DNA from: Candidatus Kapaibacterium sp.
GTDB taxonomy: Bacteria; Bacteroidota; Ignavibacteria; Kapaibacteriales; UBA2268
Assembly: GCA_937927515.1 (NCBI GenBank)
Contig: CALBDO010000013.1
Span: 62,001-126,000, forward strand
DNA: 64,000 bases
Direction: 5' to 3'
Shown here: one piece after another, positions 1 to 64,000 of the stretch
Numbering within the stretch: the stretch's first letter is position 1
Layout of the letters: each line of letters opens with the position of its first letter
Translations under genes and position numbers: made by a program
The notes under the pieces: model-generated
Databases searched by the model: none
Told to the model about the DNA's origin: nothing
Seen by the model: the letters and a program-made list of their open reading frames with translations, nothing else

Positions 1-13
1 AAAAATAATATTG

Positions 14-21
14 TAGTTTTG
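14..21 (+). promoter_or_regulatory. Bacteroidota-type -7 box (TAGTTTTG) before ccmB
   Basis: The octamer matches TAnnTTTG. Any -33 element would lie outside the window. The predicted transcription start is about base 28, only a few bases before the TTG start at 33, so the mRNA may be nearly leaderless. Confidence 0.55.
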
Positions 22-32
22 CAAAATCTATA

Positions 33-710
33 TTGAACAATTTTGAATTGAAAAGTTTTATTGCAATTGCATACAAGGATTTAAAGATTGAATTTAAAAA
101 TCGTTATTCTCTAACGACTACAATATTGTTTACACTTGTCTCCACCACAATAGTAAACTTTAGTATTCCTACATCGTTTATTGAAACGCCCATTTATGCT
201 GGTATCCTTTGGATTGTAATATTTTTTGCTTCAACGACTGGGATGACTCGAAGCTTCATAAGCGAAGAAGAGAAAGGTACAGTGCTTTTGTTAAGGTTTT
301 TATCAAACCCTTATGATGTTTTCTTCGGTAAATTTATCTTTAACCTTTTCATTTCCTTAATTGTAAATATTACTGCAATTCTTTTATTCCTTGTTTTTTT
401 TGACAAGGTTAAAATTTATCATTTTTTGCTATTTGTACTTACCATTCTTAACTCTGGAATTAGTATTGCAGGATGTTCGACAATAATTGGTGCAATTGTT
501 GCCAAAGCCAATGTCAAAGGGGCTTTGTTTCCGATTCTTTCATTACCGATACTTATACCTGTTTTGATGGTTGGAATAGAAGCCACTCAGTTTTCAATTT
601 TGGGGAAAAATCTTGATTTGGTACTGCAGAACAATGTAATGATTTTTGGATATACTGGACTCTTGATAACTCTCTCTTCACTTATGTTTGAATTTGTTTG
701 GAAAGAATAA
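33..710 (+). CDS. ccmB: Heme exporter permease CcmB
   Basis: Integral membrane subunit of the CcmAB(C) ABC system of cytochrome c maturation, acting in the inner membrane. The 225-residue protein has about six hydrophobic segments. Near residue 75 it carries the family signature SEEEKGTVLLLRF followed by a GKF segment, which matches the CcmB 'EEE(K/R)GTL.LL' region. The start is TTG at 33, because an in-frame stop at 6-8 excludes anything further upstream and no ATG is available early in the frame. The other ccm genes would lie to the left of the window; the next gene, speA, has its own promoter. The length fits the family (about 220 residues). Confidence 0.85.
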   Translation: MNNFELKSFIAIAYKDLKIEFKNRYSLTTTILFTLVSTTIVNFSIPTSFIETPIYAGILWIVIFFASTTGMTRSFISEEEKGTVLLLRFLSNPYDVFFGKFIFNLFISLIVNITAILLFLVFFDKVKIYHFLLFVLTILNSGISIAGCSTIIGAIVAKANVKGALFPILSLPILIPVLMVGIEATQFSILGKNLDLVLQNNVMIFGYTGLLITLSSLMFEFVWKE

Positions 711-728
711 CGAATTGAATTAATTTTG
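697..728 (+). promoter_or_regulatory. Promoter TTTG-N20-TAATTTTG for speA
   Basis: A -33 TTTG lies at 697-700 and a -7 TAATTTTG at 721-728, with a spacer of 20. This is a full match to the Bacteroidota primary-sigma consensus. The ATG of speA at 757 follows after a leader of about 20 bases. Confidence 0.75.
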
Positions 729-756
729 TAAGTTTTGTAAAATTAAAAATTTGCCT

Positions 757-2649
757 ATGAGAAAGTGGCGAATTGAAGACTCTATAGAGTTGTACAACAT
801 TAAGGGATGGGGACAAAATTATTTTAACATAAATGAAAAGGGCAACCTCGTGGTTATGCCTTCGAAAAATGGTGTCCAGATAGATTTAAAGGAACTTATC
901 GACGAACTTACTCTAAAAGATGTTTCGCTTCCAGTTCTAATTCGTTTTCCCGATATCTTGGACGATAGAATCGAAACCTTGACCCAATGCTTTGAGGAAG
1001 CTTCGAAGGAGTATAATTTCAAAGGAAAGTACTACAACGTTTATCCCATTAAAGTCAATCAAGTAAGACCCGTAGTCGAGGAAATTATTCGTTATGGAAA
1101 AAAGTACAATATTGGCTTGGAAGCAGGGTCCAAGCCTGAACTTCATGTAGTTCTTGCTGTTTCTACTTTTCCAGATTCTTTAATTATTTGTAATGGCTAC
1201 AAGGACGAAAGTTTTATTGAATTAGCGCTACTGGCACAAAAGATGGGCCGAAAGATATTTGTCGTTGCCGAAAAATTTAATGAATTAAAATTATTAATCT
1301 CTATTGCTAAAAGATTAAAAATTAAACCAAACATTGGAATCCGCATAAAGCTTGCAACCCAAGGAAGTGGCAAATGGGAAGACTCCACTGGCGACAAAAG
1401 CAAATTTGGTCTTATGTCGAGCGAAGTCATCGAGGCTGTTGAATATATTCGTTCTTCAAAGTTACTTGATTCTTTCAAGCTAATACATTTTCACATAGGT
1501 AGCCAAGTTACAAACATTAGAATGATAAAAAATGCCCTACGGGAGTGTTCCCAATTTTATGCACAATTGCGTAAATTGGGTTGCAATATTGAATTTGTTG
1601 ATATTGGTGGTGGTTTGGGCGTAGACTACGACGGAACCCGCTCCTTTAGCCCAAGTAGTATTAATTACACCATTAAAGAATACGTCGACGATGCAGTTTA
1701 CATGATGAAAGAAGTATGTGATAAGAATAATCTTCCACATCCAAACATAATTACTGAATCTGGGCGTTCTCTCACTGCTCATCACTCAATTCTCGTGTTT
1801 AACGTTCTCGAAGCTGCTGCCACCCCAAGGTGGGATTATGAAAATGATGTAATTCAAGACGGCGACCACGAGAACGTAAAGGAATTGTATAATATATTGG
1901 AAAATATAAACTCAGTTAACCTCCTTGAAAGCTGGCACGATGCACAACAAGTACGAGAAGACTCGCTCGATTTGTTCAATTTGGGATTATTGGATTTGCA
2001 AACTAGAGCCAAGGTCGAAAAGTTGTTTTGGTCTGTAGCATCAGAAGCCTATCAAATTGCCTCGGAGATGAAACATATGCCAGATGAACTCCGCCCACTT
2101 TCTCGAATGCTTGCTGATAAGTATTTCTGCAATTTTTCGCTTTTTCAATCTTTACCCGACTCTTGGGCAATCGACCAGGTTTTTCCAATCGTTCCTATTC
2201 ATAGATTGAATGAAAAGCCTACAAGATTTGCAACCCTTCATGATATTACTTGCGACTCGGATGGAAAAATTGAAAATTTCATAGGTACAAAGAATTTTGC
2301 TCACTATCTTCCAGTTCACGAACTTAAACCAAATGAACCTTATTACATAGGCGTTTTCCTTGTTGGTGCTTATCAAGAGATTCTCGGGGATTTGCATAAT
2401 CTTTTTGGCGACACAAATGCTGTCCACGTTGTTGTAGAGGACGATTCATACAAAATCGTCCAAGTTATCGATGGAGAAACTGTTGCAGAAGTTCTCGATT
2501 ATGTTCAATACGATGCTAAAAGGCTCGTTAGAACTATCGAGACTTGGGTTACTACCTCTGTAAAGGAGGGCAGAATATCCCCTCAAGAAGGGAAAGAGTT
2601 TCTGTCCAACTACCGTTCAGGCTTATATGGTTATACTTATTTGGAGTGA
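757..2649 (+). CDS. speA: Biosynthetic arginine decarboxylase SpeA
   Basis: PLP-dependent enzyme that converts arginine to agmatine, the first step of one route to putrescine and spermidine. The 630 residues match the SpeA family length. Visible motifs are YPIKVNQ (the PLP lysine region, near residue 90), GLEAGSKPEL, HFHIGSQ (near 245), DIGGGLGVDYDG (near 285) and ESGRSLTAHHS (near 335), the alanine-racemase-type fold III barrel followed by the long SpeA-specific C-terminal half. I chose ATG 757 (MRKWRIEDS) over TTG 751 because it sits at a normal distance from the -7 box at 721-728 and matches the usual SpeA N-terminus. The stop at 2649 is 2 bases from the next gene, so the two are probably cotranscribed. 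Confidence 0.95.
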   Translation: MRKWRIEDSIELYNIKGWGQNYFNINEKGNLVVMPSKNGVQIDLKELIDELTLKDVSLPVLIRFPDILDDRIETLTQCFEEASKEYNFKGKYYNVYPIKVNQVRPVVEEIIRYGKKYNIGLEAGSKPELHVVLAVSTFPDSLIICNGYKDESFIELALLAQKMGRKIFVVAEKFNELKLLISIAKRLKIKPNIGIRIKLATQGSGKWEDSTGDKSKFGLMSSEVIEAVEYIRSSKLLDSFKLIHFHIGSQVTNIRMIKNALRECSQFYAQLRKLGCNIEFVDIGGGLGVDYDGTRSFSPSSINYTIKEYVDDAVYMMKEVCDKNNLPHPNIITESGRSLTAHHSILVFNVLEAAATPRWDYENDVIQDGDHENVKELYNILENINSVNLLESWHDAQQVREDSLDLFNLGLLDLQTRAKVEKLFWSVASEAYQIASEMKHMPDELRPLSRMLADKYFCNFSLFQSLPDSWAIDQVFPIVPIHRLNEKPTRFATLHDITCDSDGKIENFIGTKNFAHYLPVHELKPNEPYYIGVFLVGAYQEILGDLHNLFGDTNAVHVVVEDDSYKIVQVIDGETVAEVLDYVQYDAKRLVRTIETWVTTSVKEGRISPQEGKEFLSNYRSGLYGYTYLE

Positions 2650-2651
2650 AG

Positions 2652-3218
2652 ATGCAAGGAAAGATTCCCAACCGTCAAGAAGCATTCGCTCTTCTGACAA
2701 AGTATAATAAAAGTGATTCGCTTATCAAGCATGCACTGGCTGTCGAAGGTGTTATGCGATTCATTGCCAGAAAATTGGGCGAAGACGAGGAAGTTTGGGG
2801 TGTTGTGGGTTTGGTTCATGACCTCGATTATGAAATGTACCCAGAACAACATTGCCAAATGACTAAACAAATACTCGAGGAGCAAGGCTGGGATGAAAGT
2901 ATCATACGTTCGATTCTTTCTCACGGATGGGGAACTTGCACCGATGTCGAGCCAAAAACTCCAATGGAAAAATACCTTTTTGCAATAGATGAACTGACTG
3001 GTTTGATTACTGCTGTGGCTCTCGTTCGACCCTCCAAAAGTATAATGGATGTCGAAATTAAATCGGTTAAAAAGAAGTGGAAAGAAAAAAGTTTTGCCGC
3101 TGGTGCAAATAGAGAAATTATTCAAAAAGGTGCTGATATGCTTGGTATCACCCTTGATGAGCTGATTCAAATTACTCTCGATGGAATGAAAACTGTTGCA
3201 AAGGAAATTGGCTTGTAA
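2652..3218 (+). CDS. HD-domain phosphohydrolase-like protein
   Basis: A 188-residue single-domain HD-superfamily protein. The metal-binding histidines appear as the first His near KHALAVEGVM, then VGLVHDLDYE (the HD doublet) and ILSHGWG. Proteins of this kind hydrolyse phosphate esters of nucleotides or similar compounds, but the substrate cannot be read from the sequence. The start is ATG 2652, 2 bases after the speA stop and preceded by GGAGTGAAG, which works as a ribosome-binding site. An upstream in-frame TTG at 2544 would overlap speA and is unlikely. The tight spacing suggests cotranscription with speA. Confidence 0.8.
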   Translation: MQGKIPNRQEAFALLTKYNKSDSLIKHALAVEGVMRFIARKLGEDEEVWGVVGLVHDLDYEMYPEQHCQMTKQILEEQGWDESIIRSILSHGWGTCTDVEPKTPMEKYLFAIDELTGLITAVALVRPSKSIMDVEIKSVKKKWKEKSFAAGANREIIQKGADMLGITLDELIQITLDGMKTVAKEIGL

Positions 3219-3250
3219 CATTTCCTTTACACTCAACCATTGGTAATACT

Positions 3251-4579
3251 ATGTTGGTATGCAAATTTGGTGGGACTTCTGTTGCAAATTCTGATGCTAT
3301 TCGGCAAGTATATTCGATTTTGTCGAATAAAGAAAAACCAGTTTTTGTTGTTGTTTCTGCATTCTCAGGGGTTACTAATCAACTACAAAAAATAATAGAT
3401 TGTTTAACAAATAAGGAACTTGAGAAAATTGATAATATTGTCGAAAATCTTTGGGAGCGTCATTATAATACTGCCAAAGAACTCGGTGTCGAGAATACAG
3501 TGTCGAATGTAATTGAAAGAAAGTTCGAGGAGTTGAGACTTTTCGTTGATGCTTTGAAAATACTTGGCGAAGTCACGCCTCGGTCGGTCGATTTTATTCT
3601 AAGTATAGGTGAATTTCTCTCCTCGGCTATCATTTTTCAGTATTTAATTATAAAGGATTTTTCGATTTGCTACGTAGACCCAAGGGAGATTATTGTTACG
3701 GATTCAAATTTTACCAAGGCTGATGTCAACTTCGAACTTTCCAAAAATAGATTATCAAAATTTATTTCTCTTCATCAAAATTATGATTATTATATCACTG
3801 GTGGATTCGTTGGGTCGAATATCGAAGGTCATACAACAACGCTTGGTAGAGGAGGTTCCGACTATTCAGCTTCGGTAATTGCATCCCTGGTAGATGCCAA
3901 AAAATTGGAAATTTGGACAGATGTCGATGGAATAATGACAACGGACCCAAATATTGTTCCCAATGCAAAGTTATTAGATGAGGTATCGTACGAAGAAGCC
4001 TCCGAGATGGCTATTTTTGGAGCAAAAGTTTTACATCCTAAAACCATATTTCCAGCCGTCGCAAAAAAGATACCAGTTATTGTCCGAAATACCTTCAATC
4101 CAAATTGCAAAGGAACTTTGATTACATTTAAGTCTCCGACTCGAAAAGTTAAAGCAATTACCTTCAAAAGAAATGTAACTGTACTAAATATCATATCCAG
4201 TGAGATGTTGGGCGTCTATGGATTTCTGGCTCGTGTTTTTGATGTATTCAAGCGATTCGAGACAGAGGTAGATTTGGTCTCGACTTCCGAAATCAGCATT
4301 TCACTTACTATTGACGATAAAAAAAACCTTGCGAAAATCACTAAGACCTTGAAAGAATTTTCTCAAGTTGAGGTTTTGGACCAAAATGCTGTTGTTTCTA
4401 TTATAGGAGAGGGATTGAAATACTCGTCAACTACCCCATACAAAATATTCAAAGCTCTCGAAGGGGTTAAAGTATTAATGGTAAGTATGGGGGCATCCGA
4501 TATTAATCTAAGCATAGTTGTTAAAGAAAAAAATTTAGAAAGGGTAATTTCATTACTTCATAAAGAATTTTTTGATTAA
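3251..4579 (+). CDS. lysC: Aspartate kinase, monofunctional
   Basis: Phosphorylates aspartate, the first committed step towards lysine, threonine and methionine. The 442 residues begin with the kinase motif KFGGTSVANSD. Further motifs are TTLGRGGSDYSA (near residue 200), IWTDVDGIMTTDP and FGAKVLHPKT (near 255). ACT-type regulatory domains fill roughly residues 300-442, so allosteric control by an end product is likely. There is no fused homoserine dehydrogenase. The lysA gene follows directly and dapD lies elsewhere in the window, so I infer a role in diaminopimelate/lysine supply. Only 32 bases separate it from the HD gene, which leaves no room for a lysine riboswitch. Confidence 0.92.
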   Translation: MLVCKFGGTSVANSDAIRQVYSILSNKEKPVFVVVSAFSGVTNQLQKIIDCLTNKELEKIDNIVENLWERHYNTAKELGVENTVSNVIERKFEELRLFVDALKILGEVTPRSVDFILSIGEFLSSAIIFQYLIIKDFSICYVDPREIIVTDSNFTKADVNFELSKNRLSKFISLHQNYDYYITGGFVGSNIEGHTTTLGRGGSDYSASVIASLVDAKKLEIWTDVDGIMTTDPNIVPNAKLLDEVSYEEASEMAIFGAKVLHPKTIFPAVAKKIPVIVRNTFNPNCKGTLITFKSPTRKVKAITFKRNVTVLNIISSEMLGVYGFLARVFDVFKRFETEVDLVSTSEISISLTIDDKKNLAKITKTLKEFSQVEVLDQNAVVSIIGEGLKYSSTTPYKIFKALEGVKVLMVSMGASDINLSIVVKEKNLERVISLLHKEFFD

Positions 4580-4592
4580 AGAAATAGAAACT

Positions 4593-5819
4593 ATGGATAA
4601 AATAGGGAATATAGATATAAAAGAATTAGCAAATGAGTTTGGAACACCACTATATGCATACGACAAATTTAAAATAATTGATAACTACAATAAAATATTC
4701 GAGGCTTTTCGAAAGTATTTTACAAAGTTTCGAATACATTACTCAATTAAATCAAACTCGAATCTTCACATTTTAAAATTGTTCAGAGAACTTGGTAGTG
4801 GTGTCGATTGTTCGTCCCCATTTGAATTACTTTTGGCATTGAAGGCTGGCTTTGAATGCCCCGATATTATTTATACAGGAAATTATGAAAGTATTGAGGA
4901 TTTGAGATTAGCTTGCAATTACAATGTTAAAATTAATCTTGATGATACAACCTCTTACAAGCGGTTAAAACAAGTATGCACTCCTAAATTTGTGAGTTTT
5001 AGAGTCAATCCTGGTATCGGTAAAGGGGGTTTCGAAGGAATTACTACTGGTGGAGCAGATGCTAAATTTGGTGTCCCTTATGAACTATTACAACAAGCAT
5101 ATCTAACTGCTTTAAAAGATGGTGTCGGCTCTTTTGGTATTCATATAATGACTGGGTCTAATATTTTAGAGCCAATGTATTTTGCCGAAGTAGCTATGAA
5201 ATTATTTCAAATCGTTGGGAAGATTTTTTTGGAATTGAAAATCCAACCCGAGTATATCGATATCGGTGGTGGGTTTGGTATTCCATATGCAGATGACGAA
5301 AAGGAATTAGATATTGAACTGACAGCTAAATTGTTAAGCGAAGTTTATTTCGAGCAATGTGAAAAGTATCACCTGGGCACGCCAGAATTGAAACTTGAAC
5401 CTGGTAGGTATCTTATTGGTAATGCTGGATATTTAATAACTAAGGTAAATGGAGTAAAAAATGGCTACAAAAAGTTTGTCGGTATCGATGCTGGAATGAA
5501 TGTCTTGTTGCGACCTGCCTTGTATGGTGCTCATCACAAAGTATTAGTTTATGGCAAAACGGAGCTAACCAATTTAGTTCAGATTTGTGGACAAATCTGC
5601 GAAAATTCTGATGTGCTTTGGAAGAATGTGCCGTTTCCAGCGGTCTCAGAAGGTGATATATGTATCATTACCGATGTTGGAGCTTATGGTTTTGCAATGG
5701 CATCGAACTACAATGGTAGACCACTTCCTGCCGAAGTTTTAGTCGATAATGGTAAAGTTAAACTAATTAGGAAAAGACAAACATTCGAGGATTATTGCCG
5801 TTTGATGGAGAATGATTAG
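4593..5819 (+). CDS. lysA: Diaminopimelate decarboxylase
   Basis: PLP enzyme that decarboxylates meso-diaminopimelate to lysine. The 408 residues show HYSIKSNSN (PLP lysine, near residue 50), SGVDCSSPFEL, DIGGGFGIPY (near 225), LEPGRYLIGNAG (near 265), ICENSD (the cysteine of the second active-site half, near 335) and DVGAYGFAMASNYNGRP. The usual 'HIGSQ' segment is replaced by HIMTGSN near residue 190. I chose ATG 4593 because the frame-opening TTG at 4572 lies inside the end of lysC. It is convergent with the next gene, with 1 base between the stops. Confidence 0.92.
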   Translation: MDKIGNIDIKELANEFGTPLYAYDKFKIIDNYNKIFEAFRKYFTKFRIHYSIKSNSNLHILKLFRELGSGVDCSSPFELLLALKAGFECPDIIYTGNYESIEDLRLACNYNVKINLDDTTSYKRLKQVCTPKFVSFRVNPGIGKGGFEGITTGGADAKFGVPYELLQQAYLTALKDGVGSFGIHIMTGSNILEPMYFAEVAMKLFQIVGKIFLELKIQPEYIDIGGGFGIPYADDEKELDIELTAKLLSEVYFEQCEKYHLGTPELKLEPGRYLIGNAGYLITKVNGVKNGYKKFVGIDAGMNVLLRPALYGAHHKVLVYGKTELTNLVQICGQICENSDVLWKNVPFPAVSEGDICIITDVGAYGFAMASNYNGRPLPAEVLVDNGKVKLIRKRQTFEDYCRLMEND

Positions 5820-5820
5820 G

Positions 5821-6873
5821 TCAATCTACAAGTAATATTTCTTTTGCTTTTTGGATAATCGTTTGTTTAATTTGATTAAAATCTGAATTATAAAATCTAC
5901 AACCAGCAGCATTGATATGGCCACCGCCACCGAAGTTCAAAGCTAACTTGCGAGCCGAGTAGTTTCCTTTAGACCTTATTGAAACTCTGATTTCATCTCT
6001 TTCTTTTATTTCCATCATAAGAATAGCCATTACAACATTGTCGATGGAGAGAAGGGACTCTACGAATCCTTCTGTATCTTCTTCTTTCGTATTGGTTTCT
6101 ATAAAATCTTTATGAAGAATAGACATAATGACTAATTTGTTGTCAAAAAAACTTTCCAACTTCGAATAGCCAATGCCCATCAATCTTGCAGCATTGAAAG
6201 AGATTTTGTTGTATACTTCGTTGTAGAGCTTTACTGGGTCGGCTCCGAACTCAATTAAGTCGGCAACAATTCGGTGAACTTCGCTGTCGGTGCGTTCGAA
6301 ACGAAAATTTCCAGTGTCTGTCATAATTGCAACGTAGAGATTTTCGGCAATTTCCAAAGACCAATTTATATTTTTATCTTTACTGAGTAGTTTATATAAT
6401 ATTTCCCCAGTGGAGCTTGCGCTTGTATCCACAAGATAGTAGTCGGCAAATTGCTTTGGCTCTTGGTGGTGGTCTATAACTATCTTTAATGCCTTTGAAT
6501 TAATTATGTGTTCGTTGAATTGCTTTAATCTTGTGATGTCATTTAAATCTAATATTACTATCACATCGATGTCTTTAGGAATGTTGTTTTTATTAGGTTC
6601 AGTTGGCAACTCAATTTTGTTTATTCCACTTAAAAATTGTAAATTTGTTGGTATTGGGCTTTGTATTATGATTGATACGTTTTTATTCTTTTGATTAAGG
6701 TAATGATAAAGCGCCAATGAGGAACCGACTGCATCCCCATCTGGATTGGAATGTGTCAATATTAGGAAGTTATAGGAATTTTCGAAAATATTAATTAACT
6801 TGCTTGCGGTTGTCTCGAAATCTGGAATAGAAGAAAGTATTAAATTACCATTTTTTATTGATTGAAGTTCCAT
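5821..6873 (-). CDS. nrnA: DHH/DHHA1 phosphoesterase, NrnA-like (oligoribonuclease / pAp phosphatase)
   Basis: Predicted to degrade 2-5 nucleotide RNA oligomers and/or to hydrolyse 3'-phosphoadenosine 5'-phosphate. The 350 residues carry the manganese-binding DHH motifs LTHSNPDGDAVGSS (near residue 40), VILDLND (near 100) and VIDHHQEP (near 125). A C-terminal DHHA1 domain ends in FGGGGHINAAGCRF, a variant of the usual GGGHKNAAG. I chose ATG 6873 (MELQSIKNG); an open frame continues upstream into the divergent gene but has no family similarity. ATG 6897 is an alternative start. Confidence 0.88.
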   Translation of the reverse strand: MELQSIKNGNLILSSIPDFETTASKLINIFENSYNFLILTHSNPDGDAVGSSLALYHYLNQKNKNVSIIIQSPIPTNLQFLSGINKIELPTEPNKNNIPKDIDVIVILDLNDITRLKQFNEHIINSKALKIVIDHHQEPKQFADYYLVDTSASSTGEILYKLLSKDKNINWSLEIAENLYVAIMTDTGNFRFERTDSEVHRIVADLIEFGADPVKLYNEVYNKISFNAARLMGIGYSKLESFFDNKLVIMSILHKDFIETNTKEEDTEGFVESLLSIDNVVMAILMMEIKERDEIRVSIRSKGNYSARKLALNFGGGGHINAAGCRFYNSDFNQIKQTIIQKAKEILLVD

Positions 6874-6940
6874 TTTAGTTAAGTTAATTAAAAACATTCG
6901 ACGAAATGAAAAAAAAATATTTTTAAATAGAGGTGATTTT

Positions 6941-9406
6941 ATGAAAAAAATAATCAATATTCTGACAATCTGGGTTTTTCCATTAGCACTTTTTTCGCAA
7001 TCGATAAGCTCTTTTACCATTCCAAAGAATGCTTTCAAATTAGGTGAAAGTTTTTTTGTTTCAATTAAAACTGATGCGCCGTTTAATGCGAATAATTTTT
7101 TCATTGTACAAATTTCGGATAAATTTGGTAGCTTTTCCTCCTCGGTCGAAATAGGTAGGATTTCTGCAAGAGCCGATACAATGATTCCTTGCAATATTCC
7201 AGATACCTTGCCAGTTGGTACAAATTATTTGATAAGAGTACTCGCTACAAATCCTTCTTTCACTTCCAGTCCCTACCAATCGAGTATTATACTTTATTAT
7301 GGAAGAGCTTTTTATGTTTCAAAAAATGGTAGCGACGACAATGATGGCTCTCAAAACAAACCTTTGCTTACAATTCAAAAAGCAATAGACATTGCCTGGT
7401 ATCACGATACAATCTATGTTGGAACTGGAACTTACAATGAAAATATAAAGTTTAATGGAATCGACTTGGTGCTTGTCTCTACAAGTGGACCCGAAAAGAC
7501 CATAATCGATGGGCAAAGAAATGGTACGCCTGTTGTAACATTCGAAAACGGTGAGTCGTCTGCTACGATTCTTGAGGGATTTACTATTCAAAATGGGGTA
7601 AATTATCAAATGGATAATGGGCCTGGAATTACAATTAAGTATCAAAATACAGCACCAACTTTAAAAAATCTAATCATAAAAAACAATGAAGCTTGGGCAT
7701 TCGGTGGTGGTATCTTCTGTTACAATGCTGGAAATGTTAAAATCATCAACTGTAAAATAGAAAATAATAAGGCTAAATACTTTGGCGGTGGTATCTATAC
7801 TGATAATACAAATATCGAAATAATGAGTTCGATAATAAGAAAGAACTACTCTGGTGGTGTATACAACTGGCGTTCATTTTCCAAAATCAACAATTCGCTG
7901 ATTTACTGGAACAATTCAAATGAGGTGACGATGTTCTCCGACTTGGGATACCAAATGAAGCCTCTTATATACAACTCGACTATAGTAGCAACAGATAAAT
8001 ACTATGCATTCTATATTTTTGGTAGATTTCATGCGGTGATTTCTAATTCAATAATTTTTGGAGCAGACTCAACTATTTATTTAATGGGAGATGCATATGA
8101 TACATTAGAGGTAAACCATTCTATTGTTTATGAGTACCCCAAAAAAGTCTTTTTAGATAATGTAAAAGTTAAAACTGGAAAGCATTTCTTCGCCGACGAC
8201 CCAATGTTCATAAATCCAAATAACGAGAACTTTTCTTTGGATAGTTGCAGTGCAGGGATTGGAACTGCCGATAAGACAATCTCCCCCCCCGTGGATGTAT
8301 TTGGACACCCCAGACCTATTCAATTAACTGATGAAGAAGACCCTGACATTGGTGCAGTAGAAAATCCAAAAACTCAACGCTCGAGTTTTGTTAAAATCAA
8401 CAAGGTTAGTAAATCGAAATTTTGTAAAGGTGGCAGTTTCACTCTCGAGTACTCCGTCGGAGGATGTCCTTTCGTTGAAGGCAATGAATTTATTGCTGAA
8501 CTGTCGAACTTAAGTGGAACATTCAACCCCTCGTATGAACTTGGAAGGGTTAAGTCTGTTAATTCTGGTATAATTAATTGTAAAATTCCCTCAAACGTTC
8601 AAAGTGGCAGTACATACAAACTACGAATTCGGGCGACTAATTTGCCTTATCGCTCTGAACCTTTTTCGGAAAACTTCTTAATTCTCGATAATCCTAAAGT
8701 CACCATTTATGGTGCGAAACAGGTTTGCTCTCATAGGGTATATGAATATTGGACTGATTCAAGCGAACTAAACACTAATAAATGGTACATTCGAAATGGT
8801 TATTCGAATAACAATTTGTCTGAGAATAAAATAAACGTTGTTTGGTACGATTCTTCCTCTGGTTCCTTGAAGCTTGTGCAAACTAATATTGCTGGTTGCT
8901 CCGATTCAACTGTTGTAACTGTAACAATATTACCCACTCCCTCAAAACCTTCGATACAACAGCTATCAGATGGACAACTTGTTTCAAGTTATCCAAGCTG
9001 GAACCAATGGTTTTGGAATGGTATACCGATTCAAGGTGCGACCTCGAGAATATTTAAACCCACTAAAAGTGGTTATTATTCTGTAAAAATTATTCCTCCA
9101 ACTGGCTGTGAATCTGATATGTCCGATAGCATTTACGTAAATATTTCAGAGGTAGATGATTTGACTTCAAGCAGTATTAATATATCTATGTTGGGTAAAA
9201 AATTGCTTGTTGAAAATTTTTCTTACTCCGACATTCTTTCCTACAAAATATTTGATGTTCTCAGCAATGAGAAAATTTTTGATGTAGTAGAATCTTTCGG
9301 AAGAAAAGTCTCCATTGACTTAACCAATCTTGCGACTGGAGTTTACTTTTTGGTTTTAGTAAATCATAAAAGCAGTTTGGTATATAAATTTGTTGTAGTC
9401 GACTGA
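6941..9406 (+). CDS. Exported beta-helix protein with T9SS-type C-terminal domain
   Basis: An 821-residue secreted protein. A signal peptide (residues 1-19, ending LFSQ) is followed by an Ig-like module at about 25-125. A DUF1565-type start of a right-handed parallel beta-helix follows (YVSKNGSDDNDGS, near 128), with repeated G-G-I strands to about 430. A second copy of the same Ig-like module spans about 475-585. A PKD/Ig-like part and a C-terminal domain of about 75 residues (SYKIFDVLSNEK, then ATGVYFLVLVN) resemble a type A T9SS sorting domain but lack the usual PNP start. It is probably translocated by T9SS and displayed or released at the surface. The GAGGTG before ATG 6941 is an SD-like site. 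A C8 run lies at 8283-8290. No catalytic function can be assigned. Confidence 0.8.
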   Translation: MKKIINILTIWVFPLALFSQSISSFTIPKNAFKLGESFFVSIKTDAPFNANNFFIVQISDKFGSFSSSVEIGRISARADTMIPCNIPDTLPVGTNYLIRVLATNPSFTSSPYQSSIILYYGRAFYVSKNGSDDNDGSQNKPLLTIQKAIDIAWYHDTIYVGTGTYNENIKFNGIDLVLVSTSGPEKTIIDGQRNGTPVVTFENGESSATILEGFTIQNGVNYQMDNGPGITIKYQNTAPTLKNLIIKNNEAWAFGGGIFCYNAGNVKIINCKIENNKAKYFGGGIYTDNTNIEIMSSIIRKNYSGGVYNWRSFSKINNSLIYWNNSNEVTMFSDLGYQMKPLIYNSTIVATDKYYAFYIFGRFHAVISNSIIFGADSTIYLMGDAYDTLEVNHSIVYEYPKKVFLDNVKVKTGKHFFADDPMFINPNNENFSLDSCSAGIGTADKTISPPVDVFGHPRPIQLTDEEDPDIGAVENPKTQRSSFVKINKVSKSKFCKGGSFTLEYSVGGCPFVEGNEFIAELSNLSGTFNPSYELGRVKSVNSGIINCKIPSNVQSGSTYKLRIRATNLPYRSEPFSENFLILDNPKVTIYGAKQVCSHRVYEYWTDSSELNTNKWYIRNGYSNNNLSENKINVVWYDSSSGSLKLVQTNIAGCSDSTVVTVTILPTPSKPSIQQLSDGQLVSSYPSWNQWFWNGIPIQGATSRIFKPTKSGYYSVKIIPPTGCESDMSDSIYVNISEVDDLTSSSINISMLGKKLLVENFSYSDILSYKIFDVLSNEKIFDVVESFGRKVSIDLTNLATGVYFLVLVNHKSSLVYKFVVVD

Positions 9407-9409
9407 TAA

Positions 9410-9964
9410 ATGCGCAGGTTACTTCACAGTGAAATTTTGAGAGAAAGATTATCGGTGGAGCAGGCTAAAAGAATCGAACGCCATCCAGTTTCCTTGTTGC
9501 TATACAACATAAGAAGTGTTTACAATGTCGGCTCTATTTTTCGTACGTGCGATGCTACTTTATGCAAGGAGTTGATACTCTGTGGTTTTACACCCTATCC
9601 CCCCAGAAAAGAGATATCCAAAACCGCTCTTGGTGCTGTAGAGACTGTTCCTTGGCGTTATTTTGATAGTGCTGAAACGGCTATTGAAACGTTAAAAAGA
9701 GAAGGAAATAAAATTTTTGCTCTTGAAATAACTGATAGAAAGCGTCTTTACACATCTTTGAATCATGGCGACTTTCCAATTGTAATAATTTTAGGTAATG
9801 AATTGGTCGGTATCGATGATAATTTGCTAAGATTGTGTGATGATGCTTTGGAGATTCCTATGTTTGGTGTAAAACATTCTTTGAATGTGGCTGTTGCAGC
9901 TGGTGTAGTTTTATATGAATCAATTCGAACTTACAGAAAATTTTTTAAAGGTGATGTTTGGTAA
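9410..9964 (+). CDS. TrmH/SpoU-family RNA 2'-O-methyltransferase
   Basis: A 184-residue SPOUT methyltransferase that would methylate a ribose 2'-OH in tRNA or rRNA using S-adenosylmethionine. The three knot motifs are visible: NIRSVYNVGSIFRTCDA (motif 1, near residue 32), IVIILGNELVGI (motif 2, near 125) and IPMFGVKHSLNVAVAAGVVLYE (motif 3, near 145). It lacks an N-terminal substrate-binding extension, so the target (tRNA G18 or another site) is not certain. ATG 9410 lies 3 bases after the stop of the preceding gene, so the two may be cotranscribed despite their unrelated functions. Confidence 0.88.
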   Translation: MRRLLHSEILRERLSVEQAKRIERHPVSLLLYNIRSVYNVGSIFRTCDATLCKELILCGFTPYPPRKEISKTALGAVETVPWRYFDSAETAIETLKREGNKIFALEITDRKRLYTSLNHGDFPIVIILGNELVGIDDNLLRLCDDALEIPMFGVKHSLNVAVAAGVVLYESIRTYRKFFKGDVW

Positions 9965-9969
9965 AATTT

Positions 9970-9977
9970 TAATTTTG
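9970..9977 (+). promoter_or_regulatory. -7 box TAATTTTG for the PAS kinase gene
   Basis: Exact TAnnTTTG octamer 24 bases before the ATG at 10001. No TTG is found at the expected -33 distance, so the promoter may be weak or activator-dependent. Confidence 0.6.
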
Positions 9978-10000
9978 TAACGAATGTAACATTATCTACG

Positions 10001-12973
10001 ATGAGTTTCGTATTTTTTAGTAGTTTATATTTAGTTGCCGGAGTATTAAAAGAACCATCCTCCGAGAAAGATGTAGGCTTTTTGCTCTTCTTTTCAATCA
10101 TTTTTATTTTGTTGATTTTGTCGGTAATTTTTTTTGTTTTGTTTATCCACAATCATCGAAAAAAAACACGAGAATTGCAGATTTTGTATTCAAACAACGA
10201 AATGCAGAAGAAAATCATCGATACAATTTTCCACACTTTACCAGTTGGTATTCTTATTACAGATTTAGAAGGGAATATCATTAAAATCAATCGTGAATTA
10301 TGCAATCTTTTTGAATTAGATAATCAAAATGATTTTGTAAGCAAAAAAATTTTGGATTTGATTTCGGAGGAGTCTTTTGTTAGAGAAATCGTTGAAACAA
10401 CTCGTTTGGTCCAAAACAAAGGCAAAGTAGTTACAAGCTTTTCTATAATTTGTAAAGATGAAAAAATTAAACACATACAACATATCTGCTCGTTTGAAAA
10501 AGGTGAACAATTAACATTTCTATTGCATATCTTCTTGGATATTACCGAACAAAAGGAAATCGAATTTGCAATAAAAAAGAGTGAGGAAAAATACAAAACA
10601 TATATTGAATTGTTATCCGATGCTGTGTGGTGTTTCGAGTGCAAACACCCTATTCCCATTGATTTGCCCGTAGAAGAACAAATTCAAAAGATTTTTCAGA
10701 CAGCTTACTTATCGGAGTGTAATTATACTTTTGCTAAGTTTTATGGATTCAACAGCATTGAAGAAGCGAGAGGAACACTTCTTTCGTCTATCATTAGTTC
10801 GACAAATCTTTCTAAAGTCGAGTTGTTAAAAAATTTTATTATGAACAATTATTACCTTAATGGATTTGTTACGAGTTTCACTGCTCCAAATGGAACTGAA
10901 TTTTTTGTTAGGAATTCTCTTTTTGGTATTCTTGAAAGTGGTAAACTTGTTCGTGCTTGGGGTGTCTTCCAAGATATAACCGATTTAATTAAACTCCAGA
11001 AGCAATATCAAGAAACTGCATCTCAATACGAAAACTTAGTTGAAAACTTGAATAGTATTATTCTACATATGGATTTGGGGGGAAATATACTTTTTATCAA
11101 TTCTTATGGTGCTAGATTTTTTGGTTATGAAAAGGAGGAACTCTTGGGTAAATCAGTTGTTGGGACGATTGTACCAACAATTGAAAGTCGAACAGGGAGA
11201 GACTTAACAAATTTAATCGAGGAAATTCTACAAGACCCAAAAAGATTTGAATACAATGAGAATGAAAATATAAAAAAGGATGGTACAAGAGTATGGATAT
11301 CTTGGAAAAACACACCAATATACGATTCTACTGGAAAGTGTGTAGAAATTTTGAGTGTTGGTATTGATTTAACTGAGCAAAAGAGAAAGGAATTAGAGAT
11401 ACTTAAGACTTGGGATTTTGTTTACAAAATGGTAGAAGCCCTACCAGATGCTGTCTCTTTTAAAGATGGTGATGGAAGGTGGGTTTATGCAAATAGAAGT
11501 ATGCTAGAGATTTTCAACCTTGTTGGCAAGGATGTCGTGGGTAAGACAGATTTAGAATTGATTGAATACGATGAATTTTTTAGAGAAGAGCTTGAAGGAT
11601 GTGCAAAATCTGATGAACTCGCCTGGGAAATGAAAACACCTTTGCAACGAACAGAGATTGTTAAAAGATTGGACGGTGGGCGTAGAATTTTCGATTTAAT
11701 TAAAGTTCCAGCTTTTAATGAAGATGGCTCGCGAAGAGGTATTGCAATTATTGCTCGAGATGTTACTCTTCAAAAAGAAATGGAAAAAGCCCTTCAAGAA
11801 AGCGAAATGAAATACAAAGAATTAGTAAATGCACTTCCTTTGCCTGCTATTGTTTTACAAGATGGTAAAATTGTTTTCGCAAATAAATTTGCTAAAGAAA
11901 CATTTACCTTCTTGCCTGATTCTGGCGGAGATTTTTCCATTTTTCAAAACTTTTTCAAGAGTGAGGATTACCAAAAACTCGTCGGTGCTGAAAAGTCGAA
12001 TCTAGGAACAGAAATAACCACGTTTAATGTAGAAAATATAGATGGAGACAAGATTTTTTCCGTATCTTTGGTTTCCTTTTTCTATGGGTTGAAAAAGTCT
12101 GTATTAATGGTATTTAATGAAATCACAGAACAAATTTTATATTCTTCATACCTTGAAAAAGTTCAAAAGGAATTAATCTATCAAAAGTATGAACTTGAAA
12201 GAGTTAATAGTGTATTGTCTGAGAAAAATAGAGAATTGGCCGAGTTAAATGCAACCAAAGATAGATTTTTCTCGATAATTGCCCACGATTTGAAAAACCC
12301 AATTTATGGTATAAAAAATCTAAGTGATGAATTTCTGCTCTCTTTCGATGAATTGAAGATAGATGAAATGCGAGAATTTGTATTTGCGATTAATTCCTCT
12401 TCGACAAAACTCGTGGATTTGATAGAAAATCTGCTTCTATGGGCAAAAACTCAAACTCGAACTCTCTCGTACAATCCAGTTGAGTTGAATTTGAAATATG
12501 TTGTCGAAAATACAATTTCGTTTTTCCAAGATAGTGTTAAACAGAAAAATATTGTATTGTTATCAAGGATTAATGAAAACACTACTGTTTATGCAGATGC
12601 AAATTGCCTCGGTACAATTTTACGAAATTTGATTTCAAATGCAATTAAATTTACTTACGAGGGTGGTGTCGTAAGAATTTATTCCCTAGAGGTAGAAGAG
12701 GACGGCAAGCTTTTTGAGAAAATCTCGGTTCAAGACAATGGTATGGGAATTCCTTATGAAATTCAAGAGAAACTTTTGCAATTGGATTTTCATTACACCG
12801 CCTTGGGCACTAAAAACGAAAGGGGAACTGGCTTGGGGTTGAATATTGTAAAAGAATTAGTTGCAATTAATGGTGGTAGAATTTGGTTCGAAAGCACTCC
12901 AAAAGTTGGAAGCACTTTTCATTTTACTTTGCCTAAGAAGAAAAACACTGATGTTCAAAATCAGAATACATAA
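10001..12973 (+). CDS. Sensor histidine kinase with five PAS domains
   Basis: A 990-residue membrane-anchored sensor kinase. One hydrophobic segment at about residues 27-50 is followed by five PAS/PAC units, at about 67-180, 190-325, 340-460, 470-590 and 598-715. A coiled linker leads to a HisKA domain with phospho-acceptor His762 in IIAHDLKNPIYG. The HATPase_c domain has an N-box (NLISNAIKF), DNGMGIP and GTGLGLNIVKELV. The third PAS keeps a clear FFGYEKEELLGKS, and no haem- or flavin-binding signature is obvious, so the ligand is unknown. There is no receiver domain in the protein and no response regulator gene beside it, so it is an orphan kinase in this window. It has its own promoter box at 9970. 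Confidence 0.92.
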   Translation: MSFVFFSSLYLVAGVLKEPSSEKDVGFLLFFSIIFILLILSVIFFVLFIHNHRKKTRELQILYSNNEMQKKIIDTIFHTLPVGILITDLEGNIIKINRELCNLFELDNQNDFVSKKILDLISEESFVREIVETTRLVQNKGKVVTSFSIICKDEKIKHIQHICSFEKGEQLTFLLHIFLDITEQKEIEFAIKKSEEKYKTYIELLSDAVWCFECKHPIPIDLPVEEQIQKIFQTAYLSECNYTFAKFYGFNSIEEARGTLLSSIISSTNLSKVELLKNFIMNNYYLNGFVTSFTAPNGTEFFVRNSLFGILESGKLVRAWGVFQDITDLIKLQKQYQETASQYENLVENLNSIILHMDLGGNILFINSYGARFFGYEKEELLGKSVVGTIVPTIESRTGRDLTNLIEEILQDPKRFEYNENENIKKDGTRVWISWKNTPIYDSTGKCVEILSVGIDLTEQKRKELEILKTWDFVYKMVEALPDAVSFKDGDGRWVYANRSMLEIFNLVGKDVVGKTDLELIEYDEFFREELEGCAKSDELAWEMKTPLQRTEIVKRLDGGRRIFDLIKVPAFNEDGSRRGIAIIARDVTLQKEMEKALQESEMKYKELVNALPLPAIVLQDGKIVFANKFAKETFTFLPDSGGDFSIFQNFFKSEDYQKLVGAEKSNLGTEITTFNVENIDGDKIFSVSLVSFFYGLKKSVLMVFNEITEQILYSSYLEKVQKELIYQKYELERVNSVLSEKNRELAELNATKDRFFSIIAHDLKNPIYGIKNLSDEFLLSFDELKIDEMREFVFAINSSSTKLVDLIENLLLWAKTQTRTLSYNPVELNLKYVVENTISFFQDSVKQKNIVLLSRINENTTVYADANCLGTILRNLISNAIKFTYEGGVVRIYSLEVEEDGKLFEKISVQDNGMGIPYEIQEKLLQLDFHYTALGTKNERGTGLGLNIVKELVAINGGRIWFESTPKVGSTFHFTLPKKKNTDVQNQNT

Positions 12974-13074
12974 AGTGTCCCCTATAATTTGTTTCAAAAG
13001 CCGAAACTTCATTTAAACTTGAACAACACAACGAAAATGATAGAATTTATTTAAATTGAAATTTTCAGAATTAA

Positions 13075-14304
13075 CTATTTTTCGAAGCAAAAGCTTGCAA
13101 ATGTTACGACGGACTTGTTTTGTGCATCGTCCCAGTAATCATACATGAGAAAATGACCTTTTGATGGACGTACTAATGTCAAAAGAGTATAAATAGGGGA
13201 GAGCCCACAAATTTTGAATTTATCTTTTACTTTGGAAACCTCTTGAAAGAATCCATTGGGGTTGCATTTCGAAATGTGTTCAATTAACTTACTATCGTGT
13301 TCTTTTATGCTTTGAAAATGTTCCATACCATCGTAGGGGTCATGAAACTTACGTCCGAAGTGTGTGAAGTCGACGCTTGCCACAAATAATGGATTTTTGT
13401 ATCTTTCAAAAATTATTGTCCTTGATTTTTCGAGAAATTCTTTGATGTTTGCATTGTCGATTGGGAACGTATTGTTGAAAATAAACTCGTGGAAAGACCC
13501 CACAAGTATCGGAACAATTGTGATTTCGGGATTATTAAATATGTATTGCAATAAAAGAACTTGAAATTCAATGGAGTGTTCGAATCTATGGGCATATTCA
13601 TCTATCGTAATTCCATTTGGAGTTGAATTCGAAAGGTCTGCAATAAATTCCTTGTCCGTTTTGGCTATTCCGAGTGGAGTTTCGAAGTCTTTTGTTGTAA
13701 ACATAAAGTAATCAGAAGTTCCATAATGTGATGTACCAAGAATTATAAAAGCATCGTATGAATTATTTCGAATTGTATCGTAAGCAGCGGAATAGACACG
13801 ATGGGATGGCTCTCCAATTGCAAAGTCTATATGTGGTGCTATAATGGAATTAATGTTGGAAAAGGATTCTCTGCTTTTTGATTTGCTCAATATGTTTTCA
13901 AGGTATGTCTTTAATTCATTTTGGTCGGTGGGATAGGAATTACCTACGCAAATTGGCGGCCTAATTGGTGAATTCATATAAGCAATGAAATTGTCACGAA
14001 TCTTGAAGTAGTACGGTGTTTCTAAATAACAGAGATAATCCAAATCTTCGATTAGATATTGGAAACTTTGCATAAATTGTTTTACATCTCCTTGATAGTT
14101 TTGGGAGACAATTTTTTCGAGCTGTTCGATGGTGGTTCTACCGTCGAAAAATTGTAGTAGAGAGGAAAATTCGATTGGGAAGACTAGAGGCTGGGTTGCT
14201 ATCTTACTCTCGTCGTAAAGTAAAAGATTTTTTTTATTGCCATTTTCTAAAATTTTGATTACAATGTCTCCACGTAATTTTGGGATTACTTTACTTTTTT
14301 CCAT
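13075..14304 (-). CDS. MEMO1-family protein (AmmeMemoRadiSam system protein B) with extra N-terminal domain
   Basis: A 409-residue protein. Residues about 130-409 are a MEMO1-type domain with the recognisable IIAPHIDFAIGE, ILGTSHYG, HSIEFQVLLLQY and SVDFTHFGRKF segments that supply the conserved histidines. The N-terminal 120 residues resemble a small winged-helix/PqqD-like region (FDGRTTIEQLEKIV), an unusual addition to this family. MEMO1 relatives are metal-binding proteins related to extradiol dioxygenases; in bacteria they often sit with an AMMECR1 protein and a radical SAM enzyme, neither of which is here. It is the last gene of the lon-dapD-small protein set, 2 bases after its predecessor. 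Function unknown. Confidence 0.82.
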   Translation of the reverse strand: MEKSKVIPKLRGDIVIKILENGNKKNLLLYDESKIATQPLVFPIEFSSLLQFFDGRTTIEQLEKIVSQNYQGDVKQFMQSFQYLIEDLDYLCYLETPYYFKIRDNFIAYMNSPIRPPICVGNSYPTDQNELKTYLENILSKSKSRESFSNINSIIAPHIDFAIGEPSHRVYSAAYDTIRNNSYDAFIILGTSHYGTSDYFMFTTKDFETPLGIAKTDKEFIADLSNSTPNGITIDEYAHRFEHSIEFQVLLLQYIFNNPEITIVPILVGSFHEFIFNNTFPIDNANIKEFLEKSRTIIFERYKNPLFVASVDFTHFGRKFHDPYDGMEHFQSIKEHDSKLIEHISKCNPNGFFQEVSKVKDKFKICGLSPIYTLLTLVRPSKGHFLMYDYWDDAQNKSVVTFASFCFEK

Positions 14305-14306
14305 TG

Positions 14307-14498
14307 TTATTTAATCATCTTGTTTAACTTTTTCATTAGGAAATACAAAACTACAATTGCAGACAAATTAACCATGCTTGCAATCAAAAACCAGTAATTT
14401 CGAGTAATTAAGAACGGTATAAAAAAAAGTAGGAAGACAACAAGGTTCGTAATAGCGAGCGTTATAAATGCACTTTTAGGCGATGTCTTCATGGTCAT
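14307..14498 (-). CDS. Small two-helix membrane protein, unknown function
   Basis: 63 residues with two hydrophobic helices (about 13-31 and 36-53) and a positively charged C-terminus. It overlaps the dapD stop by four bases (ATGA at 14498-14495) and ends 2 bases before the MEMO1-type gene, so it is translationally coupled within the operon. An ATG at 14492 is an alternative start. I recognise no family. The conserved spacing argues that it is a real gene. Confidence 0.6.
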
Positions 14499-15319
14499 CT
14501 CAAAATTTGTTCAAGAGTGGATTTTGCATCGGTCTTTTCATCTCTGTATTTAATAATAATCGGAGTATAAATCGAAAGGCCATGTTCACTAGCGAATGTT
14601 CCAGTTAATTTACGGCTTCCGGGCACTACGACGGCATTTTCGGGTATCTCCAATGGTTTTGTATTTGTAGAATAGTAAATTTCGTTATTTACCAAGTCGT
14701 ATACTTTTGTCGAGGATGTAAGTATTACGCCGGAGGCAATAACAGCTCTTTTTCGAACCAAAACACCCTCGTAAATTCCACAATTTCCCCCAATAAATAC
14801 ATCGTCCTCGATGATGACTGGTCGAGAGCCAATGGGTTCGAGTACGCCGCCAATTTGAGCAGAAGCACTTAGATGGACACGTTTCCCAATCTGTGCACAA
14901 GAGCCAACTAAGGAGTGTGAGTCCAGCAAAGTCTCGTCATCCACATAAGCACCTATGTTTACAAAAGCAGGTGGCATTATAATTACGTTCTTGCCGATGT
15001 AGCATCCAGAGCGAATGGAGCTTCCACCTGGAACAATTCTTACAAAGTCGTTTAGTGAAAATGGTCTCAGCGGTAATGTATCTTTGTCGTAATAATGGAA
15101 GCCGCCTTGCGAGATATCAATGATTTTTCCATATTTGAAAAGGAGTAAAATTCCTTCCTTTACCCAAGTATTTACCTGCCAAGAGCCATCATCAATTTTG
15201 ATTGCGGTTCGAATAATGCCTTTGTTCAATCCTTCGATAAATTCATTGAAGAATTTGTTGAAAACATCAATTGAAAACTCTTGTTTTAATTGTTCAATTG
15301 TTCTTTTCAGATTTTCCAT
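14495..15319 (-). CDS. dapD: 2,3,4,5-tetrahydropyridine-2,6-dicarboxylate N-succinyltransferase
   Basis: Acyl-CoA-dependent step of the succinylase branch of diaminopimelate/lysine synthesis, so it works upstream of lysA in the same window. The 274 residues contain an N-terminal helical domain and a left-handed beta-helix of hexapeptide repeats from about residue 105 ([39 protein letters not shown]). The family signature GGVLEP(I)[13 protein letters not shown] is followed by GNCGIYEGV. The start codon lies 26 bases inside the end of lon; the N-terminus [10 protein letters not shown] is typical of DapD, so I keep it. Confidence 0.93.
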
Positions 15320-17783
15320 TTTCTTTTAAGGTGTTATTCCAACTTACAAAAACATGTTCTAATGCCTCCGACAAGTGTTTTACAGGGATTATCTCAAGAC
15401 CTTTCTTTACATATTCATTCACTTCTGAAAGGTCTGGTTCATTGTCTTTGGGAATTATGACTCTATTTATACCCATTCTTTTAGCAGCGAGTAGTTTTTC
15501 ATTAAGTCCACCTATGGGAAGTATGTTGCCACGAAGTGTGATTTCACCAGTCATTGCAACATCACCTCGAATTGGAACACCGCTTGCAGCGGAAATGAGA
15601 GCCATTGCAATAGTAATTCCAGCTGATGGTCCGTCCTTTGGTATAGCGCCCTCGGGAACGTGAATATGAATTTCTTTCTTTGAGAAGAAATTTTTAGAAA
15701 TATTAAGGTTCTGGTAATTGGCTCGAATAAAAGAAAGGGCTGCCTTTGCAGATTCTTTCATAACCTCGCCCAACTGCCCAGTAAGGGTTAAGCGTTCTTG
15801 TCCTGGCATTATTGCTACTTCGATGGGCATTGTATCGCCACCAACACTTGTCCATGCTAAGCCCATCGCAACTCCAACTTTTGGCTCGAGGTCTTCCTTT
15901 TTGGATTTATATTTTGGCACTTTTAAGTAAGTTTCTATATCTTTCACATCAATGAAAAATTTTTTCTTTTTGATGAACTTTTGAAATTTAGGATTCTCTC
16001 GCAGTGCTCTTTTAAAATCCTCTTCGGGGTCGAGCCTCTCTTTCTTTTCAAATTCTTCAATGATTTCTTTAATTTTTTTCCGCAGAACTGCTGATAACTC
16101 TCTTTCTAAATTTCTTACACCGGACTCTCGAGTGTATTCTCTTATAATTTTTACAATAGCTTCGTCGGTGATTTCAAGCTTGATATCTTGAACTCCGTAT
16201 TCTTCTTTAAGCTTTGGGATTATATGCCGTTTTGCGATTTCCAGTTTCTCTGGCTCAAGATAGCTTGAAAGTTCAATGATTTCCATTCTATCGAGCAAAG
16301 GTAGAGGAATTTCATACTTTACATTTGCAGTAGTTATGAATAATACATTAGACAAATCGTATTCCACTTCTATGTAATGGTCTTGAAAGGAAATATTTTG
16401 TTCAGGGTCCAAAACCTCCAGTAGTGCAGCGGATGGGTCTCCACGAAAATCCATAGACATTTTGTCAATCTCGTCTAATAGAATAACTGGATTGATTGTA
16501 CCAGCTTTTTTCATTGCCTGAATTATTTTTCCGGGCATTGCCCCGACATATGTTCTGCGATGGCCACGAATTTCGGCTTCGTCCCTTACTCCACCCAAAG
16601 AGAACCTAACGAATTTTCTACCTAAAGCTCTTGCAATCGACCTTGCAAGAGATGTTTTACCAACCCCGGGTGGTCCAACAAAGCATAAAATTTGCCTCTT
16701 TAGGCTGCCAGCTACATTTAGCACAGCAATGTATTCGAGTATTCTTTCCTTTGGTTTTTCTAAATTATAATGGTCTTCGTCTAATATTTTTTTAACATGC
16801 TCAATACTGAAATTATCCTCTGTTTTGATAGACCAAGGCAAAGATGTCAACCATTCAAGATATGTTCGATTAACAGAATATTCTGGGGACATTGTGGGAG
16901 TCTTTTTCAATCTTTCAAGTTCTTCTATTGCTTTTTTGTAAACGTGCTCTGGCATTTGTGCATTTTCTATTGCCTCCCTAATTTGAGCGATTTCTGGGAT
17001 TGCTTCTTCTTCCTCTTCTAATTCCTTTTGTAAAGCTCGAATTTGTTCTTGAATATAGTATTTCTTTTGGGTCTTTTGTAGTTGGCTCTGTACTTTTGTA
17101 TCGATTTCTTCTTCAATTTTTAGAATCTCAAGCTCAGAGGTTAGAATAGCATTGAGTTCAAAGTATTGGTCTTTGAGGTTGGTTTTTTCGAGAATCCTTT
17201 GTTTCACCTGAACTGATTGATGGATATTTGCTGAGGCAAAGTAAAGCTTTCTAATTGGTTCCTTGATGTTTTCAAAAGCTGTATAAATATCGGGGGAAAG
17301 TAACCTATGCGAACGCACATAACTGTAAAAAAGTTCGCTAGCTCTTCGAATTAATGCTAATAACTCGGTATCGTTTTCATCAAAAGTTACTTGAATAGGA
17401 ATTATCTTTGCAGACAAGTATTCATCTTTTTTGATTGGTTCAACAATTTTAGAGTGATAAAGACCTTCAACAAGTACCTTCAATAGGTTATTTGGTAACT
17501 TTACTATTTGCAGTATTTTTGCCGTTGTTCCGTATTCGTAAATATCATTGAAATCAGGTTCGTCAATTGTAGCATCTTTCTGTGCTGTGAGAAAGATGAA
17601 TTTGTCTTTTTCCATTGCCTCGGTAATAGCTTGGATGGAACTTGCTCGACCGATAAGCACTGGGTAAATCATAAAAGGATAAATAACAATATCCCTTAGT
17701 GGTAAGATTGTTAATTCACTTGATATTAGATTATTTGTTCCAGTGTTATTTTCGCTTTTTACCTTTGATTCATTTTTTGCCAT
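15294..17783 (-). CDS. lon: ATP-dependent protease Lon
   Basis: Cytoplasmic AAA+ serine protease that degrades misfolded and regulatory proteins. The 829 residues match the LonA layout: N-terminal substrate domain (about 25-220), coiled linker, and an AAA+ module with Walker [11 protein letters not shown] (near residue 373) and Walker B LLDEIDKM. The C-terminal protease domain carries PKDGPSAG (catalytic Ser720) and [11 protein letters not shown] (Lys763), with the Ser-Lys spacing of 43 expected for Lon. It is the first gene of a minus-strand operon with dapD, a small membrane protein and a MEMO1-type protein. I saw no clear promoter box of the TAnnTTTG type upstream, so a stress sigma factor may be involved (inference). 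Confidence 0.97.
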
Positions 17784-17839
17784 ATCGTTTTCAATTAAAG
17801 TTAAATACTTACAATTTCTTTAAACGAATTTACATAAAT

Positions 17840-17847
17840 TAGATTTG
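17840..17847 (+). promoter_or_regulatory. -7 box TAGATTTG for the metal-receptor gene
   Basis: TAnnTTTG octamer 16 bases before the ATG at 17864, in the intergenic space divergent from lon. There is no clear TTG at -33. Confidence 0.5.
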
Positions 17848-17863
17848 AAAGTTCATTCTGGAT

Positions 17864-18682
17864 ATGATAGAGGTTGTCGACCAAATTGGTAATAAATTAA
17901 TTTTTAAAAAATTCCCTACTAGAATTGTGTCATTGGTTCCATCAATCACTGAGCTACTGTTTGAATTAGATTTGAAGGATACTATTGTAGGATTGACAAA
18001 ATATTGTATTGAACCAAAAGGTATGGTCGAAGAGATTCCTAAAGTTGGTGGTACAAAGAATGTCGACTTGGGTTTGGTTTTGAGTTTGAACCCAGACCTA
18101 ATCATAGCAAGCAAAGAAGAGAATGTTAAAGACCAAGTAGAATATTTGCAAAAATTTGTGCCTGTTTGGACAAGCAACGTGGTGACATTTAACGATGCTT
18201 TGGACATGATTTTAAATGTTGGTAAAATTTGTAATAGATTTATTTTGGCAGAAAAATTGACTAAAATACTTCAATCAAAAAAACAAAAACTTCTCGAAAT
18301 TAGAACTAAATCTGTTTACTATGGCAAAAAAGTTCTTTACTTTATTTGGAGGAAGCCATATATGGTTGTTGGTGCAAATACATTTATAAACTCTTTGTTG
18401 GAGATTTGTGGTTTTAGAAATGTAGTGCTAAATTTCACCACCACCTCCAGATATCCTGCGATTCAAAAAGAAGATTTAAGCAACTTTACACCTGAATTGG
18501 TTTTACTTTCAACCGAGCCTTATCCATTTAAGGAAAAGCATATTGCAGAGTTCGAAGAAATCTTTCCTAATGCGACAATAATGATAGTTCGTGGTGATTA
18601 TTTTTCGTGGTACGGTTCGAGGATGGTTGAAGCATTCGATTATTTTGTTGAAATTCTTAGGATTAAGAACTTGTCGTGCTAA
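17864..18682 (+). CDS. Helical-backbone metal-receptor protein (BtuF-like), no signal peptide
   Basis: 272 residues with the two-lobe class III substrate-binding fold of BtuF/FhuD-type proteins: RIVSLVPSITELLFEL at residue 20, VGGTKNVDLGLVLSLNPDLI near 60, then the long backbone helix. Class III receptors bind vitamin B12, haem or siderophores for ABC importers. There is no signal peptide or lipobox, and no permease or ATPase gene is nearby. Leaderless versions of this family are known in Bacteroidota; their role is uncertain. It is followed after 11 bases by the convergent photolyase gene. Confidence 0.75.
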   Translation: MIEVVDQIGNKLIFKKFPTRIVSLVPSITELLFELDLKDTIVGLTKYCIEPKGMVEEIPKVGGTKNVDLGLVLSLNPDLIIASKEENVKDQVEYLQKFVPVWTSNVVTFNDALDMILNVGKICNRFILAEKLTKILQSKKQKLLEIRTKSVYYGKKVLYFIWRKPYMVVGANTFINSLLEICGFRNVVLNFTTTSRYPAIQKEDLSNFTPELVLLSTEPYPFKEKHIAEFEEIFPNATIMIVRGDYFSWYGSRMVEAFDYFVEILRIKNLSC

Positions 18683-18693
18683 ATTTCATCATT

Positions 18694-20082
18694 TTATGTT
18701 TTTGTTCTTTTGTATGCAATTTTAAAGGCAAGGGTTGATGTTTTCAAGTCTTTGATTAGTGGTTTAACATATCCCTGGACCTTGGAATTGAGAATAAATT
18801 CTGGATTATGAATTTTCTCGGCAGGTATATTTCTTAATTCAGATACCCATTTGTAAATATAATCACAGTTTGGGTCGAACTTTTGTGATTGAATAAAAGG
18901 ATTGAAGATTCGCGTTGCAGAGCGTGGGTCTGTTCCAACTCCAGCGACCCATTGCCAGTTTCCAACATTCGAGGAGATTTCGTAGTCGAAAAGATATTTG
19001 GCAAAGAATTCTTCGCCGTATCTCCAATCTATGAGCAGGTTTTTAGTGAGAAAGCTAGCGACGACCATTCGCACTCGATTGTGCATGTATCCAGTTTCGA
19101 TTAGTTCCCGTATGCCAGCGTCTACCAAGGGGATACCAGTCTGGGCGTTTTCCCACCTCTGTATATGTTCTGGATTGTTTTTCCATTCAACTTTAACATT
19201 TTTTTGAAGATTTTCTTTAATTGTTTCTGGGTGGTGAAATAGTAGATAATTAAAGAATTCACGCCAAATGAGTTCCGATACAAAGCCAATTGCATTATGT
19301 TTTAAAGCCCATTTAGCAAGTAATCGTACTGATATGGTACCAAATCTTAAATGAGTGCTTAGAAGTGAAGTACCACGCACCGAGGGAAAGTTCCTTATTT
19401 CATCGTATTTCGCCACGGATTTGGAGAATTCTTCCAAAAGTTCATACGGTGTTTTTAAAACACCATCGAAACTTAGTTTTTGCCTCTTAAATCCAATCGA
19501 ATCTATTACCAATGGTGCTTGGTGAGCTAAAGTCCCATTTAGTTGAATAATTTTGTCATACGATTCGTATTCAGCAAGTTTTACTCTTTTATGTTCGAAT
19601 GAGTTGTATTCACTAAATTCATTCACAATCGGTGCTACAGCATTTTTGAAATGTGTGAAGATTGTGAATATATGTCCTTGTTTAGATTGTACCTTACCCG
19701 GTTCTATTAAAAAGTTGTCGAAGACTATTTTTAAATTAAATTTTCTTGAAATTTCACTGTCTCTTTGGATGGAATAAGGGTCGTTGTCGCTTGAACAAAT
19801 TATTTCTTTAATTTCATACATATTAGATAAGTAATTCAGCACTTCACTGGGCTTGCCGTAGAAGATTGCTAAATCTAGTTGTATTTTCTTTAAATCTTGT
19901 TTGAGTTTAATGACTTGGTCGAAAATAAAAGTAATGCGTGCATCAATCACTGATAGTTTTTTTAAAATGTTTGTATCAAAAATAAAAATTGGCAGCAAAG
20001 GATAATTAAATTCTTGGTTTAGAATTAAATTATCTTCTAATCGTAAATCCCTTCTAAACCAAACTATTTGAACCTTTTCCAT
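18694..20082 (-). CDS. phr: Deoxyribodipyrimidine photolyase (class I)
   Basis: Blue-light flavoenzyme that splits cyclobutane pyrimidine dimers. The 462 residues start with WFRRDLRLEDN, the antenna-domain signature. The FAD domain shows GTSLLSTHLRFGTIS (near residue 235), the ELIWREFFNYLL helix, TGIPLVDAGIRELIETGYMHNRVRM (the FAD-binding core, near 315-340) and NWQWVAGVGTDPRSATRIFNP near 380. These match the CPD photolyase group rather than cryptochrome-DASH, which usually has a longer C-terminus. Its start faces folP, with about 85 bases between them. Possession of photolyase suggests at least occasional light exposure. Confidence 0.9.
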   Translation of the reverse strand: MEKVQIVWFRRDLRLEDNLILNQEFNYPLLPIFIFDTNILKKLSVIDARITFIFDQVIKLKQDLKKIQLDLAIFYGKPSEVLNYLSNMYEIKEIICSSDNDPYSIQRDSEISRKFNLKIVFDNFLIEPGKVQSKQGHIFTIFTHFKNAVAPIVNEFSEYNSFEHKRVKLAEYESYDKIIQLNGTLAHQAPLVIDSIGFKRQKLSFDGVLKTPYELLEEFSKSVAKYDEIRNFPSVRGTSLLSTHLRFGTISVRLLAKWALKHNAIGFVSELIWREFFNYLLFHHPETIKENLQKNVKVEWKNNPEHIQRWENAQTGIPLVDAGIRELIETGYMHNRVRMVVASFLTKNLLIDWRYGEEFFAKYLFDYEISSNVGNWQWVAGVGTDPRSATRIFNPFIQSQKFDPNCDYIYKWVSELRNIPAEKIHNPEFILNSKVQGYVKPLIKDLKTSTLAFKIAYKRTKT

Positions 20083-20136
20083 TAGAGTACTTGTCTAATA
20101 AAACGTTTAAAAAGTATCTAACAAATTTTTATTTTA

Positions 20137-20144
20137 TAATTTTG
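20137..20144 (+). promoter_or_regulatory. -7 box TAATTTTG for folP
   Basis: Exact TAnnTTTG octamer 23 bases before the folP ATG. No good -33 TTG at the standard spacing. Confidence 0.6.
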
Positions 20145-20166
20145 TCATTTAATAAGTGATAGTTTT

Positions 20167-20982
20167 ATGAAATTTCCAAAAATTATGGGAGTAATAAACG
20201 TAACTCCAGACTCTTTTTCCGACGGAGGCTTGTTTATTAATTCAGAGGTTGCAGTTCAATGGGGTCTGGAACTACTAAGAGATGGTGCAGACATATTGGA
20301 CATTGGTGGAGAAAGCACTCGACCTGGCGCACAACCAGTAACCGTATCCGAAGAGTTAAAGAGAGTCTTACCAGTGATAGAGGGTATTAAAAAAGAAGCA
20401 CCAGATGCTATCATTTCAATAGATACGACTAAGTACGAGGTTGCCAAAGAAGCAGTTGAGTCCGGTGCCAGGATTATTAATGATGTGAGTGGATTGCAAC
20501 GTGATGTGCGCTTGGCTAATCTTGCTGCGGAGAACAATTGCACACTCGTGATTATGCATATGCAAGGTACCCCAGCAACAATGCAAAATAATCCTACTTA
20601 TCAGAATGTTGTGGAGGACATCTATAACTTTTTAGAAACTCAAATTCAGTTAGCCAAGCAAATTGGAGTGAAGTCAATTGTTGCGGACTTTGGTATAGGT
20701 TTTGGCAAGACTGTGGAACATAATTGGGAACTTCTACGCAATATACCACGCTTTTATGAACTAAATGTTCCCCTGTTGGTTGGTATTTCTCGAAAATCTT
20801 TCTTAGGAAAGACATTGAACATCGAGAATCCTATCGAAAGGGATGTGCCAACTTTAATTTTGCATACATTGCTTCTAAACTTCAATATTGATATCATACG
20901 AGTTCATAATGTTAGACAATTTAAGATTTTAAAAAAGCTATATCAGAGTCTTTATGATAACCAAGGGGCTGTTACCCGTTAG
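20167..20982 (+). CDS. folP: Dihydropteroate synthase
   Basis: Condenses 7,8-dihydropterin pyrophosphate with p-aminobenzoate in folate synthesis; the target of sulfonamides. The 271 residues show MGVINVTPDSFSDGG (pterin site, residue 7), DILDIGGESTRPGA (near 40), SIDTTKYEVA, IINDVSGL, VIMHMQGTP (near 125) and DFGIGFGKTVEHN (near 175). The C-terminus overlaps the next gene by 29 bases, so the OmpA-type gene probably shares this transcript. The length is normal for the family. Confidence 0.95.
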   Translation: MKFPKIMGVINVTPDSFSDGGLFINSEVAVQWGLELLRDGADILDIGGESTRPGAQPVTVSEELKRVLPVIEGIKKEAPDAIISIDTTKYEVAKEAVESGARIINDVSGLQRDVRLANLAAENNCTLVIMHMQGTPATMQNNPTYQNVVEDIYNFLETQIQLAKQIGVKSIVADFGIGFGKTVEHNWELLRNIPRFYELNVPLLVGISRKSFLGKTLNIENPIERDVPTLILHTLLLNFNIDIIRVHNVRQFKILKKLYQSLYDNQGAVTR

Positions 20983-22972
20983 TTGTTTATTTTTGCTATA
21001 TTTTTTTAATCTTAGCGCCGAGATACAATGGGCTTCGTACGTAATTTCCTTCTCTTCTCAACTTGGTATGAGACAGTACTCTGCTGAGCAAGCTCTCGGC
21101 GAACCCAATGTTATGCCAAATTTTGGTTTCTCTCCATGCTCTTGGACACCCAGATATATCAAGTCGAATGATGGTGAATACTTACATCTTGGATTTAATA
21201 AGCCAATTTCAGTTCGTACTATAATTATAAATTTGAACAACTCACCAGATTGTGTCGATAAAATTTTTTTACTTGATGAAAACGGAAAAAAATACCTAGT
21301 ATATCAAAAAATAGTCCTCGACCTTAGCTCTCCAAAAGGATTTCTTTTCAAAGAACTTATAGAAGTTACGACCTTTAAAGTAAAATCTATTTTAATATAC
21401 TTCAAGACTTCGATTCTTACAGATTTTCTCCAAGTTGATGCAGTTGGTATATCTTCTCAGAACGAAAAAGACTATCAAGTGAAAATCAATGAATTTTTTA
21501 TAGAATCTAGTGATTCGTATACGCCTGAAAATTTAGGACCAAATGTTAACTCTGAATATCCAGAACTTGCACCAATTGTTACACCCGATGGCAAAAGAAT
21601 ATATTTCACAAGGGAGGGGCATCCAGCAAATTTTGGAATTTCCAAGAAACAAGATATTTGGTTTTCAGACGTCGATTCTTCTGGAAATTTTCTTCCCGCA
21701 ACAATTTTACCAAAACCTATTAATAACGAGTATCACAATTTTGCTTTTGCAACTACACCGGATGGTCTGTCGCTTATAGTAGGAAATGTTTATAATCCAG
21801 ATGGTACTATGCGAAAGGGTGTATCGTTCGCTCGTTTCAATGGATACGATTGGGATTTCCCAAAAGAAATTGTTATTGATGGCTTCGAAAACCTAAATGA
21901 AAGAGGAGCCTATTTTCTGGCACTTAATGGAAGAGTGATGATTTTATCTATCGAGGGAAGCGACTCTTTTGGTGGCTTAGACCTTTATGTTAGCTTTTTA
22001 ATGGATAATGGCATATTTTCCAAGCCTGTAAACTTGGGTTCAGATATCAATACCGCTGATGACGAAACTTCACCATTCCTTGCATATGATGATGAAACTT
22101 TGTTCTTTTCTTCTGCTGGATATCCCGGCTATGGTAATTGGGATATTTTTATGACTCGACGCTTAGATAGCAGTTGGAAAAAATGGTCGAAACCAATGAA
22201 TTTGGGGAAAATAGTAAATTCCTCTAATTGGGACGCATATTTTAATATACCAGCTTCTGGGGAATTCGCATATTTTGTATCGAGTTCTAACTCCTTTGGA
22301 AAAGAAGATATCTTTCGAGTTCGCTTGCCCAAGGAACTACGCCCAAAACCAGTTGTTGTCATTTCTGGAAAGGTTTTAAACAAAAAAACAGAACAACCAC
22401 TCAAGGCTCGAATTCAATACGAGACCTTACCAGAAGGGAAAATAGTTGGTTTTACAGAATCCAATCCTCTTACTGGGGATTATAAAATTGTGTTACCCGG
22501 TGGGACTCAATATGGTTTTCATGCACAAGCTGATAGTTTTATGTCTATCAATGAAAACATTGATATTCGTTTGGACTTGCGGTACCAAGAAATTCATAGA
22601 AATCTGTACTTGGTTCCTCTTGAGGTAGGAGAAAGTATTCGTTTGAATAACATTTTTTTCGAGTACAAGGACTATCAACTTCGAACCGAATCTTTTGCTG
22701 AACTAAATAGATTAGTAAATTTAATGAAGGAAAATCCACAGTTGGTTGTCGAAATTTCTGGACATACAGATAATATAGGCTCGCCTGCATACAATTTAAA
22801 TTTGTCTTTGATGCGTGCTCGTGCTGTTGCCGATTATTTAATTTCTATGGGTATAGCTCCAGGTCGAATGATTGTGAAAGGTTACGGGGAAAAATTCCCC
22901 GTTGATTCGAATGAAACAGAAGAAGGTCGCCAATTAAATAGAAGGGTTGAATTCAAGATTTTAAAGAAGTAA
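20954..22972 (+). CDS. PorE-like outer-membrane protein: beta-propeller, CRD and OmpA domain
   Basis: A 672-residue exported protein. A signal peptide (about 1-22, no lipobox cysteine at the cleavage site) is followed by an N-terminal beta-rich domain (about 25-170, beginning WASYVISFSSQLGM). PD40/WD40-type blades (YPELAPIVTPDGKRIYFTRE and similar) span about 185-450. A carboxypeptidase-regulatory-like domain (ISGKVLNKKTEQPLKA) covers about 463-545, and an OmpA C-terminal peptidoglycan-binding domain covers 553-672. The OmpA part keeps GHTDNIGS and LSLMRARAV, with the Asp and Arg that bind diaminopimelate 15 residues apart. The propeller-CRD-OmpA order matches the T9SS component PorE, but the TPR region and lipobox are missing. 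It overlaps folP by 29 bases. Confidence 0.8.
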   Translation: MITKGLLPVSCLFLLYFFNLSAEIQWASYVISFSSQLGMRQYSAEQALGEPNVMPNFGFSPCSWTPRYIKSNDGEYLHLGFNKPISVRTIIINLNNSPDCVDKIFLLDENGKKYLVYQKIVLDLSSPKGFLFKELIEVTTFKVKSILIYFKTSILTDFLQVDAVGISSQNEKDYQVKINEFFIESSDSYTPENLGPNVNSEYPELAPIVTPDGKRIYFTREGHPANFGISKKQDIWFSDVDSSGNFLPATILPKPINNEYHNFAFATTPDGLSLIVGNVYNPDGTMRKGVSFARFNGYDWDFPKEIVIDGFENLNERGAYFLALNGRVMILSIEGSDSFGGLDLYVSFLMDNGIFSKPVNLGSDINTADDETSPFLAYDDETLFFSSAGYPGYGNWDIFMTRRLDSSWKKWSKPMNLGKIVNSSNWDAYFNIPASGEFAYFVSSSNSFGKEDIFRVRLPKELRPKPVVVISGKVLNKKTEQPLKARIQYETLPEGKIVGFTESNPLTGDYKIVLPGGTQYGFHAQADSFMSINENIDIRLDLRYQEIHRNLYLVPLEVGESIRLNNIFFEYKDYQLRTESFAELNRLVNLMKENPQLVVEISGHTDNIGSPAYNLNLSLMRARAVADYLISMGIAPGRMIVKGYGEKFPVDSNETEEGRQLNRRVEFKILKK

Positions 22973-23017
22973 ATTTATTAATTTCGTTTTTTATTCTTAA
23001 TCAAAATCAAAGTTGCA

Positions 23018-23314
23018 ATGGAAGCAAAAGCAACATTCACCGACGAGGATATAAAAGTTTTATCTTCTGTTTTCAAGATTTTATCCGAAGTATCGAGATT
23101 GAAAATCCTAAGATGTTTAGCAGAAGGCGAAAAATGTGTCACGGATATAATAAATGCAACTGGTCTTATGCAAGCTAATGTTTCGAAACAACTCAAAATT
23201 ATGCAAAAAGCTGGAATTGTCGAATGTCGACCTGCTGGTTTACAAAGATTTTACCGAATTATTAACCCCTTTATAATTGAAATTTGTAACACCATTTGCA
23301 AACACAAAAATTGA
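23018..23314 (+). CDS. ArsR-family winged-helix regulator
   Basis: 98 residues with a classic ArsR helix-turn-helix: LSEVSRLKILRCLAEGEKC (residues about 25-43), then LMQANVSKQLKIMQKAGIVE as recognition helix and LQRFYRI as wing. The metal-sensing ELCVCDL motif is not intact (GEKCVTDI has one cysteine). Two more cysteines lie near the C-terminus (CNTICKHKN), so a different thiol or metal site, or none, is possible. It overlaps the acyltransferase gene that follows. Likely a dimeric repressor acting on its own operon (inference). Confidence 0.82.
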   Translation: MEAKATFTDEDIKVLSSVFKILSEVSRLKILRCLAEGEKCVTDIINATGLMQANVSKQLKIMQKAGIVECRPAGLQRFYRIINPFIIEICNTICKHKN

Positions 23315-24036
23315 AGACTTTCTTTGATTTCATCACGTACCCTTTCAGATTATTCTTTGTGATTTTAATAACAATTTTGGATTCCTCTGTTGGCCTTTTA
23401 TTGATGATTTTCTATCCTAAATTTTATTTTAAACTTAATCATTATCGCTGCTGGGCTAAAAGGCTTTTGTTCTTTGCTGGAATAAAAGTGGTTTCCAATG
23501 GCTTGGAACACATCGAACCTAACGCATCCTACATTTTTATTGCTAATCATTCAAGTTATCTGGATATACCAACTTTGTTTGTTGCAATTCCAAATAATTT
23601 AAGAATTATGTATAAAAGGGAACTCGAAAAAATTCCATTTTTTGGATGGTTCCTGAAAAAGTCTGATTTTATTGCAATTGAGCGTGAAGAAGCAATATCG
23701 GCTCGGGGTAGTTTGAACAAAGCACTGGAACTCATCAAGCAGGATGTCTCTGTGTTAATTTTTCCCGAAGGTACTCGGTCTTCGGATGGAAATTTAAAGG
23801 AATTTAAAAAGGGGGCTATGTTTCTTGCTGTGCGCAGCGGAAAGCCGATTGTTCCGGTAGCTATTTCTGGCACTTGCAAACTTTTGCCACGTGGAAGTTT
23901 GTTCATACGGACCGGTCGAGTGAAAGTCACTATTGGAAAACCCTTGGAGTTATCTGCAACTGGTGGTAAAGCAGAGTTTGATAAGATAACAAAAACGCTT
24001 CACGATAAAATCTATGAAATGTTGATTCAAAGTTAA
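23311..24036 (+). CDS. plsC: 1-acyl-sn-glycerol-3-phosphate acyltransferase (PlsC family)
   Basis: Transfers the second acyl chain to lysophosphatidic acid in phospholipid synthesis, at the inner membrane. The 241 residues have an N-terminal membrane segment (about 10-35), the HX4D motif in IANHSSYLD (near residue 75), the substrate-binding FPEGTRSSDG (near 153) and KKGAMFLAVRSGKPIVPVAI near 170. There is no ATG at the beginning. TTG 23311 overlaps the regulator's stop as TTGA, and TTG 23296 is the alternative start. This places the gene under translational coupling with the ArsR-type regulator. Confidence 0.88.
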   Translation: MKTFFDFITYPFRLFFVILITILDSSVGLLLMIFYPKFYFKLNHYRCWAKRLLFFAGIKVVSNGLEHIEPNASYIFIANHSSYLDIPTLFVAIPNNLRIMYKRELEKIPFFGWFLKKSDFIAIEREEAISARGSLNKALELIKQDVSVLIFPEGTRSSDGNLKEFKKGAMFLAVRSGKPIVPVAISGTCKLLPRGSLFIRTGRVKVTIGKPLELSATGGKAEFDKITKTLHDKIYEMLIQS

Positions 24037-24083
24037 TCAATGTGTTCTTTATGAAAATGCCCCCATGATTTAATATTTAAAGT

Positions 24084-24809
24084 TTAGATTTCAATACCAA
24101 AGTTCAACCCAAGAAAGAAACCTCCAAAATCTTTTATAGGTTTACCTTTGATGCTTTCTAATCCATCACCTCCAAATGGAATCCAGTACTGCCGAGCAGA
24201 AATTCCAATATACGATTTATTTGTTACGGGAATATTTACCCCAGTTCCAATAAAAGTTCCAAAGCGTACGTAAAATCGTGAATACCCCAAAGAAGTGAAA
24301 AACTCTTTTTCATAGGGAGTCGAAAAAATCAATGTTGGGCCAAGGCCAATATTTAGATAAGGTGTAAAATTTGTTCCCAAAATGTCTGTAAAGAAAGATT
24401 GAGAAAATCCAAAAGATATAGGGAGCATATACAAACGATTTACTTTTCCGGGGATAAACAAATCACCAGTCCAAGGATTGTAATATTCAATCTCATCTGT
24501 ATTTCTTGCTCCAGAGACATATACACTTGCAAATAGTGATGTATTATTTAAAATACTTAGTTCATAAAATGCACCTATCCCAAAACCATTGTTTGAAAGA
24601 ACTAAGTTAAATCCCCAAAACTTCCTTTTGGTCGGTTGATTAAAATCATTTGTTATTAGCGGTCGAGGGCTCTTGAATACGATATTTGTATCAAATTGCA
24701 TTGAATAATTGTTCCAAGTTGAAGATTCATTGGCAAACGACGATACAAAGCACGTATTTATAAAAATTAGAATAGCCAGGGGGATAAAAATATTATTTTT
24801 TTCTTTCAT
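24084..24809 (-). CDS. Outer-membrane beta-barrel-like protein, unknown function
   Basis: 241 residues with a signal peptide (MKEKNN start, hydrophobic to about 20, cleavage near SSFA). Alternating-strand sequence rich in aromatic residues and glycine follows, ending LGLNFGIEI, which resembles a barrel end strand without the usual terminal Phe. ATG 24809 was chosen because AAAGGAT lies just upstream and the signal peptide then starts correctly. No enzyme motif is seen. It may be a porin-like or adhesin barrel. Confidence 0.6.
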   Translation of the reverse strand: MKEKNNIFIPLAILIFINTCFVSSFANESSTWNNYSMQFDTNIVFKSPRPLITNDFNQPTKRKFWGFNLVLSNNGFGIGAFYELSILNNTSLFASVYVSGARNTDEIEYYNPWTGDLFIPGKVNRLYMLPISFGFSQSFFTDILGTNFTPYLNIGLGPTLIFSTPYEKEFFTSLGYSRFYVRFGTFIGTGVNIPVTNKSYIGISARQYWIPFGGDGLESIKGKPIKDFGGFFLGLNFGIEI

Positions 24810-24858
24810 ATCCTTTAAATCCACTGTACACAAACTAAAACGAAATTATTAGCAAAAA

Positions 24859-24889
24859 TTGTAAGTAAGTCAAAAGTTTAGTAATTTTG
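24859..24889 (+). promoter_or_regulatory. Promoter TTG-N20-TAATTTTG for nif3
   Basis: TTG at 24859-24861, spacer 20, TAATTTTG at 24882-24889; ATG at 24922. This full consensus match lies divergent from the barrel gene. Confidence 0.7.
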
Positions 24890-24921
24890 TATGCTTTATT
24901 TGGTTGATATTTATTTTTTAG

Positions 24922-25749
24922 ATGAAAATTGAAGAATTTGTAGAAAGAGCAACGCAATTACTTCCTCTCGGGGTTGCCTTAGAAAATGATAGAATTGGGA
25001 TTCAAATCAAAACAAAAAAAAGTAACATAAATAAAATTCTTCTCACTTATGAAATTACACCAGAGGTTGTTGATGAAGCAAGAATGCTGCAAGTTGATTT
25101 GCTTGTGTCTTTTCATCCATTATTATACTACCCTATTGATAATATATCCATCGATGATAGGGTGGGTTTCTTAATAAGTGAACTTATTAAAGCCGACATT
25201 TCTTTAGTGGTATTTCATACCAATTTTGATGCAATAAGAGGCGGGACAAGTTGGTTGTTTGCAGAGAAACTTGGACTTAAGAACATAGACATTTTAGTTA
25301 AAAACGAAAAATTTCCCGAATTTGGCTTCGGAGTTGTAGGAGAGTTTGATAATTATTTAGATATAAATACGTTTCTTGATAAAGTTCAGGGTGTTACCTC
25401 TTCTCCATTAAGATGGTGTCTTGGAAAAGATGTAAAAATTAAAAATGTAAGTCTTGTTGCTGGTAGTGGAATTAGTTTTGTTGAATCTGCACTGGAAATT
25501 GGTGCCGATGCTTTTATTACCGCAGACATCAAATATCACACATTTCACAAGTACAGTGGGAAAATTATGCTTGTGGACCCTGGACATTGGGAAATGGAAT
25601 ACCTGGTTCCATTAGGATTTAAAAATTTGTTTGAAAGAATATTTATCAATCAAGTTGAGTTATACGTCTCTAAAGTATACACCAATCCTGTAAAGTATTT
25701 TGTCAACGAAAATTATAATGAGATTCAGAAAAGTAAATTGTTAAAATAA
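24922..25749 (+). CDS. Nif3-family dinuclear metal protein
   Basis: A 275-residue Nif3/YbgI-type protein that binds two metal ions and forms hexameric rings; annotated as 'GTP cyclohydrolase 1 type 2', although the activity is not general. Metal-ligand regions are visible: SFHPLLYYP (near residue 68), VVFHTNFDAIRGG (near 98) and GHWEMEYLVP near 225. The central insertion domain found in some members is largely absent. It is followed after 14 bases by the zinc-ribbon gene and then by rnpB, an order I recall from other bacterial phyla. Confidence 0.88.
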   Translation: MKIEEFVERATQLLPLGVALENDRIGIQIKTKKSNINKILLTYEITPEVVDEARMLQVDLLVSFHPLLYYPIDNISIDDRVGFLISELIKADISLVVFHTNFDAIRGGTSWLFAEKLGLKNIDILVKNEKFPEFGFGVVGEFDNYLDINTFLDKVQGVTSSPLRWCLGKDVKIKNVSLVAGSGISFVESALEIGADAFITADIKYHTFHKYSGKIMLVDPGHWEMEYLVPLGFKNLFERIFINQVELYVSKVYTNPVKYFVNENYNEIQKSKLLK

Positions 25750-25763
25750 GTGGGGTTTGAGAA

Positions 25764-26498
25764 ATGATGAAATATCCATTGCAATACCTTGTAGCGCTTT
25801 CCTTAGTAGATAGAAGACAAGATGATTTGGAAGATGAGTTTGGGGACTTACCCGAAAAAATCAAAGAAAAGAAAGACCAATACAACGAATTAGAATCGTA
25901 TGTGAAAGAAACTCAAAAGGTGCTTGATGAAGTTCGCGATTTTATTTTGAAATCTAAAAAAGCATTGGAGGAGTTGAAATCAAGGGAAGAAAAGCTTTCT
26001 AAACAACAATTTTTGGTCAGAAATAACAAGGAATTCGATGCAATTACACGAGAGATTGAATTTGCTCGTAACGAATACAATAGAATTTCCCAAGAATTGC
26101 AGCTAACAACTTTAAAGGAAGAAAATTTGGTAAATGTTTTAGAAAAGCAAAAGCAGGATGCTTCCGAGGCGTTGGAAGAATTAAAGGAACTCGAGCGAGA
26201 CTATGAATTAATTGCAACGAATCAAAATGAAGAACTCAACGAGATAAAAGCAGCAAGGTCAAAAATTGTTGAACAAATAGACAAGCACACACTCGAAGTC
26301 TACCAAAGAATAAGGCACACGCATAAAGATGCAATAGTCAAAGTAAAAAAGAACAGCTGTACAGGATGCTTTAGTCACATACCACCACAAAAAATAATTG
26401 AAATTCGTAACAATTTGGATAAGCTTTATACGTGTGAAAATTGTGGTAGGATTCTTTACCCCGAGGATTTGGAAATTGATAGCGAGTACATATTATAA
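25764..26498 (+). CDS. Coiled-coil C4-type zinc-ribbon protein
   Basis: 244 residues. About 160 residues of long charged coiled coil (residues 20-180) are followed by a C4 zinc ribbon, in which CTGCF and CENCGRIL give the CxxC...CxxC ligands near residues 200 and 225. The family (zf-RING_7) is widespread and usually sits beside Nif3; its function is unsettled, possibly nucleic-acid or tethering related. It is cotranscribed with nif3. The stop lies 20 bases before the P1 helix of the RNase P RNA. Confidence 0.85.
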   Translation: MMKYPLQYLVALSLVDRRQDDLEDEFGDLPEKIKEKKDQYNELESYVKETQKVLDEVRDFILKSKKALEELKSREEKLSKQQFLVRNNKEFDAITREIEFARNEYNRISQELQLTTLKEENLVNVLEKQKQDASEALEELKELERDYELIATNQNEELNEIKAARSKIVEQIDKHTLEVYQRIRHTHKDAIVKVKKNSCTGCFSHIPPQKIIEIRNNLDKLYTCENCGRILYPEDLEIDSEYIL

Positions 26499-26504
26499 TT
26501 TTAG

Positions 26505-26512
26505 TAAATTTG
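26505..26512 (+). promoter_or_regulatory. -7 box TAAATTTG for rnpB
   Basis: TAnnTTTG octamer whose expected start point falls at about 26519, within the 5' strand of P1. There is no TTG at the standard -33 distance. Confidence 0.5.
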
Positions 26513-26516
26513 AATA

Positions 26517-26975
26517 GATAGAATCGTTCTTTGATGGAAGGGTGGGCAGTCGCAAGGGGTGATAAAACTCCTTGAGGAAAGTCCGAACTTCACGGAGCAG
26601 CCCGCTTCCTAACAGGAAGGTAGCAAGCCGAAAAGTTCGGCGAGCTAACGGAAAGTGCCACAGAGAATAGACTGCCAATCCGGCTTGCCTCGTGCAAGCG
26701 TCATGGAGGCGATGGTGAAACGGTGGGGTAAGAGCCCACCAGCACCTTGGGCGACCAAGGTGGCTTGGTAAACCCCGGGCGAAGCAAGGTCGAATAGGGA
26801 AGTACTGGATGCATAGCATCCAGCCGAGTGGCTCCATCGGTAGCTCTGTACTTCCGGGTAGACCGCTTGAGGGCATTGGCGACAATGCTCCCAGATAAAT
26901 GACTGCCTCCACCAGTTCTACTGGTGTAGACAGAATTCGGCTTATAGCCCTTTCATCAAAACGATTCTATCTATT
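26517..26975 (+). ncRNA. rnpB: RNase P RNA, type A
   Basis: Catalytic RNA that matures tRNA 5' ends. The hallmark GAGGAAAGTCC is at 26574-26584. The 3' P4-side strand ACAGAATTCGGCTTATAG is at 26930-26947, and CAGATAAATGACTGCC lies just before it. The P1 helix is a perfect 16-bp pairing between 26513-26528 and 26960-26975, which fixes the ends within a few bases. It occupies the only large non-protein gap. An antisense open frame across it is not a gene. Confidence 0.95.
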
Positions 26976-26998
26976 TCCACTTATTTTGAGAGGGGGAT

Positions 26999-27307
26999 AT
27001 GAAATTATCGGATGACCCTTTTGTGAGAGAATTGCTTCCCGAGTTCGTTGATACTTGGATTTCTGATATTGACAGTCAATTCGATGAATTAATTTCAAAC
27101 CGCAAAGACGAGGATTTGTATCGTTTCGCTCATACTCTCAAAGGCTCTTGCTTTCAGTTTGGTTTAGACCACATTGCGAATCTTGGTATCGAATTGATGG
27201 GTTATGCAAAGGAAAAAAATTGGGAAAAGGCTGCTTCGATGAAAGAAATCATAAGAAATTCTTTTATTGAAGTTAGAGATTATTTAAAAAATCCCGAATT
27301 AAGTTGA
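26999..27307 (+). CDS. Stand-alone Hpt (histidine phosphotransfer) protein
   Basis: A 102-residue four-helix phosphotransfer protein. The phospho-acceptor histidine lies in FAHTLKGSCFQFGL (near residue 43), the standard HxLKGS motif. It would carry phosphate between a hybrid kinase receiver and a final response regulator. No such partner is in the window; the orphan PAS kinase at 10001 lacks a receiver. GAGAGGGGG just before ATG 26999 is an unusually strong Shine-Dalgarno site for this genome. It lies 20 bases after the RNase P RNA. Confidence 0.88.
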   Translation: MKLSDDPFVRELLPEFVDTWISDIDSQFDELISNRKDEDLYRFAHTLKGSCFQFGLDHIANLGIELMGYAKEKNWEKAASMKEIIRNSFIEVRDYLKNPELS

Positions 27308-27326
27308 TAAATTTTTGTGTGAAAAA

Positions 27327-27818
27327 ATGAAAAAACTGTTGGTTCTCTTTTTTTTGTTCATATTCTTCTTTTTGTTCTCCGCTACATCCCAGATTCGAAT
27401 TGCTATTCTACCTTTTCAAAATATGGATGGCGACCTCTCTTTAAACATTTTGAGTTACAAACTGCAAGACAGTGTTGCTAATCTACTCCGAACGTTTGAT
27501 TCCTTGCAACAGCACTTTGTCATCATTCCATCAGATTCCATTGATTTACTTGTTAGTCAATTTAACTTGGACCCAACTAATCCCCAGTATCCTACTGATA
27601 TGTGGAAAGCGGTCAAGATGTTGAATGCAAATGTTGTTATCAGTGGTTCGTTCAATCGCAAGGCTGAGAGAATTTTGATTAATGCTTATATCTACGATGT
27701 GAAAACAAAACTTGCTTTTCCCGATTACCAAGCTCGGGACATTTTCAAGCCTGAAGATAAAGTAATGGAAGCGGTACCCATTATAGTCAAGAAGCTGTTG
27801 CCTGGATTAAAGCAATAG
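27327..27818 (+). CDS. Small exported protein, TolB-N/FlgO-like fold suspected
   Basis: 163 residues. A signal peptide (about 1-21, ending SATSQ) is followed by RIAILPFQNMDGD and, later, LNANVVISGSFNRKAERILINAYIYDV. This pattern is typical of the TolB-N/CsgG/FlgO type of alpha-beta domain ('lAVLPF.N....' then '.GAdyvl.Gs'). It carries no lipobox. Start ATG 27327 was chosen over TTG 27315. Role unknown; related domains help assemble envelope machines. It follows the Hpt gene after 19 bases and may share its transcript. Confidence 0.6.
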   Translation: MKKLLVLFFLFIFFFLFSATSQIRIAILPFQNMDGDLSLNILSYKLQDSVANLLRTFDSLQQHFVIIPSDSIDLLVSQFNLDPTNPQYPTDMWKAVKMLNANVVISGSFNRKAERILINAYIYDVKTKLAFPDYQARDIFKPEDKVMEAVPIIVKKLLPGLKQ

Positions 27819-28154
27819 TTACTTAAAAAAAATAGCCAACCAAATGTTTTTTTTACTTGGGTCTGTCCATTCGACTCGATGTTTTTCGTGTGGTTTTATG
27901 AGAATAAAATCCCCTGGTCTTAGTTCGATGATTCTTTCAGGTTCAGAGAATTTGATTCTGGCTTTTCCATCCAAAAGAATTACCCACTCGTAATCCTCTT
28001 GGTCGTACCAAAATCCTTTTGGGGAGGCTTGACCTTCGGAAATAATTCGCTCAATTTTGATATTTTCGTTTTGAAATAGTGTCTGAAAATATTCTAAATT
28101 TCTATCCAGCTTGTACTCTTCGAGAGAGAATATATTCCCTATTAATTTATTCAT
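27819..28154 (-). CDS. Cupin-domain protein
   Basis: A 111-residue single cupin. Motif 1 is replaced by a WVILLDGKARIKF-type strand, and the second motif is PGDFILIKPHEKHRVEW (near residue 85). Only some of the usual metal-binding histidines are present, so an enzymatic role is doubtful. The neighbours (an exported protein and tRNA-Glu) give no hint. It is convergent with the preceding gene; the stops are adjacent. Confidence 0.72.
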   Translation of the reverse strand: MNKLIGNIFSLEEYKLDRNLEYFQTLFQNENIKIERIISEGQASPKGFWYDQEDYEWVILLDGKARIKFSEPERIIELRPGDFILIKPHEKHRVEWTDPSKKNIWLAIFFK

Positions 28155-28193
28155 AGATTAAGTTAATTAAATAAATGAAGAAGGAATAGCACG

Positions 28194-28265
28194 TAGCGCA
28201 TAGGGGATTCGAACCCCTGCCGCGGCCTTGAGAGGGCCGTGTCCTAACCACTAGACGAATGCGCC
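28194..28265 (-). tRNA. tRNA-Glu (anticodon CTC)
   Basis: 72-base cloverleaf on the minus strand. The acceptor is GGCGCAT/ATGCGCT, the T-arm GGGGTTCGAATCCCC. The anticodon loop CTCTCAA gives CTC at plus-strand 28230-28232, reading GAG. The discriminator is A. CCA is not encoded. Confidence 0.95.
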
Positions 28266-28274
28266 ATAAGAATA

Positions 28275-28282
28275 CAAAATTA
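28275..28282 (-). promoter_or_regulatory. -7 box TAATTTTG for tRNA-Glu
   Basis: CAAAATTA on the plus strand. The expected start point is a few bases before the tRNA 5' end at 28265. No clear -33 TTG. Confidence 0.6.
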
Positions 28283-28303
28283 ACAAAAATTTATATATTA
28301 AAC

Positions 28304-30487
28304 TTAGTGTTTGTTGCTTTGGGAGTTTGAGCCTGGTTGTGTTTTATAAGTGCTTTGTTGTTGTGGTTTGGGCAATAATGCTTTTCTGCTTAATTTATAT
28401 TTACCATCACTTGTAATTTCAATTAACATTACATCTATTTTATCGCCGACATTTAACACATTAGATATTTTGTCGATTCTTTTGTAGTCTATGTGCGAGA
28501 TGTGTAGCAAGCCAGTTTTTCTGGGAAGGAATTCAACAATCGCACCGAGGCCCTCGCGTATTTCTTTTATCTCGCCTTGATAAACATCCCCAACCTCCGG
28601 CTTTCGAACAAGTGCCTCTATCATTTTTGTTGCTTTGATGGAATCTTCTTTAGAGCTGGAGGCAATCTGGACTGTACCGTCCTCCTCGATATAGATAGAT
28701 GTATTTGTTTCTTTTGCAATCGAACGAATGGTCTCGCCGCCAGGACCTATTACCAGGCCAATCATGTCGGTTGGGATTTTAATGCTTGTAAATCTGGGGG
28801 CATAGGGTGAAATGTCGTCGCGAGGCTTAGAGATGGTTTTGTTCATAATGTCCAAAATGTACAAGCGAGCTTCTTTTGCTTGTAGCAATGCAGTTCTCAT
28901 AATATCAATCGATAGCCCCTCAATTTTTATATCCATCTGACAAGCTGTGATTCCATCTTTTGTTCCTGCAACTTTGAAATCCATATCTCCCAAGTGGTCT
29001 TCATCACCAAGAATGTCTGTAAGAATAGCAACTTTGTCATCTTCTTTAATCAAACCCATAGCAATCCCTGCCACGGCTTTTTTCATTGGGACTCCAGCAT
29101 CGAACAAGGATAAACTTCCAGCACACACGGTCGCCATGGAAGAGCTTCCATTCGATTCAAGAATATCAGAAACTACTCGTATGGTATATGGAAATACATC
29201 CTGCTCTGGCAACATATTTTTCAGGGCTCTTTCGGCAAGATTGCCATGTCCGATTTCTCTTCTACTTACGCCAGTAAGCCTACCAACTTCGCCAGTACAA
29301 AATGGCGGGAAATTATAGTGGAGCATAAATCGTGATGTATAAACGGGTAGTATTCCATCAAATATTTGCTCATCTTCTTTGGTACCAAGAGTTGTTGTAC
29401 ACAGTGCTTGTGTCTCGCCTCGCACAAACAGAGAAGAGCCATGTGTTCTTGGTAAAAGCCCAACTTCGCAGTAAATTGGTCTTATGTCTTTCAAACCTCT
29501 ACCGTCTAGTCTTCTCTCCTCTTGTAAAATCATTTTTCGCATTGCTTGCTTTTCAATTTCATTCACAATATTAGCTACCGCCATTTCAAAGTTGAAATCT
29601 GAGTAATCTTCATTTTCACCAAAAGTGTTTAGAGCTGTCTCTAAAGCCTTTTTTAAAAATCTATCTCTCCATTCTTTTCTTTCTTTTTTTGTCGTGATTG
29701 TATGGATATAGCTATGTAGGTCATCTTTAATCGTGTCGTTTACTATCGAAACAAGTTCTTCGGGATAAATCACCTCTTTAAATTCTCTTTTAGGGTTATT
29801 GATTTTTGTAGCCAGTTCCTTTTGTAATGAATTTAATATTTTAATTTTTTCATGGGCAAATTGTAATGCCTGCAAGAAATCCTCTTCCGATATTTCTTTT
29901 GCTTCACCCTCGACCATTACAATAGATGTGTCCGAGCCGGCTACGGTTAAATCCATGTCTGAAATTTTGAGTTCTTCGATGGAGGGATTAACCTTAAATT
30001 CGCCATTTATTCTTCCCACCCTAACTTCGGAAATAGGACCATTAAATGGTATGTCTGAAATCATCAAGGCTGCCGAGGCTCCGACCATTGCGAGAGTGTC
30101 GGGGTCTATATCTGGTTGAGAAGAAAAAACGGTGGCAATGATTTGTGTTTCGTACCTCCAAGATTTTGGAATCATAGGTCGAATAGGTCGGTCGATTAGT
30201 CTTGCAGCAAGGATTTCGCGCTCGGAGGGCTTCCCTTCTCTTTTGATAAAACCACCTGGTATTTTTCCAGCAGAAGAGCTTTTTTCTCTATATTCTACTT
30301 GCAGAGGTAAAAAGTCGATATCTGTTCTTTCAGTTTCAGATGCAACGGCAGTGACTAAAACCATTGTGTCGTCATATTTAACCATTACAGAACCATTGGC
30401 AAACTTTGCGAATTTTCCAGCTTCGAGTGAATATTCTTTCCCATCAAAATCAATTCTTACAACTACGCTTTCTTTGGTGTTTTCCAT
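28304..30487 (-). CDS. pnp: Polynucleotide phosphorylase
   Basis: Phosphorolytic 3'-5' exoribonuclease of the RNA degradosome. The 727 residues show two RNase PH-like core domains (the second contains LFVRGETQAL near residue 385 and HYNFPPFCTGE) joined by a helical linker. A KH domain (IGLVIGPGGETIRSIAKET) and an S1 domain (GDVYQGEIKEIREGLGAIVEF) close the protein. The tail is Gln/Ser/Asn-rich. ATG 30487 gives the usual N-terminus; an upstream in-frame start at 30511 is less likely. It lies downstream of rpsO behind a strong hairpin, the same arrangement as in E. coli, where pnp is expressed partly by read-through. Confidence 0.96.
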   Translation of the reverse strand: MENTKESVVVRIDFDGKEYSLEAGKFAKFANGSVMVKYDDTMVLVTAVASETERTDIDFLPLQVEYREKSSSAGKIPGGFIKREGKPSEREILAARLIDRPIRPMIPKSWRYETQIIATVFSSQPDIDPDTLAMVGASAALMISDIPFNGPISEVRVGRINGEFKVNPSIEELKISDMDLTVAGSDTSIVMVEGEAKEISEEDFLQALQFAHEKIKILNSLQKELATKINNPKREFKEVIYPEELVSIVNDTIKDDLHSYIHTITTKKERKEWRDRFLKKALETALNTFGENEDYSDFNFEMAVANIVNEIEKQAMRKMILQEERRLDGRGLKDIRPIYCEVGLLPRTHGSSLFVRGETQALCTTTLGTKEDEQIFDGILPVYTSRFMLHYNFPPFCTGEVGRLTGVSRREIGHGNLAERALKNMLPEQDVFPYTIRVVSDILESNGSSSMATVCAGSLSLFDAGVPMKKAVAGIAMGLIKEDDKVAILTDILGDEDHLGDMDFKVAGTKDGITACQMDIKIEGLSIDIMRTALLQAKEARLYILDIMNKTISKPRDDISPYAPRFTSIKIPTDMIGLVIGPGGETIRSIAKETNTSIYIEEDGTVQIASSSKEDSIKATKMIEALVRKPEVGDVYQGEIKEIREGLGAIVEFLPRKTGLLHISHIDYKRIDKISNVLNVGDKIDVMLIEITSDGKYKLSRKALLPKPQQQSTYKTQPGSNSQSNKH

Positions 30488-30522
30488 CTTCAAAAACCAA
30501 TACTTAAACAAGGAAAAACGAA

Positions 30523-30560
30523 AAAAGCGGTTTATTTATTGCAAATAAACCGCTTTTTTT
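30523..30560 (-). terminator. Hairpin terminator/attenuator between rpsO and pnp
   Basis: A 14-bp perfect stem (30524-30537 with 30543-30556), five-base loop, and runs of T on both strands. On the minus strand it follows the rpsO stop by 16 bases. It can also act on the plus strand. Confidence 0.85.
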
Positions 30561-30575
30561 CTAATGTAACGGAAA

Positions 30576-30842
30576 TTACTTTCTTAGATTTAAAGAAGAT
30601 ATTATTTGTCGGTAGCGATTGATGTCTTTTTTAGCTAAGTAGTTGAGCAATCTTTTTCTTTTACTAACAAGCTTGATGAGACCCCGCCTACTATGGTTGT
30701 CTTTTTTGTGGACATTTAAGTGATTTGTTATGTCTTGAATTCGTGCTGTTAACAAGGCAATTTGTACTTCTGGCAGACCAGTGTTTTTGATATCCCCACC
30801 AAACTTTCTAATAATCTCTGCTTTTTGCTCTTTTAAAATCAT
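30576..30842 (-). CDS. rpsO: 30S ribosomal protein S15
   Basis: 88 residues, the normal S15 length. Recognisable segments are [15 protein letters not shown] (near residue 22), [15 protein letters not shown] (the rRNA-binding helix junction) and [12 protein letters not shown]. It binds the central domain of 16S rRNA early in 30S assembly. An AAAGGAG Shine-Dalgarno at 30848-30854, five bases from the ATG, is one of the few strong ones in the window. It has its own promoter box within the end of ribF, and the hairpin before pnp ends the short transcript. Confidence 0.97.
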
Positions 30843-30862
30843 TATTTCTCCTTTTAAGTAAA

Positions 30863-31828
30863 CTACAAAATTAAAAAATTTTTTTCTAACTCAAGCGAAC
30901 CGATAAGGTTGTTTGCATATTCTTTGTCTTTTTTTAATTGAATAAGCAAATCGTCTACAGAGTAGAACTTTTTTTCATCTCTGAGAAAATCAAGGAAAAA
31001 AACTGTTAGCTTCGTGCCATATAAATCTCCAGAGAAATTCAAAAAATGTACTTCGAGTGTTTTTTTCTTATCAATGTGAAAAGTGGGTCGAAATCCTAAG
31101 TTCGCCATTCCAAAAAACTTTTCATCACCAATTATAGAAAATACCAAATAAACACCATTTGATGGAACCAGTTTGTGTTCAATATCAAATTTGATATTAG
31201 CAGTAGGAAAGCCCAGTGAATTTCCCCTGCCATCACCTGATACAACGGTTCCATCGATAAAATAGTAATATCCGAGAAGTTTGTTTGCCAATTTTATCTG
31301 ATTTTGGGACAATGCATTTCGAATCTTTGTACTGGAAATTGTAATTTCATCTATTATGTATGCTGGTATTTGCTCGACAAAGAAATTCAGTAATTGCGAC
31401 CATTTAACAAGCATTTCGTAGTTGCCTTCCCTGTTTTTACCAAAATAGTGGTCGTGGCCAACAAGTATGTGCGAAAAGCCTATTTTTTCATATAAAATGT
31501 GTTTGATGAAGATATCGCCTGTTGTTTCTGCAAAATCTTTGGTGAAAGGAATTATTAAGACTTTATCCAGCCCAAATTTGTGAAACAACTTTAATCTTTC
31601 ATCGATTGTAGTCAAAAGTTTTATTGGTTCCTTATCTGGCCTTTTAACGATGAATTGAGGATGGGGGTCGAAAGTTACCAAAAGTGTTTCCCCCTCGTTG
31701 ATTCTGGATAGTTCTTGCATTCTTTTTATAATTTTCTGGTGCCCTCTATGCACACCGTCAAAAGTTCCTACTGTTATAATGTGCTTGGGATTGTATTTTA
31801 CCTCTTCTAATCCGCGATAGACTTCCAT
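30863..31828 (-). CDS. ribF: Bifunctional riboflavin kinase / FAD synthetase
   Basis: Makes FMN and then FAD from riboflavin. The 321 residues have an N-terminal nucleotidyltransferase domain with [14 protein letters not shown] (residue 22), the [10 protein letters not shown] segment (near 165), and a C-terminal kinase domain with [15 protein letters not shown] near 198 (the PTAN magnesium/ATP site). Its start overlaps truB by 22 bases. The truB-ribF-rpsO-pnp order is common in bacteria. It works downstream of the riboflavin synthase gene ribE elsewhere in the window. Confidence 0.95.
30866..30894 (-). promoter_or_regulatory. Promoter TTG-N18-TAATTTTG for rpsO
   Basis: On the minus strand, TTG at 30892-30894 and TAATTTTG at 30866-30873, inside the 3' end of ribF. 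Confidence 0.55.
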
Positions 31829-32544
31829 TCATTAAACCCAATTAATTTCTTTAGAAATTCGCCAATGTTTAATGCATTATTGACGGAATAATCTCCAATT
31901 TGTGTTCTTCTGAGTTGAAAAAGGTATGCACCGGTGCCAAGTTTTTTACCAATATCGTTTGCAAGACTGCGGATGTAAGTTCCTTTTGAACATTTTACCT
32001 CGAATGAGACAAATGGAAGTTTTATTTCTATGTTCGAGATTGAATAGATTGTAACACTAACTGGTTTTGGCTCGAAAACTAAGTTTTTTCGGGCGAGTAT
32101 ATATGCTCTTTGTCCAGATATTTTTTTTGCTGAAAAAATAGGGGGAACTTGGTCGTAATGGCCCTCAAAGGATTTTATTGCCGAGATTATGGTTTCTTTG
32201 CTAAGGTCTCCAAAGTCGACAACGTTTTCTTCGGGACTGGTGATGTCATATGTTTTAGTAGTAGCGCCGAGCTTTATCTGTGCAATGTATGTTTTATCGA
32301 GATTTGTAAATTCCTGCTGTTTTTTTGTATACTTATTGAATAATAGAATGAGTAGACCGGTTGCAAAGGGGTCGAGTGTGCCAGTATGACCGACTTTTTG
32401 AATTTTAAGTGCGTGTTTGAGCTTGTTCACAACATCAAAAGAGGTCCAGTCTTTGGGTTTGTCGATAAGTAACGCTCCACCGTATTGATAGGTTTTTTTT
32501 AACCAGATATTAAATGTATCTACATTCGTCTTATTCAACAACAT
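31807..32544 (-). CDS. truB: tRNA pseudouridine(55) synthase TruB
   Basis: Makes the pseudouridine at position 55 in the T-loop of tRNAs. 245 residues. The catalytic aspartate is Asp58 in GHTGTLDPFATG; LLIDKPKDWTSFDVV precedes it (motif I), and CSKGTYIRSLANDIG is the RNA-binding segment near residue 190. The C-terminal PUA domain is short or absent. It lies 3 bases after the large DUF4175 gene, so the two are probably cotranscribed. Confidence 0.94.
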   Translation of the reverse strand: MLLNKTNVDTFNIWLKKTYQYGGALLIDKPKDWTSFDVVNKLKHALKIQKVGHTGTLDPFATGLLILLFNKYTKKQQEFTNLDKTYIAQIKLGATTKTYDITSPEENVVDFGDLSKETIISAIKSFEGHYDQVPPIFSAKKISGQRAYILARKNLVFEPKPVSVTIYSISNIEIKLPFVSFEVKCSKGTYIRSLANDIGKKLGTGAYLFQLRRTQIGDYSVNNALNIGEFLKKLIGFNEWKSIAD

Positions 32545-32547
32545 AAA

Positions 32548-35500
32548 TTACTGAATTGGTAAGGAGTTTTGAATTAACATAAAGTATCGTCTAATAATTT
32601 CCTCGTAATCCCTTGAGTATTTTAATTTAAGTTCATTTAAAAATTGCTCGAATGTTTTTTTATCAATTAACTTTTGGTCGAGTGCTGGCGGAGAATCTTT
32701 TGATAATTCCTTTCCAGGGGTCGATTCTCTACGTTCTTCAAAATCTCTTTCGTAAATGGATTTAGTAGCGTCTAAGAGGCGAGATAAAATTCTCTCTTGC
32801 CTTTTCAATGTTTCGGGCGTTACTTGTCCACTTTGTAGGTCTGAAATGACTTCTTGCATTTCTTGTATGATTTTATTCAAAGAACCTAAAATTCTTGGGT
32901 CTTGTTGTCCAAATTTCTTTTGTTCTTGTGAAAGCTCTTCGAGGGCTTTTTGTGCTCGACCTTGGTCTGCGATTATTCTGGCCAGTTGTGCTTGTTGCTC
33001 GGTAGAAAGTTGTCCTTGATTTGCTAATTGTTGGGACATTTGGTTTATCATCTGCTGGCTCGAGGCAATTTGCTGTAGTCGTTGCATGAAATTAAAGGAG
33101 TTTCCTTTGCCACTTTCGCCCATTCCACCAGGGTTATCGCAAGTGCCTTGATTTTGTAGTTGTGAAAGCATGTCTTGCATTTGAATCGAAGCTTTATTCA
33201 TAGATTTAATGGCTTCGTCTTGGTGCTTTTTGGCATCGGATAAGTTTCTTTTGGCAAGGCTTTCAGTTGCTTTTTGCATCGAGTTCAATGCATTTCCAAT
33301 TTCCCGAGCCATTTCGGGCGTAACAGAAAATGATTTTTGTGATAGTTCAAATAGAGAATTGGCAAGCTCCAACAGCGATTCAGAAATGCTTGCTTGTATC
33401 CTTGCTTGTTCAGTTATCCTCGAGGAGTTGTAGTCTGTGTTTTCTACCTGTTTTTTCAGATTACTTTGTTCCTTAGAGATTGTCATCATATCATTTAATG
33501 CTTTTTCTAATTTTTCAATAGCCTCTTGAGTGACTTTGCTATTTATGTCATCTCGAACTTTTTTCATTTGGTTTGCGAATTTTTTTAATCTTTGTTTTGC
33601 CCTTTCCTGCGATTGACGAGCTTTATTGAAATTACTATTTTTAATAGAGTTTTGGGCATCTTGCATATCTTGGTTCGTTTCTTCGGCAGACAATTCCTCT
33701 TTTGCTTTTTCCAGCTCATCCAATGGCATATCTTTGCCAATTTCTTTCATCAATTCAGAAAGTTTTTGCAACTCATTTTCGATTGTTTTTAAATCGTTTC
33801 TTAGTTGGGATTGTTGTTGAGCCAACTTTTGTTTCAATGCCTCATCATTTGGATTTGTGTTTTCCAATTGCTTTTGCAAGTCTTCTTGCTTACGATAAAG
33901 CTCATCGGCAAGTTTTTGCAATGCGTCGGCTTTTTGTTCAGCTTGAAGTCTTTTAAGAATGTTGATTGTTCGTTCCAAATTTTTTCGAAATTGTTCCTCG
34001 TCGAATTTGTAATTTTCAAGTGCTTTTTTTATTTCCTCGGGGGAAAGCTTCTGCAAAGCCTTTTCAAATTGTTGCTGCAATCTCTTGAGTTCTGGGGAAT
34101 TTACCTCTTGCAATAATTTCTGTAATTCGAGATATTTTTGTAGTGTTTCTGGAGAAAGCAGATTGTTTTCTTGGAATTTTTTGGTTATATCTTCTAAATT
34201 TTTCTGAATTTCAGAGAGCTTATTGCTCAAGTCCTTTTGTTTATTCAAAAGGCTCTCTGCCTTTTTAGTTTCCGACCAGTCGAGCTTCGAGTCGTTTTGA
34301 TTTTTGTTCAATTCTCGGGTAATGTTTTCCATTTCTTTTTTTATTTCGTTTGCCTTCTTCAGCGCATCGTTCAATTCTTTAGTAAGATTTTCATGCGACT
34401 TCTCTGCATCGGCAAGCACTTCTTCCAAAGAAGGGAGCTTAACTCGAATAATCGATGATTTAGAGGACTTGGGCCCACTTATTCTATCATTGTCGTAAAC
34501 CTCTACATAAAATTCGTACTCATCTGCAGGGGAGATTTGAAGTGGGTTTAAATCCCAGATGTATGGGACATTGTTTTCATTTTTATTCGCTGATATTGGA
34601 ATACTAATCGATTTAAAATCACTCCAAGGTTTGGCATAATTAGATTTGCTCAATCTATATCTTAGGTACAAAGCTGTAAAACCATAATCATCAGTTATCC
34701 GTATCATCATTGGTAGCATTCCAACTTCGCTGATTTTAACATCACTTTGAGGTTCTAATAACTGAATCTCTGGGTAAGCATCTTGATAAACACTGATTTG
34801 GTATACAATTGGGTTAACAATTTCAAGATTATTGTAATCCAGTACTTGTATAAAATAGTATCCATTAAAGTTTGCATTGAATTTAGCATTAGCTTTGTTG
34901 TCGGCTACATTCATATTCAAAAAAGTAGTATCAATTTTAAACTGCTCGGTTTCAGTTCTTACTTGTTTGAGAAGGGCAATCTTTGCTGCTTTAAGTTTTT
35001 TATTTGCCAAGAGGGTAATATTGATTTGTGAACCAAACAATACATTTAAGTCCGCATTTTGTTCAGTAAAGTAAATATTAGGTTTTTGTGTATAGCTTGG
35101 GAAATTGATTGTCCCTTGAATTGTTTTAATGATTGGATTATCAATAACAACAACTTCACCTATATCCGAAGTTACCTTCTCAGTTATCCATTCTGCTTCT
35201 GCAAAGAACTTAATCGAATTTTTTATAGATGGAAAGTAGTATGTATAAGTATTCCCCGAGTCGATGTTCAGAGTAATATTTTCGTAATCTTTTTGCTGAA
35301 ATTCTTTAATTTTTAGAGTAATAGTTTGGGGGCTTTTACCTTGACTTTTTACAACTATTTTCACATTATCTCCTTTTTTTACTGTTTCGTATTTTGGATA
35401 GATAGTCAAAGAAAACGGGGGTGGAGGAATAAACGACTTGTTAAAATTTAATATTCGATAGTATGCAAAACCGAATGAATTGAAGAAGATAAAACAAACA

Positions 35501-36021
35501 AGAATGAAAAGAAATGTGGTTAAGATGAATCGGACAAAGGATTTCTGAAACTTCTTTTTATCTATAACTACAGAAAAATCAAGGTCTTTTACTTGTTCTG
35601 AAGTGTCTTCTATACTCTTTGTGATGAATATTTTCGAAACACTTTGGGAGTTGTGAAGTAATGAATACAGCTGTATAGAGTTTGACAATCGGTCTTTGAT
35701 GTTAGGATAATATTTTCCAATATCAAATGCAAGTTTGTCGAGAGAAAGTTTTGTACTACGTGATAACAATACATTCAAATATGGAACGATTAAGACAGAT
35801 AAAGTTGATATTAGAAAAGCTATCTGACTGAAAAACAAAGTAGCTCGAAACGTCTTGTCTCCCTCGAGGATAAGCTCCAACAATGTTATCAAAAAAGCGA
35901 ACAAAACAGTAAAGAAAAGAGAATTGAAGATTGCAGTTGCTAAATCGGTTAAAACCTTAATTTTTCGTACTTGCTTTAATTTTTGAATAACTTTGTGATA
36001 GTTTTTAAATTTTTGCTCCAT
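32548..36021 (-). CDS. DUF4175-family large membrane/coiled-coil protein
   Basis: 1157 residues. Two transmembrane segments near residues 25-85 and a third near 160-185 are followed by beta-rich exported Ig-like domains (about 190-520). From about 540 to 1100 lies a long charged coiled coil very rich in Gln, Glu, Lys and Asn. The layout matches DUF4175 proteins of Bacteroidota. The coiled coil may span the periplasm. The DUF4159 gene precedes it by 7 bases. Function unknown; such genes are often near MoxR/von Willebrand-type genes, which are absent here. Confidence 0.8.
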   Translation of the reverse strand: MEQKFKNYHKVIQKLKQVRKIKVLTDLATAIFNSLFFTVLFAFLITLLELILEGDKTFRATLFFSQIAFLISTLSVLIVPYLNVLLSRSTKLSLDKLAFDIGKYYPNIKDRLSNSIQLYSLLHNSQSVSKIFITKSIEDTSEQVKDLDFSVVIDKKKFQKSFVRFILTTFLFILVCFIFFNSFGFAYYRILNFNKSFIPPPPFSLTIYPKYETVKKGDNVKIVVKSQGKSPQTITLKIKEFQQKDYENITLNIDSGNTYTYYFPSIKNSIKFFAEAEWITEKVTSDIGEVVVIDNPIIKTIQGTINFPSYTQKPNIYFTEQNADLNVLFGSQINITLLANKKLKAAKIALLKQVRTETEQFKIDTTFLNMNVADNKANAKFNANFNGYYFIQVLDYNNLEIVNPIVYQISVYQDAYPEIQLLEPQSDVKISEVGMLPMMIRITDDYGFTALYLRYRLSKSNYAKPWSDFKSISIPISANKNENNVPYIWDLNPLQISPADEYEFYVEVYDNDRISGPKSSKSSIIRVKLPSLEEVLADAEKSHENLTKELNDALKKANEIKKEMENITRELNKNQNDSKLDWSETKKAESLLNKQKDLSNKLSEIQKNLEDITKKFQENNLLSPETLQKYLELQKLLQEVNSPELKRLQQQFEKALQKLSPEEIKKALENYKFDEEQFRKNLERTINILKRLQAEQKADALQKLADELYRKQEDLQKQLENTNPNDEALKQKLAQQQSQLRNDLKTIENELQKLSELMKEIGKDMPLDELEKAKEELSAEETNQDMQDAQNSIKNSNFNKARQSQERAKQRLKKFANQMKKVRDDINSKVTQEAIEKLEKALNDMMTISKEQSNLKKQVENTDYNSSRITEQARIQASISESLLELANSLFELSQKSFSVTPEMAREIGNALNSMQKATESLAKRNLSDAKKHQDEAIKSMNKASIQMQDMLSQLQNQGTCDNPGGMGESGKGNSFNFMQRLQQIASSQQMINQMSQQLANQGQLSTEQQAQLARIIADQGRAQKALEELSQEQKKFGQQDPRILGSLNKIIQEMQEVISDLQSGQVTPETLKRQERILSRLLDATKSIYERDFEERRESTPGKELSKDSPPALDQKLIDKKTFEQFLNELKLKYSRDYEEIIRRYFMLIQNSLPIQ

Positions 36022-36028
36022 AGGATAC

Positions 36029-36757
36029 CTAATTAGTCAAAGCATAAATTAAAATATTTGTTCCCATTTGCAAGGCTTTTTCACGTAATTCTGGTGGGTC
36101 TTTGTGAATATTTGGGTCTGCCCATCCATCTCCTAAATTTGATTCATAAGTGTAAAATACACAAAGCCTACCATTGAGAAAGAGTCCATAGCCAGCTGGA
36201 GGCTTGTTGTCGTGCTCGTGGATTTTGGGCAAGCCTTTATCAAATTTAAAATGAATATGATAAATTGGATGATTGAAAGGCAATTCAACGAATTCTTGGT
36301 CTGGAAAAACTTTTTTCATTTCTCTACGAATGAATTTATCCAAGCCATAGTCATCATCGATGTATAGGAATCCTCCGTTTCTAAGGTAGATTCGAAGATT
36401 TTCAACCTCTCTTTCCGTAAAGTTTACATTTCCATGCCCTGTGAGAAAAATAATAGGGTATGCAAATATGTTTTGGCTTGCCAAGTCTACCCATTCATAG
36501 ACAGGGTCCACGGGTATATTAGTTTTCTCGCCAACATATTTCAAGAGATTGACCTCACTAGATGGGTCATTATACCAATCCCCTCCTCCAGAATATTTCA
36601 CTCTAGCTATTTTAATCTTAGAACTTATTGATGGCTTTTGTGCATGTATTTGTTCTACTACACTCACGAGCACAAATGTGAACGAAAACAAAAGGCTAAT
36701 TCGAAAACTTACATATAATGATTTTTTTCTCTTCTTTTTTGAATTTTTCATAACCAA
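36029..36757 (-). CDS. DUF4159-family exported protein
   Basis: 242 residues (240 from the second ATG). A positively charged N-terminus and hydrophobic segment form a signal peptide (cleavage near IHAQ). A glutamine-amidotransferase-like DUF4159 domain follows: KIARVKYSGGGDWYNDP, IIFLTGHGNVNFTEREVENL and LRNGGFLYIDDDYG near residue 130. The fold resembles class I amidotransferases, but no catalytic cysteine sits at the nucleophile position, which reads LTGHG; it is probably a binding rather than catalytic domain (inference). The start lies 62 bases inside the end of rsmG. Confidence 0.8.
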   Translation of the reverse strand: MVMKNSKKKRKKSLYVSFRISLLFSFTFVLVSVVEQIHAQKPSISSKIKIARVKYSGGGDWYNDPSSEVNLLKYVGEKTNIPVDPVYEWVDLASQNIFAYPIIFLTGHGNVNFTEREVENLRIYLRNGGFLYIDDDYGLDKFIRREMKKVFPDQEFVELPFNHPIYHIHFKFDKGLPKIHEHDNKPPAGYGLFLNGRLCVFYTYESNLGDGWADPNIHKDPPELREKALQMGTNILIYALTN

Positions 36758-37358
36758 TCAAATCAATTAAAATTTCATCTAATTCCAAATTTTCATATAA
36801 TTTTTTTGCATCTTCTATTTCATCTTTCAAATTCCCTCCCTTCAAGAAAACGATTTTCCCATCGGTTTTCAACATTTCTTTAACCCAAATTACTACTGTT
36901 TTAATCTTTGCAACACTTCTTGCAAATACAACGTCGAACCTTTTGTAATTATTTTTTTCTTTTGCGAATTCTTCAGCTCTTTTACACACTGCCTCTATAC
37001 CCCGCAAAGAAGTGTGCTTTGCAAGCATTGCAGTGATTTTAATTTTTTTTGCAATTGAATCCAGAAGCAACATCTTTACATCTGGACGTGCAATTTTGAT
37101 TGGAATCCCAGGCAAACCACCTCCGGTACCAATGTCAATACACTGAGCTTTTTTGGGAATATCAACATATTTTAACACACATAAAGAATGAAGTATGTGG
37201 TTTTCCAACAAGTTGTCTATATCTTTCCTTGAAATAAGATTAACTTTTTCATTCCAGTAAGACAATTCTTTTGAGTATCTTTCGATGAGTTTTAGTTGTT
37301 CGACGTCCAAAATTATGCCATTAGCCGAAAGAATTGTCCAAAATTCAGTGAGTTCCAT
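36696..37358 (-). CDS. rsmG: 16S rRNA (guanine527-N7)-methyltransferase RsmG
   Basis: Adds the m7G527 modification in the 530 loop of 16S rRNA. 220 residues with SAM-binding CIDIGTGGGLPGIP (motif I, near residue 72), LLLDSIAKKIKI (motif II) and FDVVFARSVAKI (near 140), all typical of GidB/RsmG. Loss of this enzyme is known elsewhere to give low-level streptomycin resistance. It is the first gene of a minus-strand run with DUF4159, DUF4175 and truB, and overlaps the second by 62 bases. Confidence 0.94.
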   Translation of the reverse strand: MELTEFWTILSANGIILDVEQLKLIERYSKELSYWNEKVNLISRKDIDNLLENHILHSLCVLKYVDIPKKAQCIDIGTGGGLPGIPIKIARPDVKMLLLDSIAKKIKITAMLAKHTSLRGIEAVCKRAEEFAKEKNNYKRFDVVFARSVAKIKTVVIWVKEMLKTDGKIVFLKGGNLKDEIEDAKKLYENLELDEILIDLIGYEKFKKEEKKIIICKFSN

Positions 37359-37417
37359 TTTGTAGCAATTTTAAAGAATTTTAGACGTTTAAATTAGTTA
37401 TTTAATGGAACAAGGAA

Positions 37418-38320
37418 ATGCCTTTAACTTACGAACAACATTTGGAAAAGTCAAGAGTAATTAATGTACTTTCGAGCAATGGCCATTTTAGGGTTTCTGC
37501 AATCAAAAATACTGGTGTTGCTCTCGAGGCGCAGAAGCGCCATCAATTGCCAGAGGTCCCTGCATTATTATTGGCTCGGGCCCTATCTGCTGCTTCGTTG
37601 CTAGCAGTGTTTCTAACGGGCGAGGAGAGGGTGATTATCGATGCAATTGGCGATGGTGTTGTGAACAAAGTTACAGCAGAGGCAATTCAGGTTGGAGAAG
37701 TTCGTGGTTACTGTGAGTATTCCGATAGAGTAAAAAATCTTAGTAAAGATGAATTCGATAGTGCCCTGGGTCCGGGAATTTTCAGAGTACTAAGAATCCT
37801 TTATAACGAACCGGAACCAATCGTGGGAATTGTTCAATTGATACGTGGAGACATTAGTTCCGACCTAAATTATTACTTTGCCAAATCCGAGCAAATTTTT
37901 TCGATTGCTGTATTGGATGCCGATACAGACGAAAATGGATTAATTAATAACTCGGTTGGTATGATTGTCCAAGCAATGCCTGGAGCAACAGATAAAGAAA
38001 AAAATGAAATAACCAATGTTTTAGAGCATTTGGAAAGACTTACTAACTTAATTAAACCAAGAGATGATTTGTCTGTAATTCTGAAAAATATTTTGCCTTG
38101 GGATTTTAATATTTTAAAAAATGATAGGGTAGACTTCTTCTGCCGATGCTCAAAGGAAAATTTCATGGAGAAACTTCTTACACTTAACTATCATGATGTA
38201 AAGGAAATGAAGGAAATGGGTCAAAATGAATTAGTTTGTCAATATTGCAATGCTAAGTATTATTTAGATGATAATGACTTTAATAACTTGTTAATTTCCA
38301 TTAAAGCAAAAACAAATTGA
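37418..38320 (+). CDS. hslO: Redox-regulated chaperone Hsp33
   Basis: Holdase chaperone activated when its zinc-binding cysteines are oxidised. 300 residues, the usual length. The N-terminal domain has GVVNKVTAEA and VRGYC near residue 90. The C-terminal switch has the cysteine pairs FCRCS and CQYCN, i.e. CxC plus CxxC, near residues 246 and 277. It is a lone gene on the plus strand, divergent from rsmG and convergent with menG/ubiE. Confidence 0.93.
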   Translation: MPLTYEQHLEKSRVINVLSSNGHFRVSAIKNTGVALEAQKRHQLPEVPALLLARALSAASLLAVFLTGEERVIIDAIGDGVVNKVTAEAIQVGEVRGYCEYSDRVKNLSKDEFDSALGPGIFRVLRILYNEPEPIVGIVQLIRGDISSDLNYYFAKSEQIFSIAVLDADTDENGLINNSVGMIVQAMPGATDKEKNEITNVLEHLERLTNLIKPRDDLSVILKNILPWDFNILKNDRVDFFCRCSKENFMEKLLTLNYHDVKEMKEMGQNELVCQYCNAKYYLDDNDFNNLLISIKAKTN

Positions 38321-38322
38321 GC

Positions 38323-39015
38323 TTATTTCCTGGCTTTACCGATGTAGATGTATGCTACTCCAAAATTCAGTGAATAGAAGAGCAACGAGTGAAAAAGGTT
38401 AAGTTCTTTCATTAGATTTAAAAATTCTTTACCGTAGGGGAATTTATTTACAGAGTTTACAAAATATCTGTAAGCCGACCGATTTCTACTTATTACACCA
38501 GCGAGAAAGCTAATAAATATTTTTTGGTAGGCTTTGTAAATGGGGAGAAACCATGTACGGGGCTTACCAAACTCAACAATAACGAGCTGACCATTTGGTT
38601 TCAATACTCTATGAATTTCGAAAAGACATTTTTTAATGTCTTGTACATTGCGAATCCCGTAGGAGATGCTAACTACGTCGAAAGCATTATCTTCGAAAGG
38701 AATTCTTGTGGCGTCTCCGATTAAGAACTTTGCCTTGTTGTTGAATTGCTTAAAGTTTCTTTCTTTGGCAATTTCAAGCATTTTTTCTGCTAAATCAATT
38801 CCAACGACATCAAGGTTGTGATTCGTTCTAAGAAACTCGAAAACGAAATTTCCAGTGCCTGTTGCAAGGTCGAGGATTCGAAAACCATCTTCTAAATGCA
38901 ATTTTCGTATGGCTTTTTTAAGCCAGGTCCTATGTATACCAAAACTTAATATATCGTTTATTAAATCATAGCGTCTGGCAATTTCATCAAACATTGCGGG
39001 TATGCTTTTTCTCAT
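38323..39015 (-). CDS. Demethylmenaquinone/ubiquinone methyltransferase (MenG/UbiE)
   Basis: SAM-dependent C-methyltransferase that completes quinone synthesis. 230 residues: FDEIARRYDLINDILSFGIH at residue 8 (family signature), ILDLATGTGNF (SAM motif I, near 47), VGIDLAEKMLEIA, and DVVSISYGIRNVQDI near 112. The FCB group normally uses menaquinone, so MenG is the likely role. The NxxD-type signature is intact. It follows purA by 6 bases on the minus strand. Confidence 0.92.
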   Translation of the reverse strand: MRKSIPAMFDEIARRYDLINDILSFGIHRTWLKKAIRKLHLEDGFRILDLATGTGNFVFEFLRTNHNLDVVGIDLAEKMLEIAKERNFKQFNNKAKFLIGDATRIPFEDNAFDVVSISYGIRNVQDIKKCLFEIHRVLKPNGQLVIVEFGKPRTWFLPIYKAYQKIFISFLAGVISRNRSAYRYFVNSVNKFPYGKEFLNLMKELNLFHSLLFYSLNFGVAYIYIGKARK

Positions 39016-39021
39016 ATATTT

Positions 39022-40335
<1,314 letters not shown>

Positions 40336-40376
40336 TTATAAATTGAATATTTTCAAAAAAATGGATTTGTAACAAC

Positions 40377-40724
40377 TTAAATAGTTTTTAAGAATTCTTC
40401 TGTTGAGTTGTAACTTTTAAAAATTGTGTCTAAATGTGTGATTTTTAATAGGTTGGAAACCTTTTCGGTTGGGGAAATCAATACAAGAGAAATAGAATTT
40501 TTTTTCAAAGATGTATAAGCAGCAACAATCATACCCAAGCCCAAACTATTAATCAATTCAACTTGGCTTAAATCGAGAAGGACAAAGTCAATTTCTTGAG
40601 TTTTAACTTTTTCAATTATCTCGGTAAATTGTGATGTCAAGTTACCCCCTAAAAGTTGTTGAGGTAGCTTAAGCATTATAATTTTTGGTTGCAGGTGATG
40701 TATTTGAATCTCTTCAATACTCAT
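40377..40724 (-). CDS. STAS-domain anti-sigma factor antagonist-like protein
   Basis: A 115-residue single STAS domain. The phosphorylation-site region reads VELINSLGLGMI, with Ser in the position used by SpoIIAA, so it can probably be switched by a serine kinase. No kinase (RsbW-like) or phosphatase gene is nearby. It begins 2 bases after secF ends, so it is cotranscribed with the export genes. Confidence 0.85.
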   Translation of the reverse strand: MSIEEIQIHHLQPKIIMLKLPQQLLGGNLTSQFTEIIEKVKTQEIDFVLLDLSQVELINSLGLGMIVAAYTSLKKNSISLVLISPTEKVSNLLKITHLDTIFKSYNSTEEFLKTI

Positions 40725-40726
40725 AT

Positions 40727-41671
40727 CTAAGCCTTTGATGGTGCAACTTGTTTAATTGCATCTTCCTCAACGTTAAGCTTTTTGATTTTTTTCATAAACC
40801 AAAGGACGAATGAGGTAGCAACAAAAATAGATGAATATGTACCAACAATGATACCGACTGTCATAGTAAATGCAAATCCTTGTAGGACTGGTCCAGAGAA
40901 GAAGACCATAACTACAAGTACGATGAGTACAGTCAGGACAGTAATTACCGTTCTACTCAAAGTTTCGTTGATACTTAAATTCGCAATTTTTGCGAAAGGA
41001 ATACCTTTATGTTTTTCACGATTTTCGCGTATTCTATCGAAAATAATCACTGTGTCGTTAACAGAATAACCAACAACGGTAAGCAAAGCCGCAATTATGC
41101 CTTGGTTAATTTCGAGATTTATTATTCCTAGTTTATCGAAAAGGACTATCATACCGAGTGTGAAAACAACATCGTGGATTAAAGCAATTATTGCGCCCAG
41201 CCCGAACGTAAATTCAAAACGCAAACCAATATATATAAGCATTGCTATAATTGAAAATAAAACTGCAATAAAAGCTTGGAAACGAAGCTCTTTACCTATT
41301 TTGGGACCAATTGTATCTTTCTTTAAAATTTGTACTGAATATTCCTTTAAAATACCCAACAATGCAGTTTCAATTTTTGCAGCATCTTCGCCGACTTCTT
41401 TGAATCGTAGTAGAAACTGGTTTTTCTCACCATAGGATTTTATTTCGTCGGGTAATATCTTGCTTTTGGTTAATGTTGTTCGAAGTTGGTCGGTAGATAT
41501 ATCTTTTTCCACCCTAATGGCTATTTCGGTTCCACCAGTGAAATCAATGCCAAAGCGAAAACCAAAAATTAGAACCAACAGAATTAAGAATCCTATTAAT
41601 ATCGACGAGATGATGAAGAAAAGCTTTCTTTTTCCAATGAAATCGATATTTGGTTTTTTGAAGAATTGCAT
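40727..41671 (-). CDS. secF: Protein translocase subunit SecF
   Basis: Partner of SecD; uses proton motive force to finish protein export through SecYEG. 314 residues with six membrane helices, the first periplasmic domain after FGIDFTGGTEI (near residue 40), the second helix block starting with LFSIIAMLIYI, and VVGYSVNDTVIIFDRIRENRE near 205, all typical SecF signatures. It is separated from secD by 13 bases. Confidence 0.95.
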   Translation of the reverse strand: MQFFKKPNIDFIGKRKLFFIISSILIGFLILLVLIFGFRFGIDFTGGTEIAIRVEKDISTDQLRTTLTKSKILPDEIKSYGEKNQFLLRFKEVGEDAAKIETALLGILKEYSVQILKKDTIGPKIGKELRFQAFIAVLFSIIAMLIYIGLRFEFTFGLGAIIALIHDVVFTLGMIVLFDKLGIINLEINQGIIAALLTVVGYSVNDTVIIFDRIRENREKHKGIPFAKIANLSINETLSRTVITVLTVLIVLVVMVFFSGPVLQGFAFTMTVGIIVGTYSSIFVATSFVLWFMKKIKKLNVEEDAIKQVAPSKA

Positions 41672-41684
41672 ATAACCCCCTCAA

Positions 41685-43808
41685 TTAAGCATTAACTTGT
41701 TTAGGTTGACCGAAGCTGATATTGGTTTTACCCATGTTTAATGTGATTTGGAACAGAGCTTTTGAGATTAAAATTGCTGTGAACAGTGTTGTTAAAATAC
41801 CAATCATAAGTGTCATGGCAAATCCCTGAATAGGTCCAGTTCCGAAGAAATAAAGGATTAAGCCAGTGATAAAAGTTGTTATATTAGAATCTAAGATTGC
41901 AGAGAGTGCCTTGGTATAACCCTCGTCTATTGCGGAGCGAATCGAGCGACCTTTTTCAAGTTCCTCTCGTATTCGTTCGTAAATCAAGACATTCGCATCG
42001 ACAGCCATTCCAATTGTTAGGATAATTCCTGCAATTCCAGGGAGGGTAAGGGTTCCTTGAAATGCAGCCATTATGCCAATAATCAAAAGGACATTAATTA
42101 ACACAGCTACGTTTGCATAGACTCCTGCAAGCGAATAATACATTATCATAAATAGCAAAACCAATAATGCTGCAATTAAGAGTGAATTCAAACCTTTTTG
42201 AATTGAATCCTCACCCAGCGAAGGTCCAACAATTCTTTCTTCTATTATTTCAACAGGTGCTTTCAAAGCCCCGGCTTTCAAAACAATTTTCAACAGTTTA
42301 GCTTCTTCTGGGCTACTCATTCCAGTAATTTGAGAATTTCCACCCACAATTTTCTGTTGAACAACCGGAGCGGAATAGACAAGGTTGTCTAGAACAATTG
42401 CAATGCGTTTCTTGATGTTTGCACCCGTTATTCTTGCCCATTTTTCAGCACCGTCCGTGTTCATCGACATTGTGACAATTGGTTGATTGGTGGTTGGGTC
42501 GTAAGTAGCGATTGCATCGGTTATTACTTCTCCAGTAAGTTCTGGTTCTCTTTTTAAGGCGTAAAAGCTGTAAATCTTAAACTCTTTTCCTTTGTTGTCT
42601 TTGATGATGTTTGGTTTGGCACTACGAAGAATTTCAACATCATAGGGTAATAGCGCACGGATTTCCTTCCGATTAATAATAGATTCAAATTTATTCCAAA
42701 CCTCATCGAATATTTCAAAATCGTATTCTCCTTTTGGTACTTGAGAGGCATTGTAAAATCGGACATCCCTTTGATATTGAGTTCTTTCTGCATTTGGGGG
42801 CAGAAAATTTGTAACGAAAAGTGTTGTAAACGGATGGTCTTCGATGTATTTCTTTGATTTTTCTTCTTGAGACAGGCCGGCATATGGGTCTGTAGTATCA
42901 GGTAGTTCGCCAGAATTTGTTGTATCTAATTGCTGTTCAGTTAAATTTGTATCCTTTGGGGTTGTTTGTCTATTGGTGGTATCTATTGATTTTATTTCTT
43001 GCAATTTATTTGCTGTGTCTGTGGGTATTTTTGGAACACCTTTTGAAATTTCTTTCTCTTTTTTTAAGAATTCATCTATTTTGTAGAAAGCGGCTACTAA
43101 ATTTTCATCATTTCGTACCAATTTAAATTCAAGTCTTGCAGTGGTTTGGATTAGCTGTCGCATTTCGCGTTCGTTTGTCACTCCGGGTAATTCGAGTAAT
43201 ATCCTTCTTTGACCAATTTTTTGTATTGTCGGTTCGGAAATTCCATATTTGTCAACTCTTTGGCGAATAACTTGTAATGCTTGCTCAATAGACTCTTCAG
43301 CATTTTCTTTGAGCTTTTTGATTATTTTATCTTCCGTTTCAGACTCGCTACCAAAATCGAAATAATCTGAAAGGTATTTCTTTTTGGGTCTGGCTATTTC
43401 GTCGAAATTACGTTTGAAAATTTCAACAACATCTTCGTCGGATATCTTAGCTTCTTGTTTTGTCTTCTCTAATACTTCTATGAAAATATCATCGATTGCA
43501 TCCCGTATGGCGCTTTCTTCGATCATTTTAAATACATCCACTTCAAGAGTCACGTACATTCCCCCACGCAAGTCCAACCCAAGTTTGATTCTATTGGCTC
43601 GGGCATTAATTAGTTCTTCGCCATAGGATTTTTCAAACGATTCGATAATTGCAGACGAATCTTGAGGATTTTTTGCTTGTTTTGCCTTTTCAAGATATTC
43701 CTGTTTCAATTTTTCCAACTGGCTTGCCTTGTAGGTTGGGTAAAGCAAAAAAATTGAAATGATTAAAGGTATAACTACAAGCAAAATTTTTCCAACGGAC
43801 TTCTTCAA
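41685..43808 (-). CDS. secD: Protein translocase subunit SecD
   Basis: Six-helix RND-type export factor with a large periplasmic P1 domain. 707 residues. DLRGGMYVTLEVD follows the first helix (near residue 75). RQRVDKYGISEPTIQKIG is near 190. A Thr/Asp/Gln-rich insertion of about 70 residues interrupts P1 near 260-325. The C-terminal helices carry GMAVDANVLIYERIREE near 600. It is longer than E. coli SecD (615), as is common in Bacteroidota. It is the first gene of secD-secF-STAS, with a full consensus promoter upstream. Confidence 0.95.
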   Translation of the reverse strand: MKKSVGKILLVVIPLIISIFLLYPTYKASQLEKLKQEYLEKAKQAKNPQDSSAIIESFEKSYGEELINARANRIKLGLDLRGGMYVTLEVDVFKMIEESAIRDAIDDIFIEVLEKTKQEAKISDEDVVEIFKRNFDEIARPKKKYLSDYFDFGSESETEDKIIKKLKENAEESIEQALQVIRQRVDKYGISEPTIQKIGQRRILLELPGVTNEREMRQLIQTTARLEFKLVRNDENLVAAFYKIDEFLKKEKEISKGVPKIPTDTANKLQEIKSIDTTNRQTTPKDTNLTEQQLDTTNSGELPDTTDPYAGLSQEEKSKKYIEDHPFTTLFVTNFLPPNAERTQYQRDVRFYNASQVPKGEYDFEIFDEVWNKFESIINRKEIRALLPYDVEILRSAKPNIIKDNKGKEFKIYSFYALKREPELTGEVITDAIATYDPTTNQPIVTMSMNTDGAEKWARITGANIKKRIAIVLDNLVYSAPVVQQKIVGGNSQITGMSSPEEAKLLKIVLKAGALKAPVEIIEERIVGPSLGEDSIQKGLNSLLIAALLVLLFMIMYYSLAGVYANVAVLINVLLIIGIMAAFQGTLTLPGIAGIILTIGMAVDANVLIYERIREELEKGRSIRSAIDEGYTKALSAILDSNITTFITGLILYFFGTGPIQGFAMTLMIGILTTLFTAILISKALFQITLNMGKTNISFGQPKQVNA

Positions 43809-43854
43809 TTGTAACCTCCCAGATAAAATAAAATCAATGTTTTTGCAAAAAATA

Positions 43855-43885
43855 CAAAATTAAAACAATAATGGTATTCTACCAA
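43855..43885 (-). promoter_or_regulatory. Promoter TTG-N20-TAATTTTG for secDF
   Basis: On the minus strand, TTG at 43883-43885, spacer 20, TAATTTTG at 43855-43862; the secD ATG is about 47 bases further on. Confidence 0.75.
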
Positions 43886-43957
43886 TTAATTTCAAAATAA
43901 ATTAATTTTTTCGATAATGCTAAAACCGTGTAGTAATATTTTCAGATGATTATAAGA

Positions 43958-44947
43958 TTAATCAAGAAGTGCGTCGACAAAAATAACTGGATTGAATGGT
44001 TGAAGGTCGTCAATTTTTTCGCCAACACCAATAAATTTGACTGGAATTTTGAATTCCATTGCGATGGGGACAATTACGCCTCCTTTGGCAGTTCCGTCGA
44101 GTTTCGTTAGGACAATTCCAGTTATTGGGGCGACTTTTGTAAATTCTCTTGCTTGCTGAATTGCGTTTTGCCCTGTTGTTGCATCGAGGACAAGTAGGAC
44201 CTCATCTGGGGCAGATGGCTTGAGTTTCCTCATCACTCGAGTGATTTTTTCTAGCTCTGCCATTAGGTGGGATTTGTTGTGTAATCTTCCTGCGGTGTCT
44301 ATGATAACTACGTTGATTTTTTTCGCTATGGCAGAATGAAGTGTATCGTATGCAACAGAGGCGGGGTCGGCTCCTTGCCTTTGCTGTATCACAGGAACAC
44401 CAGCTCTTTCTGCCCAAATTTCCAACTGTTCATTCGCTGCTGCTCGAAATGTGTCTGCCGCTCCAATCAACACTGAATAGTTTAACTTCTTATAATTATA
44501 AGCAAGTTTGCCAATGGTTGTTGTTTTACCAACTCCATTAACCCCGACCACAAGAATTGTATGGGGGAGGTTTTGAGTATTTATTTCAAAGGGATTTGAA
44601 TTTATTTCTTGCGAAGAGGTTTCAAAAATATTCAAAAGTTCCAGTTTAATGATTTCCAAGAGTGAATCGCTATCCAGAGTATTGAACTTAGAGGAGTTTC
44701 TTTTAATAGCATTTAATATTTTCTCTGTTGCGTCTAACCCAATGTCTGCTGTGATTAGTATCTCTTCAATTTCGTTGAGGAGTTGCTCGTCAACTTTCCT
44801 TCCAAGCCCAATCGCAGACTTTATTCTGTCGAATATGTTCATTCTGGTTTTGGTCAAACCAGTCTTTACCTTGTCAATTGATAAAGTATTTGAGGTAGAT
44901 TTTAAAAAACTGGAGACTTTTTCTTTGAATTTTTCTAAAATACCCAT
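43958..44947 (-). CDS. ftsY: Signal recognition particle receptor FtsY
   Basis: SRP GTPase that docks ribosome-nascent-chain complexes at the membrane. 329 residues. A short N-terminal part lacks the acidic A domain of E. coli FtsY. The NG domain has GVNGVGKTTTIGKLAY (G1, near residue 133), GAADTFRAAANEQL (insertion box), DTAGRLHNKSHLMAELEK (G3) and TKLDGTAKGG (G4). A membrane-binding helix is likely at the N-terminus. It has its own promoter box within the end of the pgsA-like gene. Confidence 0.96.
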   Translation of the reverse strand: MGILEKFKEKVSSFLKSTSNTLSIDKVKTGLTKTRMNIFDRIKSAIGLGRKVDEQLLNEIEEILITADIGLDATEKILNAIKRNSSKFNTLDSDSLLEIIKLELLNIFETSSQEINSNPFEINTQNLPHTILVVGVNGVGKTTTIGKLAYNYKKLNYSVLIGAADTFRAAANEQLEIWAERAGVPVIQQRQGADPASVAYDTLHSAIAKKINVVIIDTAGRLHNKSHLMAELEKITRVMRKLKPSAPDEVLLVLDATTGQNAIQQAREFTKVAPITGIVLTKLDGTAKGGVIVPIAMEFKIPVKFIGVGEKIDDLQPFNPVIFVDALLD

Positions 44948-44963
44948 AAGCGACTTAAAAAAA

Positions 44964-44971
44964 CAAAATTA
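44964..44971 (-). promoter_or_regulatory. -7 box TAATTTTG for ftsY
   Basis: Minus-strand octamer 16 bases before the ftsY ATG, overlapping the stop region of the gene upstream. No -33 TTG at standard spacing. Confidence 0.5.
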
Positions 44972-45493
44972 AGAAGTTTTCAGTTTATTAATCCATCTTA
45001 AATAGTAAAAAGAGTATAAAATCAAAGATGTTAATGCTACAACGTCGATGATTATCTCTAAATAATATTTAACGCTTACAGATGGTAAAAGAAGAATCAC
45101 AAACAAACATAGACCAATCAAGAATGCAGATATTTTTCCAACAATGTTTGATGGAATTACAAATTTATACCTGCGAGCAACGACGAGTCCAGCACTAAGT
45201 ATTATAACATCTCGTAATATAACAAAAATCCCAGTTGATGTTGCGATAGTTTTGTTCAAAAGCAATGAAAGGACTATGAGGAGAACCAAAAGTTTGTCTG
45301 CAAGTGGGTCGAGAATTTTTCCAAGTTCGCTAATGGCATTGAGTTTTCGAGCAAGATAACCATCTAACAAATCTGTAATCCATGCAACGATGATTAAAAT
45401 TATTGCTGGGAACTTCTGATTGGCAAAAAGTAGGTAACCGATTACAAAAGCAAGGATTAATCTCAATGAACTTAATATGTTTGGAACTGTCAT
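44969..45493 (-). CDS. pgsA: CDP-alcohol phosphatidyltransferase, PgsA-like
   Basis: Inner-membrane enzyme, most likely phosphatidylglycerophosphate synthase (CDP-diacylglycerol plus glycerol 3-phosphate). 174 residues and five to six helices. The CDP-OH-P motif D-G-x2-A-R-x8-G-x3-D-x3-D is complete in DLLDGYLARKL followed by ELGKILDPLADK (residues about 41-66). The N-terminus TVPNILSSLRL is typical of PgsA. It follows the hpnE-like gene by 2 bases. Confidence 0.88.
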   Translation of the reverse strand: MTVPNILSSLRLILAFVIGYLLFANQKFPAIILIIVAWITDLLDGYLARKLNAISELGKILDPLADKLLVLLIVLSLLLNKTIATSTGIFVILRDVIILSAGLVVARRYKFVIPSNIVGKISAFLIGLCLFVILLLPSVSVKYYLEIIIDVVALTSLILYSFYYLRWINKLKTS

Positions 45494-45495
45494 AA

Positions 45496-46821
45496 TTAGC
45501 CCATTTTGTTTAACAATTTTTCAACAGCAAGTTTTCCACTTAACGCTGCGCTTTCTAATGTTGCGGGAAGGTTTGTATTGGTCCAGTCTCCAGCAAGAAA
45601 TAATCCCGGTATAGAAGTTTCTTGATTTGGTCGTAATCGATAAAACTCTAAGTCTATGTCGACGGTAGCGAATTTTTCTTTTATGGGTTTCCAAGATAAA
45701 ATCTCTGGTTTAATATGAAAATATTTTTGTAGTTCAATTACTACTTCATTTTTTATTTCTTCACTAGATTTGTTTATGAACTGCTTTGAATCACTAATTG
45801 TTATGCTATAAAAATTTTGCGGCTTTGATAAATCAAGCATTATGTTTCTATTGAAAATCCAATGAATAGGCGATTCGAGAAGATAGCCATATGGCTCCGA
45901 GATTATTGGTTTTTTTGTGGTGAAATAAATCGAAAGAATAGGATTGAAAGAAACATTTTGAAGAAATTTAAACTCGCTAGAGTCTATCCAAGCAGGTGGT
46001 AATAATTTTCTCAATGCATTTGGAGGAACACACAGAATAACATATTTGAATTCAAACACCTTTCCGTCTTTAGTTGTGAGAATAAAAATGTCCCTTTTAA
46101 ATTGCAGCTGGTTTATTGAAGAACCCAAGTAGAGTTCTATGCTGTTTCTTTTGGAGAAGTTTAAATATTCACCAAAGAGCTGGGACTGAGGGACTTTTGA
46201 ATACATAAATCCCACAGGGTTTTTATCTGATAGGAAAGCCAGTTTAATTGTGTGTTTGAATAATTCCGCTGGGATTTTTTTTGTTGAATTATTGAAAATC
46301 GAGACACAAACTGGTTCCCAGAATTTTTTTATAATTTCATTATCTTGCTTTTTCATTCTAAGCAAGTCGTACGCACTGAGATTATTTGAGAGATGTATTT
46401 TAGAGCTAAATTTAAAGTCCAAAAATAATCGGAGTAATTTGACTCTTGAGGTGATTGGTAAACTCTTTAAATTTAATATCCCACCAAGCAAACCAAATTG
46501 CCCACCGAAGAGATTTTTTCTTAGGCAAAATTTTTGATTAACTTGGGAATAAAAGTAAATTTCTAATTCTTTTGGTTGAGCTATCTTTTGTAGAGAACCA
46601 AGAAAATCGAGAATATCGAAAAAATGTCTATATACTGTTGAAAAAAAGTGTTGGCCGTTGTCCAACTCGAAATCAAAGCCGGGGTCGTAAAATGAATAGA
46701 ATCTACCTCCAATCGTATTTCTTGCCTCGAAGATAGTGTGCTTTATATCTCTTTTGATTAATTCTATTGAAGCAGAAATTCCCGAGATGCCGCAGCCTAC
46801 TATTGCTATGCTATTTTGCAT
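45496..46821 (-). CDS. FAD-dependent amine-oxidase-fold protein, HpnE-like desaturase
   Basis: 441 residues. Rossmann FAD motif IAVGCGISG-like sequence (IVGCGISGISASIEL) at residue 5, FELDNGQHFFSTVYRHF near 55 (very like the DNGQH signature of squalene-associated HpnE and phytoene desaturases), and the C-terminal LAGDWTNTNLPATLESAALSG near 410. Likely oxidises a polyprenoid, for example in hydroxysqualene/squalene or carotenoid synthesis. HpnC/HpnD or phytoene synthase genes are not in the window. It overlaps cstA by 11 bases. Confidence 0.8.
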   Translation of the reverse strand: MQNSIAIVGCGISGISASIELIKRDIKHTIFEARNTIGGRFYSFYDPGFDFELDNGQHFFSTVYRHFFDILDFLGSLQKIAQPKELEIYFYSQVNQKFCLRKNLFGGQFGLLGGILNLKSLPITSRVKLLRLFLDFKFSSKIHLSNNLSAYDLLRMKKQDNEIIKKFWEPVCVSIFNNSTKKIPAELFKHTIKLAFLSDKNPVGFMYSKVPQSQLFGEYLNFSKRNSIELYLGSSINQLQFKRDIFILTTKDGKVFEFKYVILCVPPNALRKLLPPAWIDSSEFKFLQNVSFNPILSIYFTTKKPIISEPYGYLLESPIHWIFNRNIMLDLSKPQNFYSITISDSKQFINKSSEEIKNEVVIELQKYFHIKPEILSWKPIKEKFATVDIDLEFYRLRPNQETSIPGLFLAGDWTNTNLPATLESAALSGKLAVEKLLNKMG

Positions 46822-48475
46822 TTTCTAAAGGTTTTGGCTGAACTGTTTCCCCCAAAAAATATTTCTTGTTTAGAATTTTCTGCAAGGATTCGTAGGCAAC
46901 AATCAATCCTAATACAATTAGTAAGAATGAAATAATTAACAAGACAATTTCCTTCTTGGGTAAGTATAGAAATAGGAATTGATAAATCAATGCCGATTCA
47001 GTTACTACAAGCATGAACAAAGCTGGAAGCAATGTGTACCATCTCGGTGCTTTAATTCCGAGTAAGTAAGATGTAACAACAAACAAAGCTAGCGTGCCTA
47101 TCAGCTGGTTTGCTGCTCCGAACACTGACCAAATCTTTTGATAACTACCGCTTAGACATATTAAAAGGGTTAATAAAACAATAATAGCGGTGGAAAAGTA
47201 CTTATCCTTTAGGATACCCCCATACCTTTCACCAAAACCTTCTTGAACAATATAGCGACATAAGCGTGTGCCAGCATCTAAAGAGGTTAGTATAAATGCA
47301 TTAAGCATAAGTATTCCAAACGAAGTTCCAAAAGCAACAGGGATACCGAGTGATTTTAAAGTCTGCCCGAGTGCGGTCCCGAATAGTATATCTGCATTTT
47401 TATTGGTAAGAATACCCAGAAAAGAACTTTGTGCATCGCCATTGAATGGCAGCACACTTGCTGTCATTACAATTACCAAGAATGCAAGTGCACCCTCTGT
47501 AAGCATTCCACCATAAGCTATTAGTTTGCCTTGGCTTTCTTTGTCCAATTGCTTTGCGGAAGTACCACTAGCAATTAAAGAATGGAAACCCGAGATTGCT
47601 CCGCAAGCAATTGTGATGAAAAGCATCGGAAATAGAGGAATGTTTTTATGTATAAATCCTAAGTACTCTGGACCTTGTATTTTAGGATTAAGCAACATCA
47701 TCCCGAGATAGCCTAATGTCATACCAATGACGAGTATGTACATAGAGATGTAGTCCCTTGGTTGGAGTAATAACCAAACTGGTAGAATGGCAGCAATAAA
47801 ACAGTAAGTTAGAATAATTGCAAGCCATACTTCGTAGGAAGCTTTAATTTGGAAGCTTTGTCCCCACCATAACAAAAGCATCAAGCACACAAGAGCAACT
47901 AATGTTGCGATGTATACATTGACTTTTAATCTGTAATGCAGTATAGCAAATAGCATTGCAACAAAGATTAATCCAATGGTGGGTACAACAATCGTTGGGT
48001 CCTCCATTAGTGTTCTTGCAGTTAAGTCTGAGAATACCGCAAGAACAAGTAGAAGAGTGAGAAAAACAAATATAGAGAACAAAAAGCCTGCCCGTGGTGA
48101 TATAACTTTATCGGCAATGTTGACCAATGAAAATCCCTTGTTCCTTACTGAAGTAATCAGACTTGTGTAATCGTGCACCGCTCCAATAAAGACAGAACCA
48201 ATTAGAATCCAAAGAAGAGCAGGTAGCCAACCAAAATAGGAATAAGCCAATATCGGTCCTATAATTGGACCAGCACCCGCTATTGCCGAGAAATGATGAC
48301 CGAATAGAACAATTGGTTTTGTTGGAACATAGTCTTTATTATCAAATTGTGTATGGGATGGTGTTGCAATTGAATCATTTGAACGAAGAACTTTGTTCTT
48401 TATGATATTGCCATACCAAAAGTATGCAAACAAAAACCAAGCGATACCAAAAAGAATGAACAAGAGAGTATTCAT
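46811..48475 (-). CDS. cstA: Carbon starvation protein CstA family (pyruvate/peptide transporter)
   Basis: Inner-membrane transporter family with pyruvate or peptide uptake roles in enterobacteria. 554 residues and about 15 membrane helices. FGHHFSAIAGAGPIIGPILA near residue 57 is the CstA signature, followed by GSVFIGAVHDYTSL. It is shorter than E. coli CstA (701), like many non-enterobacterial members. It has a promoter box upstream and heads a short run with the HpnE-like and PgsA-like genes. Confidence 0.92.
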   Translation of the reverse strand: MNTLLFILFGIAWFLFAYFWYGNIIKNKVLRSNDSIATPSHTQFDNKDYVPTKPIVLFGHHFSAIAGAGPIIGPILAYSYFGWLPALLWILIGSVFIGAVHDYTSLITSVRNKGFSLVNIADKVISPRAGFLFSIFVFLTLLLVLAVFSDLTARTLMEDPTIVVPTIGLIFVAMLFAILHYRLKVNVYIATLVALVCLMLLLWWGQSFQIKASYEVWLAIILTYCFIAAILPVWLLLQPRDYISMYILVIGMTLGYLGMMLLNPKIQGPEYLGFIHKNIPLFPMLFITIACGAISGFHSLIASGTSAKQLDKESQGKLIAYGGMLTEGALAFLVIVMTASVLPFNGDAQSSFLGILTNKNADILFGTALGQTLKSLGIPVAFGTSFGILMLNAFILTSLDAGTRLCRYIVQEGFGERYGGILKDKYFSTAIIVLLTLLICLSGSYQKIWSVFGAANQLIGTLALFVVTSYLLGIKAPRWYTLLPALFMLVVTESALIYQFLFLYLPKKEIVLLIISFLLIVLGLIVAYESLQKILNKKYFLGETVQPKPLENAK

Positions 48476-48501
48476 TGGTCACTCCAATTTAATGCGAAAA
48501 G

Positions 48502-48509
48502 CAAAAATA
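48502..48509 (-). promoter_or_regulatory. -7 box TATTTTTG for cstA
   Basis: Minus-strand TAnnTTTG octamer 26 bases before the cstA ATG; lies back to back with the plus-strand box at 48535. Confidence 0.5.
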
Positions 48510-48534
48510 ACAAGAAATCTTCTTGTTTTTTTCC

Positions 48535-48542
48535 TAAATTTG
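48535..48542 (+). promoter_or_regulatory. -7 box TAAATTTG for the barrel gene at 48571
   Basis: TAnnTTTG octamer 28 bases before ATG 48571, which is preceded by AAGGGGG. Confidence 0.55.
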
Positions 48543-48570
48543 TACTTTATTGAAATTCTAAGGGGGATAA

Positions 48571-49314
48571 ATGAAAAAATTTTTCTCAACTTTGCTTTTA
48601 TTTACCATTGTTAATTTTATTGCGCTTTCACAAGATGACCAGAACAATATTCAATTCGAAGAAAGCAATGTTCAAATTGAAAAGCCACCCTACTTTGGTT
48701 TAGGAGGTGGTTATGTTGGCAATTTCCTTTTTCTAAATTTAGACCAAGTAAATGAATTAAGTAAAAGTCAGGGTTTGGAAAATATCAAATCTCCTTTATA
48801 CCTATCTGGCGCACAAGGATTTACAGCAATTGGCTTAATACCAAATCTTCGTCTTGGATTTGCTGGTTATTCCGGTTTCAATAAGGTAGAAGAGCTGGAT
48901 GATTACAACACTACCAAAGGACTTAAGTGTGAAGTAACCTACACTGCTTTTGGGATTGATTATGGTTTTGTTCCCTTCAAATCAATCGCAATATTGCCTG
49001 GCTTGAATTTTGGATGGTCTAAAATAATTCTAAACAATTACAAGATAAATCAATTCTCTTGGGATGATTTGAAATCAAACACATTTACATCAAATACAGT
49101 TGAAGGAAGTTTTTGGATTATACAACCAAATGCCAATGTGGAATTTGCAGCTACTCCCTTCTTGATGTTACGTTTAGGTGTAGGTTATCCAATTTCGTTT
49201 GGACCTAAATGGAAACTTAATGATGTCCTGGAAGTATCCAATGTGCCATCGAACATCAAGCCAAGCGGTCTCGTCCTTAATTTTGGGATTTTTGTAGGTT
49301 TATTTAATTATTAA
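48571..49314 (+). CDS. Outer-membrane beta-barrel-like protein, unknown function
   Basis: 247 residues. A signal peptide (MKKFFSTLLLF, cleavage near ALSQ) is followed by a glycine- and aromatic-rich stretch with alternating hydrophobic residues (FGLGGGYVGNFLFLNL, LRLGFAGYSGFNKVEE, MLRLGVGYPISFGPKWK), typical of a small barrel. The terminal strand ends VGLFNY. No similarity to a named family is clear to me. AAGGGGG before the start is an SD-like site. It stands alone, between cstA and a tRNA gene. Confidence 0.62.
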   Translation: MKKFFSTLLLFTIVNFIALSQDDQNNIQFEESNVQIEKPPYFGLGGGYVGNFLFLNLDQVNELSKSQGLENIKSPLYLSGAQGFTAIGLIPNLRLGFAGYSGFNKVEELDDYNTTKGLKCEVTYTAFGIDYGFVPFKSIAILPGLNFGWSKIILNNYKINQFSWDDLKSNTFTSNTVEGSFWIIQPNANVEFAATPFLMLRLGVGYPISFGPKWKLNDVLEVSNVPSNIKPSGLVLNFGIFVGLFNY

Positions 49315-49331
49315 AATTCTTATTTTTTTCT

Positions 49332-49339
49332 TAATTTTG
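49332..49339 (+). promoter_or_regulatory. -7 box TAATTTTG for the CAT tRNA
   Basis: TAnnTTTG octamer 25 bases before the tRNA 5' end. Confidence 0.55.
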
Positions 49340-49364
49340 CATTAGAGTTGTTCTTTAAAATTTA

Positions 49365-49438
49365 GGGCCCTTAGCTCAACTGGTTAGAGCGGCGGACTCA
49401 TAATCCGTAGGTTGGGGGTTCAAGTCCCTCAGGGCCCA
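49365..49438 (+). tRNA. tRNA with anticodon CAT (Ile2 or elongator Met)
   Basis: 74-base cloverleaf; acceptor GGGCCCT/AGGGCCC, D-arm TAGCTCAACTGGTTAGAGC, anticodon CAT at 49399-49401, T-arm GGGGGTTCAAGTCCCTC, discriminator A, no encoded CCA. It is not the initiator type, because the first pair is G-C. The GGGCCCT acceptor and GGCGGACTCATAATCCG stem resemble lysidine-modified Ile2 tRNAs, but elongator Met is possible. Confidence 0.93.
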
Positions 49439-49562
49439 CAACCCAAAATTCCCCCCGTTCATTATTTTCAATTATGTACTTAACAAATATTTATTAAAAA
49501 ACACAAAGGCTATGCTCAATTACGCAACTATTGATATTTAGAATTTGGGAATAAAGAAATAA

Positions 49563-51260
49563 TTATTTTAAAACATTTTGTTGTAGAAAGTCCAAAAGTT
49601 CTATTTCTGAAACCAGTTCTCGCTGTTGCGTTCTTCGACGTTTTACTTCCAAAACATTTTTTTGTATGTTTTTTTCACTAATTATGATTTGTAGTGGTAT
49701 CCCTATTAAATCCGCATCATTGAACTTAACTCCGGCTGTTTCATCTCTATCATCGTATAGGACCTCGTAACCAAGACTTAAAAGTTTGGAATATAATTCT
49801 TCCGCTTTCTCAACAACTTTGTTTGATTTTATGTTAATCGATATGATATGTATATCAAAAGGTGATAATGGATATTCCCAAATGATACCGTGCTCATCGT
49901 GGTTTTGTTCAATATAACATGCAATAATTCTCTCGACACCAATGCCGTAGCTTCCCATTATAATGGGTTTTTGGACACCATCTTGGTCGAGAAATGTAGC
50001 TTGCAGTGCCTCTGAATATTTCGTACCAAGCTTGAAAATGTGCCCGAGTTCGATGGCTTTGACAATTTTGATAGGTGTGCCAGCAAGGGGACAAGGTTCA
50101 CCTTCTCGAACGGTTCTTAGGTCGAAATATGCATCTATTTTAGTGTCTCGTACTAAGTCAATGTTTTTGAAGTGGTATCCATCCTCGTTGGCGCCGCTAA
50201 CAAGACAATTAGCATTCATTAGTAAGTTGTCTGCAACAATTTTAATTTTAGTTTTTAGACCAACAGGACCAATGGAGCCAGCATTTGCACCGGTTATTTG
50301 AAGTAATTCATCGGAAGTTGCAGGACGAAGCTTATTTGTACCAAAGGCGATTTGCAACTTACTTTCATTAAGCTCGTCGTTCCCTCGCATTAGAATTAAC
50401 ACAGGTTCGCTTTCTATTATATATACAACGGATTTTGCAAGATTATTCTCATCAAAACGGAATTGCTGAATTAGGTCATCTATTGTTTTAGCATTTGGAG
50501 TTGGGAATTTTTCAATTGGTGGACAGTAATCCTTTCTACCCACTGGTGGGAGTTTTGAAGTTGCAACTTCAAGGTTGGCAGCATAACCACTTGGCGCGAT
50601 TGCACAAACATCCTCGCCGGCGTCGGATTCAATCATAAATTCTTGCGACTGCGAACCACCCATTGCTCCGCTGGAAGCCCCGACAATAAAAAAATTTAAG
50701 TTGCAACGAGAGAAGATTTTTTTGTAGGCTTCGAGATGTTTGTTGTAACTTTGGTCTAATCCTTCCCAAGTGGTATCCAGAGAGTAAGAGTCCTTCATAA
50801 TGAATTGTCGACAACGAAGAACTCCAGATTTGGGTCTTGGTTCGTTGCGGAATTTCGTTTGAATTTGATACCAAATTTGAGGTAAGTCCTTGTAAGATTG
50901 AATATGTTGTTTTGCGTGGTAAGTGATAATTTCCTCATGAGTTGGCGCAAGGACAATACCTTCTCTATTTTTTAAATGAAACATAACATCTCCCATAGCT
51001 TCTACTCTGCCGGTTTGTTCCCAAATTTCTATGGGATTTAATGCAGGGAGTAAGAATTCCTGACCACCGATGGCATTCATTTCCTCTCGAAGTATGTTTA
51101 TTACTTTGTTCAGTACCCTAAAGCCAAGAGGTAACCACGAAAATACCCCGGCAGACACTTGGCGAATTAATCCAGCTCGAAGCATTAACTTGTGGGATGG
51201 TACTACTGCATCAGCAGGAACTTCTTTGAGTGTGGGAACGAAATACTCACTAAGTTTCAT
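49563..51260 (-). CDS. proS: Prolyl-tRNA synthetase, bacterial type
   Basis: Class II synthetase charging tRNA-Pro. 565 residues. Motif 1 is near GFRVLNKVINILREEMNAIG (residue 47). Motif 2 is near FRNEPRPKSGVLRCRQFIMKD (near 137). An inserted editing domain (YbaK-like, about residues 235-385) is followed by motif 3 in SYGIGVERIIACYIEQ (near 440) and the anticodon-binding domain. The presence of the insertion means it is the full bacterial form, able to hydrolyse Ala-tRNA-Pro. Promoter box at 51285. Confidence 0.95.
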   Translation of the reverse strand: MKLSEYFVPTLKEVPADAVVPSHKLMLRAGLIRQVSAGVFSWLPLGFRVLNKVINILREEMNAIGGQEFLLPALNPIEIWEQTGRVEAMGDVMFHLKNREGIVLAPTHEEIITYHAKQHIQSYKDLPQIWYQIQTKFRNEPRPKSGVLRCRQFIMKDSYSLDTTWEGLDQSYNKHLEAYKKIFSRCNLNFFIVGASSGAMGGSQSQEFMIESDAGEDVCAIAPSGYAANLEVATSKLPPVGRKDYCPPIEKFPTPNAKTIDDLIQQFRFDENNLAKSVVYIIESEPVLILMRGNDELNESKLQIAFGTNKLRPATSDELLQITGANAGSIGPVGLKTKIKIVADNLLMNANCLVSGANEDGYHFKNIDLVRDTKIDAYFDLRTVREGEPCPLAGTPIKIVKAIELGHIFKLGTKYSEALQATFLDQDGVQKPIIMGSYGIGVERIIACYIEQNHDEHGIIWEYPLSPFDIHIISINIKSNKVVEKAEELYSKLLSLGYEVLYDDRDETAGVKFNDADLIGIPLQIIISEKNIQKNVLEVKRRRTQQRELVSEIELLDFLQQNVLK

Positions 51261-51284
51261 ATTTATAACAATGATTAAAAACTA

Positions 51285-51292
51285 CAAATTTA
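51285..51292 (-). promoter_or_regulatory. -7 box TAAATTTG for proS
   Basis: Minus-strand TAnnTTTG octamer 25 bases before the proS ATG. Confidence 0.55.
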
Positions 51293-51316
51293 TCAAATGT
51301 TAAGAATATAATTTTG

Positions 51317-51348
51317 TTTGGTAATTTAAATTTTTTATTTTAATTTTG
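51317..51348 (+). promoter_or_regulatory. Promoter TTTG-N20-TAATTTTG for tRNA-Asn
   Basis: TTTG at 51317-51320, spacer 20, TAATTTTG at 51341-51348, about 12 bases before the tRNA 5' end. Full consensus match. Confidence 0.75.
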
Positions 51349-51359
51349 TATTTGTTTAT

Positions 51360-51433
51360 TCCAGAGTAGCTCAGCTGGTCAGAGCACCTGACTGTTAATC
51401 AGGGGGTCCTGGGTTCAAATCCCAGCTCTGGAG
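51360..51433 (+). tRNA. tRNA-Asn (anticodon GTT)
   Basis: 74-base cloverleaf: acceptor TCCAGAG/CTCTGGA, D-arm GCTCAGCTGGTCAGAGC, anticodon GTT at 51394-51396 in CTGTTAA, T-arm CTGGGTTCAAATCCCAG, discriminator G, no encoded CCA. Confidence 0.96.
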
Positions 51434-51474
51434 CAATCTATTATTTATCCCACTTATTACTCATCCAATTTTTG

Positions 51475-51482
51475 TAATTTTG
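51475..51482 (+). promoter_or_regulatory. -7 box TAATTTTG for the Asp-box T9SS gene
   Basis: TAnnTTTG octamer 26 bases before ATG 51509; may drive the long plus-strand run that continues to trmB. Confidence 0.55.
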
Positions 51483-51508
51483 TATTTTACAACTTGGAGT
51501 TATTGAAA

Positions 51509-54433
51509 ATGAGAAAGTTAATTTTACTTTTATTTTTATCGATAAGCAACATACTCCTCTCTCAGTACGAATATCGATTTCTTCCTCCATTAATTGATGC
51601 TGAATTTCATCACAAAAATTCCCTACAAAATATTGTTCGACCAAAGGAATTACCTCCTGCAGACCAATTTGGTAAAGGTCCAGAAAAAATATTAACTCCA
51701 GGTGGATTTCAAATAATTAATATAGTAAATGCTAGCGGTGGACAAACCGAGACATTCATTACACGACACCCATTTAATCCTAATATTATTGTTGCTGCAG
51801 CTAATGATATGAGATACAATTCACCAGCTTCTGGCTATCGAATGGCTAGCTACTATTCAACTGATGGCGGCACAACCTGGACAACCTCGCTTACGCCGAA
51901 AAATGCCGACGTTTTTATTCCAACTCCCTCCTCGGGAGGATTAACCAACGTTGACCCTGGTTTGGCTTTTGATTCTAAAGGAAACCTATATTATTCATAC
52001 ATTGTTGCTCAAGTTAGTAATGATGGCGACATTCAAGACGGAGGCGTATTTTTAAATAAATCAACCGATAACGGAAAAACGTGGAGCCAGCCAATACCAG
52101 TTTCCTACTCAGTAGGTGGTGGAAGCCAACAAGATGCACACGACAAGCCTTTTATTGCTTGTGATGCAAATCAAAATTCTCCGTTCAAAGATAGAATTTA
52201 TGTGACGTGGTTTTTAATTTCGCCTACATCTGGACCTTGCATTGGTTTTGCATACTCAACAAATGGAGAAGAATTTTCTCCAACCACAAAAATACCCGGT
52301 AGTGTTGGTTTGGGAAGTGTACAATCTCCGATGCCAATTGTTGCATCCGATGGTACATTGTATGTTGCTTGGGAAAGCAAAAGCAACAACATCACAACCA
52401 TATATGTACAAAAATCCACAACAGGTGGAACTTCTTGGGCATGGTCGAGCCCCAAGGTTGCGCAAGCAGTTGGCACCATTGGGGAAAAAGTAAATTTGCG
52501 AATGGCTTTGCCAAACAAAGGTAATATGAGGGTTTCATCGCATCCATATTTTTGCCTTGGGGATAGTCCAAATAAGTTATTCCTGGTCCAGGCTGGCAAG
52601 GACGAGAATGGAAAATATAGGATATACTTCGCCAAATCCACAAATGGTGGTGAGACATGGCTCAATAGAATAAGAGTAGACGACAACCCTTATGGTAATG
52701 ATATGTTCTTCCCCGCAATTGCTTACGACCCAACATCGAAAATTCTTGCTGTTGCTTATTACTCATCCCAAATGGATGCTAATAACAAAGCGGTTGATTT
52801 ATTTGTTTCTGTCTCAACAGATGAAGGTGCTACTTGGAAAAGCATTCGAGTCACACCCAATTCCTGGTTCCTCAATCACTCAAATGCTGTCATCGATGCT
52901 GGCGGAGCCTCGCTTGGTAGGTATTGGGGAGATTACCTTTCGATGATTGCTTATGATGGAAAAATCATACCTTGCTTTTGGATGCCAAACTCTCCTCAAG
53001 GAACATTTTATTCAAACAATGCTTACATTGCGATTTTAACCACTTCACCCAAACCGCCCGAAAATTTAACTTACATCAACACATACCAAGAGCCAAATAA
53101 AATTATCCTGAGATGGAAAGACCCAAAAGAAAACCAGTTGGGTGGACCCATCTCTGATTTTAAAATAGCTATTTATAAAGAATCCGCGAAGATTGCAGAA
53201 GTTGCAAAAGGTGTAGAGGAATTTGTATATACTAATTTGCAAGATGGCGAGACTTTTACTTTTGGATTGAAGACTATTGACGACAAAAATATGGAAAGTC
53301 CACTCGTTACTATTTCTGGGGTAGCTGGCGGGGCTTTGCAACCATTCCCGCCATCGATTATCTCTGCCAAACCACACCAAGATGGTGTGTTATTGACATG
53401 GCAAAACCCTGGTTATCATATTGACAGTTCATATTTCCACGATTACGAAACTCTCGAAATCTTTTCTGGTGATGAAAAAGTTTACTCCATTGAAAAAACA
53501 AATCTTATGACTGGTCTTGAACAAACCTTACTTATTCCTCTTCCAACGAAGAAATTTTACAAGTTGAAGATACGCGCTGTTGGTAAAAGGGGCGAGAAGC
53601 AGACACCGAGTGAATTCTCCCCCGCTGTGTTGGCATATTCTGGTGCACCATTGACAACTTTGAGTGAAAACTTTGACGACCTCACCAATTTAATACCTTT
53701 TTATACTGATGGTACAACTGATAAATGGGGCATAACTAATAAAGCTTCGTTCTCGCCACCTAATTCTTTAACCGACTCGCCATTGGGAGATTATAAACCA
53801 AAATCGGAAAACTATGTAATTATCGCCCCCGTTGTTCCAAAGGCTCCCAATTTGTCATTGTCTTTTGAACATATTGCAATAATTGATAGCTCTGGGGATG
53901 TTGGGGTAATTAGCATCTCCAGAGACTTTTGCAAAACTTGGACAGATATTGCTTGGATTGATATGCGACGCTCTTCAGATTTCAAGGATAACGTAGCCGA
54001 TAGTAAATGGTACACCGAAAGCCGCAGTCTTGCTGAGTTTGAAAATGATACTATTTTCATAAAGTTTACACTTATCTCCAACCCTCTGAAAAACAAAGAT
54101 GGTTGGTACATTGATAATCTACGACTGGATAATAGTATAAACAAAGTTGATGAAATTGTAGTAGGCGATAATATCTCTGAATTCGAGGTTTTTCCCAATC
54201 CGTCTAATACATCATCATGGATAAATATCGCGCTTCAAAGACCTTCGACTATTTCAATTGAGATAAGAGATATTTTTGGAAAAGTTATCGATGAAATTGT
54301 CGAATCTACGCATTTGAGTGCTGGAAGATTTAATTTCACCTTGGATTTAGCTGACTATCCCAATGGAATTTTCTTCGTCTATGTAAAGGCAGCATCGGAA
54401 GTTAAAACCAAACCGATTATTGTTATTAAGTGA
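51509..54433 (+). CDS. T9SS cargo protein with Asp-box (BNR) propeller and FN3-like domains
   Basis: 974 residues. A signal peptide (MRKLILLLFLS..., cleavage near LLSQ) is followed by a beta-propeller of about 70-500 with at least five Asp-boxes (STDGGTTW, STDNGKTW, STTGGTSW, STNGGETW, STDEGATW). Two FN3-type domains come next (about 510-700), then a MAM/jelly-roll-like domain (SENFDDLTNLIPFY onwards). A canonical type A T9SS sorting domain closes the protein (FEVFPNPS, then YPNGIFFVYVK). Asp-boxes occur in sialidases, but the catalytic Arg triad and Tyr are not evident, so I would not call it an enzyme. Secreted to the surface. Its end overlaps the following frame. Confidence 0.88.
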   Translation: MRKLILLLFLSISNILLSQYEYRFLPPLIDAEFHHKNSLQNIVRPKELPPADQFGKGPEKILTPGGFQIINIVNASGGQTETFITRHPFNPNIIVAAANDMRYNSPASGYRMASYYSTDGGTTWTTSLTPKNADVFIPTPSSGGLTNVDPGLAFDSKGNLYYSYIVAQVSNDGDIQDGGVFLNKSTDNGKTWSQPIPVSYSVGGGSQQDAHDKPFIACDANQNSPFKDRIYVTWFLISPTSGPCIGFAYSTNGEEFSPTTKIPGSVGLGSVQSPMPIVASDGTLYVAWESKSNNITTIYVQKSTTGGTSWAWSSPKVAQAVGTIGEKVNLRMALPNKGNMRVSSHPYFCLGDSPNKLFLVQAGKDENGKYRIYFAKSTNGGETWLNRIRVDDNPYGNDMFFPAIAYDPTSKILAVAYYSSQMDANNKAVDLFVSVSTDEGATWKSIRVTPNSWFLNHSNAVIDAGGASLGRYWGDYLSMIAYDGKIIPCFWMPNSPQGTFYSNNAYIAILTTSPKPPENLTYINTYQEPNKIILRWKDPKENQLGGPISDFKIAIYKESAKIAEVAKGVEEFVYTNLQDGETFTFGLKTIDDKNMESPLVTISGVAGGALQPFPPSIISAKPHQDGVLLTWQNPGYHIDSSYFHDYETLEIFSGDEKVYSIEKTNLMTGLEQTLLIPLPTKKFYKLKIRAVGKRGEKQTPSEFSPAVLAYSGAPLTTLSENFDDLTNLIPFYTDGTTDKWGITNKASFSPPNSLTDSPLGDYKPKSENYVIIAPVVPKAPNLSLSFEHIAIIDSSGDVGVISISRDFCKTWTDIAWIDMRRSSDFKDNVADSKWYTESRSLAEFENDTIFIKFTLISNPLKNKDGWYIDNLRLDNSINKVDEIVVGDNISEFEVFPNPSNTSSWINIALQRPSTISIEIRDIFGKVIDEIVESTHLSAGRFNFTLDLADYPNGIFFVYVKAASEVKTKPIIVIK

Positions 54434-54443
54434 TAAGTATATT

Positions 54444-55949
54444 TTGAGTTCAAGTAAAACCATTAAAACTACAGGAACAAAGTTTATTAAAATCTATCCA
54501 AGTGTAGAGAAGAAACAATTTCATTTTGCTTCTCTTTCAACTACAACACGTAAATTTCTGCAAAATTTAAAAGATTACCTTCTAAAAGCATTATTTGTTG
54601 AACCGAGGTCACGTGTTGTTGTTGCTGTAAGTGGAGGGGTTGATTCTGTTTCCTTGTTGGATTGCTTATTTTTGCTTCGTTCTGAATTATCTTTGGAGCT
54701 GGCAGTAGCTCATTTAAATCATAAGCTTCGAGGCGAGGAATCGGACGAAGATGAAAGCTTTGTTCAATCATTGGCGGAATACTATTCATTGCCCCTCTTC
54801 TTGCAAAGGATTGATGTAATGAAATATTCAAAAAAATATTCACTTGGAATTGAGGAAACTGCACGTATTGTGAGATATGATTTTCTAAAGAGAGTTGCTC
54901 AATCTTTTGCAGCAAATTTTGTTGCTACAGCACACAATTTAAACGACCAAGCCGAAACTGTGCTCTTAAACATTATAAGAGGAACTGGAATTGCTGGGCT
55001 AAGGGGAATTGCAAATCGAATGGAGCTGTGTAAAAATGTCTTTCTGATAAGACCATTTATAAACCTCAGTAGGACCGATATTGAACAATATGCTTGCGAG
55101 AGAAATTTGCAATGGCGAGAAGACTCGAGCAATCTTATTCTCAAATATACGAGGAACAAAATTCGACATGTGTTAATACCTATTCTTGAGGGAGAATTTA
55201 ATCCAAAGATAGTAAATAATCTTGCAAAACTCTCCGTTATTGCACAGAATAATTATAAAATTGTATCGAGCTACATCAATAAGTTCTTAGAGATGATTTT
55301 AGTGGTCAGAAACAAAAGTGAAGTAGAACTAAATTTGGAAAATCTCACATTATTTGATGATATTCTTTTTAGTGATTTATTTCAGCACATTACAAATACT
55401 TACTTTAATTATACTCTTAGCTTTGCCCAAATTGAGGAGTTGAAAAACCTTGTTCATGCCGAAACAGGAAAATACATTATGCTATCCCAGAGAATTTTTG
55501 TTTATAAAAATCGCCAAACACTCAACTTTATTGCAAGAGATGACGATTTTCATAAACAAGTTGTGAAAAAAATTCCAAAGATTGGGCATGCTATATGGAA
55601 AAGCTTTTTCATAGAATTCGAAGAAATTCACAAAGAGGATTTTCGGACGACCGATGATAAGTTTACGGAATTTTTTGATTATGATAGAATAGAAGATGAA
55701 ATAATTGTTCGGAATTGGAGAGAGGGCGACAAGTTTTCTCCGTTGGGTATGAAAGGGTCGAAAAAATTAAGTGATTTTTTTGTGGATTTAAAAGTGCCTT
55801 TGTATAAAAAAAACGAGTATCCGGTGTTTTTATCCAATAATGAAATATTCTGGGTTGGAGGGCTCAGAATCTCGGATAAATTCAAAGTCACCTCCAAAAC
55901 TACCAGAGTATTGAAAGGTAGATTAATCAAGATAAAATCAAATGAGTAA
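54444..55949 (+). CDS. tilS: tRNA(Ile)-lysidine synthase TilS
   Basis: Converts C34 of the CAU-anticodon Ile tRNA to lysidine so that it reads AUA. About 501 residues: PP-loop AVSGGVDSVSLLD (near residue 55), VAHLNHKLRGEESDED, ATAHNLNDQAETVLLNIIRG (near 150) and RNKIRHVLIPILEGEFNP near 235. A C-terminal substrate domain contains NWREGDKFSPLGMKGSKKLS. No ATG occurs early in the frame, so the start is probably TTG 54444 or another rare codon, which leaves a non-conserved N-terminal tail of about 45 residues. A candidate Ile2 tRNA lies at 49365. It overlaps hpt by 8 bases. Confidence 0.9.
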   Translation: MSSSKTIKTTGTKFIKIYPSVEKKQFHFASLSTTTRKFLQNLKDYLLKALFVEPRSRVVVAVSGGVDSVSLLDCLFLLRSELSLELAVAHLNHKLRGEESDEDESFVQSLAEYYSLPLFLQRIDVMKYSKKYSLGIEETARIVRYDFLKRVAQSFAANFVATAHNLNDQAETVLLNIIRGTGIAGLRGIANRMELCKNVFLIRPFINLSRTDIEQYACERNLQWREDSSNLILKYTRNKIRHVLIPILEGEFNPKIVNNLAKLSVIAQNNYKIVSSYINKFLEMILVVRNKSEVELNLENLTLFDDILFSDLFQHITNTYFNYTLSFAQIEELKNLVHAETGKYIMLSQRIFVYKNRQTLNFIARDDDFHKQVVKKIPKIGHAIWKSFFIEFEEIHKEDFRTTDDKFTEFFDYDRIEDEIIVRNWREGDKFSPLGMKGSKKLSDFFVDLKVPLYKKNEYPVFLSNNEIFWVGGLRISDKFKVTSKTTRVLKGRLIKIKSNE

Positions 55950-56499
55950 TCAAGTTGAATTTGGGAAAAATAATCTTAGAATTTATGACAAGAAATTCAT
56001 AAAATTTATTTCGTATTCTGAAATAAAAAAAAGAACAAAAGTTATCACAGACGAGATTAAGAGAGATTACAAAGGAAAAGAGCCAGTAATTGTTGTAATC
56101 TTAAAAGGAGCAATATTTTTTGCAGCTGAACTGATGAAAAATTTAGATTTCCCGTTGCGTGTGGAAACGTTGAAAGCAAAAAGTTATGGCAATCAGATGA
56201 AGTCCTCGGGCAAGGTTGAATTATTCATTACATGCGAGGATTTGGAGGGAAAAGACATCATTCTTGTCGAAGATATAATTGATACTGGCTTGACAATTTC
56301 AACTGTTGTAAAAGAATTGTTGAATTATAGACCAAATTCAATAAAAATTGCGACATTACTTCTGAAAACAAAGAAATTTAAAGCAGATTTGAAAATTGAT
56401 TATTGTGGATTTGAGATACCTGATAAATTTGTTATTGGTTTTGGTTTGGATTTTGCAGAATTTGGCAGAAATTTAAAACACATTTATATTCTTGAATGA
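55942..56499 (+). CDS. hpt: Hypoxanthine phosphoribosyltransferase
   Basis: Purine salvage enzyme making IMP/GMP from hypoxanthine/guanine and PRPP. 185 residues. The PRPP loop ILVEDIIDTGLTI is near residue 110, the first loop VVILKGAIFFAAEL near 50, and a short flexible loop KAKSYGNQMKSSGKV near 75. tilS-hpt linkage is widespread (often followed by ftsH). Here ribE follows instead. It overlaps tilS by 8 bases. Confidence 0.94.
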   Translation: MSNQVEFGKNNLRIYDKKFIKFISYSEIKKRTKVITDEIKRDYKGKEPVIVVILKGAIFFAAELMKNLDFPLRVETLKAKSYGNQMKSSGKVELFITCEDLEGKDIILVEDIIDTGLTISTVVKELLNYRPNSIKIATLLLKTKKFKADLKIDYCGFEIPDKFVIGFGLDFAEFGRNLKHIYILE

Positions 56500-56506
56500 T
56501 TCTATC

Positions 56507-57145
56507 ATGTTTACTGGAATAATTGAAGAAGTAGCAAGGGTTTCAAAGATTCAAAGAACTGGCAATAGTCTTCGCTTAAGGATTGATGCAAAATTGGTTG
56601 TTAAAAATTTAAAAAGTGGTGATTCTGTCTGCGTTAATGGAGTGTGTTTAACAGTGGTAAATTCTGGCGTGGATTTTTTTGAACTCGATGCAGTCGAAGA
56701 AACTATTAAAAGAACAAATCTCGGTCTCTTGAAAAATGGGGATTATGTCAATCTCGAACGTGCGAGAACTTTTAGCGATAGGATTGATGGACACATTGTG
56801 CAGGGACATATTGATGCAATTGGTAGATTGCTTAGGATAAACTTTTTGCCAAATTCAAAAATATTACTCTTCTCATTTCCGAGGGAATACGAAGAGCTTA
56901 TTGTCCCTAAAGGCTCAATAGCAATCGATGGAATCAGTTTAACTGTTGTCGAAGTAGAAAACGACATCTTTTCTGTGAGTGTTGTTCCTTATACTTTTGA
57001 TAATACAAATTTAAAGTATAAGAAGATAGGTGATGTTGTTAATTTAGAGTTCGACATTTTAGGCAAGTATGTAGTAAATTTTGTTAAACTAACTAAACAA
57101 AGGGACAAATCTATGTTTGACCAGTATTATTCACAACCTGATTAA
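56507..57145 (+). CDS. ribE: Riboflavin synthase, alpha subunit
   Basis: Dismutates two 6,7-dimethyl-8-ribityllumazines to riboflavin. 212 residues with two repeated lumazine-binding domains: MFTGIIEEVARV at the start, DSVCVNGVCLTVV (near residue 43), GHIVQGHIDAIG (near 95), GSIAIDGISLTVV (near 140). ATG 56507 was chosen since MFTGIIE is the universal N-terminus. No FMN riboswitch is seen; the gene is 7 bases after hpt, so it is an operon member. It feeds RibF encoded at 30863. Confidence 0.95.
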   Translation: MFTGIIEEVARVSKIQRTGNSLRLRIDAKLVVKNLKSGDSVCVNGVCLTVVNSGVDFFELDAVEETIKRTNLGLLKNGDYVNLERARTFSDRIDGHIVQGHIDAIGRLLRINFLPNSKILLFSFPREYEELIVPKGSIAIDGISLTVVEVENDIFSVSVVPYTFDNTNLKYKKIGDVVNLEFDILGKYVVNFVKLTKQRDKSMFDQYYSQPD

Positions 57146-57157
57146 TCAGAGGATAAT

Positions 57158-57904
57158 ATGGAACTTGCTTATAAAGAATTAAAAATCAAAAGTAAAATTT
57201 TGGAGAGGGATATTGATTTAAAGATTTTTGGCAAATATGGATTTACGATGCTTGGATTTCCCGCTATGTCTGATGATTTTGATGAAAAAGTGGATTTGGG
57301 GTTTGTCGAGTCTGTTCAAAATTATATTGTCAATGGTCTTTTTCGAGTTGTTTTTTTACCCACTGTTGGAAATAGAATTTGGAAAAATGCAGATATCGAC
57401 TGGAATGAACGCTCCGATTTGCATAGAAAATACAATGGTTTTCTTATGGATGAAGTTTTCCCGAGGTTATTTAGAATAGCTGGGAGTCCATCTCCAATAA
57501 TTACATTTGGATGTGGTGATGCTGGTTTTTTTGCGGCAAATACTTATTTTCGTCATCCAGATATATTATATGGAACCATTGCTATCGATGGCTATTACAA
57601 TTTGCGCTATCTCTGTGGTTTTGATGCTTGGGATGAAAATTGTTATTTTAATTCTCCTATGGACTTTCTTCCTAATTTGGAAGAACAGTATTGGTTGATA
57701 CATTTAAGAGGCAAAAAGCAAGTTCATCTAATTGCTACCGATAGAGAAAATAATGTGCTTTCCATTCAAGAAAATAAAATATTGAGTAATATTTTGACTC
57801 AAAAAGGGATACCTCATAATTTTGAAATCGTCCCTCCAATGGATTCTGATACAGTTCCTAATTGGCATAGAATTTTTCAAAACATTGTCAGTAAATATTT
57901 TTAA
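57158..57904 (+). CDS. Esterase-fold protein lacking the serine nucleophile
   Basis: 248 residues of the alpha/beta-hydrolase 'esterase family' (COG4947-like). The nucleophile elbow, normally GCSMGAY, reads FGCGDAGFFAANTYFRHPD (near residue 120), so Ser is replaced by Gly. The usual C-terminal HDWPWW histidine region reads DTVPNWHRIF, so the expected His also seems to be gone. The fold otherwise looks intact and in frame. It is therefore probably a non-catalytic binding protein (inference). It sits in the ribE-to-S41 operon with short gaps of 12 and 25 bases. Confidence 0.72.
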   Translation: MELAYKELKIKSKILERDIDLKIFGKYGFTMLGFPAMSDDFDEKVDLGFVESVQNYIVNGLFRVVFLPTVGNRIWKNADIDWNERSDLHRKYNGFLMDEVFPRLFRIAGSPSPIITFGCGDAGFFAANTYFRHPDILYGTIAIDGYYNLRYLCGFDAWDENCYFNSPMDFLPNLEEQYWLIHLRGKKQVHLIATDRENNVLSIQENKILSNILTQKGIPHNFEIVPPMDSDTVPNWHRIFQNIVSKYF

Positions 57905-57929
57905 CATCAATTTGGGATTCATCGTTTGT

Positions 57930-59516
57930 ATGAAAAAAAGTTTATTTTACTCAATGTTCTTTTTAATATTCACTATCTATATTTCCTATTCCAACGACTC
58001 TCTAAGCAATATCATCGATATTCAGGCACAGAAATTCCGTGTTCTGTTGGAAACGATAAGCAAAGAATATTATAAAGAAAATGTTGATTTAGTTGGAATT
58101 GCCGAAAATGCATATAATTCTTTGCTTCAATCTTTTGACAAGTTTTCCTCATACTATTCAGCTACTCAATATAAAAGCATTAAAGATGCCTATAAAGGTA
58201 GTGGCAGGGGTATTGGAGTTAACTTTTTCAGACGAGGCGATACTATTATTGTTTTTATGATTGTCAAAGGAAGCCCAGCAGAACAAATGGGGCTGCAATT
58301 AGGCGACAAAGTAATTTATGTTAACCACGATTATTGCATTGGGAAGGATATTAATTATCTTAATAAACGTATTCAAGAGTCATCAAATGATACAGTAATA
58401 TTAACAGTAAAAAGAGATAATTTTTTGAAAGAGTTTGTTTTACCAGTTGCCGAGATTGAGGTACCATCTGTAGTAACAAAGATGAAATTAGAGGGAAATT
58501 TAGGGTATGTTAGAATTCTACGTTTTTCTTTGAAAACTTACTCAGAGCTTATTAGTGCTTTGGATAGTCTACTAAAGGTTGGTAGTAAATCATTAGTGAT
58601 TGATTTACGTGGTAATCAGGGTGGCTATCTTGATGAAGTTATACGTATTTCGAAGGAATTTCTTTCCGAAGGAGATACTGTGGTTTTGGTTTTTGGGAAT
58701 AAAGACAACCGAAAGGTCCATATTTGTGAATCCAATGGCAAGTATAGGAAAATTCCAGTTATTATTTTGGTGGACGAAAACACTGCATCTGGGGGTGAAG
58801 TTTTTGCTTCTTGCATGCAGGACAACGACAGAGCAATTGTTATTGGTACAAGGACATTTGGTAAAGGCTTAGTACAGCGAACTTGGGAATTTAAGGATGG
58901 TTCTGCCTTTCGTTTGACTACTGGGGAATATCTTTCCCCTCTTGGCCGTACCATACAAAAGGAAGACTTAGGCAAATTAGACTTCGATAAAAATATAGAT
59001 GCAAACCTTACTGAGGAACAGAAGGAAAAACTCAAAGAAATGATAAACCAGTTTGGAGCAACTCAAAGGGTTAAAACTTTTTTCACCAATAAAGGTAGAC
59101 TTTTGCTTGGCGGTGGTGGCGTCTTCCCAGATTACTTCTTTATGACTGATACCTTACCTACTTTTTTGAAAAAGATTAAAAGTAGTGGCTTTTTAAATGA
59201 CTTTGTATTACAACATTTTATTGAAAATAAAGTCAATTTTATGACTATCGTTAAATATTCACTTTCGGATTTTATTACTAATTTTAAAATTTCTGACAAT
59301 ACACTTGGGGAATTTAGGCGTTATTTAATTTTGAGAAATGTAATGAATGAAACTCAATTTAACATTGAATTTGACAAAATAGTTCTCGAGATGAAAGCAA
59401 CGCTGGGATATTTACTATTTGGGGACTCGGGCTATTATTCTGTAATAGTACTAAATGATAAAATCATCACCAAAGCAAAGGAACTTAAAATTGAAGCTGA
59501 AAATTTGTTAAAATAG
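57930..59516 (+). CDS. S41-family C-terminal processing protease (CtpA-like)
   Basis: Exported serine protease that trims or degrades periplasmic proteins. 528 residues. An N-terminal signal/anchor (about 1-20) and an N-terminal helical domain are followed by a PDZ domain (about 88-175, VKGSPAEQMGLQLGDKVI). The S41 core has ENTASGGEVFA with Ser287 and GTRTFGKGLVQ with Lys312; the 25-residue Ser-Lys spacing is that of Prc/CtpA. A helical C-terminal domain closes it. ATG 57930 was chosen, as it starts the signal peptide cleanly; an upstream in-frame start overlaps the esterase-like gene. Confidence 0.9.
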   Translation: MKKSLFYSMFFLIFTIYISYSNDSLSNIIDIQAQKFRVLLETISKEYYKENVDLVGIAENAYNSLLQSFDKFSSYYSATQYKSIKDAYKGSGRGIGVNFFRRGDTIIVFMIVKGSPAEQMGLQLGDKVIYVNHDYCIGKDINYLNKRIQESSNDTVILTVKRDNFLKEFVLPVAEIEVPSVVTKMKLEGNLGYVRILRFSLKTYSELISALDSLLKVGSKSLVIDLRGNQGGYLDEVIRISKEFLSEGDTVVLVFGNKDNRKVHICESNGKYRKIPVIILVDENTASGGEVFASCMQDNDRAIVIGTRTFGKGLVQRTWEFKDGSAFRLTTGEYLSPLGRTIQKEDLGKLDFDKNIDANLTEEQKEKLKEMINQFGATQRVKTFFTNKGRLLLGGGGVFPDYFFMTDTLPTFLKKIKSSGFLNDFVLQHFIENKVNFMTIVKYSLSDFITNFKISDNTLGEFRRYLILRNVMNETQFNIEFDKIVLEMKATLGYLLFGDSGYYSVIVLNDKIITKAKELKIEAENLLK

Positions 59517-59527
59517 TGAGGTTCATT

Positions 59528-60334
59528 ATGAAGAAGAATATATTTTTTTGGATTTTGTCCTTTATAATAATGCTGCTACTTGCGATTTATCAGCGTCAGA
59601 CTGGACCAACCCACCCATTGTCTGGCTCGATAAAGTTGTCCGAGCAAAAAGTTAAGTTCACACTTGTTCGTTCCTGGGGTGAAAATACTGATGCTCAAGT
59701 TAAAATGATTATACCAGATTCTCGAGTAAATGGCTATTTAAGATACCGCCGTCATCCTAGTTATGATGAATGGAGCCAGAAACCTTTGTTACGAGCAGGA
59801 GATACCCTCGTTGCATTGATTCCACAACAACCACCAGCCGGTAAAGTTATGTACCAAATTGTTCTTCAAGATGAAAATAACAACACTTACCAAATTCCGC
59901 AGGATGGACCAGTAATAATTCGTTTCAAAGGCAGTGTTCCTTCTTATTTCCTCTTCCCTCATATTTTTTTAATGTTCTTTTCTATGGTCTTTGGGATACG
60001 AACATTTTTGGAGGCAATTTTTGTCAAACAAAATGCATACAAACTAACTTTTTGGACTCTAATTTTGTTAATGCTCGGCGGAGTTTTATTTGGTCCTATT
60101 GTTCAATATTATGCTTTCGGTGTTTTTTGGTCCGGTTGGCCCTTTGGGCAAGACCTAACTGATAATAAAACGCTGGTTTCCTTGATTTTTTGGGGTATTG
60201 CTTTGTGGAGATTGAAAAAAAATCCTAATGACTTTAAGTGGCCCATTATTGCAGCTTTAGTAATGGTTGCTGTATATTTAATACCCCATAGCCTTTTAGG
60301 TTCAGAAATAGACTATAGAAAGGTTTCTCCATAA
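59528..60334 (+). CDS. Conserved-looking integral membrane protein, unknown function
   Basis: 268 residues: an N-terminal anchor (about 5-23), a periplasmic beta-type domain of about 110 residues (LSGSIKLSEQKVKFTLVRSW...), then four hydrophobic helices (about 142-265). A WPFGQDLTDNK stretch lies between two of the helices and an IPHSLLGSEIDY end near the C-terminus; these polar motifs inside a membrane context suggest ligand or metal binding. I recognise no named family. It follows the protease by 11 bases. Confidence 0.62.
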   Translation: MKKNIFFWILSFIIMLLLAIYQRQTGPTHPLSGSIKLSEQKVKFTLVRSWGENTDAQVKMIIPDSRVNGYLRYRRHPSYDEWSQKPLLRAGDTLVALIPQQPPAGKVMYQIVLQDENNNTYQIPQDGPVIIRFKGSVPSYFLFPHIFLMFFSMVFGIRTFLEAIFVKQNAYKLTFWTLILLMLGGVLFGPIVQYYAFGVFWSGWPFGQDLTDNKTLVSLIFWGIALWRLKKNPNDFKWPIIAALVMVAVYLIPHSLLGSEIDYRKVSP

Positions 60335-60390
60335 AAACTGTTAGTTTTAGTTTAACAGATGTTACTTTTTATAAATAATCACTTTTGATT

Positions 60391-61173
60391 ATGATTGAAA
60401 AATTATTTGTTTTACTCGGAAGGAAAATATTGGGATTTATCCAAGAATTTGGAAGCATAGTATATTTACTTATAAATGTAATCAAATATCTTCCAAGGAT
60501 TTTTAAAGACTGGCGCCTTGTGATATACCAAATGGCGATTGTTGGAACCGACTCACTTCCTTTGGTTGCTTTAATTGGTTCATTTACCGGTGCAATTGCA
60601 GCATTGCAAGCAACAAGTTTATTCACGAAGTTTAATTTATTAGAGCTTTCCAGGCCCTACATTGGCTCTTCAATTGCCACGGTTGTATTTACCGAGCTAA
60701 CGCCAGTATTGACTGCTCTTGTGATTGCTGGAAGAGTTGGTGGTGCAATGGCTGCTCAGATTGGTTCGATGAAAATCTCTGAGCAAATTGATGCTTTGGA
60801 GATGATGGCAATAGATAAGGACCGATTCCTGGCAATGCCAAGAGTAGTTGCATCATTCTTTATGTTGCCCGTCCTTGCTATCTTCTCGAACTTGGTTGCC
60901 TTGTTGGGTGGTTTAATTTTAACAATCATTAAATACGACTTTACGAGTTATATGTTTTTCGATTCAATTCAAAGATTTTTCAAGCCAAGTGAAGTTTTTA
61001 TTGGGTTGACAAAGTCGATGGTTTTCGGAGGAGTAACAGCATTGATAGCTTGCTATGTGGGTTTTTACACCACTGGAGGTGCCGAAGGGGTCGGTAATAG
61101 TACGGTCCGTGCTTATACAATTTCTGCATCGAGTATTTTGATTATAGATGCAATTTTTGGCTTAGTTTTTTGA
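60391..61173 (+). CDS. mlaE: MlaE-family ABC transporter permease
   Basis: Permease of the phospholipid/organic-solvent-tolerance (Mla) type, which moves lipids between inner and outer membranes. 260 residues, about five helices; family pattern GSFTGAIAALQATSLF near residue 68, VFTELTPVLTALVIAGRVGGAMAA (near 100), QIDALEMMAIDKDRFLAMPRV and YTTGGAEGVGNSTVRAY near 230. The ATPase (mlaF) and MCE protein (mlaD) genes normally next to it are not here. Overlaps trmB. Confidence 0.9.
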   Translation: MIEKLFVLLGRKILGFIQEFGSIVYLLINVIKYLPRIFKDWRLVIYQMAIVGTDSLPLVALIGSFTGAIAALQATSLFTKFNLLELSRPYIGSSIATVVFTELTPVLTALVIAGRVGGAMAAQIGSMKISEQIDALEMMAIDKDRFLAMPRVVASFFMLPVLAIFSNLVALLGGLILTIIKYDFTSYMFFDSIQRFFKPSEVFIGLTKSMVFGGVTALIACYVGFYTTGGAEGVGNSTVRAYTISASSILIIDAIFGLVF

Positions 61174-61883
61174 TGGAATTGGATTTTTTATCACTTACAA
61201 GAAAGTATCCATTTCCAGAGAAAAGACCTCGCCATCACGTAGCTCCATATCTTTATGTTCCTTACGTAAAGTTAAAAGTGGTCCCGCAAAATTATCCACT
61301 TCCTATTAGTTCTTTAGATTGGACAAAAGTTTTTCAAAATGGTAAGTCACCAGATTTTTTGGACATTGGAACTGGTAGAGGTTGGTTTTTATTACAAATT
61401 GCTGTTTTAAATCCAGAAAAAAACATTTTAGGTATCGAAATTCGCAAAAACTGCGTAGATTGGTTGGAAATGGTCATCAGAGGGGAAAAGATTCAAAATG
61501 CTGGAATACTTTGGTATAATGTATTAAATGGTTTAAATTTTGTAGAGGATAAAAGTTTAGAAGCAGTTTACTACTTGTTTCCCGACCCTTGGCCAAAATC
61601 AAAACACGAGAAAAGGAGAGCGATGACCAAGGAAACGTTGGGAGAGTTAATTAATAAGTTAAAGGTGGGTGGTTCAATCTTCTTTGCAACCGATTTATTG
61701 GAGATACACAAATTCCATTTGACATTGTTGAAGGAGTTTGAAACTATTGTTAGTTGCAAGGAAGTTCCTTCTCAACAAAGCTGGGATTTACCGGCTACTA
61801 ACAAAGAATTGAGCTGTATTCGTCGCGGTGTAAATTTTTATAGAATTATAGCTACCAAAGTGACGGAAATATTACCTACTTGA
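61173..61883 (+). CDS. trmB: tRNA (guanine46-N7)-methyltransferase TrmB
   Basis: Makes m7G46 in tRNA. 236 residues with SAM motif FLDIGTGRGWFLLQIA (near residue 64), GIEIRKNCVDW, and the characteristic YYLFPDPWPKSKHEKRRAM (near 135). The start ATG overlaps the mlaE stop as TGATG at 61171-61175. The N-terminal 60 residues are longer than in E. coli TrmB. It is tail to tail with the OmpA-type gene, overlapping by 8 bases. Confidence 0.93.
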   Translation: MELDFLSLTRKYPFPEKRPRHHVAPYLYVPYVKLKVVPQNYPLPISSLDWTKVFQNGKSPDFLDIGTGRGWFLLQIAVLNPEKNILGIEIRKNCVDWLEMVIRGEKIQNAGILWYNVLNGLNFVEDKSLEAVYYLFPDPWPKSKHEKRRAMTKETLGELINKLKVGGSIFFATDLLEIHKFHLTLLKEFETIVSCKEVPSQQSWDLPATNKELSCIRRGVNFYRIIATKVTEILPT

Positions 61884-62592
61884 GTTTAACGATTTTAATA
61901 TAAGTAGTTCCAATGTATCTTTTTCCTTTAGCTCTTTTTTCAAGTGGTGGTGGATTTAGAGGGTCGGGTTCACTATTGCCACGAATTCTTATTCGTTCTG
62001 GTTCAACACCTTTGGAAATAAAGTAAGCCATTAAAGATTTTGCTCTTTCTTCTGTTAATTTCAAGTTTTCGTCTTTCGAGCTAGCCTTGTCTGGATAACA
62101 TATGATTTCGAAAACAGAATTTTTTTGTGTTGAGAACTCTTTTGCAAATGGTTCTAAATAAACCTCGGCTCCAAATCTGATTTTTGTTTTATTTAATTCA
62201 AACGGAGGTACAGTAATAGGAATACTACTACCTTCTGCAAAAGGTATTAAAGCAAAATCTTTGGAATATTCTAAATACTGGGAACTCTGTGGTATATTTA
62301 ATTCATAAACTTCTTTAAGATAGCCAGGCTGCTCGACAACAATGTTGTATCTTTGTCCAGGTTTAAGGCCAGTGAGAAAATAATAACCATTATCAGATGC
62401 ATTACTCCTTGCAGAGTTTACTTTACGGTTTTGTTGGTCATAAGCAGTAACATAGGTAGTCATTGGCTCTTTTGTGATAGCATTCTTTACGGTGCCACTA
62501 ATAGAAACAACAACATTTGTAAATTGAGCATTTATTTTCACACTTATCGAAAGTAGTAAAATTAATGTTGAGAAAAACGCAAGCGTTCTCAT
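61876..62592 (-). CDS. Exported CRD-OmpA protein
   Basis: 238 residues. A signal peptide (about 1-22, ending INAQ, no lipobox) is followed by a carboxypeptidase-regulatory-like beta-sandwich (SISGTVKNAITKEPMTTYVTA, about 30-105). A divergent OmpA C-terminal domain (about 125-238) follows. The usual GHTD is CYPD and the NRRVE end is lost, but the Asp and the Arg 15 residues later (in LTEERAKSL) that bind diaminopimelate are kept. It overlaps the WD40 gene as ATGA, so the two are coupled. It may anchor the propeller protein to peptidoglycan (inference). Confidence 0.8.
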   Translation of the reverse strand: MRTLAFFSTLILLLSISVKINAQFTNVVVSISGTVKNAITKEPMTTYVTAYDQQNRKVNSARSNASDNGYYFLTGLKPGQRYNIVVEQPGYLKEVYELNIPQSSQYLEYSKDFALIPFAEGSSIPITVPPFELNKTKIRFGAEVYLEPFAKEFSTQKNSVFEIICYPDKASSKDENLKLTEERAKSLMAYFISKGVEPERIRIRGNSEPDPLNPPPLEKRAKGKRYIGTTYIKIVKLK

Positions 62593-63590
62593 TTGTTTCC
62601 TCCTTTTTGTTTTGGTTCTTTGGTTTTACCGGTGGATTTAGTCAAAAATCTTACTGTTCCATCTGCGCAGCCAATAATTATTAGTGAAGCGTCGGACACA
62701 AGGTCTACAGACCAAATCTCAACACCTGAATTTAACGCGAAAAGATTTTTGCCAGTATCAACATTCCATAGCTTTACAAATTTATCTAAACTTGCACTTA
62801 CAAGCGTTAGGTTATCTTCGGCAAATGAAATGTCTTGAATCAAGTCGTCGTGTGCCTTGATTCTACGTAGCATTTTTCCTTTGGGCAATTCCCAAATGAT
62901 GATTTCACCAGTTTGGTCGCAAGATGCTAATTTTTTTGAGTCGAAGGAATATATCACACTCAAGACTGGAGCATTATGCCCAACGAGAGTCATAATTGGT
63001 TCTTGGCTAGTTAAATCTGTAGACCAAATTTTGATTGTTTTATCATCACTGCAAGAAGCAATCGTTTTCCCATCGTAACTATATGCTACATTGTTTATTG
63101 GGGCTGTATGGCCCCGAAGAGTTTTAATCTCAATCCCTTGTCTCCAGTCCCAAAGTTTTATTGTGTTGTCGAAGCTTGTACTTGCCACAAACATCGAGCT
63201 ATCATCCTGGCTAAAATAAACCCCAATAACTTGGTCTGTATGCCCACGTAGTACTTTCAAAAGCTCGCCCGTTTCGACATCCCATATCCTAACTGTTTGG
63301 TCGGAGGAACCCGATGCAAGATATAAATCGTTTCCAGAGAAGGAAACATTATTAACTTGTCCTAAATGGCCACGCAAGGTGCGTAGCTCGGTTCCATCTG
63401 GTAAACTCCAAATTTTAATTGTCTCGTCGAGGCTACAAGTTGCTACTTTTGTATTTGCTTCGTTTACAAAAACACCAAGTACTTCGTCCTCGTGCGAGCC
63501 AACTATTCTCGTATCATACTTTAGTGTACTTTGGGAGTAAAGCAAATTCAACGAAACAGCTGTAAATAGCATAAAAATAAGAGTTCTCAT
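62589..63590 (-). CDS. Exported seven-bladed WD40 protein
   Basis: 333 residues. A signal peptide (MRTLIFMLFTAVSL, cleavage near LLYSQ) is followed by seven WD40 repeats filling the rest. Typical blades read LRGHLGQVNNVSF, SSDQTVRIWDVETG, LRGHTAPINNVAY and SDDKTIKIWS. ATG 63590 was chosen because it starts the signal peptide; a further in-frame ATG at 63632 would overlap the MerR gene. True GH-WD repeats this regular are unusual in an exported bacterial protein. It is 38 bases downstream of the MerR-type gene and coupled to the CRD-OmpA gene. Confidence 0.85.
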   Translation of the reverse strand: MRTLIFMLFTAVSLNLLYSQSTLKYDTRIVGSHEDEVLGVFVNEANTKVATCSLDETIKIWSLPDGTELRTLRGHLGQVNNVSFSGNDLYLASGSSDQTVRIWDVETGELLKVLRGHTDQVIGVYFSQDDSSMFVASTSFDNTIKLWDWRQGIEIKTLRGHTAPINNVAYSYDGKTIASCSDDKTIKIWSTDLTSQEPIMTLVGHNAPVLSVIYSFDSKKLASCDQTGEIIIWELPKGKMLRRIKAHDDLIQDISFAEDNLTLVSASLDKFVKLWNVDTGKNLFALNSGVEIWSVDLVSDASLIIIGCADGTVRFLTKSTGKTKEPKQKGGNK

Positions 63591-63628
63591 AAAAAAATCC
63601 CTGTTTACTGTATGTGAAAATAAAAAAA

Positions 63629-64000
63629 TCATAAATTTTTCACAATTTCCAATATCGTATTTAGTCTTTTTCGAATTTCTTTGAGAATTATTTTATTTGT
63701 AGTATCTAAATTGAATAAACTTAACTCATTTCTTGTAAAATTACCCTTAGACTTAGCTTTTTTTTGGGCTTTATTTTGATTGGTTTTGATTTGTACATCA
63801 AAAATTTTATAAAGTTCTTCGAGAGCACCTTTAGGTGATAGTTTTTGCTCCCGAAGTAGCGACTTTATTGTTAGAACCAATTTCAAGTCCTTTTCGGAAT
63901 ATATTCTATTACCAGCTCGATTCTTCTTGGGTCGAAGAAGTGGAAATTCCTTTTCCCAATATCTTAGTACGTGTTGGGGTTCCCCAACTATTTTCGAAAT
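63629..64000 (-). CDS. MerR-family regulator, N-terminus cut by the window edge
   Basis: The C-terminal 123 residues are visible. The first part (63887-64000) reads as a MerR helix-turn-helix: VGEPQHVLRYWEKEFPLLRP, then NRIYSEKDLKLV. A Lys-rich linker (NKAQKKAKSKGNF) and a C-terminal dimerisation helix (RKRLNTILEIVKNL) follow. No cysteine metal site is visible in this part. The true start lies beyond base 64000. Probably controls the WD40-OmpA pair downstream (inference). Confidence 0.82.
   Translation of the reverse strand: MSKIVGEPQHVLRYWEKEFPLLRPKKNRAGNRIYSEKDLKLVLTIKSLLREQKLSPKGALEELYKIFDVQIKTNQNKAQKKAKSKGNFTRNELSLFNLDTTNKIILKEIRKRLNTILEIVKNL

Follow-up and report, generated by a model that had tools for sequence, protein, structure and literature searches.

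The window, by which we mean the whole stretch of 64,000 nucleotides analyzed here (C13:62001-126000 of a 2.39 Mb assembly that is 98% complete), contains a gene (57158..57904, + strand) whose 248-amino-acid product, here named X, is probably a pseudo-esterase: it has a predicted alpha/beta-hydrolase fold and lacks the catalytic triad. A previous sequence-only reading had proposed a selected non-catalytic role, perhaps in binding or as a scaffold. Throughout, f1 stands for the family and g1 for the genus to which the window belongs, and G-, g-, and L-numbers are codes for genomes, genera, and loci, respectively. By the X protein, the nearest relatives were the Kapabacteria-type MAGs SKW251, Ch6, MS-B_bin-24, and SKW242; MS-B_bin-24 is described as a "Candidatus Thermonerobacter" MAG from Mushroom Spring (PMC6338057). 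The lineage that carries X is one of hot springs.

Gene Organization Around X

The frame of X starts with ATG and is open over its full length. Directly upstream lies ribE, coding for riboflavin synthase (56492..57145, +), and further upstream are hpt, for hypoxanthine phosphoribosyltransferase (55942..56499, +), and tilS, for tRNA lysidine synthetase (54420..55949, +). The downstream neighbor codes for an S41 C-terminal processing protease (57930..59516, +). Only 12 nt separate the end of ribE (57145) from the start of X, and 25 nt its stop from the S41 ATG at 57930, and both the full-length frame and the tight ribE-X-S41 operon of the earlier reading were therefore confirmed. The order hpt-ribE-X-S41 was found in the 5 genomes of g1, and tilS was recognized, within the stretch read, in 4 of them. 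The genome G003 (MS-B_bin-24) carries a near-identical tilS-hpt-ribE-X-S41 set on two contigs (L064 and L004), which is probably assembly redundancy. The N-terminus of the S41 protein is signal-peptide-like and that of X is not, as read directly from the sequence; X is predicted to be cytosolic. Elsewhere in the window (32548-36757, -), a gene for a DUF4175 protein (1157 aa) lies beside one for a DUF4159 protein, and relatives of both were observed just downstream of the triad-less esterase gene of G062 (L055).

Predicted Fold of X and Assignment of the Triad

The structural models of X (mean pLDDT 95.0, pTM 0.92) and of the intact orthologue from G015 (pLDDT 96.8, pTM 0.93) both matched CE1 feruloyl esterases, S-formylglutathione hydrolases, and antigen 85, and a second structural comparison, run with X only, returned the same groups. 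Matches to the X model included 7xrt_A (Z 21.7), 5vol_D (Z 21.1), and antigen 85C (1dqz_A, Z 19.8). A CE1/antigen-85-type alpha/beta-hydrolase fold is thus confidently predicted for X, and the esterase fold of the sequence-only reading was borne out by the model (pLDDT 95, matches with Z about 20). X shares this fold with the feruloyl esterases BT_4077 and Bacint_04212, S-formylglutathione hydrolase, and antigen 85C, but differs from PF00756 and CE1 esterases in that all three triad positions are gone and in that it gave no match to the PF00756 profile above the curated cut-off. The two intact orthologues scanned did match PF00756 above the cut-off, and 63 of the 75 members of one alignment (A1) matched it at E <= 0.01. 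COG4947, suggested with the sequence-only reading, is a name for this esterase group, to which X may belong. Plain-protein searches of the PDB, including one with X alone, gave no match. The family profile aligned the conserved Ser, Glu, and His with those of the feruloyl esterase Bacint_01033 (6mot/6mou) in two weak stretches; this alignment, together with the fold and the invariance of the three residues, suggests that they are catalytic in the intact members.

Residues at the Former Active Site

From the alignments and the DSSP assignment of the model, the former nucleophile elbow of X was located at G118-C-G-D-A-G123 (57509..57526, +), where Gly120 (codon GGT, 57515..57517, +) replaces the nucleophile Ser of G-x-S-x-G. 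In the alignments, intact orthologues have their nucleophile Ser in the column of residue 120 (S118 in G015, for instance). In the X model, residue 120 is the single turn residue between strand 114-119 and helix 121-132, and the G015 model likewise has a single turn residue between strand 112-117 and helix 119-130. Both models share this strand-turn-helix register, so that neither a shift in register nor a second Ser at the tip of the elbow is seen. An alternative elbow serine, Ser122, was considered and rejected, as it occurs in only 2 of the 5 g1 genomes and lies two residues beyond the tip. The earlier assignment of a Ser-to-Gly replacement in an elbow reading GCGDAG was therefore upheld; the elbow it had expected, GCSMG, was not, since the motif in relatives at the level of the order is G[AV]S[LF]G.

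The other two catalytic residues are missing as well. In the former acid loop (residues 194-203; 57737..57766, +), the Glu of G-x-G-x-x-E-x-P is Leu201 in X, and Asp231 (57848..57850, +) fills the position of the catalytic His. The C-terminal His had already been noted as absent, and to this the loss of the Glu column must be added. Several residues at or beside the active site are invariant in g1 and specific to it, namely R73, C119, G120, G123, and D144. Arg73 (57374..57376, +) is found in 5 of 5 g1 genomes; all 51 proteins from outside the family carry Glu or Asp at this position. Asp144 (57587..57589, +), directly after strand 139-143, takes the place of a Ser present in 51/51 proteins outside the family; this position is Asp in 5/5 g1 genomes and Asn in 7/7 proteins of g14/g17. 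Position 121 is acidic throughout g1 (Glu in 3 genomes, Asp in 2). The N-C-Y-F-N-S-P block (residues 161-167; 57638..57658, +) is kept in both intact and triad-less relatives, N161, C162, Y163, N165, S166, and P167 being retained in 12 of 12 triad-less proteins.

Distribution of the Triad in the Family and the Order

A match to X was detected in 92 of 123 genomes of the order, including 39 of 54 genomes of f1. The alignment comprised a single f1 protein for each genome, 39 in all, together with 51 proteins from other families; 53 genomes had matched outside f1, and two partial matches (G096 and G115) were left out. Also left out of the counts were the second-contig copy of G003, second copies in G037 and G103, and a weak second match in G009, while the divergent orthologue of G007 (g4), in which the Glu column is uncertain, was retained. 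The nucleophile column of the f1 orthologues was occupied by Ser in 17, Ala in 7, and Gly in 15. The complete triad was present in 16 of the 39, G007 having Ser and His with the acid uncertain; 10 had lost the Ser alone (Ala in 7, Gly in 3) and kept His and Glu; and 12 lacked the whole triad (5 from g1 and 7 from g14/g17). Outside f1, Ser, His, and Glu were all present in 51 of 51 proteins of the order. They were also present in 26 of 26 further named sequences, obtained with scan patterns that did not contain the triad; these were the sequences new with respect to the first set among the best 80 of 142 loci found, one of them being a second copy in a counted genome. A first scan of named genomes had given no match.

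All 5 genomes of g1 showed the elbow GCG[DE][AS]G and no His. The Gly is thus fixed in the genus, as the sequence-only reading had asked to be checked, and this agreement rules out that X carries a sequencing error or underwent isolated, recent decay. In the genome of the window, neither a single-sequence search nor a family-profile search detected a close intact paralogue of X, and the profile gave no other match there; two other PF00756 matches are present in this genome. Annotating homologues as "esterase" on the strength of their relatives would mislabel 22 of the 39 f1 members. The gene had no match in 15 of 54 f1 genomes, being apparently dispensable there, and in 16 of 69 genomes outside f1. 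We also observed that no sampled genome of the f1 genera g3, g10, g11, g16, g24 (4/4), g26, and g27 had a match.

Number and Order of the Losses

A tree was built, excluding the elbow and His columns, from the complete set of 39 f1 rows and from 26 of the 51 rows of other families. By parsimony, the Ser state changed 7 times and the His state twice on the best tree. Over 1000 bootstrap trees, 6-8 changes of the Ser state were counted (7 in 905 trees), or 8-11 when only losses were allowed; the parsimony Ser counts hinge on weakly supported nodes, 17 of the 62 inner branches being open. The tree separated g1 from g14/g17, yet the AU test did not reject a single clade (p 0.282), so that an independent double loss of the full triad is not established. 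The stem branch of g1 was long (1.22 changes per column). The Ser was probably lost first, before Glu and His.

Constraint on the Triad-Less Proteins

Across g1, X kept an open frame throughout at pairwise identities of 48-65%, with a mean of 0.552 as compared with 0.589 for ribE, 0.594 for hpt, and 0.579 for S41. Internal stops were absent from 51 of 52 match rows, the remaining one being the weak second match of G009. The dN/dS comparison suggested with the sequence-only reading was informative in part. The sole triad-less pair with unsaturated dS (G034-G063; dS 0.56-0.73), which belongs to another triad-less group and not to g1, gave low ratios of 0.051 (NG86) and 0.035 (YN00). A second triad-less pair, G017-G033, gave 0.048 but at a dS of 1.9. 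Intact pairs ranged from 0.008 to 0.07 outside g25; within g25, the intact Ser-Ser pair gave 0.078/0.091 and the Ser-Ala pairs 0.06-0.11. For g1 itself dS was saturated (NG86 ratios of 0.10-0.29, some undefined; YN00 returned errors on many pairs of this survey), so selection within the genus has to be read from conservation.

We then considered the 60 columns conserved at >=90% in intact proteins, defined on 97 "intact" rows that may include a few near-duplicates. In these columns, 58% of the cells were retained in g1 and 74% in g14/g17, and the 10 proteins that had lost only the Ser mostly retained the other conserved columns. The positions replaced in both triad-less groups (C108, S120, S144, G194, E201, P203, W225, H231, and T235) fell mainly in the nucleophile, acid, and His regions. 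The lower retention in g1 and its long stem branch make it possible that constraint on X was relaxed for part of its history.

A Proposed Non-Hydrolytic Role for X

Taken together, these results make it probable that X is a maintained pseudo-esterase that works without hydrolysis, most likely by holding a ligand or a partner. The proposed selected, non-catalytic role gained support from the genus-wide fixation of the Gly and of the gene order, the flank-like divergence, and the confidently predicted fold. The repeated loss of the key Ser among relatives also suggests that X binds rather than cuts. Judging from its residues, X would have no hydrolase activity. It would descend from a PF00756-type serine esterase that resided in the cytosol and carried a Ser-Glu-His triad. 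In the Kapabacteria family of the window, the nucleophile would have been lost repeatedly while the remaining pocket was kept, and the acid and His loops would have disappeared afterwards in g1 and in one further group. Beneath the retained N-C-Y-F-N-S-P region, X would now hold either a protein partner or a small ligand akin to the former substrate, and might act as a receptor, a carrier, or a regulatory subunit.

An unlikely alternative is that X has acquired, in its former pocket, a different chemistry that needs no serine, as a lyase, cyclase, or isomerase, by means of genus-specific residues such as Arg73, Asp/Glu121, and Asp144. The g1-invariant residues near the active site and the acidic position 121 are in its favor, as is the exchange at position 144, where one triad-less group has acquired Asp and the other Asn. 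There is also a precedent in the plant carboxylesterase-like cyclases, which are reported to have lost ester hydrolysis and to catalyze a [4+2] cyclization (PMC10873640). However, no obvious catalytic group was recognized among the new His, Cys, and acidic residues, as judged without inter-residue distances, and position 121 varies between Asp and Glu.

Slow decay, by which X would be the neutral remnant of an esterase dispensable in f1 and kept by its operon position, appears improbable. The graded series from intact through Ser-less and triad-less proteins to absence of the gene is what it would predict, and the long stem branch of g1 agrees with it. Against it stand the near absence of internal stops, the open frame kept in g1 at the identities given above, the low dN/dS of the triad-less pair with unsaturated dS, and the high confidence of the predicted fold; moreover, the gene is absent at a similar frequency outside the family.

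It is very unlikely that X has remained a hydrolase by shifting its nucleophile to Asp/Glu121 or Cys119. Haloalkane dehalogenases do use an Asp as nucleophile, and C119-G-D/E-x-G123 can be read as a small-x-nucleophile-x-small motif shifted by one residue, but the tip is formed by residue 120, and not by 119 or 121, in both models, position 121 is Glu in 3 of the g1 genomes and Asp in 2, and the base His is missing. Least of all do we expect X to be a structural adaptor of the S41 protease, since, in spite of the adjacency of both genes throughout g1, the protease has a signal-like N-terminus and X does not, and the S41 protein of the window had no match among flanking genes outside g1. The scaffold part of the earlier proposal is thus unlikely for this neighbor, and a binding or regulatory role otherwise remains our reading of X.

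More tentatively, f1 may preserve the stages by which an esterase present in single copy became a non-enzymatic binding protein several times, the Ser giving way to Ala or Gly first, and the loss of the Glu and His loops with a change of Ser144 to Asp or Asn following later; we regard this as possible, though doubtful. If so, binding and not hydrolysis would already have been the selected function in f1, and g1 would have fixed the binding state, adding new pocket residues of its own.

Relation to Known Non-Catalytic Hydrolases

An alpha/beta-hydrolase fold with a disrupted triad, as predicted for X, is known from non-catalytic hydrolases such as MPT51 and GID1. MPT51 (FbpC1) of Mycobacterium tuberculosis, a non-catalytic member of the antigen 85 group, is a secreted, fibronectin-binding protein. 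It has the same fold as the X model (1r88_A; Z 20.0, rmsd 3.0, 223 aligned residues) at 13% identity, a match no better than those with active CE1 enzymes. X differs from MPT51 in its predicted cytosolic location, in its family, and in the additional loss of the acid and the His. GID1, the plant gibberellin receptor, is an alpha/beta hydrolase that passed from enzyme to non-catalytic ligand receptor, retaining Ser and Asp and losing only the His (PMC3531792; PMC10873640). It could serve as a model, by analogy, for how X might work, the likeness being at the level of the fold; X differs from it in lacking all three triad residues. Neuroligins and thyroglobulin are further non-catalytic alpha/beta hydrolases (PMC5943944).

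Non-catalytic alpha/beta hydrolases as such are thus already known, and what seems new is the graded and recurrent loss in this family. In the open-access literature we found neither a description of the family with its stepwise, recurring losses nor anything relevant on pseudoenzymes that arose repeatedly by loss among bacterial alpha/beta hydrolases. Most pseudoenzymes are known only as isolated end points. In f1, intact, Ser-only-lost, and fully triad-less orthologues occur side by side, and intact and Ser-less proteins even within one genus (two Ser and one Ala in g25; one Ser and two Gly in g18). These coexisting states would allow a direct test of whether binding arose before or after the loss of catalysis.

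Pairing of the Esterase Gene With a Thiamine Diphosphokinase Gene

The gene directly upstream of the esterase gene belonged to one and the same cluster in at least 34 of 91 flanking stretches (39 from f1, 51 from other genomes, and the second G003 contig), a lower bound because some cases are masked at the ends of contigs or by a competing frame. This cluster was identified, on two of its members, as thiamine diphosphokinase. The esterases so paired were intact or Ser-less (loci L006, L008, L011, L012, L016, L017, L022, and L023 among them). Within f1 the pair occurred in 14 of 39 genomes; none of these 14 esterases was triad-less, as against 12 of the 25 without the pair, these 12 representing at most two clades. 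In the genome of the window, the kinase gene is on another contig (C7). No report of an esterase-thiamine pyrophosphokinase gene pair was found in the open-access literature. As a lead, this pairing suggests that the intact enzyme may belong to vitamin metabolism, and the pair may point to its original substrate. We also observed that a locus titled Desulfobulbaceae (L131; JAGXRP010000001.1) contains the same esterase and kinase locus as the f1 genome G073, and probably comes from a mislabelled MAG.

Follow-up and report, generated by a model that had tools for sequence, protein, structure and literature searches.

An exported WD40 propeller and a CRD-OmpA protein as a conserved gene pair, a two-gene variation on PorE and TolB/Pal themes

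The window, that is the whole 64,000-nucleotide stretch analysed here (G000:C13:62001-126000), comes from a genome of 2.39 Mb, one of whose close relatives is a MAG labelled Candidatus Kapaibacterium, a genus assigned by NCBI to the Bacteroidota, class Eximiradiia. The window ends in three minus-strand genes encoding a MerR-type regulator, a WD40 propeller, and a protein with CRD and OmpA domains, raising the question of whether these constitute a single MerR-controlled envelope system and a divided form of PorE, as the initial annotation proposed, or a unit of another kind. The relevant features are as follows.

61876–62592, minus strand: exported CRD-OmpA protein, 238 residues (open reading frame, Pfam CarboxypepD_reg and OmpA, NCBIfam)
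61945–62202, minus strand: OmpA_C-like domain of this protein, residues 131–216, with a putative DAP pocket (Pfam, VIA, residue conservation)
62293–62505, minus strand: CRD (CarboxypepD_reg) domain, residues 30–100 (Pfam; beta-sandwich in the AlphaFold2 model)
62527–62592, minus strand: predicted Sec signal peptide of the CRD-OmpA protein, residues 1–22 (ending INA, before Q), no lipobox (heuristic)
62599–62605, minus strand: strong Shine-Dalgarno sequence AAGGAGG for CRD-OmpA (sequence)
62589–63632, minus strand: WD40 open reading frame, likely start at the ATG at 63590
62589–63590, minus strand: exported seven-bladed WD40 propeller, 333 residues (Pfam WD40 8e-59, model, PDB folds)
63528–63590, minus strand: predicted Sec signal peptide of the WD40 protein, approximately residues 1–21 (heuristic)
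63629–64000, minus strand: MerR-type regulator, truncated by the window end, a neighbour outside the pair (Pfam MerR_1; found across the phylum and kept without the pair)
L002:5629–6030, minus strand: complete merR, start MQKLYYS
20954–22972, plus strand: single-chain PorE-like PD40-CRD-OmpA protein, outside the unit and listed for comparison only (PF07676, PF00691)

Coordinates and sequence agree with the gene order merR, WD40, CRD-OmpA first read from this DNA, with 38 bases separating the MerR stop from the WD40 ATG, and the WD40 stop overlapping the CRD-OmpA start in an ATGA. The sequence AAGGAGG lies 6 bases ahead of the latter ATG, and through this overlap and strong Shine-Dalgarno sequence WD40 and CRD-OmpA are translationally coupled.

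The match of the second protein to Pfam WD40 (PF00400, 8e-59) is borne out by its AlphaFold2 model (pLDDT 93), in which 28 strands form seven four-stranded blades, as in a canonical seven-bladed WD40 protein, and for which the top PDB folds in a Foldseek search are seven-bladed WD40 proteins, e.g. WDR5. A simple heuristic additionally finds a Sec-type signal without a lipobox at the cleavage site, with both hydrophobic core and site conserved in homologues, so that the Pfam match, the model and the signal all agree with the initial description of a signal-peptide-bearing seven-bladed propeller. Mean column identity amounts to 69% for the WD40 protein, compared with 46% for its CRD-OmpA partner, an unusually high conservation that would be expected of a protein with conserved contacts.

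The CRD and OmpA_C domains of the third protein are likewise upheld, with CarboxypepD_reg scoring 34.5 bits (Pfam cut-off 32.3) and OmpA 41.3 bits (gathering cut-off 27.2). The fold of the C-terminal domain in the AlphaFold2 model (pLDDT 89) is also that of an OmpA domain, with VIA-align giving Z 14.2 against the OmpA domain 5wtl (rmsd 2.8, 115 aligned), Z 13.2 against Pal in 2hqs (rmsd 2.2, 105 aligned), and Z 12.6 against PorE 6top (rmsd 3.1, 119 aligned). A Sec-type signal with a hydrophobic core and an AXA-type site is present in all alignment rows, again without a lipobox under the simple heuristic. Both proteins are thus predicted from sequence to be exported by a Sec-type signal, and neither to be lipidated.

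In P. gingivalis PorE the bound peptide is held by Asp576, Asn584, and Arg591, and is contacted by Phe541 (PMC7192894). The equivalent putative pocket residues here are F131, D168, N176, and R183, the last three of which reproduce the Asp-x7-Asn-x6-Arg spacing of PorE exactly, D168 and R183 standing 15 residues apart. F131, D168, and R183 are each present in 49 of 49 paired homologues, and N176 in 38 of the 49, being replaced in family f3, in most of the compared f4 proteins, and in one f2 protein, so that the pocket may be relaxed in these. The OmpA domain was initially described as degenerate yet retaining the DAP-binding Asp/Arg pair, and the invariance and spacing of D168 and R183 confirm this. 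Of the usual OmpA_C motifs, LSxxRAxxVxxxL is kept as LTEERAKSLMAYF, and the C-terminal NRRV is replaced by the family motif KGKRYIGTTY. The split CRD-OmpA proteins share an invariant D...PP...Y.G within NPPPxxKxAKGKRYIG, which is absent from single-chain proteins. With its PorE-like pocket, the CRD-OmpA protein is likely to bind the cell wall.

The pairing of the two genes was surveyed in 99 genomes of the order, with membership assigned on scores reaching E-values of up to 5e-86 for WD40 and up to 2e-49 for CRD-OmpA, and with family and genus labels (f1, g6, and so on) being those of the survey tool. WD40 genes occur at 79 places in 73 of the 99 genomes, and at 78 of these places CRD-OmpA follows directly in the same orientation. 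The gap between the two matches is mostly below 100 bases, and 188–488 in nine cases, including family f4, where at the two loci read the two genes are separated by one for a small CRD-only protein that is exported and has a Lys-rich tail (L092:9237, minus strand; L093:9053–9466, plus strand). No genome among the 99 clearly carries one family but not the other, the sole genome having CRD-OmpA without WD40 (G255) being an 85%-complete assembly in which the CRD-OmpA frame is only partial. The empty sites are equally informative. The order rodA-merR-WD40-CRD-OmpA-efp-accB is found in family f3 (G059, G101), and its core also in G264 and G144, which belong to genus g6; five further g6 genomes instead read merR-efp-accB, with exactly the two genes missing and rodA ahead where the contig reaches. 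WD40 and CRD-OmpA are accordingly a two-gene cassette, present or absent together between merR and efp in g6, and across the order the pair is a real unit, inherited and lost together. The conservation of the pair in related genomes, on which the initial annotation had staked its reading, is thereby established.

Five genomes carry the pair twice, the second time without merR; five f1 genomes with the pair also encode a lone CRD-OmpA paralogue (L109, L111, L112, L113, L114); and a lone second WD40 copy in G276 (L110) lies upstream of a gene for a 430-residue protein, porin-like by eye. The g106 copies are sisters in the WD40 tree and stand apart in the CRD-OmpA tree, and since the trees disagree on the age of this pair duplication, tree congruence was dropped as evidence of co-duplication. 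In families f4, f42, and f45 (L092, L093, L094, L104, L105) the pair is followed by a gene for an FAD amine-oxidase-like protein (c4) of about 520 residues with a Tat signal and a cysteine in the signal region; no such neighbour lies beside the pair in the window's genome. Across a sample of 198 genomes from the phylum, no member of the split family turned up outside this order.

On balance, we lean towards the pair being a peptidoglycan-anchored two-protein periplasmic scaffold with a TolB-Pal-like logic. The OmpA domain would bind meso-DAP stem peptides via its Phe/Asp/Asn/Arg pocket as in PorE, with the CRD serving as a spacer or docking domain, and the propeller would dock on the CRD-OmpA protein and so be held at the cell wall, providing a rigid scaffold for an envelope partner. 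The TolB-Pal logic would then have been built from a PorE-type CRD-OmpA half and an unrelated canonical WD40 propeller. A complex between the two proteins is probable, with the interface deduced purely from the gene pairing, whilst T9SS and outer-membrane stability are each a rather unlikely destination for it. Counting against a scaffold are the failure to find an outer-membrane anchor, unlike in Pal or PorE, the lone CRD-OmpA paralogues and lone WD40 copy, the N176 replacements, and the discordance of the gene trees over the g106 duplication.

The initial annotation overlooked TolB-Pal, the classic pair of separate propeller and OmpA-domain genes. In tolB-pal, a separate propeller gene is followed by the gene for an OmpA-domain protein, and at 78 of the 79 places described above the propeller gene likewise directly precedes the OmpA-domain gene. 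TolB itself (TIGR02800) has no match above the family cut-off in any of the 41 order genomes searched, the window's included, and a paper from 2025 interprets PorE as a fused, compact Tol-Pal and predicts further tethering systems (PMC12204202). The pair fits this prediction in outline, minus the lipid anchor. It could accordingly be a Tol-Pal substitute that stabilises the outer membrane or aids constriction during division in a lineage without TolB. We consider this unlikely, however, as the CRD-OmpA protein lacks a lipid anchor with which it could reach the outer membrane, the propeller is a seven-bladed WD40 rather than the six-bladed propeller and N-terminal domain of TolB, no TolQRA genes were noticed in the pair neighbourhoods read, and the pair is missing from about a quarter of the order. 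Still less probable is a fuller version, in which the WD40/CRD-OmpA complex would be an order-specific outer-envelope tethering or constriction machine doing the work of Tol-Pal without TolB, assembled independently from a cytosolic-type WD40 protein and a wall-binding PorE-type half.

The pair might instead be a T9SS accessory that, like PorE in the current view, anchors or docks the secretion machinery to peptidoglycan, PorE being the nearest NCBIfam model to the CRD-OmpA protein. The window encodes a large exported protein at 51494–54433 (plus strand) whose T9SS type A sorting domain (TIGR04183) scores 30.8 bits against a cut-off of 23, indicating that T9SS substrates exist in this genome, and the T9SS translocon SprA is found in 98 of the 99 order genomes. 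SprA is, however, equally present with or without the pair, and T9SS therefore does not require it; an obligatory T9SS part is ruled out. The sprA gene lies near the pair in G276 and G263, and near merR-rpoZ without the pair in G280 (L089, L090, L091). The vicinity of sprA, merR-rpoZ, and the pair is possibly an ancestral neighbourhood, albeit a statistically weak one, and the proximity of about 10 kb in the two related genomes was judged a weak linkage, involving 2 of 73 loci in one family, with merR-rpoZ-sprA also occurring in a pair-less genome. As most loci lack an adjoining T9SS gene, and the genomes also carry single-chain PorE-like proteins (E below 1e-60 in 60 of the 99, none above the family cut-off), a T9SS role has about the same low likelihood as a Tol-Pal one.

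The description of the locus as a split PorE holds for one half only. The best NCBIfam match of the CRD-OmpA protein is PorE (NF052230), over positions 423–599 of 648, but at 46.1 bits against a cut-off of 600 it is no member of the PorE family. It also matches the window's own single chain (20954–22972) with E 8e-13 across CRD and OmpA, and is, by sequence comparison, a relative of PorE-type chains in their C-terminal half. That single chain, which by eye directly follows a folP-like (dihydropteroate synthase) gene, scores 229 bits for NF053607 and 186 bits for NF052230, both below cut-off. This homology, together with the order of propeller, CRD, and OmpA across the two genes, is what would be expected had an ancestral PorE gene been broken in two. 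The propeller nevertheless belongs to WD40 (PF00400) and not PD40, with BLASTP giving no meaningful match between it and the PD40 repeats of the genome's PorE-like chain; the TPR and lipid anchor are missing; and in the tree the split CRD-OmpA proteins group as a single clade, separate from every single chain sampled. No single chain combining WD40 (PF00400), CRD, and OmpA was found among the loci examined. Propeller family, BLASTP, and tree together led to the rejection of a PorE gene fission as very improbable, and with a homologous CRD-OmpA half and an unlike propeller the pair shares the domain logic of PorE without being PorE cut in two.

Least credible of all is the three-gene envelope system under MerR control that was first proposed. 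Although merR is directly upstream of the pair in 63 of 73 genomes, MerR occurs in 98 of the 99 order genomes, including all 26 that lack WD40, does not accompany several second copies of the pair, and has relatives in 93 of 99 genomes across the phylum, whereas a dedicated regulator would be confined to, and co-inherited with, its targets. The order rodA-merR-efp is kept where the pair is absent, and in several f1 genomes merR is divergent from rpoZ whether the pair follows or not. The palindrome anticipated upstream of merR did not materialise, with no conserved palindrome or inverted repeat evident when five close relatives were aligned, and promoter-like matches there not exceeding those in shuffles. 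Phyletic and empty-site data thus rule out a dedicated regulator; MerR is a separate housekeeping neighbour, and its spread and retention leave conditional expression of the pair unsupported.

The preferred reading, a wall-anchored two-protein scaffold, bears on how the outer membrane is attached to the wall without Tol-Pal in bacteria of the Bacteroidota group, in which PorE has lately been suggested to replace it in fused form (PMC12204202). With the propeller and the wall-binding protein separate yet strictly paired, the module would be a two-part version of this idea, and its pieces can be purified and tested one by one, including for the partner of the propeller, be it T9SS or an outer-membrane tether. 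It would also mean that a canonical WD40 propeller is exported to the periplasm, where a candidate partner can be named. The nearest WD40 sequences outside the order, among those read, are cytosolic proteins of other Bacteroidota, which are also seven-bladed PF00400 propellers but have neither a signal peptide nor a CRD-OmpA partner.

Compared with PorE (PG1058, NF052230), the pair has the same succession of CRD and OmpA_C, the Asp-x7-Asn-x6-Arg pocket (with the Asn lost in some families), and a propeller encoded ahead of these. PorE itself, however, is one lipoprotein chain uniting TPR, a five-bladed PD40 propeller, CRD, and OmpA, whereas the pair comprises two proteins without a TPR, with a canonical seven-bladed WD40, and, as neither family shows a lipobox at the cleavage site under the heuristic, without N-terminal lipidation. 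The CHU_0125-type proteins (NF053607), present in the same genome, share the CRD-OmpA C-terminal half, yet are single chains with a PD40 propeller and a canonical OmpA C-terminus in place of the D...NPPP...KGKRYxG motif of the split family. With TolB-Pal, the pair has in common that a periplasmic propeller and an OmpA-domain protein are separate and encoded in the same order, but TolB is a six-bladed propeller with an N-terminal domain, and Pal a lipoprotein without a CRD, whereas the CRD-OmpA protein possesses a CRD and a Sec signal without a lipobox. Literature searches returned no description of such a WD40/CRD-OmpA pair, a two-gene variation on the PorE and TolB/Pal themes that had not been named before.
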